From assembly GCA_002855745.1 (NCBI GenBank), contig NDWX01000004.1:1-64000 (forward strand): 64,000 nt of DNA, in the 5' to 3' direction. Of the stretch, positions 1 to 64,000 are shown one piece after another. The translations under genes were made by a program, and so were the position numbers. How positions within the stretch are numbered: the first letter of the stretch is position 1; each line of letters opens with the position of its first letter. Origin of the DNA: Thermofilum sp. NZ13. GTDB lineage: Archaea; Thermoproteota; Thermoprotei; Thermofilales; Thermofilaceae. The notes beneath the pieces are model-generated. The model was not told where the DNA came from and made no database searches. It was given only the letters and a program-made list of their open reading frames with translations.

Positions 1-88
1 ACGAACCCATCACGTTATCTGTCCCGACAACCAATATAAGGCTTTCCTGAGCCTTTACACCAAGCTCCCGGCAACCTGACCTAGGCTG

Positions 89-116
89 TAATGTTTTTAA
101 CCCTCCTTGGTTTAAG
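89..116 (+). promoter_or_regulatory. Putative TATA region of tRNA-Leu
   Basis: Two AT-rich elements, TTTTTAA around 92-98 and TTTAAG around 111-116, precede the tRNA that begins at 130. The first lies about 35 bp upstream of the mature 5' end, which suits an archaeal TATA box with a short 5' leader. This is inferred from spacing alone. Confidence 0.4.
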
Positions 117-129
117 AAATGCTCGAGGA

Positions 130-214
130 GCGGGGGTGCCCGAGCTAGGTCAAAGGGGGCGGACTCAAGATCCGCTGGCGTCGGCCTACCCGGGTTCGAA
201 TCCCGGCCCCCGCA
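130..214 (+). tRNA. tRNA-Leu (anticodon CAA)
   Basis: An 85-nt class II tRNA. The acceptor stem GCGGGGG (130-136) pairs with CCCCCGC (207-213) and is followed by discriminator A214, as expected for leucine. The anticodon stem GCGGA/TCCGC encloses loop CTCAAGA, giving anticodon CAA, which reads UUG. A long variable arm and a T arm with GGTTCGAATCC are present. The 3' CCA is not encoded and I see no intron. Confidence 0.95.
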
Positions 215-281
215 CCTCATGCATCTGAACCCCCTCGCGCGCTGAAAGCCCGGTCCCCAAAGAGGAAAGGGGGATGATAGC

Positions 282-1745
282 ATGAGCGGGGAAAGTAAGA
301 GTAATAAAAACGGCAAGGGGCTCGTCGACGCCTACAGGGTTTGGCGAGTGAAGACGAACAGGGAGCAGGGGCTGAGGCTTCGGAGCCTCTACTTCAGCCT
401 TGCCTCCGCGGTTGAGCGGGCCAGCGAGGAGCTCGAGAGGAAATACGGCGACGCGTTCAGGAGGGAGCCGGAGAGGTTCAGCGAGGAGTTGATCGAGGAG
501 GCCTCGAAGCTGGCTGGGCTACCGAAGGGGCTGTTCTGGTACGCCGTGGAGTGGTGGAACATGATTGCGGAGGCCAGGGGGAAGTCGAAGCTTCGCGGCA
601 GGTTCACTTCGCCACCGGTACCGCTACTCATTAAGGTGGTCAGCAATAGCGATAGGCTTTACGGCAACGCCAATGCTACCGCAGTCCTCGACGCCTCGAG
701 GGGCGAGCTTCGCGTTCCCAGCGCAGGTGTCGCGGTGAGGCTGAGGCCCTCGCTTGTCAGGGCTGTGCTGGAGGACGTCCAGAGGTTCGGGGACGTAAAG
801 CTGACGCTGCAGCTCACCGCAAGGGGTAGGCCTCGCCTAGCGGCGCACCGCAAGGTCAAGCAGGCGTGGTGGGGCGGTGACCGCAAGCTGGCAGTAATGG
901 CTGTGGATGTGAACAGCTCTTACGGCCTCTACCTCCTTGCCTTCGCGTTCGACAGTGAGGTGAGGCTGGTGGCACAGCGCGTGTTTAAGCCTCCGAACAC
1001 CACCATGCTGAGGCTACTAGCCACCATTTTGCATAGCTACTCCGAAGTTAAGAGCTGTGAGCTCGCCGTAAAGAGGTTCAGGGAGAGGAGGAGCGTCAGG
1101 AGGCTGCAGAGAGAGGGGAGAGGCTTCGTTGTGGAGGAGGCGCTGAGGCTTGCAGGGAAGCTGAGAGCGAGGCTAAACGTGACGCCGGAGCGCACCGAGA
1201 GAGTAGCGGGGCAGGCATTGAGGAAGGTGAAGAAGGTGAACGAAGACTGGGTCAGAGGCGTGCTCAGGGAGATGAGAGAGCTGGCGAGAAAGCTACGGGA
1301 CCAGGGCTACCTCGTCGTCATCGTCGCTGACATCCCCCAAGCCGAGTCCCTAAGGGGAACGAAGCTACAGAGAACGCTGCTAAGAGTGGCGGAGAGGCTT
1401 GAGAACATGGCCTGGTACGAGGGCGCCAAGTGGTTCCAGCCGGAGAACAACGTCAGCGGGAAGCAGTGCCCCCTCTGCGGGCGAGAGGGGGTGGAGATCC
1501 AGAGAAGGTACTACAAGTGCACGCGCTGCGGCCTGATCTATGGGAGGGATTGGGCCGCGGCCTTCAACACTGCGAAGCTCTTCCTGAAGGCCTGCAAAGC
1601 CGAGAGGCAGCTAGAGGTGCTGAGCAGGTGGCTCAGCCAGCACCCCAGGGCGCTGGCGAAAAGGTACTACATGCCACGACCGAAGACCCAAGAGGCTCAG
1701 GCCCCGGCCCCAGTTCCCGCAGCTCCCCCACCCCCGGGGGACTAG
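282..1745 (+). CDS. TnpB-like zinc-ribbon protein, possibly nuclease-altered
   Basis: A 487-aa member of the IS605 OrfB/TnpB group, RNA-guided RuvC-type nucleases of IS200/IS605 transposons. The C-terminal zinc ribbon has C396xxC399 and C413xxC416, followed by GRDWAAAFN, which matches the RuvC-III signature with D423. AVDVNSSYG places RuvC-I Asp at D209. The RuvC-II position, usually an ED pair, reads VVIVADIP (343-352), so the catalytic Glu seems to be Ala. The protein is somewhat longer than the usual 370-450 aa and ends in a Pro/Ala-rich tail. No TnpA neighbour or transposon ends are seen. It may be a domesticated or nuclease-dead form. Positions 1746-1901, GC-rich and gene-free, could hold a guide RNA, but nothing there proves it. 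Confidence 0.75.
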   Translation: MSGESKSNKNGKGLVDAYRVWRVKTNREQGLRLRSLYFSLASAVERASEELERKYGDAFRREPERFSEELIEEASKLAGLPKGLFWYAVEWWNMIAEARGKSKLRGRFTSPPVPLLIKVVSNSDRLYGNANATAVLDASRGELRVPSAGVAVRLRPSLVRAVLEDVQRFGDVKLTLQLTARGRPRLAAHRKVKQAWWGGDRKLAVMAVDVNSSYGLYLLAFAFDSEVRLVAQRVFKPPNTTMLRLLATILHSYSEVKSCELAVKRFRERRSVRRLQREGRGFVVEEALRLAGKLRARLNVTPERTERVAGQALRKVKKVNEDWVRGVLREMRELARKLRDQGYLVVIVADIPQAESLRGTKLQRTLLRVAERLENMAWYEGAKWFQPENNVSGKQCPLCGREGVEIQRRYYKCTRCGLIYGRDWAAAFNTAKLFLKACKAERQLEVLSRWLSQHPRALAKRYYMPRPKTQEAQAPAPVPAAPPPPGD

Positions 1746-1901
1746 CGGGTGCCGCGCGCGGCGCGAAGAGGCGAAGAGGCGCCGAGGCAACACCCCGCCG
1801 CACAGCCCAAGCAAGCTGGCGGGGCAGGCCGAAGGCGCGGAGCCCATGAGCCCGAAGAGGGGCCCCGGATCAGTGAAGGGGTAGATGAGCCAGGCGCGGC
1901 C

Positions 1902-3449
1902 TCACACCGGTGGGACTCCGTGCTTGCGAGGTGGTCTGGGTTGCCTCTCACGCTTGTCCATGAGGAACTGGAGCAACTTGTAGAGGTAGGGCCTCGTCTC
2001 CCTGGGGAGTATCACGTCGTCAACGTACCCCCTGGCTGCTGGCACGTAAGGGTTCGCTATCTCGCTCCTGTACTTCTCGGCGAAGACCTTAGCGAGCTCC
2101 TCAGGGTTCTCGGCCTTCTCGAGCTCCCTCTTGTATATTATCTCAATAGCCCCCTCGGGTCCCATGACCGCTATTTCAGCTGTCGGCCAAGCTAGTACGA
2201 AGTCCGCTCCCAGGTGCTTGCTCCCCATCGCGATGTACGCCCCGCCGTATGCCTTCCTCAGTACGACGGTGATCTTCGGTACTGTGGCGTCAGCGTAGGC
2301 GTAGATTATCTTTGCGCCGTGCCTGATCACTCCGTGGTGCTCCTGGTAGGTGCCCGGCAGGAATCCCGGGACGTCGACGAACGTTACGATGGGGAAGTTG
2401 AACGCGTCGCAAAACTGCACGAACCTGCTTATCTTGTCTGAAGAATCTATGTCGAGGCTCCCGGCCATCACGGCGGGCTGGTTCGCCACAACGCAGACCG
2501 CGTGCCCGCCAAGCCTGGCGAAGCCAACCACCGCGCTTTGAGCGAAGTGCTGGTGGACTTCGAGGAAGCTTCCTGCGTCGAACACCCGGTAGATCACTTC
2601 TCTGACATCGTAGGGCTTCACTGGGTCGTCCGGCACTACGCTCTCCAGCGAGCTGTCCTCGCGGAGCGGGTCGTCGCCCGTCTCGACGAAAGGAGGATCC
2701 TCGGTGTTGTTGCTCGGCAGGTAGCTCAGCAACCTCCTAACGAGGGCAATCGCCTCTCGGTCGTCCTCCGCTATGAAGTGCGCGACGCCGCTTCTAGACG
2801 CGTGGATCTCCGCGCCCCCAAGCTCCTCGAACGTCACATCCTCTCCTATGGATGCCTTCACGACCTTAGGGCCTGTTATGAACATGTAGCTTTTCCTAGT
2901 CATCACAATGAAGTCGGCCAAGGCAGGGCTGTAAACAGCTCCGCCAGCGCAGGGACCCATTATGGCTACGATCTGCGGTACCACGCCGCTCGCCATGACG
3001 TTCCTGTAGAATATCTCCCCGTAACCCTTGAGTGAGTCGACGCCCTCCTGGATCCTCGCACCCCCGCTGTCGTTAAGCCCTATGACAGGAACACCCAGCT
3101 TTAAGGCCAGCTCGATCGTCCTGGCGATCTTAGCCGCGTGCATTTCCCCGACGCTCCCGCCCATGAAAGTGAAGTCCTGAGCGTAGACTGCTACGCGTCT
3201 CCCGTCGACGGTCCCGAGGCCTGCGACAACGCCGTCGCCGTAAGCTTTCTTCGACTCCATGCCGAAGCCCGTGGCTCTGTGCTGGACGTACCGCCCGATA
3301 GGGATGAAGGAGTCTGGGTCAAGCAGGAGGCTAAGCCTTTCATGCACTGTGAGCCTCCCCTGCTCGTGGAGCTTTCTCACGAGCTCCTCGCTCAGGCTGT
3401 CGGTCGCTCTTCTCCGCTCAATCAGCTCGGCAATCTTTCTGTCATCCAT
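1902..3449 (-). CDS. pccB: Acyl-CoA carboxylase carboxyltransferase (beta) subunit
   Basis: A 515-aa protein of full family length that transfers carboxylate from carboxybiotin to acetyl- or propionyl-CoA. Both crotonase-fold halves are present: the N-terminal half with GFGMESKKAYGDGVVAG and NDSGGARIQEG (acyl-CoA oxyanion region), and the C-terminal half with FVDVPGFLPG and a Gly-rich GAYIAMGSK segment. The start is ATG at 3449. A PxpC/KipA-like gene ends 19 bp upstream, so the two are probably co-transcribed. The likely biotin carboxylase partner lies far away at 41498-42961, and no biotin carrier protein is found in the window. Substrate preference cannot be read from sequence alone. Confidence 0.93.
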   Translation of the reverse strand: MDDRKIAELIERRRATDSLSEELVRKLHEQGRLTVHERLSLLLDPDSFIPIGRYVQHRATGFGMESKKAYGDGVVAGLGTVDGRRVAVYAQDFTFMGGSVGEMHAAKIARTIELALKLGVPVIGLNDSGGARIQEGVDSLKGYGEIFYRNVMASGVVPQIVAIMGPCAGGAVYSPALADFIVMTRKSYMFITGPKVVKASIGEDVTFEELGGAEIHASRSGVAHFIAEDDREAIALVRRLLSYLPSNNTEDPPFVETGDDPLREDSSLESVVPDDPVKPYDVREVIYRVFDAGSFLEVHQHFAQSAVVGFARLGGHAVCVVANQPAVMAGSLDIDSSDKISRFVQFCDAFNFPIVTFVDVPGFLPGTYQEHHGVIRHGAKIIYAYADATVPKITVVLRKAYGGAYIAMGSKHLGADFVLAWPTAEIAVMGPEGAIEIIYKRELEKAENPEELAKVFAEKYRSEIANPYVPAARGYVDDVILPRETRPYLYKLLQFLMDKRERQPRPPRKHGVPPV

Positions 3450-3468
3450 CCAACAGGCACCCTCGCGC

Positions 3469-4047
3469 CTAGGAGAGCTCGAGTACCCAGACTTCGAACT
3501 CGCCCCCGTTCAGCCTCACTCTAACCTGCTCAGCCCCCCTTCTCACAGCCTCGAGAACCATGCCGATATGCCTCTGAACCCTGGCTACAGATTCAAGCCA
3601 GTCCCCGTTGGCGACGCGCAGGGTGTGAGGGACTCTCAAGGCGCGAAGGTCGCTGTCGGCGATGCCGTTGAGCTCTTGAACGCTGAAAGCATCGCCCTCC
3701 CTAACTGGGAGCTTGCCGCTAGCCGCGGCGCTTAGACCTCTGACGGAGAGGTACGCTGTTGCCCCGGACCTGATCATCACGCCCTCGCTGGCGAAGAAAG
3801 CGGTCCAGGGCTCCACCCTTCTCCCATCGGCAATAACCTCCGCATCCCCTGCCACGGCCATCAAGGTTTTACCGTTCAAAACGGCCTCAAACTCCCCGGC
3901 CTGGAGCTCGATGGCTGGGGCTGTGAGGCTGTTAAGTGAAAGCAGGTTTGACACGGCGTGGGCGAACTTATCCTGCGAACCCAGGGGGTTAGGCGAAAGG
4001 AAAACCCTGTATGCCTTTCGTACTACCAACGTCATACAGCCATACAC
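3469..4047 (-). CDS. Half-length PxpC/KipA (AHS2)-like protein
   Basis: A 192-aa protein that resembles the N-terminal part of PxpC/KipA, the C subunit of 5-oxoprolinase, also called allophanate hydrolase subunit 2. The similarity covers a PNPLGSQDKFA stretch, ADGRRVEPWTAF, an AYLSVRGL strand and a later REGD segment. The family is normally over 300 aa, so the C-terminal half is missing. The last 18 residues (VRVRLNGGEFEVWVLEL) look like the first strand of a biotin carrier domain, but a stop follows and no EAMKM-type lysine motif exists. GTG at 4047 is close to leaderless after a CTTAAATA box; ATG at 4035 is the alternative. It precedes pccB. Function unknown. Confidence 0.55.
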   Translation of the reverse strand: MYGCMTLVVRKAYRVFLSPNPLGSQDKFAHAVSNLLSLNSLTAPAIELQAGEFEAVLNGKTLMAVAGDAEVIADGRRVEPWTAFFASEGVMIRSGATAYLSVRGLSAAASGKLPVREGDAFSVQELNGIADSDLRALRVPHTLRVANGDWLESVARVQRHIGMVLEAVRRGAEQVRVRLNGGEFEVWVLELS

Positions 4048-4124
4048 CGCTTAGGGTGCCTTACACGTCATGTGGTATTTAAGGCTTGCCGATAATAGCT
4101 TCGACGCTCGTCGAAAGCTCCGGA

Positions 4125-5270
4125 CTATACCACCCAGTCCTCGATGTTTCTATCCCTCATTACTAGAACTCGAATGAAGCCGGCCAGAAGGATCGTAAAC
4201 CACAAGGGCTGGTACACTAGGAAGTATAACGGGTAAAGGTATAGGTACGACTTCATGCCGACGTACCGCGATGCTATGAAATGCCAGGACGAGAAGGCGA
4301 GGAGCACGGCCAGCAAGGGGATGATGTAGACGATTTGCAGGTTAATGGAGAGAATCGCGGCTAGCGGTATGAACTGGGCCGTCACGGAGGAAAGAGAGAG
4401 CAGTGCTAGGTAGAGAGTCTTCGCGAATGTGTGGTTGTAGAGTAGGAAAGGCAGGAGGGTCGACACGAGCGACGGCAGGGAGATCAGCAGGCCCGGTAGC
4501 AGCACGTGAGGCATCCTGGCGAGAGCCCTAAACCCCACCCTGTAGTACCTCTGCAACCAGTCCGCTAAACCAACCGCCCACCTTTTCCTCTGTTTGTACC
4601 ACTTCCTCCACGACTCTGGGGCGTAGTTATAAACCTCGGTGGCGCCGATGTACGTGAACCTATGGCCCTTCAGGAAGCTCCTGACCGCCAGGTCGAAGTC
4701 CTCCGAGATTATCGGCTTGAAGAACCCAACCTCCTCCAAGGCCCTCCGCGTGGCGGCGAAGGCAGCTCCGTTGATCGCTACAGTCCTCCCAGCAAAACGG
4801 GCCATGAGCTTGCTCGCGAAGTTCGTGGCCACGTACTCTATGTAGACCATTTTCCCAAGAAGCCCCCCGCCAACGACAACCTTCTTTATATCAGCTATAT
4901 CGAACCCCTTAATCCCATCCACGACTTTCTCGATGAAAAGGGGGTCCAGAACCTCAACGTCGTCATCGAGGAAAACCACAACCTCCCCCCGCGAGAGCCT
5001 CAAGGCCGTGTTAAGGGCGCTAACCTTCCCCGCTCTTCTAGCGTTGAAGACAACCCGAACACCCTCGATCCGCGAGAGCGCCGAAGCAACCTCCTCAGAC
5101 GGCTCGTCCACAACTACGATGATCTCGAGGCTCGGGTACTTACTCCCGGCCAGCGCGCTCACAAGCCTGACAAGCCTGTCGCTCCCGCGGAACGAGGGGA
5201 TCACAACGCTAACCGACTTGAGCTCCTGACGGCTCTCAACGACCACGGCAGGCACTTCGTCAGACGACAC
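4125..5270 (-). CDS. Membrane glycosyltransferase, family 2
   Basis: A 381-aa inverting GT-A enzyme that would transfer sugar from a nucleotide donor at the inner face of the membrane. The N-terminal catalytic domain (about 17-245) has VVIPSFRGSD, the metal-binding FLDDDVEV, an acceptor-site ISEDFDLA and QRKRWAVG, the Q-x-x-R-W motif of processive and related GT2 enzymes. The C-terminal third has about four hydrophobic spans (about 255-370). The acceptor is unknown; polysaccharide, glycolipid or N-glycan precursor are all possible. It diverges from the small gene at 5321. Confidence 0.88.
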   Translation of the reverse strand: MSSDEVPAVVVESRQELKSVSVVIPSFRGSDRLVRLVSALAGSKYPSLEIIVVVDEPSEEVASALSRIEGVRVVFNARRAGKVSALNTALRLSRGEVVVFLDDDVEVLDPLFIEKVVDGIKGFDIADIKKVVVGGGLLGKMVYIEYVATNFASKLMARFAGRTVAINGAAFAATRRALEEVGFFKPIISEDFDLAVRSFLKGHRFTYIGATEVYNYAPESWRKWYKQRKRWAVGLADWLQRYYRVGFRALARMPHVLLPGLLISLPSLVSTLLPFLLYNHTFAKTLYLALLSLSSVTAQFIPLAAILSINLQIVYIIPLLAVLLAFSSWHFIASRYVGMKSYLYLYPLYFLVYQPLWFTILLAGFIRVLVMRDRNIEDWVV

Positions 5271-5320
5271 GCTTAGGGGAACGCCGCCATTAATAAATCG
5301 TTTACGCGATTAAACAAGCG

Positions 5321-5539
5321 ATGTACGGCGAACACGCAACGGAGGACCTTCAGGGGATCATACTAGCTCTAGCCAAGCGCGACGCCTACAACGGCGTGGG
5401 ACGCGTCTTCATAACCGAGCTGGAGGCCCAAGGCTTCACGCGCGAAGAGGTGACGGCCGCCATAGAAAGCTTGAAGTCCAAGCATAAAGTTGCGGTCATC
5501 GGAGATGTGATAAAGGTTTACTTCCGGGAGAAGCCATGA
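5321..5539 (+). CDS. Small winged-helix-like protein
   Basis: A 72-aa acidic protein with a helix-helix-turn-helix layout (ITELEAQGFTREEVTAAIESLKS) followed by a two-strand wing (VAVIGDVIKVYF). It resembles a minimal winged helix as found in archaeal DNA-binding or replication-associated proteins, but I recognise no named family. Its stop overlaps the start of the methyltransferase gene in ATGA (5536-5539), so the two are translationally coupled. It could regulate, or work with, the DNA-repair protein; that is inference from context. Confidence 0.65.
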   Translation: MYGEHATEDLQGIILALAKRDAYNGVGRVFITELEAQGFTREEVTAAIESLKSKHKVAVIGDVIKVYFREKP

Positions 5540-5997
5540 GGCAGTACAAGTGCCTCAGCACGCCTATAGGCGAGCTCTGCTTCATCGTGGAGGGCAGGAT
5601 GGTGCTGGCCCTGCACTCGAAGGAGCGCGTCAAGCCAGCCGGGGCCCAGAGAGGCGGAGCCGAAGCAGAGGCTTTCGAGAAGGAGCTTCAGGAGTACCTC
5701 CACGGATCAAGAACCAGCTTCACCTTCAAACCCGCGCTCTCGGGATCCAGCTTCAAGCGAAGTGTCCTCGAAGAACTCCTCAAAGTGCCCTACGGGGCGA
5801 CCACGACCTACAAGGAGATTGCCCGAAGGCTCTCAACAACCCCTCGCTCCGTCGCTGCAGCCCTCAGCTTGAACAACATACTCATAGTCGTCCCTTGCCA
5901 CCGGGTCATCTCAGCGTCCGGGTGGATAGGAGGCTACTCCTTGGGGGTTGACGCGAAACTCTTCCTCTTAAACCTCGAGAAGGCAAGCCTTCTTTAA
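5536..5997 (+). CDS. ogt: Methylated-DNA--protein-cysteine methyltransferase
   Basis: A 153-aa suicide repair protein that moves alkyl groups from O6-alkylguanine in DNA to its own cysteine. The signature PCHRV is present, preceded by the helix-turn-helix and arginine-finger region (YGATTTYKEIARRL, then the NN hinge in LSLNNIL). The C-terminal GGYSLG loop after the active site is conserved. The N-terminal domain is short, as is common in archaea. It begins inside the stop codon of the upstream winged-helix gene. Confidence in function is high. Confidence 0.93.
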   Translation: MRQYKCLSTPIGELCFIVEGRMVLALHSKERVKPAGAQRGGAEAEAFEKELQEYLHGSRTSFTFKPALSGSSFKRSVLEELLKVPYGATTTYKEIARRLSTTPRSVAAALSLNNILIVVPCHRVISASGWIGGYSLGVDAKLFLLNLEKASLL

Positions 5998-6196
5998 TCT
6001 TAGACGGAGATATAATAAGTTTTAGAAGACTTAGTAGTCATGTCAATTGTTGTTTGATGACAATGACTAGTATTCTTTATGGAATATAGTTTAAAATAAC
6101 AGAATAGGAAAGAGTTTCGGATTGCTTTTTCGATGCAATACTAAATTTTTCAGAAGATGAGTTCTTTCAGCGGAAGACTTTTCAACTCCTCAAGGA

Positions 6197-6210
6197 AAAT
6201 ATTTATAAAC
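6197..6210 (+). promoter_or_regulatory. TATA box of the peptide ABC operon
   Basis: The sequence AAATATTTATAAAC, preceded by a purine-rich BRE-like AGGAA, lies about 28 bp upstream of the ATG at 6232, so the transcript should have little or no leader. The surrounding 5998-6231 stretch is AT-rich and holds no gene that I can see. Confidence 0.7.
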
Positions 6211-6231
6211 TAGGTATGGCGAAGAAATAAG

Positions 6232-8421
6232 ATGGCTGAAAGCCGCAGGAGAAATTTGTTGCTGGTAACAGCTGTCATAGCTATAGTACTCGTTGCGGCT
6301 ATTGTAGCATTCATATTCTTACAGCAGCCACCACCTCAACAACCTACTGCCCCAGCTCAGCAACCAGGAGCTCCTCCTCAGCAACAACCAGTTACACAGC
6401 CTACGAAGCCTTTCCATAAACAAATATTATACCTTATCGTTAACGACGAGGGAACCAGGATCAATATGTACAAGACGGGCGTCTTCGACATAGCCGTTGT
6501 TACTCCTGCACGTTGGCCTGACGTAAACAACACGCCAGTTGATGGTTTCAGCCTACACCTTGTACGTAGACCCGATAAGCCCCAGCTGACAATACAGTAT
6601 GTCGGGTTAAACCCGATGAGAGCACCTCTTAATATAACGGAAGTCCGCTACGCATTAGCATACGCTGTACCCTACGACGTGATACTCAACCAAGTGTTCA
6701 ACAAACTATACACTAGGCTCTACACAATAGTTCCACGCGGGATGCCTGGCTACACAGAGTATGGAATCGTTAAGTTTGAATACAACATGACTAAAGCTAA
6801 GGAGCTAATCGCGTCCCTTAAAGCAAAGGGCTTTGACCCGAGCAAGTACACAATCACAATAATCTACAACGAGGGTAACACCGCTCGCCAGCAGATCGCT
6901 ACGCTCCTTCAGCAGTCGTGGAGCGAGCTTGGTTTCAAGGTTACCGTCGAGGCGTATGCCTGGCCAAAGTACTTGGAGCTTGTTGACAACTTCCAATACG
7001 ACGTGATGTTACTAGGTTGGATACCTGACTATCTTGATGCAGACAACTTCTTAATGCCATTCGTGTGGGGAGGTGCTGAGTTCAAAAACATAGAGTACGC
7101 AAGTAAAGTAGCCGCAGGCGATGTAGGAAAGTACTTAGCCAAGGTAGATGAAGCTATAGAGACTGAAAAATTCATTGTAGTTGTAGGACCTAAAGGCTCA
7201 GGTGCAACCTACACTGGGTCAACAAGCAAGCCGCTAGTAGTTGTGGCCTACGAAGTAGATTGGGAGGCTACAAACGCAAACTGGGAGAAGCCGGTAAACA
7301 TGGTTACACTAGGTACAGGCGGCCTAAAAGATATAATTCTAAGTGCACTCTGTAAGGCCTCTCAGAGAATATTAGAGCCAGACGCCCGAGAAGCGGTTAT
7401 ACAAGCCGCTGTCATCAAGTTCAACAAAGCGAGCTCGCTAATTATGCTTGGTCAGCTCATTACCGGTGAAAACTATGGTAGCTGGGTTTACGGCATGTAC
7501 TATCCAGTAGGCGCAGTTTCCACCCGCTACGACCTTGTCTGGGAAGACCCCAAGGCTCCTGTGGTTGACACCGGAGTTCTTGGCATCAAAAATAACCCAG
7601 AGACAATGGTAATAGGCGACATAGGTTGGCCTGACACCTTCGATCCTGCAAAGTCCTACGAGTCATTCGGTTGGGAGATATTCGAACACACATACAGGAG
7701 GCTTGTGACTCTCTGGAAGGAAGAAACCGAGCCTATACCTGACCTAGCCGTAGCATGGGCCTTCAGCAAAGATATGACAGAGCTCTACTTTGTCATAAGA
7801 GGTAATGTTGTCGGTTACGACCCGTGGAACAACAAGACTTACCCGATTGACGCTACCGACGTACTCTTCTGCATATGGAGAGCTGTGAGAGCTAATTTGC
7901 CAGGTGGACCGCAGTGGATGATTGACGAGTTCATCGATGTGAATGCTTCAACAGTGCTAAGCGAGGAGGAATTGGACAGTATTGCTAGGAGCCAGGGATT
8001 AGTGACGGCATTTAAAGGTAAGAGCGCCGAGGTCCACAGCTTAAAGGATCTGCTCAGCTTCTTCGGATATAGTGGATCAACAGCAGGCGTGGTCAAGTTC
8101 AAGTTGAAGTTCCCATATGTGCCAATACTGCAAATCTTCCCAACAGGTGTCGGCGCCATCTATCCAATGGAGTACGCGCTAGGCGACCAATACAGCGCCG
8201 CAATTGCAGCGTCGAAAAACGGCAAGGATCCTGCAGCATGGGCTAAGTTTGTGCAACCAGGCGAGGATGATCCAATACACCAGTTGCTAGCAAAGAAGCC
8301 TGTATCAACCGGACCCTACTACGTGGCCGACTACAAAGAGGACAGTTACATCCTGCTGAAGTACAATCCATATTACTGGAACGCAACGTTGTGGAAAGAA
8401 CTGTACGGCTTCAAGCCCTAA
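6232..8421 (+). CDS. Peptide ABC transporter substrate-binding protein, halves swapped
   Basis: A 729-aa lipid- or membrane-anchored binding protein of solute-binding family 5 (OppA/DppA). A hydrophobic anchor (9-30) is followed by a Pro/Gln-rich linker (31-58). Normal members start with the LDP...LAESW half and end with the half carrying the conserved D-rVRqA motif. Here the order is reversed. Residues 61-440 carry the usual C-terminal half (NDEGTRINMYKTGVFDIAV, ITEVRYALAYAV, AREAVIQAA). Residues 456-729 carry the usual N-terminal half (GWPDTFDP, IPDLAVAWAFSKD, DATDVLF, STGPYYV, YNPYYW). The protein stops right after that YW motif. It is the first gene of a five-gene operon and is probably the cargo receptor for oligopeptides, although other solutes are possible. 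Confidence 0.85.
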   Translation: MAESRRRNLLLVTAVIAIVLVAAIVAFIFLQQPPPQQPTAPAQQPGAPPQQQPVTQPTKPFHKQILYLIVNDEGTRINMYKTGVFDIAVVTPARWPDVNNTPVDGFSLHLVRRPDKPQLTIQYVGLNPMRAPLNITEVRYALAYAVPYDVILNQVFNKLYTRLYTIVPRGMPGYTEYGIVKFEYNMTKAKELIASLKAKGFDPSKYTITIIYNEGNTARQQIATLLQQSWSELGFKVTVEAYAWPKYLELVDNFQYDVMLLGWIPDYLDADNFLMPFVWGGAEFKNIEYASKVAAGDVGKYLAKVDEAIETEKFIVVVGPKGSGATYTGSTSKPLVVVAYEVDWEATNANWEKPVNMVTLGTGGLKDIILSALCKASQRILEPDAREAVIQAAVIKFNKASSLIMLGQLITGENYGSWVYGMYYPVGAVSTRYDLVWEDPKAPVVDTGVLGIKNNPETMVIGDIGWPDTFDPAKSYESFGWEIFEHTYRRLVTLWKEETEPIPDLAVAWAFSKDMTELYFVIRGNVVGYDPWNNKTYPIDATDVLFCIWRAVRANLPGGPQWMIDEFIDVNASTVLSEEELDSIARSQGLVTAFKGKSAEVHSLKDLLSFFGYSGSTAGVVKFKLKFPYVPILQIFPTGVGAIYPMEYALGDQYSAAIAASKNGKDPAAWAKFVQPGEDDPIHQLLAKKPVSTGPYYVADYKEDSYILLKYNPYYWNATLWKELYGFKP

Positions 8422-8461
8422 AACTAATATTTTTTCTTTTCCTCTAACTATGATCAGTTAG

Positions 8462-9529
8462 GTGACGCTCATGGGGTTGGCTAGCTTCCTCGTGCGACGG
8501 ATGATATCGTTTATTCCCAGCATTATAGGTGCCCTTCTAATTACGTACGTGATCGCCTATGTGATTCCGACAGACCCCGTTAGGGCATGGGTTGGCGAAA
8601 AGTTACTTAACCCGCAGACTCTGGAGGACTTGAGAAGAAAGTATAAATTTGATGCTCCCTGGTACGAGCAATTTGCTTTCCTCGTAACCCAGCTACTGAC
8701 AGGGCAGCTCAGAGATCCAACAAGAGGTGACTTAGTTGTCGAGCAGGTAGCCCAGCGTTTCCCGGTGACTGTAGAGCTAGCAATCTTTGCATTCTTCTTT
8801 ACCGTTGTTATAGGAATTCCATTAGGAATTGCAGCTGCGGCGAAGCGGGATAGCGCTCTAGATCTCTTCGTGCGAGTTTTCGCGCTCTTCGGTAGCTCTA
8901 TGCCATCGTTTGTGCTGTACTATCTTCTCATACTCGTTTTCTACGTGCATGTGAAGACCACGCTTCTGGCAGGTGTTCCCGCATTCTCCAATGCCTGCGC
9001 GATGCAACTAGCTGGGCTAAAGGATGGCGTCCCAGTATTTGGTTGGATAGCGTGGGCTGTTGGCCAGGTTCCTATGTTCGGTGCGCTTATGTGCGGCGAG
9101 TTTCAGGTAGTTTCCGATACGTTTACAAGAATGTGGTTGCCTGGTTTCGCGCTCGGTGTGCTTTCGGCAGGTTTCATCGCTAGGATAGTGAGGAACAGTC
9201 TCCTCGATGCATTGAGTTCTGAGTCAATTCTTTTTGGAAAAGCCCGAGGGCTATCCAGCTGGACAATTTGGAAGCATGCGCTTAAAAATGGCTTTGCGCC
9301 AATTATCACTATTCTTGGCCTAGATTTTGCTGGATTGCTGACAGGCGCTATTATCGCGGAGACTATCTTTAACATCCCAGGCTTAGGAAGGTACATTTAC
9401 CAAGGGATCACGCGCTTGAACTTTCCTATAATCATCGCCGGCACTTTCCTATTCTCCCTGGTGTATATTATCATGAACCTAATTGTAGACATACTATACG
9501 CGGTGTTAGATCCTAGGGTAAGGTACTGA
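8462..9529 (+). CDS. Peptide ABC transporter permease, DppB-like
   Basis: A 355-aa inner-membrane permease with about six hydrophobic spans. The N-terminal FLVRRMISFIPSIIGALLIT segment is typical of DppB/OppB. The EAA loop that contacts the ATPases appears as ESILFGKARGLSSWTIWKHALKNG. The C-terminus ends in LYAVLDPRVRY, the usual DppB tail. The first start is GTG at 8462, with ATG at 8471 as an alternative. It lies 40 bp after the binding protein and 12 bp before the second permease. Confidence 0.93.
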   Translation: MTLMGLASFLVRRMISFIPSIIGALLITYVIAYVIPTDPVRAWVGEKLLNPQTLEDLRRKYKFDAPWYEQFAFLVTQLLTGQLRDPTRGDLVVEQVAQRFPVTVELAIFAFFFTVVIGIPLGIAAAAKRDSALDLFVRVFALFGSSMPSFVLYYLLILVFYVHVKTTLLAGVPAFSNACAMQLAGLKDGVPVFGWIAWAVGQVPMFGALMCGEFQVVSDTFTRMWLPGFALGVLSAGFIARIVRNSLLDALSSESILFGKARGLSSWTIWKHALKNGFAPIITILGLDFAGLLTGAIIAETIFNIPGLGRYIYQGITRLNFPIIIAGTFLFSLVYIIMNLIVDILYAVLDPRVRY

Positions 9530-9541
9530 GGTGTCGAAACC

Positions 9542-10636
9542 ATGAATTTACTATACACTCTCTTCTCAAAAATCTTGAACGGGTACGTTGCACTAAGGGA
9601 AAGGCTAAGCCCGGGCTGGCTAGACAAGAATAGGTCTAAATTGCAGGAGACTAAACTCACGCTTTATGCTTTAGCAACTTCAAAAACCGGAGCCGCAGGG
9701 TTACTACTCGTATTTATCACAACTTTCCTCGCAATATTCGGTCCCTTTATAGCGTGGGAGCCCTACGACACTTACCCGCTATTACAAAACCCGAGCTTAG
9801 CTGGAATGTTGCCCTACCCCCCATGTTTCGGTACCTGTTCAGGGTTACCGTTATGGGGAACCGACAACTATGGACGGGATGTTCTCTCGTTAGTAGTTAG
9901 GGGCTTCAGGATAGCCCTTGTCATGAGCTTCATCATAGTTCTTGTGGGAGCTACAATAGGGGTGATTCTCGGTCTAATTGCGGGCTACTTCGGCGGTTTA
10001 GTGGATGAGGTGATAATGAGGTTTACTGATATGATGTTCGCTTTCCCAGGCCTTGTATTGGCGATCGCATTTAGTCTCACGTTGAGGATATCAGTGAGGA
10101 ACGTGTTGGCGGAAAACCCTGCGCTTACCTCTTTCTTCGCTGCGATTTTCGCCCTAAACCCGGGAGATGCACCGAACATTGCAAACCTCCTCTCTCTTTT
10201 CCTCGCCATGATTTTGGTTTGGTGGCCTCCCTATGCTAGGGTTGTTAGAGGCTCCGTACTGACAATAAAGGAGCAGGGGTTTGTTGAAGCCGCAAAAGCC
10301 CTAGGCCTTTCCACCTGGAGGATCCTGCGGAAACACATCTTGCCAAACATCCTCTCACCTCTACTTGTCATGCTCACGTTTGACATAGCTACAGCTGCTC
10401 TCTCTTCAGCCGCTCTCTCTTTCCTCGGTCTAGGGGCACAGCCCCCTGTTCCCGACCTCGGATTGCTCGTCTCGATGGCTGGTCAATATTTTCCTGAGAG
10501 AAGCTGGTGGATAGTTATTGAGGCGGGTACGGCCTTGCTACTCATCTCTCTAGGTTGGAACATGCTGGGGGACGCACTGCGCGACGTGTTTGATCCAAGG
10601 ACCAGGAGGTCAATAGAGCTGAAAGCGAAGCTGTAG
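9542..10636 (+). CDS. Peptide ABC transporter permease, DppC-like
   Basis: A 364-aa second permease of the importer. The N-terminal cytoplasmic segment leads into hydrophobic span 1 (GAAGLLLVFITTFLAIF). PLWGTDNYGRDVLS is the hallmark DppC/OppC loop. The EAA motif reads EAAKALGLSTWRILRKHILPN. The C-terminus, GDALRDVFDPRTRR, is also typical. An extra hydrophilic insert around residues 180-200 (VLAENPALTSFF) is longer than in bacterial members. It pairs with the preceding permease. Confidence 0.93.
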   Translation: MNLLYTLFSKILNGYVALRERLSPGWLDKNRSKLQETKLTLYALATSKTGAAGLLLVFITTFLAIFGPFIAWEPYDTYPLLQNPSLAGMLPYPPCFGTCSGLPLWGTDNYGRDVLSLVVRGFRIALVMSFIIVLVGATIGVILGLIAGYFGGLVDEVIMRFTDMMFAFPGLVLAIAFSLTLRISVRNVLAENPALTSFFAAIFALNPGDAPNIANLLSLFLAMILVWWPPYARVVRGSVLTIKEQGFVEAAKALGLSTWRILRKHILPNILSPLLVMLTFDIATAALSSAALSFLGLGAQPPVPDLGLLVSMAGQYFPERSWWIVIEAGTALLLISLGWNMLGDALRDVFDPRTRRSIELKAKL

Positions 10637-10646
10637 GTGATAGTAT

Positions 10647-11645
10647 ATGGCTGAGATGAGTGACGGGCAGGTGCTGAAGGCCCGCGGAGTTACGGTGCGT
10701 TTCTACACCTATGCTGGTGTAGTGCACGCGGTAACAGATGCATACCTTGATGTTTTTCAAGGTGAGACTGTTGCCATAGTTGGTGAAACCGGTAGCGGTA
10801 AAAGTGTCTTCACTAGAAGCCTCACAGGTTTAATAGAGCCACCTGGTAGAATTGAATCCGGGAGTGTTCTATTCAGGAGGAGAGACGGTACAGTCGTAGA
10901 CTTATTTAAACTTAGCAGCGAAGAGCTCAGAAAAATCAGAGGTGATGAGATCTCTTATGTGTTTCAAGACCCTAGTAGTGCTCTTGATCCCCTATATACA
11001 GCTGGTCATCATATCGTTGAAACTATTCTGGAGCATCGGAAGGCTTCACGGCGAGAAGCGCTACAAGAGGCGGTCATGCTCCTGAAGGACGTCCTTATTC
11101 CTACCCCGGAAATACGTGTGAAAAACTACCCACATGAGCTGAGCGGAGGTATGAGGCAGAGGGTTGTTATTGCAACGGCAATCGCGAACAGGCCCCGTCT
11201 CCTCATAGCGGATGAACCGACAACTAGCTTGGATGTTACCGTTCAGGCTCAGATACTCGACTTGCTTGCGAGCCTGAAGGCTAAGTATGGGATGAGCATT
11301 ATACTAATTACTCATAACCTAGGAGTTGTAGCCGAAGTAGCTGACAGAGCATATGTCATGTACGGGGGGAGAATCATGGAGACAGCGGACGTCTTCACGC
11401 TTTTTGAAAATCCAGCACATCCATACACCAAAATGTTGTTGCGTGCACTGCCTGATCCTACCAGGAAAGTGAAGAGACTTGAGTCAATACCCGGTACTGT
11501 CCCAACACTTATTGATATGGGACCTGGCTGTCCATTTGCCCCTCGTTGCCCTTACGCAATGGATATCTGTAAAAAAGAGTTCCCAGCTTCCGTTATGCTG
11601 GGTGACAATCATACGGTTCACTGCTGGCTTCACTCAAAGAAGTGA
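10647..11645 (+). CDS. Peptide ABC transporter ATPase, DppD-like
   Basis: A 332-aa cytoplasmic ATPase. Walker A is VGETGSGKS, the signature is LSGGMRQR, Walker B is LLIADEPTTSLD and the switch His is in LITHN. The C-terminal oligopeptide extension has GCPFAPRCPYAMDICKKE and a later HCW, so all four cysteines of the probable Fe-S site are kept. It overlaps the next ATPase gene by 4 bp. An in-frame ATG four codons in is an alternative start. Confidence 0.93.
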   Translation: MAEMSDGQVLKARGVTVRFYTYAGVVHAVTDAYLDVFQGETVAIVGETGSGKSVFTRSLTGLIEPPGRIESGSVLFRRRDGTVVDLFKLSSEELRKIRGDEISYVFQDPSSALDPLYTAGHHIVETILEHRKASRREALQEAVMLLKDVLIPTPEIRVKNYPHELSGGMRQRVVIATAIANRPRLLIADEPTTSLDVTVQAQILDLLASLKAKYGMSIILITHNLGVVAEVADRAYVMYGGRIMETADVFTLFENPAHPYTKMLLRALPDPTRKVKRLESIPGTVPTLIDMGPGCPFAPRCPYAMDICKKEFPASVMLGDNHTVHCWLHSKK

Positions 11646-12604
11646 TGGGTATGGCGTTGCTTAGGCTGGAGAATATTAAAAAGTACTTCCGTGTTAGAGG
11701 CTCATTGTTCAAGTCTCTTAAAGCAGTCGATGGAGTGTCCTTGGAGATCGGTAGCAGCGAAACGTTAGGATTGGTAGGGGAAAGCGGTTGCGGGAAGTCA
11801 ACATTAGGTAGAGTTGCTATCCGGTTACTAGAGCCTACCGCAGGTCGCATCATATACGAAGGGGTGGATATAACAAGGCTCAGCAACCGAAAGCTTAAAG
11901 AGTTCAGGAGAAGAGCACAGATAGTATTCCAAGATCCAAACACCTCTCTTAATCCAAGAATGACTGTTTACGAAATCTTAATGGAGCCTCTTTACGAGTA
12001 TGGCATGGTGCCAAGTGATCCTGAAAGCTTTTTAGTCGAACAGCTCAACTCAGTGGGCCTAGGCAAGGAGCACTTATTCCGCTATCCACACGAGTTAAGC
12101 GGAGGCCAGAAGCAACGCATTGCGATACTTAGGGCCCTCCTACTCAATCCATCGCTGATTGTTTTAGACGAGCCGACGTCATCCCTAGACGTCTCCGTCC
12201 AAGCGCAGATCCTTAATATGTTAAAAGATCTTCAAGCTGAGCATAAGATCTCATACCTTTTTATCTCACACGACATCGCAGTGGTCAACTACATGAGCGA
12301 CAGAATTGCCGTCATGTACCTTGGAAAGATCGTCGAGGAGGGAAAAGTGGAGGCTGTTCTCGAAAGTCCGGCTCACCCCTATACGAAGTTTCTCTTAAAC
12401 GCTGTTCCAATACCAGATCCGAAGCTTAGGAACAGGAAAAGGGAAATGCTACAGGGTGAACCGCCATCACCTATCAACGTACCGCCTGGTTGCAGGTTTC
12501 ACCCGCGATGCCCCTACGCAATGGATATATGCAGGAGGGAGGAGCCACCTTTCTTCGAAATCGAGCCCAACCACCGCGTCGCATGCTGGCTCTACTCCAA
12601 GTAA
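11642..12604 (+). CDS. Peptide ABC transporter ATPase, DppF-like
   Basis: A 320-aa second ATPase of the importer. Walker A is VGESGCGKS, the Q-loop region reads VFQDPNTSLNPRMTV, the signature is LSGGQKQR and Walker B is LIVLDEPTSSLD. The C-terminal cysteine motif GCRFHPRCPYAMDICRRE plus CWL is complete. GTG at 11642 overlaps the preceding stop, with ATGs at 11645 and 11651 as alternatives. It ends the operon, and its last 13 bp overlap the convergent gene at 12592. Confidence 0.93.
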   Translation: MMGMALLRLENIKKYFRVRGSLFKSLKAVDGVSLEIGSSETLGLVGESGCGKSTLGRVAIRLLEPTAGRIIYEGVDITRLSNRKLKEFRRRAQIVFQDPNTSLNPRMTVYEILMEPLYEYGMVPSDPESFLVEQLNSVGLGKEHLFRYPHELSGGQKQRIAILRALLLNPSLIVLDEPTSSLDVSVQAQILNMLKDLQAEHKISYLFISHDIAVVNYMSDRIAVMYLGKIVEEGKVEAVLESPAHPYTKFLLNAVPIPDPKLRNRKREMLQGEPPSPINVPPGCRFHPRCPYAMDICRREEPPFFEIEPNHRVACWLYSK

Positions 12605-13215
12605 AAATAGCTAGAGCCCCTTTCTCTCAGATGCTCTCTTCTCAAGAATTTTTCGTGAAGAGTAGAGCGCAGACTACTTCTATCAATGAGCAGGAAAACC
12701 CGCTCCTGCACATCGAAGTACAGTAGGATGTAAAGAATGCCTTTATACGTTAACCGCTCTGGCTTCAATTCATTAACTAGTGCATGCACATGTGCAGAAG
12801 CGTCAGTAAAGCTTCTGAAGAACATCTCCAATCTCTTGAGAGCCATTCTAGATCCCAGCATCCTGGTAGCATAGTAGTCAACAGGCTCAAATGACGAGAA
12901 TGATGAAGTCTCACTTTTTCCACGCTCCTTACCTATTGAACGGAGCTCATCGAGTACTTCAGGTCCGCATTTAACTGGCTCAAGAATAGGTGCCTCAATC
13001 GTAGGCTGTTTCCTCAGCATTGATGTTTCCACTTTTCTTGAGAGCAAGAGCCGAGTATACGCAGAGCCCATTAAAGAGGCAACAAAGCAGTCAACCCCAA
13101 CACACCAGCCTTCTTCTTCGAGGGGCTCCAGTCTAGCGAACGGATACCAGACTAGCTTCAAAGCTCGCCTCAAAGCCCTAGCGTCAGCTTCTACAAAAAC
13201 CGTCTCTATTTTCAC
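12592..13215 (-). CDS. Unrecognised 207-aa protein
   Basis: I do not recognise a family. It is a soluble, mixed alpha/beta protein with no signal peptide, beginning MKIETVFVEADARALRRAL. It has a Ser-rich hinge near residue 104 (SETSSFSSFEP) and a basic C-terminus. The start is supported by a strong Shine-Dalgarno-like GGGGGGAG just before the ATG and by a TATA-like AAGTATAAC about 40 bp upstream. It converges on, and overlaps, the DppF gene by 13 bp. Confidence 0.6.
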   Translation of the reverse strand: MKIETVFVEADARALRRALKLVWYPFARLEPLEEEGWCVGVDCFVASLMGSAYTRLLLSRKVETSMLRKQPTIEAPILEPVKCGPEVLDELRSIGKERGKSETSSFSSFEPVDYYATRMLGSRMALKRLEMFFRSFTDASAHVHALVNELKPERLTYKGILYILLYFDVQERVFLLIDRSSLRSTLHEKFLRREHLRERGSSYFYLE

Positions 13216-13340
13216 TCCCCCCTTAAGGTTTGACGATACAATAGTTATACTTTACTTTCGCTTTTTCTCGCAAAACAAAATAAAAGGTAACCACAATTCG
13301 TTGTTAACTTTATTCGAGAAATAAAATTATGTTCAAGAAC

Positions 13341-14012
13341 CTATAAAGTGGAAAGTAACTTGGCTTTCAGAGCGAAGAACAGGATAGCTAAGAGAGCTAT
13401 AGCCACAGGCATCAGCAGGAAGATAGGCACGTTCCTTTCAACAAACCTGCGGACAGCCAGCCCCAAGTCGAACCTCCTCTCGAACAGTTTTCTAGAGGCC
13501 CGTATCTCCTGCATATAAATGCTCAAGCTCGAGGCAGAGGCATTCACCTCTTCTACAGCGAGATTAGGACAGGCTCTCTCCGAAACGACTCCCCTCAGGA
13601 CTCTCCACCCATAAAAGCTCCTTGCGTAGTAGGGTAGCTCACCGCTATCGTCGAGGATATAAGTCCCGTTCAGCGTGGGCGGGCTCACCGCGTAGTCGAA
13701 AGCTAAGCCGCTGAGGCTCAGCACGGTGAGGCCCCCGCTCCGGTGAAGGATCACTCTGCCCTCGCTTATGACGCCCGAAAGGCTTTGGGAAGGCTCTGCT
13801 CTAACGATTATTAAACCGCTCTCGTTGAAGCTCCAACCCCACACTTCGTCTAAAACCAAAACGAAAGGCTCCCTCCCCTGCTCTTCGTCGAAAACCCCCG
13901 CGCCTACAACGTAAACCCTCCCGGTGGTCGGGTCCAGCCAGGCTCGCTTCAGGAAAGTATCCCCCAGTGTCCTGTAGCCTCTAAGCCACAGCAGTCCTCC
14001 GACCCTCGACAA
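13341..14012 (-). CDS. Membrane-anchored protein of unknown function, possibly 5'-truncated
   Basis: A 223-aa frame whose body is beta-rich (TTGRVYVVGAGVFDE, GLIIVRAEPSQSLSGV) and ends with one strong transmembrane helix (about 194-217) and a short KAKLLSTL tail. That topology implies an external domain, yet there is no signal peptide. The only start is TTG at 14012, and an in-frame TAG lies 15 codons upstream. It may therefore be the remaining 3' part of a longer surface-protein gene. No family is recognised. Confidence 0.5.
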   Translation of the reverse strand: MSRVGGLLWLRGYRTLGDTFLKRAWLDPTTGRVYVVGAGVFDEEQGREPFVLVLDEVWGWSFNESGLIIVRAEPSQSLSGVISEGRVILHRSGGLTVLSLSGLAFDYAVSPPTLNGTYILDDSGELPYYARSFYGWRVLRGVVSERACPNLAVEEVNASASSLSIYMQEIRASRKLFERRFDLGLAVRRFVERNVPIFLLMPVAIALLAILFFALKAKLLSTL

Positions 14013-14096
14013 ACGCGCAGCGAAACCCTGCGCAACACCCTACGCTCTCGGTAGCTCCTCTTATGTTAAATGCTGGTTGTACCATGAGGGTAAGAG

Positions 14097-15095
14097 GTGA
14101 GGGAAGTGGGTGAAGACAGGGTGTTGCTGAGGGCTCAGGATCTGAGAATGTGGTTCGAGATACGTAGAGGTCTGTTCGCGGAACCAGTTCCCCTGAAAGC
14201 CGTTGACGGTGTAACCTTTGACCTTGGCGTCGGCGAGGCGGTGTCTGTTGTCGGCGAGTCTGGGAGTGGAAAAACAACGCTTGGAAAAACCATCCTGCGC
14301 CTTTACAAGCCAACTGGAGGGAAACTCGTCTTCAAGGGTCGCGACATCACCAGCCTCGACGAGAAGGAGCTGATGTGGTACAAGAGGGAGACCGGCCTCG
14401 TGCAGCAGGACCCGTACGGGGCGATGCCGTCCTTCATGACGATCTTCAGGATCCTCGAGGAGCCCCTCATAGTACACAAAATAGGTAGCAAGGAGGAAAG
14501 AAGGGAAATGGTATTCAAGGCTCTGGAGGAGGTTAGACTCACACCAGTCGAGGACTTTGCCTTCAAGTACCCACACATGCTTAGCGGGGGGCAGTTACAG
14601 AGAGTTGCCATTGCGAGAGCGCTTATCCTCAAGCCCAGCTTGGTTATAGCAGACGAGCCTGTCTCGATGCTCGATGCATCGGTGAGAGTGGAGATCCTCA
14701 CGCTCATGAGGGAGCTGCAGGAGAAGAGGAACATCAGCTTCATCTACATCACCCACGACCTCTCAACAACGAGGTACTTCAGCGAGCAGATCTTCATAAT
14801 GTACGCTGGCCACCTCATCGAGCGCGGGCCAACGAAGACGCTTCTCCGAAACCCCCTGCACCCGTACACGCGCGCGCTTTTGGCCGCTATCCCGGACCCC
14901 GACCCGGAGAACAGGAAGCGCTTCCGAGAGGTGCCTGCCGGCGAGCCGCCAAGCCTCATAAACCCGCCCCCGGGTTGCAGGTTTGCTCCCAGGCGCCCCT
15001 TCGCGACGGAGAAGTGTAGGCGTGAGGAGCCGCCCGAGTTCGAGGCTGAGCCAGGGCACTTCGTTAAGTGCTGGCTTTACGCCGGTACCTCCTAG
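14097..15095 (+). CDS. Orphan OppF/DppF-like ABC ATPase
   Basis: A 332-aa ATPase of the oligopeptide importer class. Walker A is VGESGSGKT, the Q loop is VQQDPYGAMPSFMT, the signature is LSGGQLQR and Walker B is LVIADEPVSMLD. The C-terminal extension reads GCRFAPRRPFATEKC, so the second cysteine of the usual CRFAPRCP motif is Arg, and any Fe-S site would be incomplete. No permease or binding-protein genes flank it, and it lies 1.5 kb from the complete importer. It could serve another importer or be a remnant. The start is GTG at 14097. Its 3' end overlaps the DUF72 gene by 4 bp. Confidence 0.85.
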   Translation: MREVGEDRVLLRAQDLRMWFEIRRGLFAEPVPLKAVDGVTFDLGVGEAVSVVGESGSGKTTLGKTILRLYKPTGGKLVFKGRDITSLDEKELMWYKRETGLVQQDPYGAMPSFMTIFRILEEPLIVHKIGSKEERREMVFKALEEVRLTPVEDFAFKYPHMLSGGQLQRVAIARALILKPSLVIADEPVSMLDASVRVEILTLMRELQEKRNISFIYITHDLSTTRYFSEQIFIMYAGHLIERGPTKTLLRNPLHPYTRALLAAIPDPDPENRKRFREVPAGEPPSLINPPPGCRFAPRRPFATEKCRREEPPEFEAEPGHFVKCWLYAGTS

Positions 15096-15814
15096 CTTAT
15101 TTTGACTCCGTACTTCTCCTCGAAAATCTCAATTATCCTCCTCCCATCCCCCAGCATGTCGTGGTCATTGTTGAAAAATATGTAGGCTCTCTCGGGCTTT
15201 GACTCCACGATTTTTCCCGCGACCTCAAGCAGCTCCTCGTCCAGGTACCCGTAGTTGTACCAGGTCAGCCGACCGTGCATCCTGACGTACACAGTTCCAC
15301 AGATATTCACTACCCCGATCTCCGGCAACCCCTCGAAGAGAGGCGAGTCGGGTGTCACAAAGTAAATGCAGTTCTCTTGGAAGAAGGAAACAGCCTGCTC
15401 GCTGAACCATGAGAGGTGTCTGGGCTCGACAGCAATCTTATCGCACAGCCCAGAGAAGCACCTCAGTCTCTCCTTCATCTCTCCGGTGAACGCGGCGCTA
15501 GGTGGGAGCTGGAACAAGTAGAAGTCTATCCTCTCCTCGAGCGGTACGAACGCCTCGCGGAACTTCTCCCACAGAGGTACCGCCTTCTCGTTCAGTCTCC
15601 TTATGTGCGTTATACTCCTGTGGACCTTCACGGCCCAGCGCAGTTTTCCCGACTCCTCCAGCCACTTCGCCACCATGCTTCGCTTCGGAAAGCTGTAAAA
15701 GCTCATGTTGAGCTCGATCGCGTTAAAACCCGATTTTTGCGCGTACCATGCGAGGCCGTCAGGGTTCCAATCGTAAACCCACCCCGACGTCCCCACGTAG
15801 AGTTTTAGGCCCAT
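15092..15814 (-). CDS. DUF72 (YecE-like) protein
   Basis: A TIM-barrel-like DUF72 protein of about 240 aa and unknown biochemical role. The N-terminus KLYVGTSGWVYDWNP is the family hallmark, followed by the FNAIELNMSFYSFP strand, KVHRSITH and a late YIFFNNDHD motif. ATG at 15814 places the TSGW motif at the usual distance; an ATG ten codons earlier is less likely. A second DUF72 gene lies at 22984. Confidence 0.88.
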   Translation of the reverse strand: MGLKLYVGTSGWVYDWNPDGLAWYAQKSGFNAIELNMSFYSFPKRSMVAKWLEESGKLRWAVKVHRSITHIRRLNEKAVPLWEKFREAFVPLEERIDFYLFQLPPSAAFTGEMKERLRCFSGLCDKIAVEPRHLSWFSEQAVSFFQENCIYFVTPDSPLFEGLPEIGVVNICGTVYVRMHGRLTWYNYGYLDEELLEVAGKIVESKPERAYIFFNNDHDMLGDGRRIIEIFEEKYGVKIS

Positions 15815-15897
15815 CAATAGACAATCTTTGCTCGGGTATTTCAACGTTCTCTGAAAGGCCTCGTAACAGTTAATTATGCTTAACGTGTTTGAAAGTC

Positions 15898-17643
15898 ATG
15901 AACTGTATGTGTGTTTCAGGGAAACTATCGTCCTTAATCCTAGTCTCCCTGGTACTGGCAACTGTATTTTTCGCCAAGCTTGGCTATGGCCAAAGCCTGC
16001 TCTTCTTCGGCAGAGTGACCGACACTCAGCTGAACCCCGTAAAGGGAGCGGAGGTAGCTGTATTCAGCAACAACCTCCTAGTGACGTCGGTCACTACGGA
16101 CAAAGACGGCAACTTTAACCTGAGGATTCCCGCAGGCACGTACGTCCTAAGAGTATACCTCAAGGGCTACGCCCCGCGGCAGATACTCCTCGTGGCCACA
16201 CAGGAGAAGGCTGGAAGCTTAGGCACGATAGTGCTCGAACCAGCGATCTCGATTTACGCCGAAACCACGCAACTAACGGTTTACCAGGGAGACTTCCTAA
16301 ACTTTACGATCCGGGTTTCGAATAAGGGGTTAGACCCGCTGACCGTCTACTTCAAGCTCGAGAAGCCTGAATCATGGGTCGGGTACATCGCTCTCAGCGG
16401 GGGGCTCCGCGTGGACAACATTGTCGTCGACGCGGGGGCTGAGCGGGCAGTTTTCCTCAACCTGAGAGTCCCCCTGAACGCCAGCGGCGTGGTCAGAGTC
16501 AGCCTTGAGGCGAGCTGGAGTAACCTCTCGAGTGTGTTGCCGTTCGTTTTCACGGTTCAGCCAAAGAAGTGGAATATCGTTGAGTTCCCCGCAGTAAGTA
16601 TAGGCGCCTACCCTGGAGCCCAGCTGAGGATCCCTATGCAGGTCACTAACCCGTTTTCGGTGGACATGGATTTCCTGCTATCAGCCTCCGTCCCCCAAGG
16701 GTGGGTGGCAACGATAATCGACGCGAACAGCCTAAGTGTCTCAGCTCTGGCTTTGCCGCCGCGTGCATCAAAGCAGCTTTTCCTTATTCTTTACGTGCCT
16801 CCCGGGGCAACGGTGGGCAAGTACCCTGTGTATGTTTACGCCGACTCCGCTGGTAGTCGCTACATAGCCCAGCTCGAGGTCTCCGTCGAGAGTCGGTTCG
16901 ACCTTCTTAACTTAACTTTGGCCTCAACAAGGCTCAACTTGACGGGAGGCACATCTAGCTCTGTCCCGGTGATCGTGAGGAATGACGGAAACATGCCAAC
17001 AGTGGTTCTGCTTAAGGCCGTAACTAGCACACCCGAGCTACGTCTCACCTTCTCGGTCTCGGGGCAGCCTGGAGGCTCCTTCTACCTGTTGCCAGGCGAG
17101 ACCAGGCAGGTGAACCTGCTGATTGATGCCTTACAGTACATTACACCGGGAACGTACGAGGTGAGGGTCTACGCGAACGGCACCACGAGCTCAGCGGAGA
17201 AGGTACTCCTCGTTGAGGTAACTGGGGTTAGACGCGTGGAGGTCGTGAACTCCAACTTCCTGGTGGTAGCCACACCCGGCTCAGCAGCCCTTTACAGGAT
17301 ATACATCAACAACACGGGCACTTACCAGCTAAACTCTGTAACTCTAAGGGTAGACGACGCGCCTCACAACTTCAAAGTATTTATTCAGCCCGACAAGCTG
17401 ACGCTCCTCCCAGGGGAGACCGGCTACTTCGAGATCCAAGTCTTTGTACCCAGCGACGCCAGTGAAGGCGTCTACAACCTCCAGTTCACAGTCGAGGCCG
17501 ACGGCGTCTCCACCACCCGTATCCTCTTGCTCTGGGTTCGATACGAAACCGGCTTAAGCTTCATAGTTCTTATGGGCTCAATGGTCTTCGTGAGCTTTCT
17601 CCTAGTCTTCTACGGCAGGAGGAAATTCGCGCAGGGAGCGTAA
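15898..17643 (+). CDS. NEW3-repeat surface protein with carboxypeptidase-regulatory-like domain
   Basis: An approximately 581-aa exported protein. A signal or anchor helix (about 10-30) precedes a carboxypeptidase-D regulatory-like beta-sandwich (FFGRVTDTQLNPVKGAEVAVF...DKDGNFNLRIPAGTY). Several NEW3/NPCBM-associated Ig-like repeats follow, with phrases such as VSNKGLDPLTVYF, VTNPFSVDMDF, VRNDGNMPTVVLL and NNTGTYQLNSV. A C-terminal transmembrane helix (YETGLSFIVLMGSMVFVSFL) carries a basic tail. TTAATTATG at about 15869 puts the start site next to ATG 15898. The CcdA-like gene begins directly after the stop. Confidence 0.8.
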   Translation: MNCMCVSGKLSSLILVSLVLATVFFAKLGYGQSLLFFGRVTDTQLNPVKGAEVAVFSNNLLVTSVTTDKDGNFNLRIPAGTYVLRVYLKGYAPRQILLVATQEKAGSLGTIVLEPAISIYAETTQLTVYQGDFLNFTIRVSNKGLDPLTVYFKLEKPESWVGYIALSGGLRVDNIVVDAGAERAVFLNLRVPLNASGVVRVSLEASWSNLSSVLPFVFTVQPKKWNIVEFPAVSIGAYPGAQLRIPMQVTNPFSVDMDFLLSASVPQGWVATIIDANSLSVSALALPPRASKQLFLILYVPPGATVGKYPVYVYADSAGSRYIAQLEVSVESRFDLLNLTLASTRLNLTGGTSSSVPVIVRNDGNMPTVVLLKAVTSTPELRLTFSVSGQPGGSFYLLPGETRQVNLLIDALQYITPGTYEVRVYANGTTSSAEKVLLVEVTGVRRVEVVNSNFLVVATPGSAALYRIYINNTGTYQLNSVTLRVDDAPHNFKVFIQPDKLTLLPGETGYFEIQVFVPSDASEGVYNLQFTVEADGVSTTRILLLWVRYETGLSFIVLMGSMVFVSFLLVFYGRRKFAQGA

Positions 17644-18864
17644 ATGGACGTGGCGAATCTTGCTCTGATCTACTTGCTGGGCGTCGAAACAGCATTCACG
17701 CCGTGTTTTCTCCCAGTCCTGCCTGTTTTCATAAACTTCGTCGCCGGCTTCGGGAGAGAGCGAGCCTTACTGACAAGCGTGCTCTTCGTTACGGGTTCGA
17801 CTGCAAGCCTCATGCTCTACAGCTTGCTGGCCGCTTACGGGAGTAGCTTTGTGAGACCCTTCCTACAAGCGGGCTTAGCGCCACTCACAGTCGGCGTGGG
17901 TCTGCTCCTCATAAGCTTGGGAGTCGTTTTACTTACCCCTGAGCGGAGAATCTTATCGATGCTACCCTCTGTCCAACCACGCTTCAGAAAGATCTCCATG
18001 CTTAACGCGCTCGTGCTGGGTTTTACTTTCACGCTGGTGGCTGCCCCGTGCGCGGCGACATTCCTAGTGGCAGCTTTCTCGCTCGTCTGGCTCGGATCTA
18101 TGAACAGCCAAAGTGAGGCCATCCTGACGGCACTGGTTTACGCGGGAGGCGTTAATACGCCGTTTCTGCTTCTAGGGCTCCTCACAGGGAAAGCGAGCGA
18201 GAAGCTTACGCGAAGTCCCGCGGTGAGGCACAACGAAACAATATCCGGCTTCATCATGATCTTGCTTGGAGCGCTGACAGTCGTCAGCGTGGAGAATTAC
18301 GACCTCTACTCGCAGTACGTAGCCCAGGCTCTGGCTCCCTATTTAGCGCTTCTTTCGCTTCTGTCTGGCATCTTCTATGCGAGAGCCGCACTGCGACTTG
18401 GTGCGAAGATCAACTCTCTGCCTCCAATGCTTCTCGGCACTGGTATACTGCTCTTGGGCATTTCAGACACAGCGCCCCTGTTCTGGTTTATACCGCATGT
18501 TGAGACTGCGGGGGCGGTTCTGTCTCTCGCCTCCCGGGTTCTTATCGCGGCAGGCGGTTTAATGCTAGCCAAACCCGTCCTCCTATCAGTTCTCCCCCTA
18601 GTGCCCCTCACGAGCACCACTCTCGTGCTGGATTCTTTGATGTTGCTCTCCTGGATTGCTGGACCTGGGCGCCGCGACAGGGATCACCTCTTTGCGGCTC
18701 TCTTTCTCATGATTCACCTGATTATGGATGCTGTGCCGGTGGCTGTGGAGCTCCCGCCGGTAGCCATACTCTTGCTGCAGCCGTTTTCCTACCTAAGCTT
18801 ACTTGTTCCAGCTATGAAGCTCTCGCGCGTGTTAACCGGGTTACGCCTGCTTGAGGAGGTTTAG
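17644..18864 (+). CDS. CcdA/DsbD-like thiol-transfer membrane protein
   Basis: A 406-aa polytopic membrane protein with about ten hydrophobic spans. The first half resembles CcdA/DsbD-beta, which carries electrons across the membrane through two cysteines. One is in TPCFLPVLPVF near residue 20 and the other in AAPCAATFLV near residue 137. The second half adds further spans that I cannot assign. It starts immediately after the stop of the NEW3-repeat protein, so the two are co-transcribed. No thioredoxin-like partner is adjacent. Redox function is inferred from the cysteine motifs. Confidence 0.72.
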   Translation: MDVANLALIYLLGVETAFTPCFLPVLPVFINFVAGFGRERALLTSVLFVTGSTASLMLYSLLAAYGSSFVRPFLQAGLAPLTVGVGLLLISLGVVLLTPERRILSMLPSVQPRFRKISMLNALVLGFTFTLVAAPCAATFLVAAFSLVWLGSMNSQSEAILTALVYAGGVNTPFLLLGLLTGKASEKLTRSPAVRHNETISGFIMILLGALTVVSVENYDLYSQYVAQALAPYLALLSLLSGIFYARAALRLGAKINSLPPMLLGTGILLLGISDTAPLFWFIPHVETAGAVLSLASRVLIAAGGLMLAKPVLLSVLPLVPLTSTTLVLDSLMLLSWIAGPGRRDRDHLFAALFLMIHLIMDAVPVAVELPPVAILLLQPFSYLSLLVPAMKLSRVLTGLRLLEEV

Positions 18865-19158
18865 GAGCAGCTTGACCAGCTTTTTCTCCGGGTTAAGCTT
18901 GTAGTAAGGAACGGGGCTTGAGTCCACAACCTTTAGGAAGCCTTTCTGGGAGAGCCATTCAAGGATAGGTCGCGCTCTCGAGATGTTCACAACTTCTTTC
19001 TCAACCGCGTAGGCGTTGAATGACTGTGACGGATCCTCCAGGTATTTTCTAACGAAGAACATGAAAACCCTGAGGTATCCCTGCGACCTCCTCGGGACTA
19101 ACGAGGCTAATTCCTCTTCGACCTCCTCAAAAGCCGAAGAGCTCCTTTCTGCGCGCAT
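18841..19158 (-). CDS. Small winged-helix-like protein
   Basis: A protein of about 105 aa with a helical core and a probable winged helix (YAVEKEVVNISRARPILEWLSQKGFLKVV, then PVPYYKLNPEKKL). It looks like a small transcription factor, but no family is clear. It overlaps both neighbours: 24 bp with the 3' end of the CcdA-like gene and about 32 bp with the 3' end of the GH57 gene upstream, which suggests coupling to GH57. ATG at 19158 is preferred over 19197 because it shortens the overlap. Confidence 0.6.
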   Translation of the reverse strand: MRAERSSSAFEEVEEELASLVPRRSQGYLRVFMFFVRKYLEDPSQSFNAYAVEKEVVNISRARPILEWLSQKGFLKVVDSSPVPYYKLNPEKKLVKLLLNLLKQA

Positions 19159-20677
19159 ACAAGACCTCCAGGATAGACCTTTTTGCATCCCGATCATCGA
19201 TGCCGGTTAACCTCGCGGCGAGGTCCCGCTCACCCACACACACTTCGAGCCACCTTGAAAAATCGCCTCTTCGAATGTGGAAGCGAGCGCTATCCTCAGG
19301 TGCTTTCTCGAGAGCTTCAATGAGTGAAAAAACGTTCCACGCGACGTGGCCCGTGGGCTTACCCTCTGCGAGGTGGAAGATGAACTCACAACCCGTTTTA
19401 ACTCGCCTCATCCAGACGTACCTGAGCCTCGCCTCGCTGTTCTCCTGGAGGCTGAAGCGAACCCGCGCCTCCAAGTCCGATATAGCGTCGGAGTAGCACA
19501 TGTATGCATGGAAAGGTGTCTCGAAGGGGCTAAAGTACGAGTGCACGTCCCCGGGTCCCCCTCCCTTCGTGGACATGTAGTAGAAGTGGTCGCTTGTGGA
19601 GAGGAGCCTCCAGAGCCTCAGCAACCGCTCGTCTCTCAGCGCCTTGATCTGCAACCAGAGGTTTGAGTGCCTCTCAAAGGCGTAGTCCTGCATGAAGTTG
19701 CCTAGCCACGCGCTAAGGTCTCTTTCAAGATCAGCCCAGGATATAGTCTGCCCCTCTGGGACATCTATCTCGTCGCGCGGTGGTACCTTTTCAGCGACCT
19801 CAGAGGGCGTGGAAAACTGGAGGTGGTCCCACTTCAAGACTTCGCCGGGCAGCCAGCGGAGAAACTCGAAGATTCCTGTCTCTGCCGGGAAGTGTTCCCC
19901 GAAGGTCTCATAGTCTATCGCGATAACGATCACGTCGCCGGGTGTGGCGGCAAGCCACGCTGAGTACTTCTCGGCTGTGAGCGGGTACTCGCTCCACCAC
20001 CTGCTAGCGAACCTGAAGCCTATGTCGTCTGAGAGCCTGTAGTTCCTCATGAGAACGCGAATGCCTGCTCCCTTTGCCTTGTAGACGTAGTTCGGGCTTC
20101 TCCACATTAGTACCCGCTCAACGCCCTCCGTTAAAACAGCCTTGTAGCCAAGCCTATCGAAAACCCTTCCGATGTAGTTATTGTAAATGAACTCCGTGTT
20201 TTCAACAGAGGTTGGAGTCACGCCGAAGTAGGTTCGAATCTTCTCGCTGTGCATCTTCATCTGGTCTATGAACTCCTCTTCGGAGACGAGGAAGCTCAGG
20301 CTGTGGAAGTACGTCTGGTCTAAGAACTCGACTAGACCCGTGTCAGCTAGCTGCTTGAAGCTGTCAAGCAAGTCGGGGAACCACCTCTCGGCCTGCTCTA
20401 GGAGAACCCCCGAGATACTGTACGCAACCTTGAACTTCTTTCCGTGGTCCTTGAAGTGGTCTATATGCTGAAGAATCACAGAGTTTGCTGGAAGGTAGCA
20501 CCTCTTCGCAACTCTCTCTAAAACCTCCCGGTTGAGTCCTTGGTCGAAGTATATGCCCTCAAGCTCATTCAGGTCGAGCCTCCCGCCGGCTACTGTGGCC
20601 TCATTGAGCTTCCACGGGATGTTACGTGCAACGCGGTAAGGTTGATGAACCTCAAAAACGAATACTATGTGCTTTAT
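19127..20677 (-). CDS. GH57 glycoside hydrolase (alpha-amylase-like), apparent ATA start
   Basis: An approximately 516-aa family-57 enzyme acting on alpha-glucans. The N-terminal KHIVFVFEVHQPYR carries the family's HQP motif. The catalytic-region strands VENTEFIYNN and VIAIDYETFGEH (with the probable acid Asp/Glu) follow, then the helical C-terminal domain. No ATG, GTG or TTG lies in frame before the HQP motif: the frame is open from a TAG near 20701, and the codon that homology marks as residue 1 is ATA (20675-20677), directly after GAGG. GTG at 20479 would remove the HQP motif. A TATTTATG element about 35 bp upstream supports transcription starting near there. The gene lies downstream of ppa. 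Confidence 0.85.
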   Translation of the reverse strand: MKHIVFVFEVHQPYRVARNIPWKLNEATVAGGRLDLNELEGIYFDQGLNREVLERVAKRCYLPANSVILQHIDHFKDHGKKFKVAYSISGVLLEQAERWFPDLLDSFKQLADTGLVEFLDQTYFHSLSFLVSEEEFIDQMKMHSEKIRTYFGVTPTSVENTEFIYNNYIGRVFDRLGYKAVLTEGVERVLMWRSPNYVYKAKGAGIRVLMRNYRLSDDIGFRFASRWWSEYPLTAEKYSAWLAATPGDVIVIAIDYETFGEHFPAETGIFEFLRWLPGEVLKWDHLQFSTPSEVAEKVPPRDEIDVPEGQTISWADLERDLSAWLGNFMQDYAFERHSNLWLQIKALRDERLLRLWRLLSTSDHFYYMSTKGGGPGDVHSYFSPFETPFHAYMCYSDAISDLEARVRFSLQENSEARLRYVWMRRVKTGCEFIFHLAEGKPTGHVAWNVFSLIEALEKAPEDSARFHIRRGDFSRWLEVCVGERDLAARLTGIDDRDAKRSILEVLYARRKELFGF

Positions 20678-20729
20678 CCTCGAACACCGTGATAAGAACT
20701 ATGTAAGGAGCATAAATACTTATTTTGAT

Positions 20730-21254
20730 TCACCCTCTACTCCGGTAGCGTTCAACGGCCTTACTTATAGCCTGGAGTGCTTTTTCCCGCCCATGCCAAG
20801 CTTTGACTTTTACCCACTTCCCGGGCTCCAACTCCTTGTAATGCTCGAAGAAGTGCTTAATCCTGCTCTTGACCCCCTCGTCTATGTCGTCAACGTCCCT
20901 TATCTTGCTGAACCTGTTATCTATCTTCTCGTGCGGCACCGCCACAACCTTGCTGTCTGGCCCGGCCTCATCCTCCATTTCGAGCAAAGCAACAGGCCTG
21001 GCTCGGACAACGCTTCCCGGCACGAATGCATCGAAGCTTAAGAGCACGACGTCCACAGGATCCCCGTCTTCCTCAAGCGTGGAAGGTATGAACCCGTAGT
21101 TAAACGGGAACACCATTGACGTGAATAGAACCCTGTCCACGAAAACGGCTCCAGTCTCCTTGTCGACCTCGTACTTGACATTGCTGTGCATCGGAATCTC
21201 AATCACCACGTAGATGTCTTCAGGAGGGTTTTTACCGGGAGGTAGCGTCTTCAT
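20730..21254 (-). CDS. ppa: Inorganic pyrophosphatase (family I)
   Basis: A 174-aa cytoplasmic enzyme that hydrolyses pyrophosphate with Mg2+. The family signature is complete: [41 protein letters not shown] (with the metal-binding Asp cluster) and [11 protein letters not shown]. The frame is open further upstream to 21323. However, ATG at 21254 gives the normal N-terminus ([11 protein letters not shown]), and a GATATATACT box 25-30 bp before it marks a leaderless start. Confidence 0.95.
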
Positions 21255-21319
21255 ACATCTTACGAACTGAGCGTCGGAGTATATATCTGCTACTCTATGC
21301 TTAGACCCAATGGGAGGCT

Positions 21320-22885
21320 TCACTCAGCTTTAAGCACCGTGCCTATCGCCCTAGTCCTCGAGTCTCTGAGTATGAACCTCTCACCCTCCTCGACGTACCA
21401 CGTCTTTGTCATGAACCTTAGTTTCACCAGCCCAGAGTCTCCAGTCCGCATGGGTTCAACCTCCATCCACGTGAATTCGACAGGTGTTCTAATAGAGTGG
21501 ATGTGCAGAACGGTTTGGTACCCTACCTTGATCGTGGTCGGGTGCTTAAGTATGAGCACATCGGCAACGATCGCTCTCGACGCGTGGAGAGGGGTCTCCG
21601 AGAGGGCGAGGCCCTTCTCGACTTCCTCGACTGTGAAGTCCGTTATGGCTAGCGTTGCCTCCTCGCCAGCCCTGGCCGTCGATGAGGGTACGCGGTTTAC
21701 GTGGATAGACTTAACCCTGGTCCTCCTCCACTTACCGTCGCGCGTCGGTCCAAGGTAGTAGAAGGAGTTCTCGCGGACTATGCCCCTTTCAATGGCAACG
21801 GCTATTACGGTTCCGACGCCTCTCACGTTGTAGATGTCGGTGACGTAGGCGAGGAGGGGCTTTCTCTCCAACTCTACCCACCTCTTCCTGGGTGGCAGGA
21901 TGTTGATGAACTCTGTGAGGAGCTCTAAGCCGGCGCCTGTGGTGTTAGAGAGCCTGAAGATGGGGACAACGCGGCCTGAGGGCATCAGGGGGGCGATGTC
22001 ATAAGCTTCCTTCAAGCTCTTAACGATAACTGGCTTCTTGTCAAGTCTCCTCAGAATCTCACAGGTTTCCTCCAGGTACTGTCCCTCCACCTCAGGGCTG
22101 ACAATGTCTACTTTGGTAAACACCACGAAAACCGGTATGTGGAGAGCTGCGCAGATTCCCAAGTGCTCACGGCCCATCACCTGTAGGCCAGTGTTACTAG
22201 CGACAACGAGCATAGCGTAGTCAGGGTACTTAGACATCACGCCTCGCAGGGCCGTCCTCAAGTACCTTTCATGGCCCCCCACGTCGACCAGCGATACGAC
22301 TTTTTTCGCCGAGAGATAGATTTGGGCCTCGTCGAGCGGATTAGGGAGGTTCCAGTTGACAGGCCTCCCGTGCATGTCGAATCCCAGTATCCTGACGGCG
22401 ACGGAGGAGGTCCTCCCAGTGATAATCTCGTGTGAAAACCTTGCAACCCGGCGCATGTTGCTCCCCCTGCCGTCGTCGAGAACACCCGTACAGAGAGTGC
22501 CCACGGTCGTACTCTTACCAGCGTCAACGTTCCCCAAGACGACTATATTCACCTGTGCTGGAGGGTTCTCCTCGCGCGAGAGCCTCACCAGCACTCTGAT
22601 TAGCGACCTACCGGATATTGTTCTTCTGTCAAGTATCCTTATGCTAGCGCCTATCCGGCTAGCGGCGTCAGCGAGGTTCTTTATCGTTTCTTTTTCCTCC
22701 TCCTCTGATAGGCCTCGAACCGTGCCGTCGTCGTTTAGCCCCAGAACGTAGATCGCCTCACCACCCCCCTCGAAGAGCCGGTACTTCATCTGCGATGCGA
22801 GCCTCTCCAGCCTCTCGTCATCTACTTTGGTCAGCACCGACTTGTACTCAACTGGACCGCTCTCGTCCTCCTCAGGGTACGCCAC
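21320..22885 (-). CDS. GTPBP1-like translational GTPase
   Basis: A 521-aa GTPase related to eukaryotic GTPBP1/GTPBP2 and to EF-Tu/SelB-type factors. An N-terminal domain of about 110 aa precedes the G domain with P-loop [16 protein letters not shown] (G3) and TKVD (G4). EF-Tu-like domains II and III follow ([15 protein letters not shown]; a late [19 protein letters not shown] strand pair). The archaeal members probably act in translation or mRNA surveillance; their precise role is not settled. The start is ATG at 22885, with an acidic N-terminus ([10 protein letters not shown]). Confidence 0.87.
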
Positions 22886-22983
22886 GCCTTATCGTCATGA
22901 TGATTAACGGGGACGCCCTATTATTTGTAACCTCGAAGAGTAAAAGCTTTTTAGCGCCCATCGCTAGCTTATCAAAAAGTAGT

Positions 22984-24147
22984 ATGCTGTTTGCGAGAGT
23001 GTACATTGGAACTTCAGGTTGGGACTACGAGGATTGGATAGGTCCCTTCTACAGCCGTGAGACAGGGCTCTTCAGCCAGTACGCTAGGGTCTTTAACACC
23101 GCTGAAGTTAACTCTACTTTTTACGCGCTCCCAACGCGCAGGTTCCTGGAAAGTCTCTTTCAGGCGGCTCCAAGGAACTTCGTTTTTTCACTGAAGATGT
23201 ACAGGGGGATCACGCATAAAAAGCTCCTCAACCCCAAGCTTGCCGAGCAGGAGCTGGAGCTCTTCTTCAAGTCCCTAGAGCCTGTTCGAACCACGGGGAA
23301 GCTAGGAGCGATCCTGATACAGCTCCCCCCAAGAGGGGTGAAAGAGATCCCCTGGTTCCGCGACTTCCTAGAAGCGTTGCCCAAAGGCTACCGCTACGCT
23401 GTCGAGTTCCGGGACACCAGCTGGCTTACGAAGGAGACTTACAGGACTCTATCGGACTTGAGCATCGCTTACACTACAGTAGATGAACCGCTGTTACCTC
23501 CAGAAATCGTGGTAACGTCGGACTTCTCCTACGTGAGGTGGCACGGCCGAGGTGAAAGACCATGGTACTACTACCACTACACGATTGAGGAGCTGAGGGA
23601 GTGGGTGCCCAGGCTTCAGAAACTTACCGAAAACACTAGGTTGCTGCTCGGTTACTTTAATAATCACTTCAGGGGATTCGCGCCCCACAACGCCCTCCAG
23701 ATGCTGGCCCTGCTCGGCATGCTGGATAGGGAGAGGAGAGAGATGCTCGAACGCATGGATAAGTACTTCTCCTCGGCGCCTAGAAATGAACTTGAGAGGG
23801 CTCAGAGGGCTGTTGCTTCAGGAGACCTAGAGACAATCCTCAAGGTGTTAGCCGGCGAGAAGAGATTTGCCAGAGGCCTTGAAATCGACGACCGCGAGGT
23901 CTCGCTTGAGGTGCTCGGTGACAGCGTGAAGGGCAGGGTGAAAAACTACGTCATAGACATCGACGTCAAGGACAAGCGGATCTACCATGACTGCGAAGAC
24001 TGGAAGAAGCAGGTGGAAAGCAAGAGGTTTTGCAAGCACATGGTGAAGTTCTTCCTGAAAATGCCGCGAGAAGTAGCGGTAAAGCTTCTAGTGGACATAG
24101 TCTCTAATGCCGACGAGTGGGAATTCGCGGCAGGCACCTCGGAATAG
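22984..24147 (+). CDS. DUF72 domain fused to SWIM-like zinc motif
   Basis: A 387-aa protein. Residues 1 to about 240 form a DUF72 domain (VYIGTSGWDYEDW, FNTAEVNSTFYALP, KMYRGITHKK, WHGRGERPWYYYHY, GYFNNHFRGF). The extra C-terminal part (about 270-387) has HDCEDW...FCKHM near 336-352, a SWIM-like zinc motif lacking the usual second Cys. SWIM modules commonly bind DNA or protein. ATG at 22984 gives the expected DUF72 N-terminus; the open frame to 22795 is antisense to the GTPase gene. It overlaps the convergent DUF429 gene by 44 bp. Confidence 0.82.
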   Translation: MLFARVYIGTSGWDYEDWIGPFYSRETGLFSQYARVFNTAEVNSTFYALPTRRFLESLFQAAPRNFVFSLKMYRGITHKKLLNPKLAEQELELFFKSLEPVRTTGKLGAILIQLPPRGVKEIPWFRDFLEALPKGYRYAVEFRDTSWLTKETYRTLSDLSIAYTTVDEPLLPPEIVVTSDFSYVRWHGRGERPWYYYHYTIEELREWVPRLQKLTENTRLLLGYFNNHFRGFAPHNALQMLALLGMLDRERREMLERMDKYFSSAPRNELERAQRAVASGDLETILKVLAGEKRFARGLEIDDREVSLEVLGDSVKGRVKNYVIDIDVKDKRIYHDCEDWKKQVESKRFCKHMVKFFLKMPREVAVKLLVDIVSNADEWEFAAGTSE

Positions 24148-24691
24148 GGAGAATAAGCGAGCAGTCCTCGGAAGCTAGCCTCAGGTAGTCCCCGCTCCAG
24201 TACAGGAAGGCCGTGTAGGCGGCTGTAACAGCGTCGAGTGCATCACCGGTTAACCTTCCAGTGGGGAGCTTTACCCCAAGTGCTCTTAGACCGTGCTCTA
24301 GCCCGGCTAGAGACCTCTTGCTTCTAGGGAGGCAAAGGACATCCTGGCTTCCACCTGGATAAACCTCAAGAATGCTGAGGCCAGCTTCCTCCAGTAGCGA
24401 GCGAAGCCTCATCCCTCGGAGTGTCAGGCTCAGCATGGAAGGCATTGTTGGAGGGAAGAACCTGATGCCGAGGGAGATTAGTACTTTCTCGCATCCACGG
24501 ATCCTGCTCTTGGATGGCAGGCTTAGTGGTGCGTCGATGCCCGTATACATCGGCCTCACGCTAGAAAGAGCTTCATGTATCTCCTCGTCTGTTGACAGCC
24601 CAAAAACTCTGGCTGTAAGGTTCTCGTCGAGTAAAGCCACATAGGTGGGCTTCTTCTCCGAAGAGGAGAGGTCCACGCCTGCGAACCACAT
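24104..24691 (-). CDS. DUF429 predicted RNase H-like nuclease
   Basis: A 195-aa protein of the DUF429 family, predicted to have an RNase H-like fold. The N-terminal strand FAGVDLSSS supplies the first acidic residue. MYTGIDAPLSLP gives the second acidic site, and the late GDALDAVTAAYTAF resembles the third (D near 163). Its substrate is not known. It is 3 bp upstream-spaced from dcd on the same strand, so the two are likely co-transcribed. Confidence 0.8.
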   Translation of the reverse strand: MWFAGVDLSSSEKKPTYVALLDENLTARVFGLSTDEEIHEALSSVRPMYTGIDAPLSLPSKSRIRGCEKVLISLGIRFFPPTMPSMLSLTLRGMRLRSLLEEAGLSILEVYPGGSQDVLCLPRSKRSLAGLEHGLRALGVKLPTGRLTGDALDAVTAAYTAFLYWSGDYLRLASEDCSLILPIPRCLPRIPTRRH

Positions 24692-24694
24692 AAT

Positions 24695-25216
24695 CTACTT
24701 AGGAAGCGTTACTCCGCGCTGTCCCTGGTACTTACCCTTGTAAACCACGGGAGGCCCCTCTATCCTGTAAAAGGCAACGTGCGCGAACCTCATTCCCTTC
24801 TTGAGGACTATGGGGAACGCCCCGCCGTGGATCTCTATTGTGAGTTCTCCCTCAAAGCCGGCGTCTATAAGCGTCGGGGGTATTGAGACGCCCAGTCTCG
24901 CGAACGTGCTGCGAACCCCGATAAGCCCAGCCACATCTTCAGGCATTTTAACGTACTCGAGTGTTGTGACGAGGACTTTCATGTAGGGCTGTAAAACGAA
25001 TGTGTCAGCCTTAAAGACCTTGTAGTAGTCCGAGATATTGACCTCTTTAAGCCTGTCAGGGTCGAGAGGCTCTGGATTATTCAGCAGGACTGCAACCTCC
25101 TCACCTATCCTAAGGTCGACGCCGTTCTCCCGCACGATCTCTTCTGAAAAAGGCTCGATGACAAGCTTACCCTCTTTTATCAGACGCCTGATCTCGGCTC
25201 CCGAGAGCATGATCAT
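24695..25216 (-). CDS. dcd: dCTP deaminase
   Basis: A 173-aa trimeric enzyme that deaminates dCTP to dUTP for thymidylate synthesis. MLSGAEIRRLIKEGKLVIEPF is the typical N-terminus. RSTFARLGVS and DAGFEGELTIEIHG are the nucleotide-binding and catalytic regions (Glu in the GFEGELT loop). It could instead be a bifunctional deaminase/dUTPase, which sequence alone does not separate. It lies between the DUF429 gene and nth on one strand. Confidence 0.93.
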   Translation of the reverse strand: MIMLSGAEIRRLIKEGKLVIEPFSEEIVRENGVDLRIGEEVAVLLNNPEPLDPDRLKEVNISDYYKVFKADTFVLQPYMKVLVTTLEYVKMPEDVAGLIGVRSTFARLGVSIPPTLIDAGFEGELTIEIHGGAFPIVLKKGMRFAHVAFYRIEGPPVVYKGKYQGQRGVTLPK

Positions 25217-25242
25217 AAAAACCCCAAGCGGCCTTTTTTTCC

Positions 25243-25923
25243 CTATCGTTTAGCTTTAGCGTACTCGCAAATATCTCTGAGAGGGCACACCTCGCACCTG
25301 GGGTTTCTAGCTTTGCAGATCTCTCGCCCCAACTTGATTAAAAGCAGGTGCGCCTCCAGCCTCCTTTCAGGCCTAAAGACCTTGTGTAGGTCTATCTTTA
25401 TTCGAGAGTACGCGTTTGACCGCGTAAGCCCCAGCCTCCGCGCTACCCTCTTAACGTGTGTGTCGACAGGGACTACTGGGAAGCTAGTATTAGCCAGAAG
25501 AACATCTATGGTTTTATCTCCGATGCCCTTTATCTTGCTTAGCTCTTCCCTCACCTCCTTCTCACCCTTCTCCAGCAGGCGCTCGAGACTCCCTCCGTAG
25601 TTTTCGACCAAGAGCTTTGAGAGCGAGACGATCGCCTCAGCTTTCTGTCGTTGGAGGCCCGCAGGGGATATCACTCGGGCGAGTTCCTCGACGTCAACCT
25701 TTGAGAGTGTAAGAGGGCTGACCCCAACCTCTTCTTCGAGTCTTTGAAGAGCCCTGAAGGTGTTCTTCTCCGTGGTGTTCTGGGATAGTATCGTAGCTAT
25801 GAGCACCTTGAAGGTGTTCTTCTCTTGAGCGGCTTTGAGTGCGGCAAACTCATCACTGCTTATTCTAAGTTCTCTGCCGAGCCTGTGGAGTATAAGGTCA
25901 CCTAACTCGTAGCTTTCATGCAC
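25243..25923 (-). CDS. nth: Endonuclease III-type DNA glycosylase/AP lyase
   Basis: A 226-aa base-excision repair enzyme. The helix-hairpin-helix reads LSKIKGIGDKTIDVLL with the catalytic Lys in GDKT, and VPVDTHVKRVARRLG contains the catalytic Asp. The C-terminal C-x6-C-x2-C-x5-C motif (CKARNPRCEVCPLRDIC) binds the 4Fe-4S cluster. It starts at ATG 25923, 14 bp from the divergent surE-side frame, and precedes dcd by 26 bp. Confidence 0.94.
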   Translation of the reverse strand: MHESYELGDLILHRLGRELRISSDEFAALKAAQEKNTFKVLIATILSQNTTEKNTFRALQRLEEEVGVSPLTLSKVDVEELARVISPAGLQRQKAEAIVSLSKLLVENYGGSLERLLEKGEKEVREELSKIKGIGDKTIDVLLANTSFPVVPVDTHVKRVARRLGLTRSNAYSRIKIDLHKVFRPERRLEAHLLLIKLGREICKARNPRCEVCPLRDICEYAKAKR

Positions 25924-25976
25924 GTTGCTAGGTTAAGGTGAAAGCGTTAAAAGTGCGTTGTTTCGGAGACACACTT

Positions 25977-26759
25977 GTGAAGCTCAGCCTACTGATCGCA
26001 AACGATGACGGCATCAGCACTGGTCTAAGGGCACTTGCCAACGCGGCCGCCGAGAGAGGTCACGACGTGTTTATCGCGACGACGAGCAACCACTCTAGCG
26101 GAGCCAGTAAGTCTATCTCGTTTAAAGCTAGGTACAGGCTCACCAGGCTCTTCGACAAGTACGATGCCCTGGTTGCGGACTCAACTCCGGCAACAGCTGT
26201 CGGCATAGCCCTTGACTCTCTTGGCAGGAAATTCAATTTCGTGATTAGCGGCGTGAACAGCGGCCCCAACATCGGCTTGTGGGATGTCCTATCCTCAGGA
26301 ACCGTGGGGGCTGTGCTAGAGGGGGTTACACGTGGTTACAAGGGGATTGCTGTTTCGCTAGTTGCCCGGGACTGGTCTGAGTACCAGAGCCTAGGGTACG
26401 AGGCCTACTATACTGCTGCAAGGTTAGCTATCAATTTACTCGAGCTTCTCGCCGACGAACCGTGGGAAGCCCCACTGCTTAACTTGAACGTCCCAACGTG
26501 GACTCTAAGAGGAGTTCAAGTCGCGACACTTGAGACCGCTTCTCAATTCGAGGTGTATAAGTGTCGGGAAGGGCTCTGCGATATGAGCAGGTGGACGTTG
26601 GAGAGCGCCTATAGGTGCGCTACACCGAACAGCGACGTATGCCTTATCAAACAGGGTTTTGCCACGTTGACCCCTCTTACCTTCGCTGTGACAGGCCCGA
26701 TGGACTGGCTTGTGAAAAAGCTGGGAAAACGGGAAGCCACTTTTAGCTGGATCACCTAG
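25977..26759 (+). CDS. surE: 5'/3'-nucleotidase SurE
   Basis: A 260-aa metal-dependent phosphatase of nucleoside monophosphates. The N-terminus LLIANDDGIS holds the metal-binding DD pair, followed by APxxxxSG-like TSNHSSGASKS, VADSTPATAVGIAL and VISGVNSGPNIG (metal-binding Asn). GTG at 25977 puts the first strand at the usual place, and a GTTAAAAG box 25 bp upstream makes the transcript leaderless. A GTG at 25938 is also open. The C-terminal part is slightly divergent, with four cysteines between residues 185 and 225. Confidence 0.92.
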   Translation: MKLSLLIANDDGISTGLRALANAAAERGHDVFIATTSNHSSGASKSISFKARYRLTRLFDKYDALVADSTPATAVGIALDSLGRKFNFVISGVNSGPNIGLWDVLSSGTVGAVLEGVTRGYKGIAVSLVARDWSEYQSLGYEAYYTAARLAINLLELLADEPWEAPLLNLNVPTWTLRGVQVATLETASQFEVYKCREGLCDMSRWTLESAYRCATPNSDVCLIKQGFATLTPLTFAVTGPMDWLVKKLGKREATFSWIT

Positions 26760-27028
26760 CCTCTAGCTCTCTGAGCCTTGCTGACTCCCTACCGCTACTT
26801 CGAGTCGCCTTTACATGGCTACTTCTTCCTTCATCGTAGCACCTCTAGGTATTCATGGACGCCCGGTTTTAGGGCGAGTCGTTTTGCCCACCTGCTTTTA
26901 GCCGCGTAGCTGAAGCGTACCTCTTCTCTTTAATGCAAGCTTACAGGAGTAGACTCGCCACTAAAAATACCCGCTCCCGAAACCCGCCGTCACAAAAGTT
27001 TAAAGATATGATGGAGGTTTATCGCGGG

Positions 27029-28384
27029 ATGAAGATGACCGAGAAAGCCAATGTAGTAGTAGTGGGTGGCGGTCCTGCAGGCATGACCGCCGCCTCAAGG
27101 GTAAAGAGGTTTAGGCCCGACTGGAGGGTTGTTGTCTTCGAGAGGAGCAAGTATGTGAGCTACGCTCCATGCGGTATTCCGTACTTTCTCGGGGGACTCG
27201 CCAAGAGCGTCGAGGAGCTGGTTCACTACCCTGTGAGAGTCTTCACCGAGGAGAGGGGCATCGAAGTTCACACCGAAGCGGAAGTCGTGGAGGCGGGCGA
27301 GGGATACGTTAGAGCCCGCTTCAAGGACGGAACCGAGAGAACCTACGAGTGGGATAAGCTTCTAATAGCTACTGGAGCGCGGCCTCGGGTACCACGGATT
27401 CCCGGGACCGAGCTGACGGGTGTCCTAACTCTTAGAACCCTCGAAAGCGCCGAGGAGGCCAAACGTGCATTGTCTCAAGCTGAAAGAGTCGCGGTTGTTG
27501 GTGCTGGATACATCGGCTTAGAGCTAGCTGACAACCTCGTGAGAATCGGCAAGAAGGTGATCTTGATCGAGCTTCTACCTCACGTTATGCCTACCCTCGA
27601 CCACGACATGGCTGCGCTGGTTGAGAATGAGCTTGTGAGAAACGGTGTAGAGCTCCACCTTAATGAAACGGTAAAGGAGGTGACCGGCAACGGGAAAGTT
27701 GAGAAGATAGTTACCGATAAAGGCGAGTACAGAGTCGACGCCGTCTTCTTCGCCACAGGTGTTGCCCCCGAAACAGCGCTGGCAGAGATGCTTGGGGTGA
27801 AGAAGGGCATCACAGGCGCCGTGAGCGTGGACGCCTCGATGTCCACAAACAAGGAGGGTGTTTACGCCGCCGGGGACGTCGCCGAGACAGTAAACCTCGT
27901 AACAGGGAAGCCTGACTGGTTTCCGCTAGCCCCCGTTGCGAACAAGATGGGTTACGTCGCGGGCGCGTCGCTGGCCGGGTTGAAAGAGACCTTTCCGGGG
28001 GCAGTGGGAACTGCCGTCACAAAGGTCTTCGGACTAGAAGTGGGGAGAACAGGGCTAACCGAGGAGCGGGCCGTAAAAGAGGGCTTTAAACCTGTGTCCG
28101 CGACAATAACAGCTAACACGAGAGCCAGTTATTATCCCGGTTCAACTCGAATGACAGTTAAGCTCATAGCAGACGGCTCTACGGGGCAGCTCCTGGGAGC
28201 GCATGTAGTAGGAGGGGATGGCGTTCTGGCGAGGATAAACGCGCTTTCTGTGCTCGTCGCGAAGAGGGCAACGGTCAGAGAGGTGTTCTTCAGTGATCTC
28301 GCATATGCTCCTCCCTTCGCCCCAGTCTGGGACCCCGTAATCGTGGCTGCTCGAGTTCTTCTCGGGAAGCTTGCGCAGAGCTAA
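27029..28384 (+). CDS. CoA-disulfide reductase / NAD(P)H oxidase-like flavoprotein
   Basis: An approximately 451-aa FAD and NAD(P)H-dependent oxidoreductase. VVVGGGPAGMTAA binds FAD, and SYAPCGIPYFLGG carries the single redox cysteine of the CoA-disulfide reductase, NADH oxidase and persulfide reductase group. VAVVGAGYIGLELA binds NAD(P)H, and VYAAGDVAE is the second FAD site. A C-terminal dimerisation domain follows. Of several in-frame ATGs (27008, 27011, 27029, 27035), 27029 follows both GGAGG and a TTTAAAG box. Possible roles are sulfur or CoA-disulfide reduction, or oxygen detoxification. Confidence 0.88.
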   Translation: MKMTEKANVVVVGGGPAGMTAASRVKRFRPDWRVVVFERSKYVSYAPCGIPYFLGGLAKSVEELVHYPVRVFTEERGIEVHTEAEVVEAGEGYVRARFKDGTERTYEWDKLLIATGARPRVPRIPGTELTGVLTLRTLESAEEAKRALSQAERVAVVGAGYIGLELADNLVRIGKKVILIELLPHVMPTLDHDMAALVENELVRNGVELHLNETVKEVTGNGKVEKIVTDKGEYRVDAVFFATGVAPETALAEMLGVKKGITGAVSVDASMSTNKEGVYAAGDVAETVNLVTGKPDWFPLAPVANKMGYVAGASLAGLKETFPGAVGTAVTKVFGLEVGRTGLTEERAVKEGFKPVSATITANTRASYYPGSTRMTVKLIADGSTGQLLGAHVVGGDGVLARINALSVLVAKRATVREVFFSDLAYAPPFAPVWDPVIVAARVLLGKLAQS

Positions 28385-28919
28385 ACCTCTCCTTTCTCTC
28401 TGCTAGGACGTAAGCGTACCCTCCCTTCACGAGAATTACCGACCCAGCCACTGCCAGCAAACTGGAGACCGCAACCTGTGCGTCGAGAGCTTGCTGGTTG
28501 TACCGCGCGAAGTACAGTGTGATCTCGACTGTAGAAGTGCAGGCTTTACACCCAGACTTGACGCTTACGAGCACTGGACTGCTGTTGAGGTAAACAGTGC
28601 CTGATGCGGTCCTAGCGGCGTCCTGTATGAGGAGTTTCCCCGTTTCCTGGTGCCCTTCATCGTAGAAGGTGAGCGTCAGGTTTACGAAGCGATCTCCCGT
28701 GTACGTCAAGTTGAATAAAGCCTTCTGTGAGAGGCCTGTTGGGAGGGGGTAAGTTTCTTCGTGATCTAGAGGCAAGCTGACCGTTATGGGTATTTTCTCG
28801 CGTGGTGAAAGCTGATAGCCAATACTGGCGGCCAAGATCGCACCTACGGCTAAAAGGACAAAGCCTATGATAATCAGCTTTACTGAAAAAGCTCGGGTGA
28901 CCCGAGTTTCCGGCTGCAT
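28290..28919 (-). CDS. Unrecognised membrane protein with two transmembrane helices
   Basis: A 209-aa protein with an N-terminal helix (LIIIGFVLLAVGAILAASIGY), an external beta-rich domain containing two cysteines four residues apart (SGCKACTS), and a second helix near 155-175 (SSLLAVAGSVILVKGGYAYVL). The charged tail is cytoplasmic. Its last 95 bp overlap the convergent flavoprotein gene. No family is recognised. Confidence 0.6.
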   Translation of the reverse strand: MQPETRVTRAFSVKLIIIGFVLLAVGAILAASIGYQLSPREKIPITVSLPLDHEETYPLPTGLSQKALFNLTYTGDRFVNLTLTFYDEGHQETGKLLIQDAARTASGTVYLNSSPVLVSVKSGCKACTSTVEITLYFARYNQQALDAQVAVSSLLAVAGSVILVKGGYAYVLAERKERFSSAQASREELEQPRLRGPRLGRREEHMRDH

Positions 28920-28968
28920 TCATTATCACCAAAAGAATGGGGTCATAAAAACGTTGTACTAGTGTCGT

Positions 28969-31900
28969 CTACACTGCCGCTCTTCTAACTCCTATTTTCA
29001 CTCTGACATCTCCGATCTCCCACTCCTGCACTAGCTCACCCTCTACCTCATCCTCCTCTGCGAGTCTGAGCGAGAGGGACCTAGACTCAGTTTTCAAGTA
29101 CTCTTTGAAGTCGCTCAAGATCCCCACGTACTCTTCCGGAGCGTAAATGGTCACGTCAATGTACTCGTTAACGGCAAGCCCAAGCTGCTTTCTCATGAAC
29201 TGTATTCTCCTGAGAACGTCGCGCGCAAATCCCTCCGCTAACTCCCTCTCACTCAACGTTAGGTCTAGCACGACATAGCCCCAGCTCAAGCTTTCTCCAT
29301 CGAACCCCGCTTTCCAGCCCTCACTTACGTTAACCATCTCGCGCGTGATCCGGTAGGTCTTGCCGTTGTGCTCAATCTCGGCGTAGCCTTTTTCCACCAG
29401 CGAAGTCGCTATTTCGGCTTCTCTTTTAGCAAGGAGGTCTAGCACAATGTTTGTCTCCGACTTGAACAGGGGGCCTATGGTGCGGTAGACGGGTTCGATC
29501 TTCAAGACCTTGAAGTCTTTAACGGTGGAGGAGTCGGCGACAACAACCCTCTTGACGTTCACTTGAGAGGTTATCACGTGCTCCATCGTTTTCGCTGCCT
29601 TTGAAACCCGCGCGTCGTCGGTAAGTATGTACAGAGCTGGGAGAGGTTGCCGTATCTTAACACCCCTGCGCATCCTTATAGCAAGCGCTCTCTCGACTAT
29701 CTCGCGGGCTACCTCCATCTCTTTCTCCAGCTCTTCGTTTATGAACTCGAGCCGAACCTCCGGCCATGGAAGCGCATGAACACTGGGCGCCTCGCCTTCC
29801 TGTCTGAACGATTCAAGGTATATTTTCTCTGTGGTGAAGGGGATGATCGGGGCCGCTACCCTCAGGAGCCTCTCGAGCACATAACTGAGGGTCGCGTAAG
29901 CTGTGATCTTAGACTCCTCCTCCTCTTCGACCCAAACACGAGGGCGAATGAGCCGAATGTACCAGTGGCTCAGGTCTTCTACTACGAAGTCTCTGAGGAG
30001 CCTAGCCGCTCGGTGAAGGTTCAGGCTCTCGAAAGCTTTCCTGGTCTCGTCTACAAGCCTTTCGAAGCGGGAAAGAAGCCACAGATCCTCAACGCGGAGC
30101 CTTCCCAACAGGCTATCTATGGGGTGCTCTTCTGGGTCGAACTTGTCAATGCTCATGTAAAGGCTGGCGAAGTAGTAGACGTTCCAGAAGATGTTTAGGT
30201 CTGAGTACACCTCCTCCAGCCCCTTCCACGAGAACCTCAGGTCTTCCCATGTCGTGTTCCTGAGAACAAACCAACGGAAAACATCCCTGCTACCATACTT
30301 GTATTCAAGGATCTGTTTAGGCTCAACGTAGTTGCCGAGCGACTTGTGCATCTCCCGCCCCTGCTCATCCAGGGCAAACCCGTGCATCAGCACTCTGCGG
30401 TAAGGCGACTGGTCGAATGCTATTATACCACTCCTGAGAAGCGAGAAGAACCAGCCGGCTATCTGGTCGTGCCCCTCGATTATGAGGTCCACAGGCCAGA
30501 GAGCTTTAAGCATCTCCTCGTTTCTCGGAAACCCCAGTGACGCGTAGAAGGCGACGCCCGAGTCAAGCCACACGTCCAGCACGTCAGGAACACGCCTCAT
30601 GACCCCCCCGCATTTCGGGCATTTTAGCGTAACTTGGTCGATCCAAGGCCTGTGCAGGTCGGGAAGCTTAACCCCCCCTGCCAGCTCTTCAAGCTCCCGC
30701 TTGGAGCCAACGACCACTCTCTCGCCGCACTTCTCGCAAACCCATATCGGTGCCGGCGTCCCCCAGTACCTCTGCCTCGATATAATCCAGTCGCGAAGAC
30801 CAGCAAGCCAGTTCTTGAACCTCGCGTACCCAGCCCACCCCGGAACCCATTCCACCTTCTCCGCCTCCTCTAGCATCCTGTCCTTGAGGTGAGTTACTCG
30901 TATGAACCACTGCTTGGTTCCGCGAAGTATAAGGGGGGTTTTGCAGCGCCAGCAAATGGGGTACCTGTGCTTCAGCGTCCCAGCGTGCAGCAGGAACCCC
31001 TTCTTATCCAGGTCTTCTATGATGACTTTGTTAGCCTCGCGTACCGGCAGGCCTGCGTACTTGCCCGCCCCTTCAGTCAATCTCCCCTTCTCGTCCACGA
31101 GGACGACGACTGGTAAAGAGTACCTTTGAGCAACTATGAAATCCTCCTCCCCATGACCCGGTGCTGAGTGTACAAGCCCTGTACCCTCCTCGGCCGACAC
31201 GAACTCGCTCGAAAGAACTATTCTATGGACATCTACCAGGCTCCGCTGAGCATCAACCTCCTCCAAGAGGGGGTGCTCGTACTCGAGCCCCTCGAGCTCT
31301 CGGCCCTTGACAGCCTCCACGACCCTGTACTCCTTAATGCCGGCATCCTCCATGACCTTGTCGAGCCTCTTCCTCGCCACGAGGATCTCCCCCCCGCCGA
31401 TGTCAACCCACACGTACTCTAAGTCAGGATTAGCCATTACAGCAACGTTAGCCGGCAGCGTCCACGGCGTTGTGGTCCAAATGACTATGAAGCGTCTCTT
31501 GTCTCCCTTCAACGGGAACTTTACGTAGATCGATGGATCCTCCAGCTCTGTGTACTCCGTGACTTCATAGTCGGCAAGCGTAGTCTCGCAGCGGGGGCAC
31601 CAGTGAACGACCTTCAGCCCGTAGTCCAGCAAGCCCTTTTCGTGAGCTTTCTTCACGAGCCACCATGCACCTTCGATGTAGTCGTCGTCCATCGTCCTGT
31701 ACGGATTTTCCCACCTCATCGAGACGCCAAAGTCCCAGAAGTACCTGCTCATCGACTCAATGTTCTCTAGGACGAACCTCTTACACTCACCGATGAACCT
31801 GTCAACCCCGAAGTCCTCGATGTCCTTCTTCGTCTTAAAACCGAGCCTTTTCTCAATCTGAACCTCTATCGGCAGCCCGTGGCAATCGTAGCCAGGTTGG

Positions 31901-32151
31901 TCGTGGACAGCATAGCCTAGGGCTCTGTAGAACCTTATAACGGCGTCCTTCAGCACTTTGTTCCAAAGCGTTCCAACGTGGGGTACACCGCTGGAAGCGT
32001 ACGGGGGGCCGTCCAGGAAGTAGAACTTCTCTCTACCCTTTGACGCTTCTCGTATCAGGTCGTAGATCCTCTCTTTCTCCCAGTACTCTAGAACATCTAC
32101 TTCGTACCTCTTAGGGTTAAACTCCTGGGGTAGCTGCCTAACTACGGGCAT
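28969..32151 (-). CDS. ileS: Isoleucyl-tRNA synthetase
   Basis: A 1060-aa class Ia synthetase of normal length that attaches isoleucine to tRNA-Ile and edits misactivated valine. The HIGH motif appears as SSGVPHVGT, the editing domain has TTTPWTLPANVAV, WLDSGVAFYASLG lies in the catalytic core and GREMHKSLGN is the KMSKS-loop variant seen in archaeal-type enzymes. Zinc-binding CWRCKTP and CEKCGERV...CPKCGGVM sites are present. The start is ATG at 32151. Confidence 0.97.
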   Translation of the reverse strand: MPVVRQLPQEFNPKRYEVDVLEYWEKERIYDLIREASKGREKFYFLDGPPYASSGVPHVGTLWNKVLKDAVIRFYRALGYAVHDQPGYDCHGLPIEVQIEKRLGFKTKKDIEDFGVDRFIGECKRFVLENIESMSRYFWDFGVSMRWENPYRTMDDDYIEGAWWLVKKAHEKGLLDYGLKVVHWCPRCETTLADYEVTEYTELEDPSIYVKFPLKGDKRRFIVIWTTTPWTLPANVAVMANPDLEYVWVDIGGGEILVARKRLDKVMEDAGIKEYRVVEAVKGRELEGLEYEHPLLEEVDAQRSLVDVHRIVLSSEFVSAEEGTGLVHSAPGHGEEDFIVAQRYSLPVVVLVDEKGRLTEGAGKYAGLPVREANKVIIEDLDKKGFLLHAGTLKHRYPICWRCKTPLILRGTKQWFIRVTHLKDRMLEEAEKVEWVPGWAGYARFKNWLAGLRDWIISRQRYWGTPAPIWVCEKCGERVVVGSKRELEELAGGVKLPDLHRPWIDQVTLKCPKCGGVMRRVPDVLDVWLDSGVAFYASLGFPRNEEMLKALWPVDLIIEGHDQIAGWFFSLLRSGIIAFDQSPYRRVLMHGFALDEQGREMHKSLGNYVEPKQILEYKYGSRDVFRWFVLRNTTWEDLRFSWKGLEEVYSDLNIFWNVYYFASLYMSIDKFDPEEHPIDSLLGRLRVEDLWLLSRFERLVDETRKAFESLNLHRAARLLRDFVVEDLSHWYIRLIRPRVWVEEEEESKITAYATLSYVLERLLRVAAPIIPFTTEKIYLESFRQEGEAPSVHALPWPEVRLEFINEELEKEMEVAREIVERALAIRMRRGVKIRQPLPALYILTDDARVSKAAKTMEHVITSQVNVKRVVVADSSTVKDFKVLKIEPVYRTIGPLFKSETNIVLDLLAKREAEIATSLVEKGYAEIEHNGKTYRITREMVNVSEGWKAGFDGESLSWGYVVLDLTLSERELAEGFARDVLRRIQFMRKQLGLAVNEYIDVTIYAPEEYVGILSDFKEYLKTESRSLSLRLAEEDEVEGELVQEWEIGDVRVKIGVRRAAV

Positions 32152-32291
32152 ACGAACACCTCAAGGGTGGGCCGCAATTTAAGGCTAGTGGGTGCTAAAA
32201 GGCGAAATCTCGAGCAAGCTAAATTAAGCGTTTTTACGGAATTTGGCGGGGCATTCTCACCCACCCTTTAGGAGTGTCGCTCGCAACTGGT

Positions 32292-33107
32292 TTATTTGCT
32301 TTTCTTTCGCTTCTCTTTTATGAGCCACATCGAGAGGAAGTAGAGCCCCAGAAAAGGCAGACCCAAGGCAAGGGTGCTGGTGGGTGTTGGGTCTGGCGTC
32401 AATACAACGAGTAGCGCCACTGTTAGGAAGAAGACATAGCGCCAATTGTTCCTTAGGGTTTCGTAGCTGATGACCCCGATTTTGCTCAGGGTGAGCACGA
32501 AGACGGGAAACATGAAAAAGACTCCCACTGCGACTGACCCTAGGAAGACGTTCTGGTAGAAGTCCTGGATTGAGAATAGAGGCGCGGCCCCCCCAAGCTG
32601 AGCCAACCACAGTGCAATCAGGAAGGTTAAGGGCATCACCACATAGAGGCCGTAAACCACCCCTGATACAAACAGGAGAAGGATCACTACCAGATAGCGC
32701 TTGACCACCCTCTTCTCGTGAGGGTACAGCCCAGGCTCGATGAACCTGTAGATAAAGTAGGCTACAACCGGGCTTAGAACGACGATGCCTACTAGCGCAG
32801 AGGTTATTACTGCTGCTGTCAGCGAGTCAAACCACCCATGGGAAATCAAGATAACACTAGACGAGTTAACTCTCAGAGTCTTGGCGAGAGGTTGAAACAC
32901 GAGGTTGCTCTCATACGATAGGACTATTCCCCTAATCTGGTCCATCAGGTAGAATGTTAGGGGTACGTACCGCTCCGGTAAGAGGTGCGGCGTCGGTAGA
33001 AGGAGTAGGGCCAGCATAAAGGCTACTATGGTGAGCAGGATTTTCCTGATGGTCTCGAGTAGGTCGTAAACATGCTCCATGAGGGGTTTTTCCGGTAGCT
33101 CGGACAT
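32292..33107 (-). CDS. tatC: Sec-independent protein translocase TatC
   Basis: A 271-aa polytopic membrane protein that recognises twin-arginine signals and forms the core of the Tat exporter. Six hydrophobic spans are seen. The N-terminal MEHVYDLLETIRKILL resembles the family H-LxELR motif, and FIEPGLYPHEKRVVKRY is the conserved F-xPGL-xxxE segment. No tatA gene is in the window. The start is ATG at 33107; the C-terminal tail is highly basic. Confidence 0.92.
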   Translation of the reverse strand: MSELPEKPLMEHVYDLLETIRKILLTIVAFMLALLLLPTPHLLPERYVPLTFYLMDQIRGIVLSYESNLVFQPLAKTLRVNSSSVILISHGWFDSLTAAVITSALVGIVVLSPVVAYFIYRFIEPGLYPHEKRVVKRYLVVILLLFVSGVVYGLYVVMPLTFLIALWLAQLGGAAPLFSIQDFYQNVFLGSVAVGVFFMFPVFVLTLSKIGVISYETLRNNWRYVFFLTVALLVVLTPDPTPTSTLALGLPFLGLYFLSMWLIKEKRKKSK

Positions 33108-33173
33108 CGCCGCCCTAAAAGAGTAAGGATAGATTTATATTAAGCTCGCCGAAAAGAATTGCGGTGCAAAAGC

Positions 33174-33413
33174 ATGCCCAAGTTTAAGGTCACTATCGAC
33201 AGGGATCAGTGCATCAGCGACATGGCTTGCGTGAGTCTTTGCCCCGAGGTTTTCGAGATGAACGAGGAGGATGGAAAGAGCCAGATCGTAGCTAAGTACA
33301 GGGTCGGCGGCAACCCAGGCGAGGGAGAGGTCCCCGCTGAGCTAGAAGAGTGCGTGAAAAGCGCAGCCGAGGCGTGCCCTGTCTCGATAATTCACGTTAC
33401 GAAAATCGAGTAG
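33174..33413 (+). CDS. Ferredoxin, single-cluster type with Asp ligand
   Basis: A 79-aa electron carrier. DQCISDMACVSLCPEVFEM matches the Pyrococcus-type ferredoxin in which Asp takes the place of the second cluster cysteine (C-x2-D-x2-C-x3-CP). The fourth ligand is in EACPVSII. It should hold a 4Fe-4S cluster that converts readily to 3Fe-4S. ATG at 33174 is preceded by a TTATATTAAG box about 40 bp upstream. It probably accepts electrons from oxidoreductases such as the AOR at 59883. Its 3' end overlaps the convergent peptidase gene by 22 bp. Confidence 0.92.
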   Translation: MPKFKVTIDRDQCISDMACVSLCPEVFEMNEEDGKSQIVAKYRVGGNPGEGEVPAELEECVKSAAEACPVSIIHVTKIE

Positions 33414-34942
33414 GTTTTGAAAGAGTAAGCATACTCTTTCTCCTCGAAAACGCTTCTACCCTTGGCAACTTCGATCTCCCTTTGGACACGATTGTTAACG
33501 ATGTAAGTTATCAAGGCGATGAGCAGACTGATGAGGAGCACGATCAGCGAGAAGTTGCTCTGCCTTACGTTACCGGATGCTTTCGCAGCGCTGTCATTTT
33601 GCTGAACCCAGTCCTGGACGCCTGTGAACCCGAACCTCCTGAAGAGGGGTGCTAGGTTGCTCCCCGCTGCCGCGCTCATCACGGACACGATGTCGTTCGT
33701 CGTCTTCACAGATCCATGGGACCTTATAGCTGCGAAGAGCCGGGCGATGTAGCTCTTGCCTCCGAAGGAGGAGGAGACATTGTACACTATATAAAAGCTT
33801 GCTAGGTAAGCGTCTCCTACGAGGTTCGGGTCTGCTGGCCATACCTGAATGAAGGAGAAGTTGCCGGACGTATACTCGTAGAGAGCGGATGAAGCGTTGA
33901 GCAACTCCTCGGCGTAGTCGGACACATTAACTCCTATCTCCTGTGCGACCACTATCGAAAGGTACTGTGCGAGCCCCTCGTGGAACCACCTAGTCTGGGC
34001 GTTTGCCTCTACGCCAGCCTTCCCCAGGAAGACGTGGACCATCTCGTGTATGACCGTCGTCTCCAGGTATCCTGGAGCGTACCTGATCAAGGCCAAGTTA
34101 AGCATTATCGGTCCCCTACCCCCTGCGTTAATGTCCTCGCCCATGACAAACCCTAGGGCGCTGATACCTCCCATGCTCTCCATGGGAAGGTACAGCTCGA
34201 AAGTCACCTGATCAGCAGTCACTCCCGTGAGGTTTCTGAGCTTCCCATAGGCCTTCGATGCGACATCGAGAATCTTCTCGGATAAGCTACGGTAGTAGAC
34301 AGGTGATACCACGGTCAACACCGTTTCTCCTGTCAGCGAGAAGTTAGCAGTTTGCACCCGCCCGGCAGTCCGGTACTCGATAACCACTCTCCCAGGGATG
34401 AGCTGCTGCGCGCCCGGTGATAGACGGTAGACTCTGTAGCCGGCTCCCTCGAGCCTGATCATCCGAGGAGACTCGAGAGTCACCGACGCTAAGTTAGGTA
34501 TCCGAACGCTCACTTCGATCTCTAAGGGAGGGCTTGCGACAAGCATGGGGCTCATGAACCACCCTTGGTTGTCCGAGAGAAGACTTGCGTAGGGGAACTT
34601 GTAGCAAACCGATAGCGTGGAAGTACCGTTGTCCCCCGGCACTAGTTCTAGAGTCGAGTTGTAGTAGAAGTAGGCGGACGAGGGTTTATCCTCTATGCGG
34701 TAGTTCCCGTAGCTAGAACACACGCTGTAGTTTTCGAACTTGGGAAGAGTGAATGAGAAAGAAGCCCTACCTGCGGCTCTGAAAACTATAGTTACCGTAG
34801 CGTTCCCGTTGTCTTCAACGTCGATGTACACCTTCACCTGAGGTGTGCCTTGCGCCTCAACAGGTGTAGCCCTTGAGAAAGCCGAAAGAGTGAGTGCCAT
34901 AACGAGTAGCAGGGTTAAACTACGCTTGAACTCCTCCCTCAT
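33392..34942 (-). CDS. Membrane-anchored gluzincin-type metalloprotease
   Basis: A 516-aa exported protein. It has a signal peptide (LTLLLVMALTLSAFSRA), a beta-rich N-terminal part (about 30-190), then a zinc peptidase domain with VIHEMVHVFLG (HExxH) and a downstream WFHEGLAQYLS that supplies the third zinc ligand, as in M1/peptidase-MA-like enzymes. A C-terminal helix (SLIVLLISLLIALITYIV) anchors it, with a short basic cytoplasmic tail. Substrate and cleavage role are unknown; digestion of external peptides would fit the importer at 6.2 kb, by inference only. Confidence 0.8.
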   Translation of the reverse strand: MREEFKRSLTLLLVMALTLSAFSRATPVEAQGTPQVKVYIDVEDNGNATVTIVFRAAGRASFSFTLPKFENYSVCSSYGNYRIEDKPSSAYFYYNSTLELVPGDNGTSTLSVCYKFPYASLLSDNQGWFMSPMLVASPPLEIEVSVRIPNLASVTLESPRMIRLEGAGYRVYRLSPGAQQLIPGRVVIEYRTAGRVQTANFSLTGETVLTVVSPVYYRSLSEKILDVASKAYGKLRNLTGVTADQVTFELYLPMESMGGISALGFVMGEDINAGGRGPIMLNLALIRYAPGYLETTVIHEMVHVFLGKAGVEANAQTRWFHEGLAQYLSIVVAQEIGVNVSDYAEELLNASSALYEYTSGNFSFIQVWPADPNLVGDAYLASFYIVYNVSSSFGGKSYIARLFAAIRSHGSVKTTNDIVSVMSAAAGSNLAPLFRRFGFTGVQDWVQQNDSAAKASGNVRQSNFSLIVLLISLLIALITYIVNNRVQREIEVAKGRSVFEEKEYAYSFKTYSIFVT

Positions 34943-35183
34943 AGCTAAGGTATCCCGCTTTACGCCCCACTATGCCGCCTTATATTCCTCATGCTCTTTT
35001 CGTCCAGGATGAGAACCAAGCTTTTTTGCTGTTATCTGCAGCATTAACCCCAGTGCTTCCTGTCTCATCACGGTTTTTACAGTTTTCGAAGAGCTGACGC
35101 CACGATTTTTCACTGAGCGGCAACAAAGGCAGGCGTAGAAAAGGATATCTCCAGGTAGCGTTGAATCGTCGCGGTAGTTAGCC

Positions 35184-35846
35184 GTGACCGGGCACAACTT
35201 GACTATAAACTGTGAGAAAGCCTTACTCTTCTCGGACATCCACTGCAGAACAGGCGGTGTCTGCGACCCTTTGATGAAGCTTTTAAAAGTTGCTAGCAAG
35301 GAAAGCATCGATTGCTTGATCATCCTCGGAGACCTGTTTGACGACCTGCACGAGCGTATGGATTCCATGACGCTGAAGCGGGAAATGCTTCAACTCGGCT
35401 TTAAGGAGTACAGAGGCAGGCACATTCTCTACACACCGAGCTCCTCATCACACGACCCAATCGTGGGTAAAAGCGAGTTTGAGCTCAACGGGGTCAAAGT
35501 CTACGTAGACAAAGTAATCAAAGCGAGCCTAGGTGACCTGAACCTTTGCCTGACTCACGGAGATATGCTTGTCCCCAACGGTGCTGTAGCGTACGCTATC
35601 AACGCCATCTCGGCCCTTGCTGGGAAGAGCCTGCTCCTAGAGGAGCTGACAAAGCGGAGAATCTGCAGCAGTAGCGCATGGTTTTTCATGGGACACACTC
35701 ACATACCGGGACTAGACCCCGCACGGAGACTGGGAAACCCCGGTTCGTGGCGCAGAGAGTGGAGGGGGCGTGTACCTTACTGGAGAAGGCCCTCGAACAG
35801 CGCAATCCTCTACGAGGGCAAACGTTTTAGGCTGGTTTTTCTCTAG
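35184..35846 (+). CDS. Calcineurin-like metallophosphoesterase
   Basis: A 220-aa two-metal phosphoesterase. The motif series is complete: LLFSDIH, LIILGDLFDD, LTHGD and GHTHIPG, with NPGSWRRE after it. The family includes phosphodiesterases and nucleases, and the substrate is not evident. GTG at 35184 is the only start that keeps the first motif. The 240 bp before it (34943-35183) separate it from the divergent peptidase gene and hold no clear gene. It is 8 bp from the nucleoside phosphorylase. Confidence 0.85.
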   Translation: MTGHNLTINCEKALLFSDIHCRTGGVCDPLMKLLKVASKESIDCLIILGDLFDDLHERMDSMTLKREMLQLGFKEYRGRHILYTPSSSSHDPIVGKSEFELNGVKVYVDKVIKASLGDLNLCLTHGDMLVPNGAVAYAINAISALAGKSLLLEELTKRRICSSSAWFFMGHTHIPGLDPARRLGNPGSWRREWRGRVPYWRRPSNSAILYEGKRFRLVFL

Positions 35847-35854
35847 TACTTTCG

Positions 35855-36577
35855 ATGGGCTACTACCACCCCTTGTCCAAAAAACCCTACCACATCCTAG
35901 CAAAGCCGGGCGAGATTGCCCGGAAGGTCGTCGTCGCTGGCGACCCTAAGCGCGTCGAGAAAGCGGCACAGCTGCTGGAGAACCCTCGCGTCGTCAACGA
36001 AAACAGAGGATTCCTCACGATCACGGGTGAGTACAAAGGGGTCCAGATCACGCTTGCTGCTCATGGTATCGGTGCGCCTTCCGCGGCTATAGTCTTCGAG
36101 GAGCTCTACATGCTCGGTGCCAGAGAAATCGTGAGAGCTGGCACCTGCGGCTCTCTTAAAAAAGAGCTCGGGGTTGGAACAATCGTCGTTATCGAGGCTT
36201 CAGCTTATACCTACGGCGGCACGCTGGGATCCTACTTTCCTGGAGTCTCCTACCCTGCTTGCGCGTCACCGGAACTCGTCTTAGCGCTAGAAAAAGCCGC
36301 TGAAAAGCTCGGAGTGAGGCATGCACGCGGAATAGCCCTCTCCCACGACGCCTTCCACACCGTAGAGAAGAGAGCGCAAGAGTGGGGCGCTATGGGCGTA
36401 GACGTCCTGGAAATGGAGTCCGCGACGCTCTTCGCTCTCGGCAGGCTCAGAGGCTTCAAGTCTGGGGCACTTGCTTTAGTAGTGGACAACATGGTTACTG
36501 GTGAGGAGCTTTCCGGAGGCAGAGACGAGCTCGAGCTCAAAATGACCCAGGTGGCTCTGGAGGCGCTCGTGGCGTGA
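35855..36577 (+). CDS. Purine/uridine nucleoside phosphorylase
   Basis: A 240-aa enzyme of the hexameric PNP/UDP family that splits nucleosides with phosphate. VVAGDPKRVEKAAQLL is the phosphate loop, HGIGAPSAAIVFEEL and RAGTCGSL are signature segments, and VDVLEMESATLFALG binds ribose. The base preference (uridine or purine) is not certain. Its stop overlaps the start of the next gene by 4 bp, placing it in an operon with the phosphoesterase and Taw3. Confidence 0.92.
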   Translation: MGYYHPLSKKPYHILAKPGEIARKVVVAGDPKRVEKAAQLLENPRVVNENRGFLTITGEYKGVQITLAAHGIGAPSAAIVFEELYMLGAREIVRAGTCGSLKKELGVGTIVVIEASAYTYGGTLGSYFPGVSYPACASPELVLALEKAAEKLGVRHARGIALSHDAFHTVEKRAQEWGAMGVDVLEMESATLFALGRLRGFKSGALALVVDNMVTGEELSGGRDELELKMTQVALEALVA

Positions 36578-37164
36578 CTCGCTCGCCTGATGAGCGATGG
36601 CTCACCCTACGCCGGAAGGCTCTTGAGCAGCTGGAACTACACAAAAAGGAAGGACGCGTTGACGCCGACATCCTGTGGCTCTTGGACATCGTGAACTCCA
36701 CGGAGAGCTACTACACTACGAGTAGCTGTAGCGGCCGGATACAGGTAATAGCGGGGCAGCATCCTGGCGAGAAGGGTAGATTGAGGGTGCTGGCTAAGTG
36801 GCACAGGCCCATCGCCCCTGAGGAGCTACTGCTTGTTTTGAACGCTACAAGCGAGGAGAATGTATGGTTCTCAATCCACCCGCCCATAATGCACATTGTG
36901 GCCCGAGATATACCCTCGGCTAGACGACTGCTCATTGCTGCCAGAAACTCCGGTTTTAAGCACAGTGGCATACAGGGCTTGGGTAAAAGAATAGTCGTGG
37001 AGATAATGTCCATGGAGAAGCTGGAAGCACCGCTGAGGCTTAAAGGCCTGGACATAGTAAGTCCAGAAAGATACCCTTTGCTTGTCGATGCCGCGAACGA
37101 GTTGCTACTACGCGGGAAGAGCAGGCTGGGGAAGCTCGCAGAAGCATTTAAGAAGACTTTTTAA
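36574..37164 (+). CDS. taw3: tRNA(Phe) 7-((3-amino-3-carboxypropyl)-4-demethylwyosine-N4)-methyltransferase
   Basis: A 196-aa archaeal Taw3/TYW3 protein that methylates N4 in the wybutosine pathway at position 37 of tRNA-Phe. TTSSCSGRIQVI is the family signature, followed by WHRP, WFSIHPPIMHI and a GFKHSGIQGLGKRIVVEI strand. It starts at GTG 36574 inside the stop codon of the phosphorylase gene. The other wybutosine enzymes (Taw1, Taw2) are not in the window. Confidence 0.92.
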   Translation: MTRSPDERWLTLRRKALEQLELHKKEGRVDADILWLLDIVNSTESYYTTSSCSGRIQVIAGQHPGEKGRLRVLAKWHRPIAPEELLLVLNATSEENVWFSIHPPIMHIVARDIPSARRLLIAARNSGFKHSGIQGLGKRIVVEIMSMEKLEAPLRLKGLDIVSPERYPLLVDAANELLLRGKSRLGKLAEAFKKTF

Positions 37165-37217
37165 ACCCAGTGCGGTAGCGCCTAGAAGGCTTCTGTTTCC
37201 AAGTTTTTAGCTTAAAG

Positions 37218-37610
37218 TTACGAGTGCAGTGGGATGAACCTGCATACCTTGCAACCGCATCTATTCATGCTGCTCTCGAGCCCGACTATCTCGTCGCTGT
37301 AAGCTTTAACGTAAAGCACATCGGTGCACAGACCCTCGGTCGTGTGGAGGTGCAACCTGCTCCGAATAGCTTCTTTCCTGCGCTCAATCTCAGAATCTAT
37401 GAGACTGCCGCGTCGAGGTTCGTAGCTGATAATAAGCACCCCCTCGCACTCGTGAGGGGCCGTGAAGTGAAACTTCTCGTCGAGGAAACTTCTAACAGCC
37501 ATGTTTACGATATGAGACCTGTTTGTCCCCATGACGTTAGCGAGCCTTTCGACGTCGCTCGCCAGATCACTTTCAAGGCTAACCCCGAACCTAACCTTGC
37601 AGCGCTTCAC
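37218..37610 (-). CDS. NikR-like metal-responsive repressor
   Basis: A 130-aa ribbon-helix-helix regulator with an ACT-like metal-sensing domain. The N-terminal VRFGVSLESDLASDVERLA and NRSHIVNMAVRSFL form the DNA-binding part. LHLHTTEGLC gives H87, H89 and C95, matching the NikR metal site in position; the fourth ligand, His76 in E. coli NikR, is Glu here. A cysteine-rich tail (NRCGCKVC) is added, so the sensed metal may not be nickel. It lies last in the operon after the permease (4-bp overlap), which argues that it controls this transporter, probably through the GTGCAC sites at 39164-39274. Confidence 0.83.
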   Translation of the reverse strand: MKRCKVRFGVSLESDLASDVERLANVMGTNRSHIVNMAVRSFLDEKFHFTAPHECEGVLIISYEPRRGSLIDSEIERRKEAIRSRLHLHTTEGLCTDVLYVKAYSDEIVGLESSMNRCGCKVCRFIPLHS

Positions 37611-38416
37611 CCCTTCCCACCTCGTGCGAGCGCGACGAGGTAGACTGCGAAGAGCGTAAGACCAAACGCGGCGGATGGGGCTATGTCGAGCGCTAAAGCG
37701 ACCATAAGTCCGATAACCCCGGAAAGCACGGAGACCGCTATGCTAATCCACAGCACGTCCCCCGAGTTTCGGGCGATCGAGACCGCGATGGCTGATGGTA
37801 GTAGCAGGACCACGTGCTCCAGCACGAAGCCTACCACTCTCAGAAGCCCCACGCTCGCGACGGTGAGCAGCGCCACAACCGCGTAGTCGTGTAGCCTAAC
37901 ATTCAAGCCTATAAGCATCGCGTAGTCCCTGTCAACCCCTATCAGGACCTCCTTCCTGTAGAGTACAAGGCTGAGAGCCGCTACAGCGGCCGAGACCGCG
38001 AGCGCGTAAGCCACATCACTCCAAGTCGAGAGCAGGGGGTCGCCCAGAATGTACGACCAAAGGCTGACTTGAGCGGGGAACTTGGTCAAAATGTAGTACA
38101 TCGCGGCGACGCTCGCCGAGGTTGTGAAGGCCACGAAAACCGATGTGGCTATGTTCTCGTCTACACCTCTCTGAACCAGGTACATCTGCAGAAACGATAG
38201 CGGCACGCTGATCACTATAGCGAGGGTTGTCGGGTCAACCCCCGTGATCGCTGAAAGCATGTACCCTAAGGCTATTGAGAGGAGAGAAGCGTGCGGAAGG
38301 GCTGAAGCAAAGAAGTTCAGCTTTCTCACCGTTACGATCGGGCTAAGTGAGCTGAAAGCAATCGACGTTGAGGCGATGAGGATAATCCAGCGCGGGTCCA
38401 AGTACATATAAATCAC
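37607..38416 (-). CDS. Metal ABC transporter permease, ZnuB-like
   Basis: A 269-aa membrane protein of the ABC-3 family that forms the channel for Zn, Mn or a similar ion. About eight hydrophobic spans are seen. FFASALPHASLLSIALGYML near the N-terminus and RVVGFVLEHVVLLLPSAIAVSIA near the end are characteristic. It abuts the ATPase gene with no gap and overlaps the regulator by 4 bp. Confidence 0.92.
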   Translation of the reverse strand: MIYMYLDPRWIILIASTSIAFSSLSPIVTVRKLNFFASALPHASLLSIALGYMLSAITGVDPTTLAIVISVPLSFLQMYLVQRGVDENIATSVFVAFTTSASVAAMYYILTKFPAQVSLWSYILGDPLLSTWSDVAYALAVSAAVAALSLVLYRKEVLIGVDRDYAMLIGLNVRLHDYAVVALLTVASVGLLRVVGFVLEHVVLLLPSAIAVSIARNSGDVLWISIAVSVLSGVIGLMVALALDIAPSAAFGLTLFAVYLVALARGGKG

Positions 38417-39169
38417 CTACGCTATCACGTGCAAGCACTTCTCGATAAGCAGCACACCGTCTCCGTAAGCCTTTCGGAGCATATCAAGCTTGAAGATGTC
38501 TCGAGGCGAGCCTACAGCCTTTATGCCGCGGTTGAACACTATGATGTACCTGCTAAGGTTGATCGTGAGAACTGGGTCGTGGGTCGTTAAGAGCACCATC
38601 TTTTCTCTGGAGATCCTTTGAATAAAGGATAAAATATCTTCCCTAGCCCTTGGATCCACCCCTGAGAACGGTTCATCTAGAAGAAGGATCGGAGTGTCTC
38701 TGGCCAAAGCCCTGGCTATGAGAATCCGCTGCAACTGCCCCCCGCTGAGATCGCTGAGCCTTTTATCCGCGAACTCCTCAGCTTTCACTGCCTTTAAGTA
38801 CTCTCCAGCTCTGCTTCTACATTCGCGATCCTTGCACCTTCTCTCTGACCTCAGCGTAGCCTCGATCAGCTCTCTGCCGGTTATCGGGTAACCATACTCG
38901 ATATTCGAGATTTGAGGAACATAACTCATGAAACGCCCAGCAGCTAGCGGGTTTCCCGTGACCTCTGATCCGTTAACGAGAATCTTGCCCTCCACCGGCT
39001 TGAGAAGACCCATGAGAACCTTGAAGAAGGTAGTCTTGCCCGCGCCATTTGGCCCTAGCACGGTTATTAAGCCAGCACCGCTCACTGAAAAGTTCTCCTT
39101 TGTTAAGATGTACTCCGAATTGTAGGCAAACGTAAGGTCTACTACACGTAGCTCTACTTCCTTGTGCAC
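38417..39169 (-). CDS. Metal ABC transporter ATPase, ZnuC-like
   Basis: A 250-aa ATPase. Walker A is LGPNGAGKTT, the Q loop is MSYVPQIS, the signature is LSGGQLQR, Walker B is ILLLDEPFSGVD and the switch His is in LLTTHD. A short Cys/Arg-rich insert (RRCKDRECRSRAG) lies around 113-126. The GTG start at 39169 coincides with the first GTGCAC palindrome, so repressor binding there could block initiation. It is divergent from the binding-protein gene. Confidence 0.93.
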   Translation of the reverse strand: MHKEVELRVVDLTFAYNSEYILTKENFSVSGAGLITVLGPNGAGKTTFFKVLMGLLKPVEGKILVNGSEVTGNPLAAGRFMSYVPQISNIEYGYPITGRELIEATLRSERRCKDRECRSRAGEYLKAVKAEEFADKRLSDLSGGQLQRILIARALARDTPILLLDEPFSGVDPRAREDILSFIQRISREKMVLLTTHDPVLTINLSRYIIVFNRGIKAVGSPRDIFKLDMLRKAYGDGVLLIEKCLHVIA

Positions 39170-39274
39170 GTTAAAACCACCAAGCTTAAATAATCGTGCA
39201 CATATAAGTAGTTTATGCCGGGGTGATTACCCTAATGTGCACAAACCAGGTAAAGTCGAAGAGTGATAGTGCAC
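39164..39274. promoter_or_regulatory. Divergent metal-transport promoter with four GTGCAC palindromes
   Basis: Identical GTGCAC hexamers lie at 39164-39169, 39196-39201, 39237-39242 and 39269-39274. Spacings from start to start are 32, 41 and 32 bp, a mirror-symmetric layout. The second abuts CATATAAGTA (39201-39210), a TATA-like element that can serve either strand. The first covers the ATPase start codon and the third overlaps the ATG of the binding-protein gene. These are the best candidates for the operator of the NikR-like regulator. Confidence 0.65.
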
Positions 39275-40170
39275 GAAATAAAACGTTACTCGCCGTTTCC
39301 GCAATACTTGCGCTTACCGTGGTAGCCATCTTTGCAGTTTATCTTCTTGCTCCCAAACAGCCTCCTCAAAGTAAAACGGGGATAGTTGTTGCTGTTACGT
39401 TTTACTCTCTTAAGCCTGACCTCGACCAGCTAGTCTGTAGCGGCGACTCCGTCTTCTCGGTAACCCCCTCGGGCGTGGATCCCCACGAGTACCAGTTGAC
39501 CCCAAGTGACGTTGCTAAGCTGCGGGACGCTGACATCATCGTCTCAACTGCTCATACTCCTTTCGAGACGCAGATAAGGGATCTCGTCAGCAGAGGCGAG
39601 ATAAAAGCTGTTCTAATCGAAATCCCGAGCATTCCCGGCGTAAGCATCAAGTTGAACCCTGCGACGGGACAGCCGAACTACCATTGGCCGATATACGACC
39701 CCGAGAACTACAAGATCTACATGGTCTACGTGGAAAAGAAGCTTGAGACGCTTAGACCGGAGTGTGCTGAAACATACAGGTCGAACCTCAAAAACCTCAT
39801 AGAGAAGGTGAGCACAATCGAGAACGCTACTAGAAAGCTGAACTTTTGCGCCGTAGCTACTTCTCCGCCAGCGCAGTACGCTGTTGAGTGGGCTGGCATC
39901 AGGGTCAAGTACCTTCTTGTAAAGGAAGAGGACCTGCCTGCCACTCCCGAAGACCTGGCAAGAACAGAGAGTAGCCTCAGCAGTGGCGAGTGCAAGCTTA
40001 TAGTAGTAGTGGGGTCAACCTCCACGCAGGTTGCTCAGAAAGCTCTAGAGCTCGCTGCCCGTCACAGCGTGCCATACATAGCAATTCCAGATCCCATTGC
40101 TCCCGACAGCACTCTCAACAAAATTTTCAAGGTATCCCAGGAGTTAACTAAATTACCCCCATCTGGCTAG
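39235..40170 (+). CDS. Metal ABC transporter substrate-binding protein, ZnuA-like
   Basis: An approximately 311-aa cluster A-I binding protein that captures the metal outside the cell. A hydrophobic anchor (about 18-38) precedes the mature part. PSGVDPHEYQLTPSDVAKLRDADIIV holds a conserved metal-binding His, NYHWPIYDP another candidate, and AARHSVPYIAIPDP a third. ATG at 39235 is preferred because the TATA at 39201-39210 would start the transcript a few bases before it; GTG at 39223 is open too. It is the divergent partner of the ATPase/permease operon. Confidence 0.9.
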   Translation: MCTNQVKSKSDSARNKTLLAVSAILALTVVAIFAVYLLAPKQPPQSKTGIVVAVTFYSLKPDLDQLVCSGDSVFSVTPSGVDPHEYQLTPSDVAKLRDADIIVSTAHTPFETQIRDLVSRGEIKAVLIEIPSIPGVSIKLNPATGQPNYHWPIYDPENYKIYMVYVEKKLETLRPECAETYRSNLKNLIEKVSTIENATRKLNFCAVATSPPAQYAVEWAGIRVKYLLVKEEDLPATPEDLARTESSLSSGECKLIVVVGSTSTQVAQKALELAARHSVPYIAIPDPIAPDSTLNKIFKVSQELTKLPPSG

Positions 40171-40188
40171 AACTTCTTGGCGGTGAAA

Positions 40189-40416
40189 ATGTCCTCCAGT
40201 CCAAAGAAGCTTGATGACACGGCTGTAAGCATCCTGAAAGCTCTAGCAACATTTACGCAGCCGGCATCCTGCAAAGAAATAGCCGAGAAAGCGGGTCTAG
40301 ACGTTAGAAAAGTCACTGGGAAGATCCGAGGTCTAGTTAATCAGGGCTTGGTTGAGAAAGCCGGGGAAGGTAAGTACAGAATAACCGACAAAGGCAGGGA
40401 GGCAATAAAAGCCTAA
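40189..40416 (+). CDS. Small winged-helix DNA-binding protein
   Basis: A 75-aa protein with a typical winged-helix core: CKEIAEKAGLDVRKVTGKIRGLVNQGLVEKAGEGKYRITDKGREAIKA. It resembles MarR-like or archaeal transcription-factor modules. It lies 18 bp after the metal-binding-protein gene and may be co-transcribed with it. ATG at 40189 follows GGTG; TTG at 40177 is the longer option. Confidence 0.78.
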   Translation: MSSSPKKLDDTAVSILKALATFTQPASCKEIAEKAGLDVRKVTGKIRGLVNQGLVEKAGEGKYRITDKGREAIKA

Positions 40417-40465
40417 GCGTCCTAAGTTGAGAAAGAACTTTTTTTATCTTTGTGCCTTTTAGAGC

Positions 40466-40523
40466 TCTGGGATGAAGACCGCTGGAACTGCTGATGCGTG
40501 ATGTAGGCTAGGACACCTGACCC
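40466..40523 (+). ncRNA. Candidate C/D-box guide sRNA
   Basis: Box C GGGATGA (40469-40475, one mismatch to RTGATGA), box D' CTGA (40491-40494), box C' GTGATGT (40498-40504, one mismatch) and box D CTGA (40517-40520) occur in the right order. The D'-C' gap is 3 nt and the guide before box D is exactly 12 nt; the guide before D' is 15 nt. TTTTTTTATC at about 40438-40447 sits about 27 bp before box C, as expected for a TATA box. It lies between two genes. The RNA would direct 2'-O-methylation; I could not assign a target. Confidence 0.5.
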
Positions 40524-40577
40524 CGTTAACCTGCGTAGCGATTAAATGGTTAAATAGGAGGGATGCTACGCTAGCTT

Positions 40578-41501
40578 ATGCAAAGCAACCAGTCAAAGAA
40601 CATCGGGGTACTCTGGTACACCGAGTGGCTTAGCCCGCTCGAGGCGCACATCCACGGCATAGAGGAGTTACTATACGACGGTCGGACGAAGTACCAGAGA
40701 GTAACCATCGCGAAAACGGGGTCCTTCGGGGTGGCTCTTTTCCTAGACGGATATGCGCAGAGCACAGAGTACGACGAGTTCATCTATCACGAGAGCCTAG
40801 TTCACCCAGCAATGCTCACGCATCCCAATCCGAGGAAAGTACTCGTCGTGGGAGGGGGTGAAGGCGCGACTATCAGGGAGGTTCTGAAGCACAAGACAGT
40901 GGAACGCGTGGTGATGGTTGACATTGACGGAGGGCTCGTCGAGCTAGCGAAGAAGTACCTTTGCAAATGGCATCAGGGCTCTTTCGACGACCCTAGAGTG
41001 GAGCTAGTGATAGCAGACGGAAAAGAGTTCATCGAGAACACTAGCGAGAAGTTCGACGTTGTAATACTTGACCTCACGGATCCTCTTAAAAACACCCCCG
41101 GTGTCCTACTTTACACGAAGGAGTTCTATGAAGGCGTAAAGAAAATACTGAACGCGCAGGGCGTTATGGTCACGCAGGCTACCTCTACGAGGTACTACCT
41201 CGAAGCATTCGCAGTTATAGGCAACACCGTTGGCGCCGTCTTTCCCGTCTCCCGCCTCTACAAGGTATTCGTCCCAGCATTCTACAGCGAGTGGGGCTTT
41301 GCCCTCGGATCAATGGGGCGCGACCCGCTCAGTATCCCAAGGAGTGAGCTTCAGGAGAGGCTCAGCAGGCTCGATCTCCGCTTCTTGGACATGGATAACT
41401 ACTACCACTTATTCAAAATCCCCCGCTACATGGAAGAGCGGATGAAAGAGTACACGTGGATATCGACGATTGACAGACCCCTCGAAATAAGCCTCGGTTA
41501 G
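40578..41501 (+). CDS. speE: Polyamine aminopropyltransferase (spermidine synthase family)
   Basis: A 307-aa enzyme that transfers aminopropyl groups from decarboxylated S-adenosylmethionine to a polyamine acceptor. FLDGYAQSTEYDEFIYHESLVHPAM, VLVVGGGEGATIREVLKH (cofactor loop), VVMVDIDGGLVELAKKYL and VVILDLTDPL are the family motifs. Hyperthermophile members often accept agmatine or make long-chain polyamines. The C-terminus overlaps the convergent biotin carboxylase gene by 4 bp. Confidence 0.93.
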   Translation: MQSNQSKNIGVLWYTEWLSPLEAHIHGIEELLYDGRTKYQRVTIAKTGSFGVALFLDGYAQSTEYDEFIYHESLVHPAMLTHPNPRKVLVVGGGEGATIREVLKHKTVERVVMVDIDGGLVELAKKYLCKWHQGSFDDPRVELVIADGKEFIENTSEKFDVVILDLTDPLKNTPGVLLYTKEFYEGVKKILNAQGVMVTQATSTRYYLEAFAVIGNTVGAVFPVSRLYKVFVPAFYSEWGFALGSMGRDPLSIPRSELQERLSRLDLRFLDMDNYYHLFKIPRYMEERMKEYTWISTIDRPLEISLG

Positions 41502-42961
41502 AAGCGAGCCCTGGCGAGCAAACGCCAGTAGCTGACTTTCTGCGCTCTATCCTGTGCGCCTCTCTCTCTTCTCTCAGCGGGTGATGCCGCACCTTCCACA
41601 TCCCGGACCCGGTAAAGGCTCTCCTCCTCTAGTAGGCGAGTAGTGTACGTTCCATCCACAAAGCGTGGGTGCTGGAGGACGTTTACTAGGAACGAGCGGT
41701 TGTGTTTAACGCCTTCGATCACGAGCTCCTTCAGCGCCCTCACCAGCCTGCTCCGCGCAGCCTCGCGATTCTGCCCCCAGGAGACGATTTTCATCAGAAG
41801 AGGGTCGTAAAACTCCGGAACGGTGTAGCCCTCGTAGACGCCGCTGTCGACTCTGACCCAGGGTCCTGCGGGTAGTTCCAGACGGGATATTCTCCCCGGG
41901 GAGGGCATAAAGTTGCTCCATGGATCCTCTGCGTAGATGCGCGCCTCTATAGCGTGGCCGCTGTAGTTGAGCGATGATAAAGCTGATGAAAGCTGCTCGC
42001 CTGCGGCTATGAGTATCTGTTGCTCAACGATGTCGACGCCGGTGATCATCTCCGTGACGGGGTGCTCTACCTGTATTCTGGTGTTAACTTCGAGGAGGTA
42101 GAACTTCCTTTCGTCTAGGTCGAAGAGAAACTCGAACGTCCCAGCGTTCACATAATGGCAACTTTCGGCAGCTTTAACGGCCAGCTTTAACACCTCCTTT
42201 CTCTCCTCGGAGGTGATGGAAGGGGATGGGGCCTCCTCAATTACCTTCTGGAACCTCCTTTGAACGCTACACTCCCTTTCAAAAAGGTGTACTATTTTTC
42301 CGTGTTCGTCACCTAGGATCTGAACCTCGATGTGCTTAGCTCTGGGGAAGTACTTCTCGAGGTAAACCTCGCTTCTACTGAACGAGGCTGAAGCCAACCT
42401 AGAGGCTTTCTCAACTTTATCCCTCAGATCGCTAGGAGAACTTGCGACGAACATCCCGATACCCCCTCCACCTCCCGCTGGCTTCACGACTACGGGATAC
42501 CCTAGCTCCTCTGCGGCCTCCGGAGCCTCCTCTAGGCTGACGGGCTCAAGCGTCCCGGGAACCACCGGGATCCCGCTGCCGGCGAAAAGCCTTCTAGATG
42601 ATAGTTTGTCACCAGCCAGCTTTAAAACGCTTGGAGGAGGACCTATCCATGTGAGGCCGCTCTCCACAACCTCCTGAGCGAATTGAGCGTTTTGCGAGAG
42701 AAAACCGTAGCCGGGGTGGATAGCCTCAGCTCCGAGGCTCAGAGCAGCTTGCAGTATGGCTTTGGAGTTCAGGTAGCTGAGCTTAGGCTCGGGGGGACCT
42801 AAGCGGACTCTTTCATCGGCGAGCCTTGTATGAAGCGCATCTCTATCCGCGTCGCTGTACACTGCGACAGTTTTGATCCCCATGTCTTTCGCTGTTCGAA
42901 TTATTCTGACGGCAATTTCCCCCCTGTTAGCCACCAGTATCTTGCTGAAAACACCCCCCAT
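41498..42961 (-). CDS. accC: Biotin carboxylase subunit of acyl-CoA carboxylase
   Basis: A 487-aa ATP-grasp enzyme that carboxylates biotin. The N-terminal ILVANRGEIAVRIIRTAKDMG, KPAGGGGGIGM (ATP loop), the metal site in LLEVNTRIQVEHPVTE and HAIEARIYAEDP are all conserved. The length fits a stand-alone subunit without a biotin carrier domain. The C-terminal 30 residues (AASPAERRERGAQDRAQK) are low-complexity. It follows the TatD gene with no gap. Its carboxyltransferase partner is probably at 1902-3449, almost 40 kb away. Confidence 0.94.
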   Translation of the reverse strand: MGGVFSKILVANRGEIAVRIIRTAKDMGIKTVAVYSDADRDALHTRLADERVRLGPPEPKLSYLNSKAILQAALSLGAEAIHPGYGFLSQNAQFAQEVVESGLTWIGPPPSVLKLAGDKLSSRRLFAGSGIPVVPGTLEPVSLEEAPEAAEELGYPVVVKPAGGGGGIGMFVASSPSDLRDKVEKASRLASASFSRSEVYLEKYFPRAKHIEVQILGDEHGKIVHLFERECSVQRRFQKVIEEAPSPSITSEERKEVLKLAVKAAESCHYVNAGTFEFLFDLDERKFYLLEVNTRIQVEHPVTEMITGVDIVEQQILIAAGEQLSSALSSLNYSGHAIEARIYAEDPWSNFMPSPGRISRLELPAGPWVRVDSGVYEGYTVPEFYDPLLMKIVSWGQNREAARSRLVRALKELVIEGVKHNRSFLVNVLQHPRFVDGTYTTRLLEEESLYRVRDVEGAASPAERRERGAQDRAQKVSYWRLLARARF

Positions 42962-43759
42962 TTAGCGCCGACCAGTAGTACTAACGCCAAAGAACATAAA
43001 TGCGTTCTGGGTAGTCACCTCATCGACCTCCTCAAAGCTCATCCCTCTCAGCTCGGCCACCTCCTCGATGACTGCTCTAACGTTCAGGGGAGTGTTCACG
43101 CCCCCGCTCGGGGACAGGAAAGGAGCATCTGTCTCCGTCAGGATGCGCTCGAGAGGAAAGCTCTTAGCTATCTTGCGCATATTCTTGGTGTCCCTAATTT
43201 TGTAATTGACGGAGAAGTAGAAACCCGTGTCCAGAGCCTTTTTTGCCGCAGTCATGTTTCCGGTAAAGGAGTGCATCAACACCTTTTCTTCAAGCTTGAA
43301 GCTAGAAAGCATCTCGACGACCTCCTCTTCGGCTTTCCGGCTATGAATTACAACCGGTTTTCTAATCTTCTCAGCCAGCTCAAGCATTTCCAGGAAAACT
43401 TTCCTCGATCGAGAGTACTCTTCCTCATCTTTAACCCAGAACCTGTCGAGGCCTATTTCCCCAATCCCTACTATCGCCCCAGTATTGCGCTTCACAAGTT
43501 CCTTGTAGAGCTCGATCTCATCATCGCTCATTTCAAGTACTTGTACTGGGTGAAGCCCCATGGTTACGAACACCAGCCCTTGGTACCGCTGGCTCAAGCT
43601 CAGCGCCTCGAGCGCGTCCTCGAAATCCCTCTTTTTCTCCTTATCGAAGGGGAACGCGGAGGTCACTATGCCCCTCATCTGTCCTTTCGCTTCCTCCAGC
43701 ACCTTTGGTAACAGCTCTCTAAGACCAGGGTATGTCAGGTGGCAGTGAGCGTCGAACAC
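42962..43759 (-). CDS. TatD-family metal-dependent hydrolase
   Basis: A 265-aa TIM-barrel deoxyribonuclease-like enzyme. FDAHCHLTYPG contains the HxH metal site, IVGIGEIGLDRFW the Glu ligand, PVVIHSRKAEEEVV and MHSFTGNM further His ligands, and ETDAPFLSP the final Asp. Family members act as 3'-5' DNases in repair or as other hydrolases. It immediately precedes the biotin carboxylase gene, which looks like incidental co-transcription. Confidence 0.88.
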   Translation of the reverse strand: MFDAHCHLTYPGLRELLPKVLEEAKGQMRGIVTSAFPFDKEKKRDFEDALEALSLSQRYQGLVFVTMGLHPVQVLEMSDDEIELYKELVKRNTGAIVGIGEIGLDRFWVKDEEEYSRSRKVFLEMLELAEKIRKPVVIHSRKAEEEVVEMLSSFKLEEKVLMHSFTGNMTAAKKALDTGFYFSVNYKIRDTKNMRKIAKSFPLERILTETDAPFLSPSGGVNTPLNVRAVIEEVAELRGMSFEEVDEVTTQNAFMFFGVSTTGRR

Positions 43760-43820
43760 TTGTCGAAGTTCGCAGGAAAGCCTTATATTCGTTTGCGAGC
43801 TGTGAGTCTTCGGGTTTTTA

Positions 43821-44723
43821 ATGCTGTCAGTGGTAGCCCTGGAGTCAGAGACGAGGCGCCTGAGGGAGAGGCTGAGGGACTATATCCGCGAAGAGCTCTA
43901 TGAGAAAGAGCCCTTCATCGAGGAGCTCGTGTACGCTCTTGAGGGCGGCAAAATGATCCGCGGGACACTCGCGCTCTTCGTAGGTAAGGCACTGGGCGGC
44001 GATGCTGAACCAGCGTTACCAATAGCCTTAGCCCTAGAGCTCATGCACTCGGCCAGCCTTATCCACGACGATATAATCGATAAGTCTGAGGTGCGGAGGG
44101 GCAGGGCCAGCTTCTGGAAACGCTACGGATTGGAGAGAGCCATCGTTTTCCCGCACGTGATGATGGCCACCGCGATAAAGTATGTTGCCAAAGCGGGTAC
44201 GAGGGCTGTTATCGAGAGCATGGACGCGTGGTACAAAGCTGCTTTAGGGCAGCTGTGGGATATGGAGATACTAAAAGGGGTCGACCCGGGGGTTAGTTAC
44301 TTGGACGTTATTTCATACAAGACGGGCGCGGTGTTCGAGGCTTCAGCAGTTTTACCTATCTATGCGATACAGCAAGGAGAGTCAGCAGTAGAATACGCCA
44401 GGGTTTATGGCCTCTCCCTTGGTCGGGCATACCAGATTCTAGACGACTTAGTTGACGTAGAGAAGGGTGTCCGCGACAGCGGGAGTGTAATACAGCTACT
44501 TAGAGAGTCGCAGGGAAATCATCTGGATTACGCTGAGAAAAAGTTTGTGGGTGAAGTGGACAGAGTTTTTGAGAGTGCGGCTCGGCTATCCAGCTCGCTC
44601 GCATACTTTGCTAGGTACTCGTTGGAACTATTCCTACGCGAGTGCTCTTGCCAAGCCAGGAGAATCCTAGGGGACAAACTGGAATCTAGGTGGCGTCATT
44701 GGGGGCTACCGGACTACCAATAG
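43821..44723 (+). CDS. Polyprenyl (probably geranylgeranyl) diphosphate synthase
   Basis: A 300-aa trans-prenyltransferase. The first Asp-rich motif is SLIHDDIIDKSEVRRG and the second is GRAYQILDDLVDVEKG. GGKMIRGTLALFVG and SYKTGAVFEAS are conserved substrate sites. Chain length is inferred, since archaea need GGPP for membrane lipids. The methyltransferase gene begins 34 bp before its end, so the two are coupled. A geranylgeranyl-reductase-family gene lies 1.4 kb downstream. Confidence 0.88.
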   Translation: MLSVVALESETRRLRERLRDYIREELYEKEPFIEELVYALEGGKMIRGTLALFVGKALGGDAEPALPIALALELMHSASLIHDDIIDKSEVRRGRASFWKRYGLERAIVFPHVMMATAIKYVAKAGTRAVIESMDAWYKAALGQLWDMEILKGVDPGVSYLDVISYKTGAVFEASAVLPIYAIQQGESAVEYARVYGLSLGRAYQILDDLVDVEKGVRDSGSVIQLLRESQGNHLDYAEKKFVGEVDRVFESAARLSSSLAYFARYSLELFLRECSCQARRILGDKLESRWRHWGLPDYQ

Positions 44724-45361
44724 GGTTATGGTTTCAGGTGGAGCGCGTTCTAAACTACCTGTTTGATACGGCCATATACGAGCGGGCAAATACCGTGATG
44801 AGCCTGGGCGTGCACAGACTCCTCAGGAACATCGTTCTATCCTCCGTAGCCGGTAGGGTTCTAGATGTGGGTTGCGGGGACGGAGTGTACGTTCCTCAGC
44901 TTGTGCAGACTGCTGAGGAGGTTGTATGCATCGACCCAATAGCCACGAAGAACACGCACAATTATGCGAATTTCCACCGTGTAGTTGCAGCAGCAGAGTG
45001 CATACCCTTTAGAGCCAGGTCATTCGACTTCGCTATCGCGATGTTCAGCTTCCGTGACTTCATGGACAAAGCTCTAGGCATTTTTAACATGCGTAAAGCG
45101 TCGAGAAAAGGCGTCTTCATCCTCGACCTCTTCGCAATAAGCCGTTTCCTGCTACCAGCCGTCGTACTGTACTTTGGGTACATCGCCCCCATCTTGGGCT
45201 TCATCGTGAGCGGTGGTCGTCGAGGCAGGTGGGAGCTTTTGATCCCAACTCTTCAGCTAATGCCCAGGGCAGATTTTTTCACGAAACTCGGCGGGAAAGT
45301 GCTCATAAAGAAGGGACTAGGTTTAGTTGCAGTCATTTACATCCCACCTGAAACCCGCTGA
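44690..45361 (+). CDS. SAM-dependent methyltransferase, UbiE-like
   Basis: A 223-aa class I methyltransferase. VLDVGCGDGVYV is motif I, VVCIDP motif II and FDFAIAMFSFRDF resembles motif IV. The second half is hydrophobic (LLPAVVLYFGYIAPILGFIV), so it may act on a membrane lipid or quinone. It overlaps the prenyl synthase gene, which makes a prenyl-linked substrate plausible, but this is inference. The frame starts at GTG 44690; a GTG at 44738 would also serve. Confidence 0.75.
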   Translation: MASLGATGLPIGLWFQVERVLNYLFDTAIYERANTVMSLGVHRLLRNIVLSSVAGRVLDVGCGDGVYVPQLVQTAEEVVCIDPIATKNTHNYANFHRVVAAAECIPFRARSFDFAIAMFSFRDFMDKALGIFNMRKASRKGVFILDLFAISRFLLPAVVLYFGYIAPILGFIVSGGRRGRWELLIPTLQLMPRADFFTKLGGKVLIKKGLGLVAVIYIPPETR

Positions 45362-45504
45362 TTCTTAGCTAGGGATTTACGCTCAGCGTTTAAGGAGCCT
45401 GTACTCCAGATACAACCTCTCTTCTCTGATCAGTGTTTTGTTGCTTCCTATGGTAAAAGTGAAAAGAAAAGGTAAATCACCGCACGGGAATCTAAAAGAC
45501 AAAA

Positions 45505-45517
45505 ATATTTATATATA
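45505..45517 (+). promoter_or_regulatory. TATA box of the PadR-like gene
   Basis: ATATTTATATATA, one of the most AT-rich stretches near here, ends 33 bp before the ATG at 45551. It should set a start site near 45538. The following GATGTAGATAG could be part of an autoregulatory site, but no clear palindrome is seen. Confidence 0.6.
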
Positions 45518-45550
45518 GATGTAGATAGAAAAAAGTTCTAGCGATACGAT

Positions 45551-45901
45551 ATGGCTGAAGACAAGGGTCCCACGGTAGCTGAATCGCTAAGGGTAAATAC
45601 GGTGATAAAACTTTACACGCTAATACTGCTGGCTGAGGGCGAGAAGCACGGCTATGAGCTCATGAGGCTTCTCGAGAAGATGCTCGGCGTCCAAGTAGGG
45701 CCTTCGCAGGTTTACCCGTACCTGAAGAAACTAGAGGAAGCAGGCTTCGTGGAATCGCGCGAGGTTGGCTCTAGAGATAAGAAAATTTACAAACTGACAC
45801 CAGCTGGCATCGAGTTCGTCCGAGATATCCTAGAGCGCTCCCTCACGGTCATCCAGACAGCAGTAAAAGTACTTGGCCGTGAGAAAGTCTGCCTTCCATA
45901 A
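45551..45901 (+). CDS. PadR-family transcriptional regulator
   Basis: A 116-aa winged-helix regulator. LILLAEGEKHGYELMRLLEKMLGVQVGPSQVYPYLKKLEEAGFVES is the PadR signature, with the wing in KKIYKLTPAGIEF. The C-terminal helix for dimerisation is short, as in minimal PadR proteins. It stands alone with its own strong TATA box. The downstream geranylgeranyl reductase gene, 263 bp away, is a possible but unproven target. Confidence 0.9.
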   Translation: MAEDKGPTVAESLRVNTVIKLYTLILLAEGEKHGYELMRLLEKMLGVQVGPSQVYPYLKKLEEAGFVESREVGSRDKKIYKLTPAGIEFVRDILERSLTVIQTAVKVLGREKVCLP

Positions 45902-46164
45902 CCTTTGCGCCTAAAACCGCTGAAGCTCCTAGGCTCCCTATTTCTACCTAACGAAAAACACACGTTAAAGTGTGGCTCTTTTGACGCATCAACATTGTAG
46001 TTCTAATCATCGGATGTTTAGAAAGTATCAATTTCACCCCGTGGAGCTTAAAGTAGACAGCATGGATACTTTATAGTGTGCATCCAGAGACAAGACGCAC
46101 CTAGAAATAGCTAAGAGAACGGAGGGTAAAAGCTTAAGAGACATGTTGATGTAGCGACGGAACG

Positions 46165-47283
46165 ATGTTTAAGGTTGCGGTTATCGGCTTGGGCCCTGCC
46201 GGCGCGGCAGCTCTAAGAAGGTTAAGCGAGCTGGGCGTCGAGGCTATAGGCATAGAGAGGAAGCATGCCCTTGAGAGCCCTACAGTGTGCGGGGAGTTTT
46301 TACCGGAGCCGGAGGCCATTCAGTTCATCAGCCATAAGCCTTCAGTAAGGATGGCTTTCAACTACATCAGCCTTGCCAGAAAGCTGAACGCCTTTGATGA
46401 AATCCGCCTCAACATTGAGGGTGTAAGGTTATTCAGAATGGCAGTTCCAGGTTTTACTGTTAGCAGGCGGGAACTGGTCGAGAAGCTCGTTGAAAGAGCG
46501 AACTATGTTTTAGGTGACGACGTTGTATGCATTAGGAGACTGCAGAATCGCTACGTCATCAAGACTCGTCGAGGCAAAGTTCTCGAAAGCGAATACATCA
46601 TCGCTGCCGACGGATATCCTTCGCTCACGCGCAGGCTGCTCGGATGCGCTTCAAAGCTCGAAGCTAAAGATCTGGCAATCGGGGTGAACATGAAGATGCG
46701 GACACCCAACATGAGTAAGAGAGTTGTCTACATGCATGCCTCTCCTCAGACACCGGGCGGCTACGCCTGGATAATCCCTTACGAGGGCGAATTCTCTAAC
46801 GTAGGCATAGGAATCCGCTACAGCTACGTGAAGGCAGGCACAAACCCTATACTTCTTCTGAAGAGGTTCGTCGAGCTTAACCCTGAAGGCTTCCTGGATT
46901 CCGCCTCCAGCATCGAGACACCAAGGTCTAGGTGGATACCGGTTTCAGGATTCTACGCGCCCCCCGTATGCGAAAAGGTGCTTTTTGCCGGAGACTCTCT
47001 CGGCGCAACAAACCCCATAAACGGAGGCGGCATATTTACGTCGATGGCCCTCGGCATACTGGCTGCGGAGGCCGTTTGGCTGGAGAAGCCAGAAGTCTAC
47101 GCTGAGAGGGCTTGGAGCGAGGTCGGAAGCATACTGAGCGTTGGAAGGAAGTACAGGAAAATGGTCGACTTTGTCTTTGACCACTGGCAATTTTCAAGGC
47201 TGCTAAAGCTAGCCCCAGCCGGCCTCATAACGAAGATAATTAAGGGCGAAAAAACCGCTCTTTACTACTTCCTCGGCTCTTAG
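46165..47283 (+). CDS. Geranylgeranyl-reductase-family FAD-dependent oxidoreductase
   Basis: A 372-aa flavoprotein. The FAD site VIGLGPAGAAALRRLSELG opens the protein, TVCGEFLP matches the C(x)2-3 segment of the family, EYIIAADGYPSLTRRLLG is the central motif and VLFAGDSLGATNPINGGGI the second FAD site. It would saturate isoprenoid double bonds in archaeal lipids or a quinone side chain. ATG at 46165 follows a TAAAAGCTTAAG box. The gene-free 45902-46164 before it holds only a small hairpin. Confidence 0.87.
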   Translation: MFKVAVIGLGPAGAAALRRLSELGVEAIGIERKHALESPTVCGEFLPEPEAIQFISHKPSVRMAFNYISLARKLNAFDEIRLNIEGVRLFRMAVPGFTVSRRELVEKLVERANYVLGDDVVCIRRLQNRYVIKTRRGKVLESEYIIAADGYPSLTRRLLGCASKLEAKDLAIGVNMKMRTPNMSKRVVYMHASPQTPGGYAWIIPYEGEFSNVGIGIRYSYVKAGTNPILLLKRFVELNPEGFLDSASSIETPRSRWIPVSGFYAPPVCEKVLFAGDSLGATNPINGGGIFTSMALGILAAEAVWLEKPEVYAERAWSEVGSILSVGRKYRKMVDFVFDHWQFSRLLKLAPAGLITKIIKGEKTALYYFLGS

Positions 47284-48029
47284 AAGAGGAAACCGAATCT
47301 CTGATCCACTTCGTTCGGGTCCAGTTTCTCGTATGCCTCTGTCGTTCCGAGGTCGAACCAAAAAGCACTCGTTAAGTATCCTCCAACCCTAAGCCTTCGC
47401 TCTATCAAAACCCTGATGAGATCTCCCATGATGTCAATATCCCTCTTAGTCTCTGCGATCTCGTGTAGCACGTCAAGAGCTTTTCTACGAAGAGCGACAA
47501 CACCTATAGTGACCGGTTTTCCGAGAGGGGGCTTTTCGACCATCCGCACAACCTCTTCGCCATCAAGCTCGGCAACGCCGACCGCGACCCTATAGTTCGG
47601 CGAGAGGGCGAGTGTAGATATGAACCCTCTCTCGTCGTGGAACCTAAGCATCTCAGAGAGATTAATGTCGCTCAGGATGTCACCGTAGTAAACGAGTATA
47701 TTTTCAGCGTCGTCCAAAGCTCCCTTTAGGTAAGCATTGTAGAGAGCGCCGCCGTTGCCGCCGAACTCGGGGTTGTCCCAGACGTAGGATATTTTGACGC
47801 TGTACCTTTCCCCATCGTTGAAGTAGTTCACGATCTGCTGTCCTTTGTAGCCTATGAGCATCACGATGTTGTTTATGCCGTGGTACTTCATCAGTCGCAC
47901 AATGTACTCGAGAAGCGGTTTCTGCTGAGAGCCTATAGGGATCATGGCTTTCTGGAAGTAGTAAGTTAGCGGCCTGAGCCTTTTACCTTCACCCCCGCAG
48001 AGAATCACGCCTACAGTGTTTTGGGTCAA
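47280..48029 (-). CDS. Sugar-phosphate nucleotidyltransferase
   Basis: An approximately 249-aa enzyme of the RfbA/GlmU-N family that makes NDP-sugars from sugar 1-phosphates. GVILCGGEGKRLRPLTYYFQKAMIPIG is the nucleotide-binding signature with the catalytic Arg and Lys. VYYGDILSD binds metal, and VRMVEKPPLG and FWFDLGTTEAY are typical. TTG at 48029 is chosen because a TTCATATAC box about 30 bp upstream makes it near-leaderless; the frame is open to 48131. The sugar is not known. It may feed the glycosyltransferase at 4125. Confidence 0.87.
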   Translation of the reverse strand: MTQNTVGVILCGGEGKRLRPLTYYFQKAMIPIGSQQKPLLEYIVRLMKYHGINNIVMLIGYKGQQIVNYFNDGERYSVKISYVWDNPEFGGNGGALYNAYLKGALDDAENILVYYGDILSDINLSEMLRFHDERGFISTLALSPNYRVAVGVAELDGEEVVRMVEKPPLGKPVTIGVVALRRKALDVLHEIAETKRDIDIMGDLIRVLIERRLRVGGYLTSAFWFDLGTTEAYEKLDPNEVDQRFGFLF

Positions 48030-48162
48030 GCTGACACCGATTACCTGTTTTTCGAAAAAGTATATGAATTTACTCTTTATCCTCGTTTCTAAGAAAACAT
48101 CCTGGTTAATAACACACGGTAAAAGCCACAACAGTTAAGTCAGTAAGTTGATAATACAAAAT

Positions 48163-49485
48163 GTGCCTTCAACGCAGTGCGTCTGGGAAGAGGACTTTGA
48201 TATAGTGCGTGCTAAAGCTAGGTGGGTTCTCGACTCGCGCGCAAACCCTACAGTCGAAACAGAAGTATATACTCTCGGCGGCGGTTCTGGGAGAGCGATC
48301 GTTCCGTCTGGCGCCTCTACGGGTACTCACGAGGCGTTAGAGCTACGAGACGGTGGGAAAGATTTCCACGGCAAGGGAGTTACCAGAGCTGTCGAGAACG
48401 TTAACACCGTCATTGCTAGGGAAATCGTAGGGATGGATGCTAGAAAGCAGGAAGACATAGACAGGAGGCTGATAGAGCTGGACGGAACTCCCAATAAGTC
48501 GAGATTGGGTGCGAATTCCATACTTTCCGTCTCCCTCGCGGTGGCGCACGCCGCTGCCAGCACTTACGGTATGCCGCTCTACCTGTACTTAGGGGGCCTT
48601 CAAGCCCACCTTCTACCTGTCCCCCTCATGAACATCATAAATGGGGGGAAGCACGCCGGTAACGAGCTCAGGATCCAGGAGTTCATGATCGCTCCTGTAG
48701 GGGCGAAGTCCTTCGCCGAGGCGCTCAAGATGGGTAGTGAAGTGTACCACGCGCTTAGGAGCATCCTGAGGGAGCGCTACGGAGCCCACGCGGTAAACGT
48801 GGGGGATGAGGGTGGCTTCGCGCCTCCCATGAGGGAGTCGAGGGAGGCTTTAAGGGCTCTAGTAGACGCCATAAAGCTCGCCGGGTATGAGCCCGGGAGG
48901 GACGTTGCTTTAGCGCTGGACGCGGCGGCCTCCGAGTTCTACGACGAGAAGAGAGGCACCTACTTCTTGGATGGAAGAGAGTTCAGCCGTGAGCAGCTCA
49001 TTAAGTACTACGCAGAGCTTGTCGGCGAGTTTCCGGTAATATCGATCGAGGATCCTCTGCACGAGGATGATTTCGAGGGGTTTGCCATCGTTACCCGTGA
49101 CTTAAAGGTTCAGATAGTGGGAGACGATCTTTTTGTCACTAACCCCTCAAGGCTCTCGAAAGGCATATCGCTCGGAGCCGCAAACGCTCTGCTCCTCAAG
49201 GTCAACCAGATCGGTACCCTTTCTGAGTCGCTTGAAGCGGCTAGGCTAGCTATGAACAACGACTACTCGGTGATAATTAGCCATCGAAGCGGTGAGAGCG
49301 AGGACACTACGATAGCTCACCTGTCTGTCGCCCTTAACACAGGGCAGATAAAGACCGGGGCTCCTGCGCGCGGGGAGAGAACGTCCAAGTACAACGAGCT
49401 CATAAGGATCGAGGAGGAGCTCGGGTCCCGTGCGAAGTACCCTGGCCTCTCAGCGTTCAAGCACTACAGGCTAAGTTCTCTCTGA
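48163..49485 (+). CDS. eno: Enolase
   Basis: An approximately 440-aa glycolytic enzyme that interconverts 2-phosphoglycerate and phosphoenolpyruvate. [18 protein letters not shown], the metal and substrate site [10 protein letters not shown], catalytic region [31 protein letters not shown] and [16 protein letters not shown] are all present. The usual DSRGNPT reads DSRANPT. The start is unsure: TTG at 48148, GTG at 48163 and GTG at 48205 are in frame, and the last would begin just before the conserved KARWVLDSR. Confidence 0.94.
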
Positions 49486-49532
49486 GTCCAGGCAAAACGT
49501 TTTTAAGGAGAAAGCGAATCTTTCTTTCTCCC

Positions 49533-50336
49533 ATGCTGAGCTCACAAGCCACCGTTGTGTCGAAGTCTATTCTGAATAAGTGGATTGAACGGGACCAGTT
49601 TGTAGCTAGGCTCGTTAAGGTCATCGAGAGCGATGAGGAGGTTCAGGCTCTGCTCGAGATGAGCAACACGATAGCTGTGAAGCGCCTCGGGTACAATGAC
49701 CATGGTCCAGTCCACGCGAGGATAGTGGCTGGAGCATCGCTCGAGATAATGCACATGCTACTTAACCGTAATGTAGATTTCACCACCTTGAAGGACGGGA
49801 CAGCGCAGAGCCTCGACGAAGTCAAAACTATTCTCGTGCTAGCAAGCTACCTTCATGATACTGGAAACTCCGTTCACCGCGAAAACCACGAGTTGATAGG
49901 TAGCCTTCTAGCCAAGGACATTGTTGACAGGATCATAAGTACCGTGCACCCAGGCATCGGTTCCCGAAGGTATACTCTGAGGCAGGAGATTCTTTCAGCA
50001 ATATATAGTACTGAGTTCAACGTAAAGGCCTTGACGCTCGAGGCCAGTATAGTGAAGCTCGCAGACGGGCTGGACATGTCGGAAGGTCGTGCTCGTTTAC
50101 CTTATAAGATGGGGAAGGTGGACATGCACTCCCTGTCGGCGCTTAGCATCAAGCGTGTCGAGCTGTCTCAAGGTGACGACGTCCCTATTCAGGTCTCCGT
50201 GTACATGGAAGATCTAGCCGGCTTCTTCCAGGTGGAGAGAGTTCTCATGCCGAAGCTTGAGTCAAGCAAGCTGAAAGGTCTGGTCAAGGTAAATATCTAC
50301 AGTGAGAAGGGTGAAAGAGTGATCTCATTGCTCTAA
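49533..50336 (+). CDS. HD-domain phosphohydrolase
   Basis: A 267-aa metal-dependent hydrolase. NDHGPVHARIV contributes the first His, ASYLHDTGNSVHRENHELIG is the HD motif with extra His residues and VKLADGLDMSEGRARLPY the downstream Asp. It resembles an archaeal family with unknown substrates, probably nucleotides. A TTTTTAAGG box 30 bp before ATG 49533 supports the start. Confidence 0.85.
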   Translation: MLSSQATVVSKSILNKWIERDQFVARLVKVIESDEEVQALLEMSNTIAVKRLGYNDHGPVHARIVAGASLEIMHMLLNRNVDFTTLKDGTAQSLDEVKTILVLASYLHDTGNSVHRENHELIGSLLAKDIVDRIISTVHPGIGSRRYTLRQEILSAIYSTEFNVKALTLEASIVKLADGLDMSEGRARLPYKMGKVDMHSLSALSIKRVELSQGDDVPIQVSVYMEDLAGFFQVERVLMPKLESSKLKGLVKVNIYSEKGERVISLL

Positions 50337-50388
50337 AAACCTGGATATCTTTAATAACTGGACATTGTCTAAAACACCCTGGTCGCAG

Positions 50389-51609
50389 ATGGAACTACCG
50401 GCTATCGAGGGGGGAAAACCTGTTCGGGACACCTTTAAGGAGTACTTTCCGAGGATTTCGGATTACGAGAAACAGCTCGTGCTTTCGGTTCTCGAGTCCG
50501 GTCGCTTAGCTTCAGGCGTGGGAACCTTCGTCCATAGGTTTGAGGAGGAGTACGCAAGGTTCATAGGAGTGAAGTACTCTCTTGCCGTTTCGAACGGAAC
50601 AGCTGCATTGCACACGGCTGTCGCCAGCCTTGGTATAGGAGTAGGGGACGAGGTTATCACGACCCCTTTCAGCTTTGTCGCAACTGCCACAGCCGTGTTG
50701 CACAACAACGCCATCCCGGTGTTCGGGGATATAGAGCTGGATACACTCAACCTAGACCCGGAAACAATAGTTGATAAAATCACTCCTAGAACGAGAGCTA
50801 TACTGGTAGTTCACCTAGCGGGGCATCCTGCGGAGATGGACGAGATAATGAAGATCGCCCGCGAGAACGGTCTCGCGGTGATAGAAGACTGCGCTCAGGC
50901 TATCGGGAGTGAGTACAAAGGGAGAAAGGTGGGTAGCATTGGGGACGTAGGGGCTTTTAGCTTCTACCAGTCCAAGAACATGACAACAGGAGAGGGAGGG
51001 ATGGTCACGACAAATGACGAAGCAGTCTACAGGAAAGCGAGGCTTTTCGTAGAGCACGGCTCCGAGGAGCGCTACTACCACACAACTCTCGGATGGAACT
51101 ACCGGATGACAGAGCTACAGGCCGCGCTGGGCTTGGGTCAGCTGTCGCGAATAGAGGAGCTAAACAGAGCAAGGGAGGAGATTGCTAGAATATATTCCGA
51201 TGAGCTAGCGAGCCTTGATGGAGACCTCGTTTTGCTACCTAAGCCGAGGAAGCACGTTAAGCACACATGGCACATATACCAGGTTTTGCTCAGGCTGGAG
51301 AATCTAAGGGTTAGTCGAGACAGGGTGGTTGAAGCCGTAAGGCGTGAGAACGTTTTAGTCCTCGTCTCGTACCCTCGTGTAATATACGAGAACCCACTGT
51401 TCCAGAAGCTCGACGCTTACGGGCGGGGTTGCCCCTGGTCTTGTCCCTACTACGGTGGTAAAGTTTCGTACAAGCCCGGGCTTTCCCCGAAAGCAGAGCT
51501 TGCCGCGAGAAGCGTGGTTACCTTACCAACGCTCGCAGGTATGAGCGCTGATGATGCTGTTGACACAGCAAAGGCTTTAAAGAAAGTTCTGCTGTATTAC
51601 AGGAAGTGA
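50389..51609 (+). CDS. DegT/DnrJ/EryC1-type sugar aminotransferase
   Basis: An approximately 406-aa PLP enzyme that aminates keto sugars for surface glycans. VSNGTAALHTAV, EDCAQAIGSEYKGRKVG and SFYQSKNMTTGEGGMV (with the PLP lysine in SKN) are the hallmarks, and HTWHIYQV lies near the active site. ATG at 50389 fits a CTTTAATAA box; TTG at 50365 is also open. It overlaps the acyl-CoA synthetase subunit gene by 4 bp. Confidence 0.9.
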   Translation: MELPAIEGGKPVRDTFKEYFPRISDYEKQLVLSVLESGRLASGVGTFVHRFEEEYARFIGVKYSLAVSNGTAALHTAVASLGIGVGDEVITTPFSFVATATAVLHNNAIPVFGDIELDTLNLDPETIVDKITPRTRAILVVHLAGHPAEMDEIMKIARENGLAVIEDCAQAIGSEYKGRKVGSIGDVGAFSFYQSKNMTTGEGGMVTTNDEAVYRKARLFVEHGSEERYYHTTLGWNYRMTELQAALGLGQLSRIEELNRAREEIARIYSDELASLDGDLVLLPKPRKHVKHTWHIYQVLLRLENLRVSRDRVVEAVRRENVLVLVSYPRVIYENPLFQKLDAYGRGCPWSCPYYGGKVSYKPGLSPKAELAARSVVTLPTLAGMSADDAVDTAKALKKVLLYYRK

Positions 51610-52307
51610 ACCGGATGACCAACCCGATTTTGGAGAAAGCAATCAATGAGGGCAGGTCGCTTCTATCGCTCTCGGAGTCGTTGGCTCTACTTGAGAGCTA
51701 CGGTTTGCCAGTCGCGAGGTACATTACGCTAAAACGACCAGAGGAGGCCGCAAAGGCGGTTAGCCTCGGCTTTCCAGTTGTGTTGAAGCTTGACAGCCCT
51801 GATATTGTTCACAAAACAGAAGCTGGAGCTGTGAGAACGGGAATAGGCTCCGAGGTCGAGCTGAGGCAAGCGATGGATGAAATGCTCTCAAGCGTCAGGC
51901 AAAGGTACCCTGAGGCTAGAGTCTATGGTTTTGTAGTACAGGAGATGGTTCAGAAAGCGCACGAAGTGATAATCGGGGGTCTTCGGGACGAGCAGTTCGG
52001 CCCTGTGATAGCGTTCGGCATAGGCGGGATACTCGTAGAGGTCCTCAAAGACGTGGTGTTCGAGATCGCGCCCGTGTCCTACGAAGACGCACTAGAGATC
52101 ATTAAGAGAATCAAGGGCTACAGGATTTTGGAGGGGTACAGAGGGCTACCTCGGGCTAACATAGAGTTGCTTGCTGAGACGATAAGCAGAGCCTCGCTCA
52201 TGTTCTCCGAGCTCTCCACCACCGTCAGCGAAATGGACCTTAACCCCACCTTTGTCTCATCTGAGTGGGTGAAGATAGCGGACGCTAGGTTCAAGCTAAG
52301 CTACTAG
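51606..52307 (+). CDS. ADP-forming acyl-CoA synthetase, beta subunit
   Basis: A 233-aa ATP-grasp subunit of the enzyme that makes ATP from acetyl- or aryl-CoA. SLALLESYGLPVARYI, FPVVLKLDSPDIVHKTEAGAVRTGI and KAHEVIIGGLRDEQFGPVIAFGIGGILVEV are family segments, and EMDLNPTF closes the domain. GTG at 51606 overlaps the preceding stop; ATG at 51615 is the alternative. The alpha subunit is not in the window. Confidence 0.92.
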   Translation: MNRMTNPILEKAINEGRSLLSLSESLALLESYGLPVARYITLKRPEEAAKAVSLGFPVVLKLDSPDIVHKTEAGAVRTGIGSEVELRQAMDEMLSSVRQRYPEARVYGFVVQEMVQKAHEVIIGGLRDEQFGPVIAFGIGGILVEVLKDVVFEIAPVSYEDALEIIKRIKGYRILEGYRGLPRANIELLAETISRASLMFSELSTTVSEMDLNPTFVSSEWVKIADARFKLSY

Positions 52308-52341
52308 ATAGCGAGGATTTAGGTCTCTGAACCTTCTCCCC

Positions 52342-52375
52342 CTCAGGCCAGAGCGCATAAAAGGCCTCTGGTGAG
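52342..52375. terminator. Possible transcript-end hairpin after the acyl-CoA synthetase gene
   Basis: CTCA-gg-CCAGAG (52342-52353) pairs with CTCTGG-TGAG (52366-52375) around a 12-nt loop, giving ten base pairs and a 2-nt bulge. It starts 35 bp past the stop. No T-run follows, so a processing or regulatory role is as likely. The rest of 52308-52549 holds no gene that I can see. Confidence 0.35.
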
Positions 52376-52549
52376 AGCAACAAGCGACAGAAACTATGAA
52401 TTGTATCGCATCAGTCGCGAGAAGACTCGTCACCTATCAATTATACCGTCGCCTCATCATCCGCTTAATTAGGTGTCGACGGCCTCCTTATAAACCCTCT
52501 TCCCCCGAAACTTTTTTAGCAAGCATAACTATTCGAAGCGTGAAAAAGT

Positions 52550-52879
52550 ATGCCGATTAGTATGGGTGCTGTCCTTGAGTTTATCATCGGTTGGGTTGTG
52601 AGTGCTATTGTGATCTACGTTGCGCTGAAGATTTTTCCAGGCAAGCAGAAACGCGAGAACATTGCTGGGGCCCTCTTAGCCGCACTAGTCGGCGAAATAA
52701 TCTTCGCGTTATTCAACATCCTAAAAATACCCTTCGCGAACATCCTGGCGATAGTAGCGTGGCTGTGGGCTCTCAGGAAAATCTTCGGTGTAGGCTGGGT
52801 AGGAGCTGCGGTCATAGCCTTCCTAATCTACGTTTTCAGCGTATTTGTCTCGCTCCTAGGGCTTCCGCACATCATATAG
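52550..52879 (+). CDS. Small integral membrane protein
   Basis: A 109-aa protein almost wholly hydrophobic, with about four spans: LEFIIGWVVSAIVIYVALKI, ENIAGALLAALVGEIIFALF, ANILAIVAWLWAL and GWVGAAVIAFLIYVFSVFVSLL. Basic residues KQKRE and RK mark loops. It resembles small archaeal membrane proteins of unknown role. ATG at 52550 is preceded by several AT-rich boxes. Confidence 0.7.
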   Translation: MPISMGAVLEFIIGWVVSAIVIYVALKIFPGKQKRENIAGALLAALVGEIIFALFNILKIPFANILAIVAWLWALRKIFGVGWVGAAVIAFLIYVFSVFVSLLGLPHII

Positions 52880-52946
52880 CTTTACCTTGAACCGCATACT
52901 TTTTTTAAGGCGGGATGCTTGTTAATGACTAGGTGCGCTTGCAGTA

Positions 52947-53618
52947 ATGGAGTGGAAGGAATCTAACGCGTACTCAACCTTGGAGTCAATAGTTTCACAT
53001 TACATAGCTAGGTACTTCTCCGATCTCACGCAGCAGGAGGTCGAGTTCATGAGCGACGTGGCAACACAGGACCTTGTGAATTACCTGGCAGTAAAGTTCG
53101 ACTTCATAGGCGACCCGGACTACAGCTACAAGTCTCTTGCGTTAGCGTCGAAGCTGGCTGAGGAGAATCCGCTCGAGTTCGACTCCCTGGTGAACGAGTG
53201 GGCTGAAATCTGGGTTCTCAAGTGGAGGCAGAGAGTTAAGCTCGTAATGTCCGATGACCCTGAGAACACTAAGGCTGTCCAGCGTCTGGAGGAAAAAGTT
53301 GGACCAATTCTGGATGTGCTCGGCGACGAAGCCACGGAGTTTAAAAAGTTCGCGATAGGGTCCTTGATTAGGACAGGGGAGGTATGCTTCACGAACCTCA
53401 TGGCCGAGATGGTCGTAAAGGAGATCTTCTTCAAGATAGCGTCAAGCCAGAGAGGCGATGAGGCCGTAAACTTCATCAAGTCAAACCCTGTGTTCGTGAT
53501 CAATGAGGTTGTGAAAAGGGTGAAGGAGCTAGGACAGTTCCGAGGCAACCTGGTCGTCGTCAGGATAAACCCAGCGTTTTTCCAGGATGCCCGGGGTGAA
53601 GCTGTTGAGTGGTGGTGA
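52947..53618 (+). CDS. Unrecognised 223-aa helical protein
   Basis: I do not recognise a named family. The protein is acidic and largely helical, with no signal peptide or membrane span. It contains a long charged stretch (LKWRQRVKLVMSDDPENTKAVQRLEEKVG) and a strand-like end (NLVVVRINPAFF). It overlaps the DUF151 nuclease gene by 32 bp, and that gene overlaps xerA, so the three form a tight operon and this one may act in DNA handling. A CTTTTTTTAAGG box precedes it. Confidence 0.7.
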   Translation: MEWKESNAYSTLESIVSHYIARYFSDLTQQEVEFMSDVATQDLVNYLAVKFDFIGDPDYSYKSLALASKLAEENPLEFDSLVNEWAEIWVLKWRQRVKLVMSDDPENTKAVQRLEEKVGPILDVLGDEATEFKKFAIGSLIRTGEVCFTNLMAEMVVKEIFFKIASSQRGDEAVNFIKSNPVFVINEVVKRVKELGQFRGNLVVVRINPAFFQDARGEAVEWW

Positions 53619-54081
53619 AAAAGAAGAGTACTTGAAAGTTGACGTTGTAGGCGTTTACCCGATACTCTTCGAATCGGGTGGCGCAGGGTTTGTAATGCTT
53701 CTCGAGGCACCAGAGTGGAAAGGTAAGGTGCTACCAATATACATTGGTGTGAGCGAGGGAGTAGCTATTCAGAACGCTCTAAACGGCGTGAGAACGGAGA
53801 GGCCGATGACGCACGACCTGATAATAAACATCCTCGAGGCTCTCGGAGTTTCCGTGGAGAGAATAACCATAGATGCGCTTCTCAACAACAGCGTCTATAC
53901 AGCAACCATCGTTCTAAGGAAAGGCGATGAGCAGAAGGGGGAAAGGCTATTCATCGACGCTAGGCCGAGCGACAGCGTAGCAATAGCACTGCGCGCTGGC
54001 GCCCCCATATACGTTGCCTCGCACCTTGAAAGGCTTGCGCGGCGGCCAGAAGAGCTGGGGTTTAAGGAGGAAAATGAGTAG
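53587..54081 (+). CDS. DUF151 (bifunctional nuclease-like) protein
   Basis: A 164-aa protein of the DUF151 family, represented by plant bifunctional nucleases and Thermotoga TM0160. LLEAPEWKGKVLPIYIGVSEGVAIQNALNG and RPMTHDLIINILEALGVSVERI are the family core, with RPSDSVAIALRAGAPIYV near the end. Enzymatic activity in archaea is unproven. It starts at ATG 53587 within the preceding gene and its stop overlaps the start of xerA. Confidence 0.88.
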   Translation: MPGVKLLSGGEKEEYLKVDVVGVYPILFESGGAGFVMLLEAPEWKGKVLPIYIGVSEGVAIQNALNGVRTERPMTHDLIINILEALGVSVERITIDALLNNSVYTATIVLRKGDEQKGERLFIDARPSDSVAIALRAGAPIYVASHLERLARRPEELGFKEENE

Positions 54082-54937
54082 GGAAGCATCCCCGCTGGCT
54101 TTGAGCAACCAAGAGCTCGTTGAATTGTACATCTCTCACCTCATTGCCCGAAACAGGTCCGAGAAGACGATAAGGTACTTTAGAAGCATACTGGAGAGCT
54201 TTCTTCAGTTCCTCGATGGCAAGCGAATCTCGGAAGTGCAACTCTACGACATCGACCTTTTTCTAGCCCGTCTGCGCCAACGCGGGTGGAAGCCGGACAG
54301 CCTATACACCGCGGCTGTTGCAGTTAAAAGGTTCCTGGAGTTTGTCGGCAAAGAGGACGCGCTGCGAGGGTTTGAGCTTCCCAAGCGTGAGAAAAAGCTT
54401 CCAAGGTACCTTGAACCCGAAGAAGTGAAAAGAATGGTGGAGCAGGCTGACAACATTCGAGACAAGCTCATCGTGATGTTGCTGTTTACTACGGGGCTCC
54501 GCGTCGCCGAGCTTGTCAACATCAGAAAAACGGACATCGACTTAGAAAGAAGGACGGTAAGGGTGAAAGGGAAGGGCGCCAAGGAAAGATACGTGTACTT
54601 TCCTCAAAGCGTCGCGGAGTTGCTCGCAGCCTACCTCTCAAGCAACGACTCGGAGTGGTTGTTCCCATCCTCGAAAGATCCCAGCTCTCACATCCACTAC
54701 ACAACTGTCGAGAGAGTGTTGAAGAGGCTAGCGCGTAAAGCGGGCTTAAGTAGAAAAGTTACTCCGCACTTGCTTCGGCACACCTTCGCAACCCTAAGCC
54801 TTGCCTCAGGCCTCGATGTGAGAGAGATCCAGGAGCTTCTGGGGCACTCGAATCTCAACACTACTCAAGTGTACGCCCACGTATCTAGGGAGCGCCTTAG
54901 GAAAGACTACGAGAGGGTGTGGGGCTCGGTTCTCTAG
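54074..54937 (+). CDS. xerA: Tyrosine recombinase XerA
   Basis: A 287-aa site-specific recombinase that resolves chromosome dimers at dif. The SAM-like N-terminal domain (about 14-95) is followed by the catalytic domain. The active-site set is complete: Arg in TTGLRVAEL, Lys in VKGKGAKERYV, HLLRHTFAT (H-x-x-R), LLGHSN and the Tyr nucleophile in TTQVYAHV. ATG at 54074 overlaps the DUF151 stop. No dif site was recognised in the window. Confidence 0.93.
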   Translation: MSREASPLALSNQELVELYISHLIARNRSEKTIRYFRSILESFLQFLDGKRISEVQLYDIDLFLARLRQRGWKPDSLYTAAVAVKRFLEFVGKEDALRGFELPKREKKLPRYLEPEEVKRMVEQADNIRDKLIVMLLFTTGLRVAELVNIRKTDIDLERRTVRVKGKGAKERYVYFPQSVAELLAAYLSSNDSEWLFPSSKDPSSHIHYTTVERVLKRLARKAGLSRKVTPHLLRHTFATLSLASGLDVREIQELLGHSNLNTTQVYAHVSRERLRKDYERVWGSVL

Positions 54938-54941
54938 TCAT

Positions 54942-55520
54942 CTAGACTATCTCAGAAACGGTGGAGCGGAGTTCGATATCGAGTCTTTTCAGGAGAGTTT
55001 CTAAGCTTATGACTTCCGCTCCCGCGAACTCTCTCATGTACTCCAACCCCACTTTGTGCCACTCATCGCTGGCTGCCGCCACGCACTCTAAAGGAACAAT
55101 AACTTTGTAGCCTCGGTAAAATGCCCCAAGCGCTGTTTGTTGCACGCAGATGTGGGTATGTATCCCCGTAACTATCACGGTGTCTACTTCCAGCTCTCGA
55201 AGAAGCATATCTAGGTCTGTGAAAACAAACGCATCGTACCTCCTCTTATTCACGATGAAATCCTTCTCAGTGGGCGAGAGCTCGGGTACCACTTTCGCCT
55301 CAGTACTACCCTTGATCGCATGGGGGCCCCATAGCTTAGTCTCGAAGTCTATGCCTTGGTAGTGCTGGTCGACAGCGTACACCACCGGTATGCCTCTGCT
55401 TCGCGCGAAATCGATAAGCCTTTTGATGCAGGGGATAATACGCTCAGCGTTCTCAGCGCGCAGGCGACCGCGAACGAACTCCTCGAGCATATCTACAACG
55501 AGAACAGCGTACTTAGACAT
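54942..55520 (-). CDS. Isochorismatase-family hydrolase, nicotinamidase-like
   Basis: A 192-aa cysteine hydrolase. The catalytic triad is visible as D10 in LVVDMLEEF, Lys in FIVNKRRYDAF and Cys in GIHTHICVQQTA. This triad is shared by nicotinamidases and related hydrolases, so NAD salvage is likely but not certain. ATG at 55520 follows a TTATATG box by about 30 bp; the longer frame to 55547 would begin inside that box. It lies 4 bp past the convergent xerA stop. Confidence 0.87.
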   Translation of the reverse strand: MSKYAVLVVDMLEEFVRGRLRAENAERIIPCIKRLIDFARSRGIPVVYAVDQHYQGIDFETKLWGPHAIKGSTEAKVVPELSPTEKDFIVNKRRYDAFVFTDLDMLLRELEVDTVIVTGIHTHICVQQTALGAFYRGYKVIVPLECVAAASDEWHKVGLEYMREFAGAEVISLETLLKRLDIELRSTVSEIV

Positions 55521-55563
55521 ACCACTTAGATAACCCGAATAAGGCATATAATAGCGTTTCTTC

Positions 55564-55863
55564 TTACTCGGGCTTAAGGACCACGACTTTTGGCTTCAGC
55601 TCCTCCTCGAGCATCTTCAGGATTGCGGCAACCCTACGACCTTTCTCCGTCAATCTTAGTATTCTGTTGCCGGGACTACCCTTTCTATCCTCCTCGATAA
55701 AACCGTACTCCAATAGCTTCTTCACGTTGTTGTAGATAGACGTCGTGGAAAGCCCAGTGGTAGGTCTTAGGTCGGTGATCTTCTTCTCGCCTGAGAGGAG
55801 CGCAAGGAGTATTAGATCGCTCTCAGTGAACACCAACCTCACATCTACGTCTTCCGCGGTCAT
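55564..55863 (-). CDS. Winged-helix transcriptional regulator
   Basis: A 99-aa regulator with a clear winged helix: LLALLSGEKKITDLRPTTGLSTTSIYNNVKKLLEYGFIEED, then a wing NRILRLTEKGRRVA. It resembles archaeal MarR/ArsR-like factors. The C-terminal helix is short and there is no ligand domain. It sits upstream of the hydrolase gene on the same strand and divergent from the MetRS-beta gene. Confidence 0.82.
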   Translation of the reverse strand: MTAEDVDVRLVFTESDLILLALLSGEKKITDLRPTTGLSTTSIYNNVKKLLEYGFIEEDRKGSPGNRILRLTEKGRRVAAILKMLEEELKPKVVVLKPE

Positions 55864-55926
55864 GACCCACCTACAAACCTCGCTACACCGAAATAAAAAT
55901 TAACCTGTGATTCCGATCTCTCAAGC

Positions 55927-56253
55927 ATGCCTACAGTTAAAATCGAGGATTTCCAGAAGCTGGACATACGCGTGGGGAAAGTACTGCATGCCGAACCGAT
56001 ACAGAAGAGTGAGAAGCTCCTCCTCTTGAAGGTCGATATAGGCGGTGAAACGAGGCAGCTAGTGGCAGGCCTTAGACCCCACTACAAGGCAGAGGAACTG
56101 GTAGGAAAACTCGTCATCGTTCTAGCCAATTTAGAGCCTAAAACCCTCATGGGGTACGTTTCACAAGGCATGCTGCTGGCCGCTGTGGATGATGAAAAGC
56201 CTGTCTTGCTGGTGCCTGACAGGGAAGTAAAGCCAGGGGCTAAAATAAGCTGA
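55927..56253 (+). CDS. MetRS-beta / EMAPII-type tRNA-binding protein
   Basis: A 108-aa OB-fold protein equal to the C-terminal tRNA-binding domain of methionyl-tRNA synthetase, here stand-alone. FQKLDIRVGKVLHAEPIQKSEKLLLLKVDIGGETRQLVAGL and GYVSQGMLLAA are characteristic. In archaea it partners a separate MetRS-alpha, which is not in the window. A CsaA-like chaperone is the other reading. Confidence 0.9.
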   Translation: MPTVKIEDFQKLDIRVGKVLHAEPIQKSEKLLLLKVDIGGETRQLVAGLRPHYKAEELVGKLVIVLANLEPKTLMGYVSQGMLLAAVDDEKPVLLVPDREVKPGAKIS

Positions 56254-56297
56254 GGGGAAACTGGAGAAAGCAGAAAACTTCTTTTCGGTCAGACTTT

Positions 56298-56546
56298 TCA
56301 GCGAATTCCTAAGTGAAGGCCACGGTCAAACCTGGCAGTGTCCATTTCCCTGTACGTTGAAAGGAGCTTTCTAATGGCCTCACGTATAGCGTCGCTGCGA
56401 TTCTGGAAGTAGCCTCTCTCAATGAGCTGATCGAGAGCATCTATAAGGCCGACGGGCAGCTTTACCGATATGACCTTTGTTACAGACGTATAGTCACCCC
56501 TATTGGTGACGTAATAGCTGCTCGAAAGATCGTTTCTTGTGGTCAT
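56298..56546 (-). CDS. Ribbon-helix-helix (CopG-type) DNA-binding protein
   Basis: An 82-aa protein whose central region, ISVKLPVGLIDALDQLIERGYFQNRSDAIREAIRKLL, is a complete ribbon-helix-helix fold. The N-terminal 25 residues are Thr/Ser-rich and the C-terminal 15 end in HLGIR. It diverges from the folate gene at 56665. Its targets are unknown. No toxin partner is adjacent on the same strand. Confidence 0.85.
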   Translation of the reverse strand: MTTRNDLSSSYYVTNRGDYTSVTKVISVKLPVGLIDALDQLIERGYFQNRSDAIREAIRKLLSTYREMDTARFDRGLHLGIR

Positions 56547-56664
56547 CAGACTCTACTGTAACCGAGCTGGATATATTACTTGTAGGAATAACCCCTGCCT
56601 ATAACCGTAGGACAATTTAAAATAACATTCGTTCGAAACTTTAATTTACACATGGGTATTATGA

Positions 56665-57408
56665 ATGAACTCTATGGCAGAGCTAGGCGTAGAGCGCGAT
56701 CGGGAGAAGGATGCCATCAGGAGGGAGATCTGGGCTTTACTTGAACGCTACGAGGTAGTGACTAGCCCTAGGCCTTGCTATGGGAAAATCCCCGGTTTCG
56801 TGGGTAGCAACAATGTCGCGGCTAAGATTCTGAAGCTTGAAGGCTTTAGGCGCGCAGAGACGGTCTACACGACACCCGATCTTTCTAGCCGAGCAATAAG
56901 AGAAGAATCCCTGAAGAGAGGCAAGAAGGTAATAGTGTCCCTGCCGAGGTTACGTGGCTACGTGATTTTAGACCCGTCAAGGATACCTTCATCTAAGTAC
57001 GGCTTTGCCTCCACACTTAGAGGTTCGTTAAGTCTGGGAGAGAGGATAAGGTGGCCCGAGAACATTAGCGTTGATCTGATTGTTTTGGGAAGCGTGGCTG
57101 TAAACAGGGACGGCTCAAGGCTGGGTAGGGGAGACGGGTTCTATGACCTGGAGTACGCGATTCTCAAGGAATTGCACGTAGTCGATAATAAAACCCCTAT
57201 AGTCACAGCAGTCCACGACCTGCAAATCACGGAGCGTAAAATACCGATGTACAAGCACGACGTCCCCGTTGACTACATCATAACGCCCACTCAGCTTATA
57301 GTGACATCAACAACTTACCCGCGTCCGCCCGGGATAATCTGGGATCTTCTATCCATTGACTTTATCAAAGCAACACCTATTTTACGGGTCCTCTTCGGTA
57401 TATCTTAG
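56665..57408 (+). CDS. 5-formyltetrahydrofolate cyclo-ligase-like protein
   Basis: A 247-aa protein of the 5-FTHF cyclo-ligase family, which makes methenyl-THF from folinic acid using ATP. KDAIRREIWALLERY, PGFVGSNNVAAKIL, the late GSVAVNRDGSRLGRGDGFYDLEYAIL (ATP and metal site) and TAVHDLQI are conserved. Archaeal members lie apart from bacterial ones and the substrate may differ. The start is unsure between 56665 and an ATG at 56674; AT-rich TTTAATTTAC lies about 25 bp upstream. Confidence 0.85.
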   Translation: MNSMAELGVERDREKDAIRREIWALLERYEVVTSPRPCYGKIPGFVGSNNVAAKILKLEGFRRAETVYTTPDLSSRAIREESLKRGKKVIVSLPRLRGYVILDPSRIPSSKYGFASTLRGSLSLGERIRWPENISVDLIVLGSVAVNRDGSRLGRGDGFYDLEYAILKELHVVDNKTPIVTAVHDLQITERKIPMYKHDVPVDYIITPTQLIVTSTTYPRPPGIIWDLLSIDFIKATPILRVLFGIS

Positions 57409-57415
57409 TGAGCTG

Positions 57416-57976
57416 TTAGGGTATTTTTAGCAAGCCCGGGATCATCCTGTTAAGTGCCGCCGCGCAGGAGCTGCAAAAAGAGGCTGGTTTTGCATCGACG
57501 TCGTAGATAGAGTTACTAAACCTCATCACGCACCTTCGCTGGCAGTGCGGCAAGCCGAAGCTGTGCCCTAGCTCGTGCAAGCTCTCCTTCAAGAGCCTCA
57601 TTCTGTACAACGCAATCGAAGGTTGCTGACCGTAGTACTCGGGTCGAAGCCGCTCAGTAAACACCACCCCGCCCCAACCCGGCTTCGATACCCCGAAGAC
57701 GAAGTTCAGTCCCTCAACAAACCCATCGCCGTTTACGAGTACGAGTAGTCGTTGCTGAGGTACCACCCCCACAGTTGACTGAAGCTTTTCCAGCAACCCC
57801 TCAGCGTCGATCTGATCCCTTTCCTCGTCGTAGAAGTCAAGGAGAACGCTCATGCTCAGCAGCTTAGGCTCTACGACTACAGTCGAATTAAAAACGCTCT
57901 TAAGGGAGTCAGCGAGCCAATCAACGTCATCTTTCTCAACCCCTAACGGGGCTATCTTAATCGCAATTCCAGCCAT
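57416..57976 (-). CDS. amzA: Archaemetzincin metalloprotease
   Basis: An approximately 186-aa zinc peptidase. HELGHSFGLPHC is the archaemetzincin HExxHxxGxxxHC motif, followed by CVMRFSNSIYDVD (the Met turn) and FCSSC, which makes the structural zinc site. The physiological substrate is unknown. ATG at 57976 gives the normal N-terminus. It converges on the folate gene with only 7 bp between stops. Confidence 0.93.
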   Translation of the reverse strand: MAGIAIKIAPLGVEKDDVDWLADSLKSVFNSTVVVEPKLLSMSVLLDFYDEERDQIDAEGLLEKLQSTVGVVPQQRLLVLVNGDGFVEGLNFVFGVSKPGWGGVVFTERLRPEYYGQQPSIALYRMRLLKESLHELGHSFGLPHCQRRCVMRFSNSIYDVDAKPASFCSSCAAALNRMIPGLLKIP

Positions 57977-58060
57977 ACGACAACAGTATGACAATTAGCT
58001 AACACCTGAATCAAAAGCATTACCATCAATTAAGCACCCGGGAAGCACAGATTACCAGAT

Positions 58061-58444
58061 ATGAAGCTGCGTCTCGAAGACGTCATCGACGAAGCGGTGC
58101 TTGTCTCTGAGAAAAGCACAAACGTCCTGCTTGTTACCCTGCTTGCTTGCACGCTCCTATCGCTTATCCTCTCAGAGACCAAGTACCTCCTACTATCTCC
58201 GATAATTGCCTCATCCTACTTTGTGGTCGAGCTCTCCTGGAGGTTGTACAAGCTACACGGCGAGAGCGGAGAGTTGAAAGGCGGCCTTTTCGCAGTGGCT
58301 CCCTACATTACCCTTCTCACGGCCTCTCTCAGCCTCTTCGGAGTACTTACCTTCATCGCGTACATTCTATCTATATTCGGGCTCTCGGCGATACTCGGTT
58401 TAAGGGCTATAGCCAGTAAGCGTGAAGTAATTGTGATCATGTAA
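58061..58444 (+). CDS. Small membrane protein of unknown function
   Basis: A 127-aa protein with a charged N-terminal segment (about 1-22) and four hydrophobic stretches: VLLVTLLACTLLSLILS, YLLLSPIIASSYFVVE, VAPYITLLTASLSLFGVLTF and IAYILSIFGLSAILGL. No family is recognised. ATG at 58061 is chosen as the only good start. It lies just upstream of the riboflavin kinase gene, with a 23-bp gap. Confidence 0.65.
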   Translation: MKLRLEDVIDEAVLVSEKSTNVLLVTLLACTLLSLILSETKYLLLSPIIASSYFVVELSWRLYKLHGESGELKGGLFAVAPYITLLTASLSLFGVLTFIAYILSIFGLSAILGLRAIASKREVIVIM

Positions 58445-58467
58445 GGCTGATCCCTCGAGAGAATGCA

Positions 58468-59202
58468 ATGGGGCCAGTTACTGATAAAAACCACAGGGAG
58501 GTAATAGAGCATTGTATGCCCAGCGATCAGTTATACGAGATGCTCCCCTTACTTCTCGAGCTTGCCAAGAGGGGTTGCCTGAGTTTTCCCCGGCGGATAA
58601 GCCGCACCGAAGTCATGAAAAGCCTGGGTTATTCAGCCTGGAGGTTCAGGAAGCTCCTCGAAAAGGCCGAGAGTGAAGGTTACATCGAAAGGGTTTTCTT
58701 TGGACGCTACGTAGCTTACAGGGTCACTCCTAGAGGGGTCGACCTCCTCAAGAGAATTCACGCGGACCTGAGTGCAGTATTCAGCTCAAACTCATCTATC
58801 GTGCTGAGAGGAGTGATGGTGCCAGGGCTAGGGGAAGGGGCAGTGTACATGAGCATACCCCGCTACGTAGAGGCGTTCAGAGAGGCTCTAGGCTTTGATC
58901 CATACCCCGGTACTCTCAACATCAGGCTCGATGAAGAGTCCACCGGGAAACGCCTTATCCTTAGAGAAAGCAGTAAGGGGATTAAGATCCCCGGTTTTCA
59001 GGTTAACGGCCGCGAGTTCTGTAGCGTGAGGGTTTACAGGGCTACCATAGTCGGCAACAGCATAAGCGTTTACGGCAGCGCCCTGGATATCGAGAAAACG
59101 AAGCATGGACCCGAGATACTGGAGCTCATCGCACCCGTTAGATTGCGGGATGAGCTGAGGCTCCGCGATGGCGATGCGGTCGAAGTAGAGATAATGGTCT
59201 AG
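58468..59202 (+). CDS. ribK: CTP-dependent riboflavin kinase with N-terminal winged helix
   Basis: A 244-aa archaeal kinase that phosphorylates riboflavin to FMN with CTP. The N-terminal 90 residues form a winged helix (RTEVMKSLGYSAWRFRKLLEKAESEGYIERVFFGRYVAYRVTPRG). The kinase part follows with VMVPGLGEGAVYM, GFDPYPGTLNIRLD and KTKHGPEILELIAPVRLRD. The fusion is common in archaea and suggests that it also acts as a regulator. ATG at 58468 or 58516 may be the start. Confidence 0.92.
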   Translation: MGPVTDKNHREVIEHCMPSDQLYEMLPLLLELAKRGCLSFPRRISRTEVMKSLGYSAWRFRKLLEKAESEGYIERVFFGRYVAYRVTPRGVDLLKRIHADLSAVFSSNSSIVLRGVMVPGLGEGAVYMSIPRYVEAFREALGFDPYPGTLNIRLDEESTGKRLILRESSKGIKIPGFQVNGREFCSVRVYRATIVGNSISVYGSALDIEKTKHGPEILELIAPVRLRDELRLRDGDAVEVEIMV

Positions 59203-59598
59203 CTACGCTTTAACCGGCTTTAGTCTAAATACGCAGAGATTATTTTCCTCGTGCACAACCTGCTCATTCTCCCACACAGGGTAGACCTTCGCGCCCGAAA
59301 GAATACGGGTGCCTGATGCAACGTAGAAAGGCAAGGGGCACAGCTTTTTTAGGGGGCAGCTCTTCTCTCCCAGCACTTTCACAGCGTAGACTTCATCTCT
59401 CACCTCAACTTCTCCCTGGAGGCCAATGCTCGCTAAAACAGCGTTTATCGACTCGGTTACCGAGGCGGATTTTTTGCCTTGGAATTTCTCTCGCGCTAAC
59501 AGCTCTGCGGCAACCGCCACCTGTCCGCTCGTCAAGCTGAGCTTCTCGCTGAGCTTCAGGACCACAAGGGCTAAGAGACTTGAGCAACTCTCCTTCAT
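59203..59598 (-). CDS. Unrecognised 131-aa protein with a CPLKKLC motif
   Basis: A small protein with a helical N-terminal half (LTSGQVAVAAELLAREKF) and a beta-rich second half. CPLKKLCPLPFY gives two cysteines five residues apart, and a further Cys lies in NNLCVFRL. The spacing could support metal or Fe-S binding, but no family is recognised. It shares a strand with the MoaD-like and AOR genes and lies 41 bp after the former, which hints at a role in AOR assembly or electron flow. Confidence 0.6.
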   Translation of the reverse strand: MKESCSSLLALVVLKLSEKLSLTSGQVAVAAELLAREKFQGKKSASVTESINAVLASIGLQGEVEVRDEVYAVKVLGEKSCPLKKLCPLPFYVASGTRILSGAKVYPVWENEQVVHEENNLCVFRLKPVKA

Positions 59599-59639
59599 TA
59601 CGTTGAGGGGTGATGAGCTGTGTCCTTATTAAGGATATC

Positions 59640-59876
59640 TCAACCTCCTCCGATGTGTGGCAGGAGCTTAACGGTGTCGCCGGGCTTTAACCAATAGTCA
59701 GGGTTCACCGAAATGTCGTTCACTAAGATTACCAGCCTATCTAGCAGAGGTTTCACCTCATCACGAACTATGTCTCGTAGCCTCACTTTATCAGAGCTGG
59801 GAAATTCGACCTCCTCGAACTCTTTCCCCGACAGCTCCGTAAGGAATCCGAAGTAGTAAACCTCAACCTTACCCAT
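59640..59876 (-). CDS. MoaD/ThiS-like ubiquitin-fold sulfur carrier
   Basis: A 78-aa beta-grasp protein ending in HIGGG, the C-terminal glycine tail that is thiocarboxylated in molybdopterin synthesis. VEVYYFGFLTELSG and LVILVNDISVNPDYWLKPGDTVKLLP are the fold's strands. It lies 6 bp after the aldehyde oxidoreductase gene, so it probably supplies sulfur for that enzyme's tungsten-pterin cofactor. Confidence 0.88.
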   Translation of the reverse strand: MGKVEVYYFGFLTELSGKEFEEVEFPSSDKVRLRDIVRDEVKPLLDRLVILVNDISVNPDYWLKPGDTVKLLPHIGGG

Positions 59877-59882
59877 ACTCGA

Positions 59883-61721
59883 TCATTGAGTCAGGTCGAC
59901 CCATTTCCCAAGCTCGTCTCTTATGTCGCTCAAACCCAGTCTCTCAAGCGTCGAAGCCCTTGGAATCCCACGGTGGTCCCAGCCAATGAGGTTGTAATAA
60001 GCGCCAAGCATCTCATCGTACCGTTGAGCGTCGAGCCTGGCGCCCTTAAATGGTCCTTTAGTCAGGGGCCTGGTGAACCACTTGCGCGGTGGGTAGTCTA
60101 GCGCTCTACTCCACCGTTTACCCTCTGCCACGTACTCGCGCACCCAGAAGGCTCTAATAAGGTTGAGTACACGCTCGGAAACGACCATGAAATCCTCGAG
60201 CCTCCACTTAAGGCCAGTGGCGGCGTTGAACAGATTGACGTACCAGTCGAGCTCAAGCCCGACCTCAACCCACGGCAACCTGCAGGACACGAGTACCTCG
60301 AACAACCCCCCTCTAATCCTCTGAAGCTCGAAAACTCTCTCTGCCTTTGCTCGCGTATACTCGAAGCGCCCGTGAGACACTTCCCACGAGATTACCCAAG
60401 CATCCTTGTGGTGCGCGCCTATAGAGCTAACGCCGTACGATAACGCCATAGCCGGTGCTGTGTGGCAGTCGTACGCGGAAACGCTGAGCCCTTTAACGTG
60501 AACAGCCAGGTCCTCTCCTCCGATAGTGCGGGAGGCGTGCTCAACGCCCTCAGCGAGGACCTCACCAAGGCCGGGGCGCCTATACACAATGTCCTCGGAG
60601 AGGCTCACGAACCGGTCAAAGTCACCCCACTCGACGTTCTCCTTGATCAGCTTCTTCTCGCTCGCCTCGGCGGCGAAAGCAAGGACAGACCCCAGGCCGA
60701 TCGTGTCGATACCCCACATATCCGCAAGCCTGTTAAGCCGTGCGACTCTCCTGAGGTCTCCCAGCCCGATGTTGGACCCGAGCATCGCCACGTTCTCGTA
60801 GTCGAGCTCCGAGACCTCACCTTTGTCATCGTAAACGTAGTTTCCACACGTCATGTTGCAGTTAGGACAGCCCCTCTGACCAACCTTCATCTTCTCCATA
60901 GCGTTGCCGTCTATTTTCTCACTCTCGTCGAAAACCCCCTCGTTGAAGTTGTGTGTGGGTAAAACGCTGTTCGCCTGAGACCACTGAACAGTCATCATGG
61001 TGCCTTGCCTCATCCAAAACGAGTATGCCGGTTTCTCCTTAATTTCCGCGTAAGCCCTAGCGGCCAGCCTCCTGTACTTGTCCTCGTCGTAGAGCTCTGG
61101 AGCTCTTTCGCCTGTAAACACCACTGCCTTCAGGTTCTTGCTCCCCATTACAGCACCGATGCCGGGTCTGCCCCCGCTTCTCCCCTCTTGGGATATTATC
61201 GTCGCGAGTTCAACGAGGTTCTCCCCCGCAGGGCCAATAACGAGTATGCCTGAGTTTCTCCCATGCCTTTTGACGAGCAAGCGCTCACTGGTGAAAGTGT
61301 CTTTCCCCCAAAGGTCGTCCGCAGTGAGGAACTCAACTTTTCCATCAGAGATGTGAATGTACGTTGGCTTCTCCGCTTTCCCGGTGATCGCTACAGCGTC
61401 GTAACCAGAGTATCTCAGGTAAACGGCGGCCCTGCTACCTATGTTCCCGTCACCGTACCCGTGGGTGAGCGGGCTTTTTGCCGCCACGACAAGCTTACCC
61501 GTACTGGGACCGGGTAAGCCGGTCAACGGCCCTGTAGCTATAACGAGGATGTTGTCTGGAGAGAGGGGATCAGTTCCGGGCGCTAAGTGGTTCCAGAGTA
61601 GCCTAACAGCGAAGCCCCTTCCACCAATGTACGTCTTAGCAAAGTCTCCATCATACTCTTGGATCTTTACACTCTTTGAAGTGAGGTCAATCCACAGAAT
61701 CTTACCATTCCAGCCCTTCAT
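59883..61721 (-). CDS. Aldehyde:ferredoxin oxidoreductase (tungsten)
   Basis: A 612-aa full-length AOR that oxidises aldehydes to acids and reduces ferredoxin. The N-terminal WNGKILWIDLTSKSV and GGRGFAVRLLW bind the bis-pterin cofactor. GCPNCNMTCGNY begins the 4Fe-4S site (C-x2-C-x3-C), with the fourth Cys near 475-485 (LVSCRLPW). The substrate (indole, acet- or another aldehyde) cannot be read from sequence. It is the first gene of the operon with the MoaD-like protein, behind an AACTTTAAG box. The ferredoxin at 33174 is a candidate acceptor. Confidence 0.95.
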   Translation of the reverse strand: MKGWNGKILWIDLTSKSVKIQEYDGDFAKTYIGGRGFAVRLLWNHLAPGTDPLSPDNILVIATGPLTGLPGPSTGKLVVAAKSPLTHGYGDGNIGSRAAVYLRYSGYDAVAITGKAEKPTYIHISDGKVEFLTADDLWGKDTFTSERLLVKRHGRNSGILVIGPAGENLVELATIISQEGRSGGRPGIGAVMGSKNLKAVVFTGERAPELYDEDKYRRLAARAYAEIKEKPAYSFWMRQGTMMTVQWSQANSVLPTHNFNEGVFDESEKIDGNAMEKMKVGQRGCPNCNMTCGNYVYDDKGEVSELDYENVAMLGSNIGLGDLRRVARLNRLADMWGIDTIGLGSVLAFAAEASEKKLIKENVEWGDFDRFVSLSEDIVYRRPGLGEVLAEGVEHASRTIGGEDLAVHVKGLSVSAYDCHTAPAMALSYGVSSIGAHHKDAWVISWEVSHGRFEYTRAKAERVFELQRIRGGLFEVLVSCRLPWVEVGLELDWYVNLFNAATGLKWRLEDFMVVSERVLNLIRAFWVREYVAEGKRWSRALDYPPRKWFTRPLTKGPFKGARLDAQRYDEMLGAYYNLIGWDHRGIPRASTLERLGLSDIRDELGKWVDLTQ

Positions 61722-61820
61722 CTTTACCTCGAAGAAATCGTTACAGTACTTAAAGTTAAAAATTACTCAGAAAAGCTTATATAGAGACAAGGTGAAGAAA
61801 TAACCCCCCGGTGGTTTTTC

Positions 61821-63353
61821 GTGGACCTCAAAGTCGTCATCCTCCCTTACGAGAGCGCACACTACACCGTTGTCCTAGACCAGTCTGTAGCAAAGAAGCT
61901 CGACTTAAGGCCTAACGACAGAGTTCGGGTCGTCTCCGGATCGCACGAAGTGATAGCTACAGTGACGATCGCTAAGGAGTTCCCCTCAGATTCCATCGGG
62001 ATATACTTGAACGTCTCCCGGATTCTTCAGGTAAACGAGGGAGAGATCGTGCAGGTTGAGCCCACGGAGCCTCCCAGGTCGCTGAACGTCATTCGCAAGA
62101 AGCTTGCAAGAGGTAAGATAACTTTCGAGGAGGCCAAGCAGCTGATGCAGGACATAGTTGGCGGCGTTCTCAGTGAGGTTGAGATAGCAGCCTTGGTTAC
62201 GGCGATACACTTCCAGGGCATGTCGATTGATGAGGCGTACAACCTGACTGTGGCTATGGTTGAGACGGGCCGGCGCCTCTCGCTCAACAGGCCCACGATC
62301 CTCGACAAGCACAGCCTAGGCGGAGTTCCAGGTGACAAGACAAGCCTCCTAGTGGTGCCCATAATAGCCTCCCTGGGCTTCACCATCCCGAAAACCTCTT
62401 CAAGAGCGATAACCTCGCCTGCTGGAACCGCAGACCGGATGGAGACTATAGCCCCTGTAAACCTTTCAATAGAGGAGATGACCCGGGTGATAGAGAAGAC
62501 TAACGGGTGCATTGTTTGGGGCGGAGCCCTCAACCTCGCTCCCGCCGACGACATCATAATCAGAGTGGAGTACCCTCTAGGAATCGACCCGTTCTTCGTA
62601 CCCTCGATACTGGCGAAAAAGCTGGCTGTAGGGTCGACACACGTTGTTCTCGATGTCCCAACGGGTAGGGGCACGAAGGCACGGACACTGGAAGAAGCGC
62701 GCAGGATATCCTACGACTTCATCGAGCTCGGCTCCATGCTGGGCATAAAGATTCAGGCTGTCTCAACGTACGCTGAGGAGCCCGTGGGCTACGCTGTGGG
62801 GCCTGCTCTGGAGGCCAGAGAAGCGCTACAGGCTTTAAGCTCACTCAAGCCCTTAGACCTTGTGGATAAAGCAGTCAGTCTGGCTGGAACCCTCCTTGAA
62901 ATGGTTGGAATACAGAACGGCTACGAAATAGCTTTCGAGGCACTTAGGACTGGAAAAGCCGAGAAGAAGTTCAGGCAAATTATAGAGGCGCAGGGAGGGA
63001 ACCCCGAGGTGAAGCCTGAGGATATACCGCTCGGAGACAAAACCCTTACAATCTACTCGGAGGAGGATGGCTTCCTCTACTTCATTGACAACCCCACTAT
63101 AGCCCTGGTGGGCAAGATGGCCGGCGCACCGATAGACAAGGGAGCAGGCGTCTTGCTTCATGTAAAAATAGGGGATAGAGTCAAGCCTGGGGATCCTCTG
63201 TTCACAGTTTACTCGTACAGCTCTGCGAAGCTCCAAGCCGTTGAAAGATTCCTTGAGACCTCAAAGGCTGTGGGCATAGGTAAGATAGCGGGCAGGAAGA
63301 TGCTGCTCGAGAAAGTGAGCTTTACGCCATCGAGGCCCCTGCTGGAGCGGTGA
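61821..63353 (+). CDS. AMP phosphorylase (thymidine phosphorylase family)
   Basis: A 510-aa archaeal enzyme that splits AMP to adenine and ribose 1,5-bisphosphate. An extra N-terminal domain of about 85 residues (with a double-psi-like barrel) separates it from bacterial thymidine phosphorylase. The catalytic part has LDKHSLGGVPGDKTSLLVVPI and SSRAITSPAGTADRMET, then GTKARTLEEA. The usual partners (ribose-1,5-bisphosphate isomerase, RuBisCO) are not in the window. The start is GTG at 61821 after a CTTATATAG box about 45 bp upstream. Confidence 0.92.
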   Translation: MDLKVVILPYESAHYTVVLDQSVAKKLDLRPNDRVRVVSGSHEVIATVTIAKEFPSDSIGIYLNVSRILQVNEGEIVQVEPTEPPRSLNVIRKKLARGKITFEEAKQLMQDIVGGVLSEVEIAALVTAIHFQGMSIDEAYNLTVAMVETGRRLSLNRPTILDKHSLGGVPGDKTSLLVVPIIASLGFTIPKTSSRAITSPAGTADRMETIAPVNLSIEEMTRVIEKTNGCIVWGGALNLAPADDIIIRVEYPLGIDPFFVPSILAKKLAVGSTHVVLDVPTGRGTKARTLEEARRISYDFIELGSMLGIKIQAVSTYAEEPVGYAVGPALEAREALQALSSLKPLDLVDKAVSLAGTLLEMVGIQNGYEIAFEALRTGKAEKKFRQIIEAQGGNPEVKPEDIPLGDKTLTIYSEEDGFLYFIDNPTIALVGKMAGAPIDKGAGVLLHVKIGDRVKPGDPLFTVYSYSSAKLQAVERFLETSKAVGIGKIAGRKMLLEKVSFTPSRPLLER

Positions 63354-63402
63354 CCTAAGGCACAGCAAGTTTTTATGCCTCAAACCCGCCTTAAACGCTA
63401 GA

Positions 63403-63822
63403 GTGGTAAAGGTGAGCGACTTCATAAAGCTGTTCGCCAATAATCTCACAAGCTGGGTTGAAGCCCAGAAAACGTTCCTAGATTCAGCGAAGTCGATCGA
63501 GCGGGAGCTTGAAAACGCGGATAGACTGGAGCTGATACTTGCAACACGGGCTGCATTCGCTCACATGATTAAAACTATAGAAGCTTTTGACAAATGGCTT
63601 CAGGATCCGTTCATAATTGGACACATGCCGAGGGAGATGCTTCTGGATATCCAGAGGAAAACTTGGGAGATCCTTAAAAGCCTGTTGGAACTCGACATTA
63701 AGCACACCTCAGAGTTTCGTGACAGGCTTCTCAGTCTGGCCGAGAGTGGCAAGCTAAATCCGATCCTCTACGCTCCTAGAGAGGAGTCGAGGCGCGAAGA
63801 CAGGTTCCACATAAGCTACTAG
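63403..63822 (+). CDS. DUF2153-family protein
   Basis: A 139-aa all-helical protein (LFANNLTSWVEAQKTFL, ARAAFAHMIKTIEAFDKWLQDPFIIGHMPREML) that matches the crenarchaeal DUF2153 group. Its role is unknown. A GTG at 63403 or 63412 is the start. It sits 16 bp before the UbiD-like gene and may be co-transcribed with it. Confidence 0.78.
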   Translation: MVKVSDFIKLFANNLTSWVEAQKTFLDSAKSIERELENADRLELILATRAAFAHMIKTIEAFDKWLQDPFIIGHMPREMLLDIQRKTWEILKSLLELDIKHTSEFRDRLLSLAESGKLNPILYAPREESRREDRFHISY

Positions 63823-63837
63823 CTCGGCTACTCACGG

Positions 63838-64000
63838 GTGCGGCTCTTGAGCTTTCCGGATACCGTCAAAGCTCTTAAGTCAGATGGGTTGCTGGCTGAG
63901 GTAGACGCACCCCTTTCGCCAGACTACGAGATACCGTGGCTTGCCTCAAGGTTGGCAGAGAGTACCGTTAAAGCACTGCTCTTCAGCAATCTACAGGAGA
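63838..64000 (+). CDS. UbiD-like decarboxylase (start only, runs off the window)
   Basis: The first 54 codons from GTG 63838 read RLLSFPDTVKALKSDG...EVDAPLSPDYEIPWLASRL...ALLFSN, the opening of a UbiD-family prenylated-FMN decarboxylase. In archaea this family includes the anhydromevalonate phosphate decarboxylase of isoprenoid synthesis. The protein continues beyond the edge, so the assignment rests on the N-terminal pattern alone. TTG at 63847 is another possible start. Confidence 0.6.
   Translation, partial: MRLLSFPDTVKALKSDGLLAEVDAPLSPDYEIPWLASRLAESTVKALLFSNLQE

Follow-up and report, generated by a model that had tools for sequence, protein, structure and literature searches.

Circularly permuted segment order in a family-5 solute-binding protein encoded beside an Opp/Dpp-type importer of Thermofilum

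The 64,000-nucleotide stretch of Thermofilum sp. NZ13 DNA analysed here (the window) encodes, at 6232..8421 on the + strand, a 729-residue family-5 (OppA/DppA-type) solute-binding protein whose chain is circularly permuted. We refer to the usual first half of this family as N, the second half as C and the last ~80 residues as X, giving a normal order of N-C-X; this canonical OppA/DppA order is absent from the window protein, and Pfam, a profile of normal-order relatives, solved DppA sequences and a predicted structure agree that its segments run C-X-N. The protein is very likely a genuine circular permutant of the family-5 (cluster C) solute-binding proteins and the membrane-tethered receptor of the adjacent Opp/Dpp-type ABC importer, a reading in which the fold of the first half, ligand binding, delivery and tethering are inferred.

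The 729-codon frame begins with an ATG at 6232, is open throughout and ends with a stop at 8419-8421. The original prediction gave the gene its own TATA box, and a TATA-box-like TTTATAAA can be read directly at 6202..6209 (+), ~23-30 bases upstream of the ATG; this spacing would fit a leaderless archaeal transcript, an inference from sequence alone. Hydropathy identifies an N-terminal hydrophobic helix (residues 9-28; 6256..6315, +) as the sole candidate for a membrane anchor, with a value of 3.3 at residue 9 against 0.0 in the best C-terminal window, and this is followed by a Pro/Gln-rich linker (residues 31-58; 6322..6405, +) seen in the sequence and in pLDDT values <50 at residues 29-60. 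The C segment (residues 59-291; 6406..7104, +), which is the usual second half minus its last ~80 residues, is separated from X by a lineage-specific insert of ~55 residues with beta strands (about residues 292-345; 7105..7266, +), delimited by the predicted structure and by rotated alignment. The X segment itself (residues 366-436; 7327..7539, +), the family's usual C-terminal end, was located with an iterated profile (42.6 bits). An X-to-N linker (about residues 437-457; 7540..7602, +) corresponds to the fused old C- and N-termini, and is recognizable both in C-X-N relatives and in relatives with the order X-N-C. The N segment (residues 454-718; 7591..8385, +), the usual first half, comes next, and a C-terminal tail at the new chain end (residues 719-729, the ATLWKELYGFKP region; 8386..8418, +) is near-identical in six orthologues. 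The chain now starts and ends in what we call the N|C loop, between the NPYYW strand and the one after it.

Three sets of sequence matches place C before N. The Pfam family PF00496 (SBP_bac_5, 368 positions) matches the whole protein with a score of 187.7 bits, against a cut-off of 32.4, in two stretches that run in the reverse of the normal order: 6406-7065 encodes the match to positions 145-361 and 7729-8382 that to positions 1-142. In a profile built from 21 normal-order relatives, residues 59-291 correspond to positions 227-454, residues 454-569 to 41-149 and residues 677-718 to 194-226; the N-terminal helix matches this profile weakly (8.1 bits). A phmmer comparison with the solved E. coli DppA (1dpp_A) aligns residues 114-277 with 257-419 (65.0 bits), and the N pieces, which are weak on their own, align as 459-556 with 3-102 (12.2 bits) and 686-718 with 175-207 (4.8 bits). 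Since C precedes N in the Pfam, DppA and normal-profile matches alike, the protein is a permuted and not a canonical member of the family. Asp408 of DppA grips the amine of the bound peptide; in the phmmer alignment it corresponds to Asp266 of the window protein, which is invariant in six orthologues. The DppA equivalog model NF043070 of NCBIfam scores 88.5 bits against a cut-off of 1005, and none of the 11 listed NCBIfam models reaches its cut-off.

The non-iterated profile missed X in the window protein and found it between C and N in the orthologues L041-L043. Iterated profiles were partly built from permuted proteins, and the independent test of the order is that made with non-iterated profiles. 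With profiles of normal-order proteins only, the order C-X-N was recovered in all 18 proteins of the window protein's clade (clade A), with X visible in 12 of them, and the order X-N-C in 29/29 X-N-C proteins; two of the 18 clade-A sequences are the window protein and a near-identical copy from another genome of the same species. Because the same order recurs in 18/18 clade-A proteins, chance is not a credible source of it.

Structure prediction supports the second half of this assignment. The model of the window protein has a mean pLDDT of 67.4 and a pTM of 0.57, with residues 411-439 and 468-503 under 50. Residues 58-437 of the model align with residues 207-507 of 1dpp_A (Z 20.8, rmsd 3.2, 289 residues), which is the second half down to the normal C-terminus, X included; the fold of this half is a model prediction. 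The first half is placed by sequence and not by structure, owing to the middling quality of the model. For an X-N-C relative, L134, the model is of pLDDT 77.1 and pTM 0.74, and its residues 244-743 align with 1dpp_A 1-445 (Z 19.9, rmsd 3.4, 404 residues). That a sequential aligner picks up the second half of one protein and the first two segments of the other is what two rotations of one circle should give. Among the structural matches of the window protein are mannobiose-bound receptors of Thermotoga maritima. The original prediction, that the two halves are reversed at residues 61-440 and 456-729, held by Pfam, by DppA sequences, by the normal-order profile and by structure alignment, with its limits correct within a few residues. 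Neither of the outcomes it had named as refuting was seen: no colinear alignment to OppA/DppA was obtained, and each of the two segments matches a different half of the family.

The reversed order could in principle be an artefact of one genome, through mis-assembly, a frameshift or a rearranged pseudogene. In favor of this, the window's genome is a draft of 33 contigs in which a further permuted paralogue is interrupted by a TAG codon. Against it, the frame of the window gene is open throughout, and the same gene is present in a one-contig genome of the same species (G192, locus L155), where 728 of the 729 residues are identical (99.863% over 729 residues). Orthologues of the same order are found at 75-78% identity (L038-L040), 64-67% (L156-L159) and 46-50% (L041-L043 and L160). 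Among 300 Thermoproteota genomes sampled, 22 had a match at E <= 1e-30; the order was C-X-N in 13 of these, the window's own included, and X-N-C in 10, with both in one, and for two of the 22 genomes the orders were taken from the order of matches only. The C-X-N genomes span five family-level groups (codes f1, f9, f15, f34 and f58), which meets the proposal in the original prediction that orthologues in related archaea be compared. A set of 28 named loci gave 7 C-X-N, 17 X-N-C and 4 cut by contig ends; the record titles include Pyrobaculum, Desulfurococcales and Thermoprotei for C-X-N, and Pyrodictium, Pyrodictiaceae, Staphylothermus, Aeropyrum, Tiamatella and Acidilobaceae for X-N-C. With conservation of the order shown on this scale, an artefact is all but excluded. 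The spread of the relatives was sampled within Thermoproteota, and chromosomes outside the phylum were not covered; in a plasmid search with the window protein (tblastn), 676 records had a match and none had one place covering 80% of the query.

The gene neighborhood of the receptor is that of an importer operon. Downstream on the + strand lie permease B (DppB/OppB type; 8462..9529), permease C (DppC/OppC type; 9542..10636), ATPase D (DppD/OppD type; 10647..11645) and ATPase F (DppF/OppF type; 11642..12604); these are open reading frames with counterparts in related loci, a homologue of permease B among them standing beside the receptor, and their family names were read from the sequence without a profile search. 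The claim of a single intact gene with an intact operon, and not a frameshift artefact, is upheld by the open frame and by these permease and ATPase genes (8462-12604). A homologous permease gene adjoins the receptor in 15/15 C-X-N loci, in 16 of 17 loci of an inner X-N-C group and in 4/4 of an outer one (both groups are described below); in the inner group five of the permease neighbors are divergently transcribed, and L149 has none in the stretch examined. The order receptor-permease-permease-ATPase-ATPase is kept wherever the stretch is long enough (e.g. L128, L129 and L133).

Alternatively, the permuted protein may have kept the fold while giving up the role of importer receptor, and now serve at the surface or as a sensor. 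Some family members in other systems are known to act as sensors or in assembly, the beta insert comprises ~55 residues, and no ligand is known. The permease gene beside the receptor in every C-X-N locus examined and the conserved operon order speak against this, and we consider it very unlikely. The permuted proteins are instead likely to be working, membrane-tethered importer receptors with a moved tether site, although their expression, folding, ligand and transport are inferred. The ligand may be a peptide, which the conserved Asp266 would suit, or an oligosaccharide, toward which the mannobiose-bound structural matches and the glycoside hydrolase genes near some receptors would point.

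Several observations were made around these loci. In G011 (L196 827-14095) the neighbors of the receptor operon are a GH106-family match, a DUF4832/DUF4874 protein and a gene that appears GH3-like by eye; the frame of this last gene continues across a gap of N into that of the receptor. In G062 a GH1 gene is present ~4 kb from the receptor. By eye, within the first 42 residues, a [KR][GA][LI]S motif precedes the helix in 15 of 46 clade-A and X-N-C N-termini. The motif is reminiscent of the pilin-like signals of Sulfolobus sugar receptors (PMC2910488). It is absent from the window protein, and we therefore make no claim of a class III signal peptide.

Consideration of the chain ends in the X-N-C relatives gives insight into the history of the permutation. 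Clade A is opened between NPYYWNATLWKELYGFKP and KPFHKQILY. The X-N-C proteins were rotated into the C-X-N register and aligned, with positions given in the numbering of the window protein (P0001). In 22 inner X-N-C proteins the C-terminus falls at residue 292-293 (6 proteins) or 304 (16 proteins), and the chains resume just before a VVVG strand, near residue 307. Five of six outer X-N-C proteins end at residue 321, after the VVVG strand; the sixth, L044, ends at 292 and apparently has no VVVG strand. Given these different ends, the two X-N-C groups were opened at different points. The X-N-C chain ends all fall within the lineage-specific insert of the window protein.

A tree of 42 proteins (473 columns, N-C-X register) unites clade A with all X-N-C proteins (100/100) and sets them apart from 7 normal outgroup proteins; within the group the outer X-N-C proteins branch first, followed by the C-X-N lines, with the inner X-N-C proteins nested inside (97/93 and 99/96). 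For tree building, rows were removed if cut by contig ends, <45% filled or >90% identical, which reduced 128 rows to 112. A single clade of all X-N-C proteins is rejected (p 7.7e-9). For the C-X-N proteins of clade A, a single clade cannot be rejected (p 0.057), and for this reason a path from X-N-C to C-X-N and back is only a suggestion. Repeated re-opening of an already fused circle is the simplest reading; its direction is unsettled. The closest relatives of other order are themselves permuted (X-N-C) and share the junction of the old C- and N-termini, and the window protein is therefore probably not one step removed from a normal gene.

From one sequence alone, the order of its halves cannot tell a permutation from a chimera, in which the second half of one solute-binding protein is joined to the first half of a different paralogue, and genomes of this phylum do carry several family-5 paralogues. 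Separate trees of the N, C and X segments, from which the divergent clade D described below was excluded, nevertheless group the same 35 proteins (clade A and X-N-C) with SH-aLRT values of 99, 99 and 98. The C-X-N and X-N-C relatives also match round the whole circle, with identities of 47-49% in the best segment for the X-N-C loci L134, L139 and L140. As the three segment trees give the same clade, the halves share one history; this argues for permutation, and makes a chimera very unlikely.

Permutation extends beyond this group. Clade B has the order C-X-N in 7/7 proteins by non-iterated profiles. Clade D was examined in 12 proteins of 867-919 residues with iterated profiles, which found C first in 12/12, then X in 8 and N in 5. 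Most clade-D members escaped the non-iterated N profile; a profile-profile comparison that used 24 of the proteins settled the order, matching 35-282 to the normal C profile (E 2e-21), 287-360 to X (6e-8) and 377-678 to N (4e-9), each E-value being that of a single comparison. Comparisons of these parts with the wrong segments gave probabilities <1%. In clades B and D, the C segment stands directly behind a signal peptide, and a stalk and membrane helix form the end of the chain. A third form, L084 (G029; 2881-4929), is opened inside C, in the order c2-X-N-c1, followed by an MG2-type domain and a C-terminal hydrophobic helix; among its matches in 200 genomes at E <= 1e-30 there was no other full-length protein of this order, and this opening consequently rests on one protein from one draft genome. 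A hydrophobic helix is present at the N-terminus only in clade A and the X-N-C proteins, and at both ends in clades B, D and L084. A clade-D query had matches at E <= 1e-30 in 104 of 200 sampled Thermoproteota genomes, some of which cover only the first half of the query; the order itself was checked only in the 24 proteins. The clade-B query had matches in 13 of 200 genomes, mostly colinear with it. One consequence is that a PF00496 match to one half only, as in clade D, may flag a permuted protein and not a fragment.

It could be argued that a single permutation underlies every permuted family-5 protein of the phylum (clade A, X-N-C, B, D and L084) and that the other openings arose from it. 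The X-to-N fusion is common to all of them, and the p-AU value for a single clade is only 0.044, which is borderline, for a group that was named after the tree had been seen. This test was run on a quick tree that a constrained search later beat by 28 log units. Against a single permutation, forcing all of them into one clade costs 51.8 log units relative to the free tree; joining B, D and L084 improves on the free tree by 28.0, which widens the gap to the best known tree to ~80; and the segment trees also keep B apart from clade A. Clades B, D and L084 as one clade are not rejected. A single permutation is thus unlikely, two or more origins are the likelier account, and clade D is probably of separate origin from clade A. 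A bolder reading, toward which we lean slightly, is that the family-5 receptors of Thermoproteota are a permutation series, in which fused ends were then reopened at four or more places, including the N|C loop and two points between C and X. If this is true, the permuted and not the normal order would be a standard state of a receptor family in this phylum.

Some features of individual paralogues were recorded in passing. The clade-B permuted receptor of the window's genome (L006 5249-7456; G000:C1:13248-15455) is split by its in-frame TAG into 230 + 492 codons; its homologues in G068 and G096, at 69-70% identity, have no stop, and G192 has no match to clade B at E <= 1e-30. G192 carries an X-N-C paralogue (G192:C1:111289-113154, a 691-aa frame) besides its C-X-N protein, with no such match in the window's genome, G000. 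At 14036-14058 of the window, ~6.6 kb of G192 (L192 3965-10583) is missing from the window's genome; the missing segment encodes a clade-D permuted receptor and two permeases, together with the greater part of an ATPase gene. The window ATPase at 14097-15095 looks like a remnant of this operon, and the flanks share ~20 bases at the junction. At 282-1745 the window encodes a protein with a C-terminal CPLCG...CTRCG motif, which by eye looks like a TnpB-type transposon protein. A genome search had suggested in-frame TGA codons in three clade-D genes; in L193 the codon merely terminates the gene, and in the other two genes the aligned stretch contains none.

We propose that the old C-terminus was fused to the old N-terminus by a short linker, closing the fold on itself, and that the product would retain the usual two-lobed clamp, binding a peptide or oligosaccharide between its lobes and handing it to the adjacent permeases. 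The N-terminal membrane helix and proline-rich linker would tether the receptor outside the cell, entering the fold at the N|C loop. The ends have moved more than once in the lineage, as its C-X-N and two X-N-C openings indicate; the simplest inferred route is duplication within the operon followed by partial loss. The original prediction of a tandem duplication followed by loss of the outer halves fits the data but is not shown, and the finding is wider than it had claimed, taking in the X-N-C relatives, a second C-X-N group and one further opening. A fused double-copy gene, the expected intermediate, was not seen among the proteins scanned, without a systematic search. Because the chain ends have moved, the tether would enter the same fold at different places. 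The known domain limits of DppA put the N|C loop in lobe I and the X-N-C ends in lobe II, and it is possible that the tether changed lobe between relatives that stand beside homologous permeases. On the further suggestion that a permuted receptor binds its importer differently, the only result that bears is the presence of homologous permeases beside either order.

Compared with DppA/OppA (E. coli DppA, 1dpp), the window protein is homologous over both halves, matches SBP_bac_5, has the predicted second-half fold and stands in an Opp/Dpp-type operon; it differs in having the order C-X-N and not N-C-X, in the helix and linker that lead into C, and in the beta insert between C and X. The X-N-C receptors of Pyrodictiaceae, Acidilobaceae and others (L134-L150) belong to the same clade, with a homologous permease beside 16/17 and a homologous X-to-N linker, but have their ends at P0001 residue 292-304, whereas those of the window protein lie in the N|C loop. 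The clade-D receptors (~830-930 aa, e.g. L077) share the order C-X-N with the window protein; they are deeply divergent, start with a signal peptide and end with an Ig-like or coiled stalk and a membrane helix. The open-access literature that we searched held no report of natural permutation in family 5 or cluster C (subscription papers were not covered), and nothing usable on Sulfolobus OppA and anchored archaeal oligopeptide receptors. Published examples of natural circular permutation in importer receptors are few, with one clear case in the literature searched: TpMglB-2 (Tp0684), a cluster-B glucose receptor in which a tethered ABC-importer receptor is naturally circularly permuted, and for which the authors propose tethering as the reason (PMC4990184). 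The permuted and re-permuted orthologues beside homologous permeases amount to evolution's own experiment in moving the chain ends and the tether on one fold; they offer a way to test whether docking depends on where a tethered receptor is attached and, as close relatives of both orders (C-X-N and X-N-C) exist, to trace the steps that lead to a permuted gene. The cluster-B (type I) fold is not matched by the window protein, whose Pfam and listed structure matches are to family 5 and cluster C. TpMglB-2 is a bacterial type I cluster-B protein in which part of the N lobe has moved, with one topology reported, whereas the family described here is archaeal, belongs to cluster C and has at least four openings.
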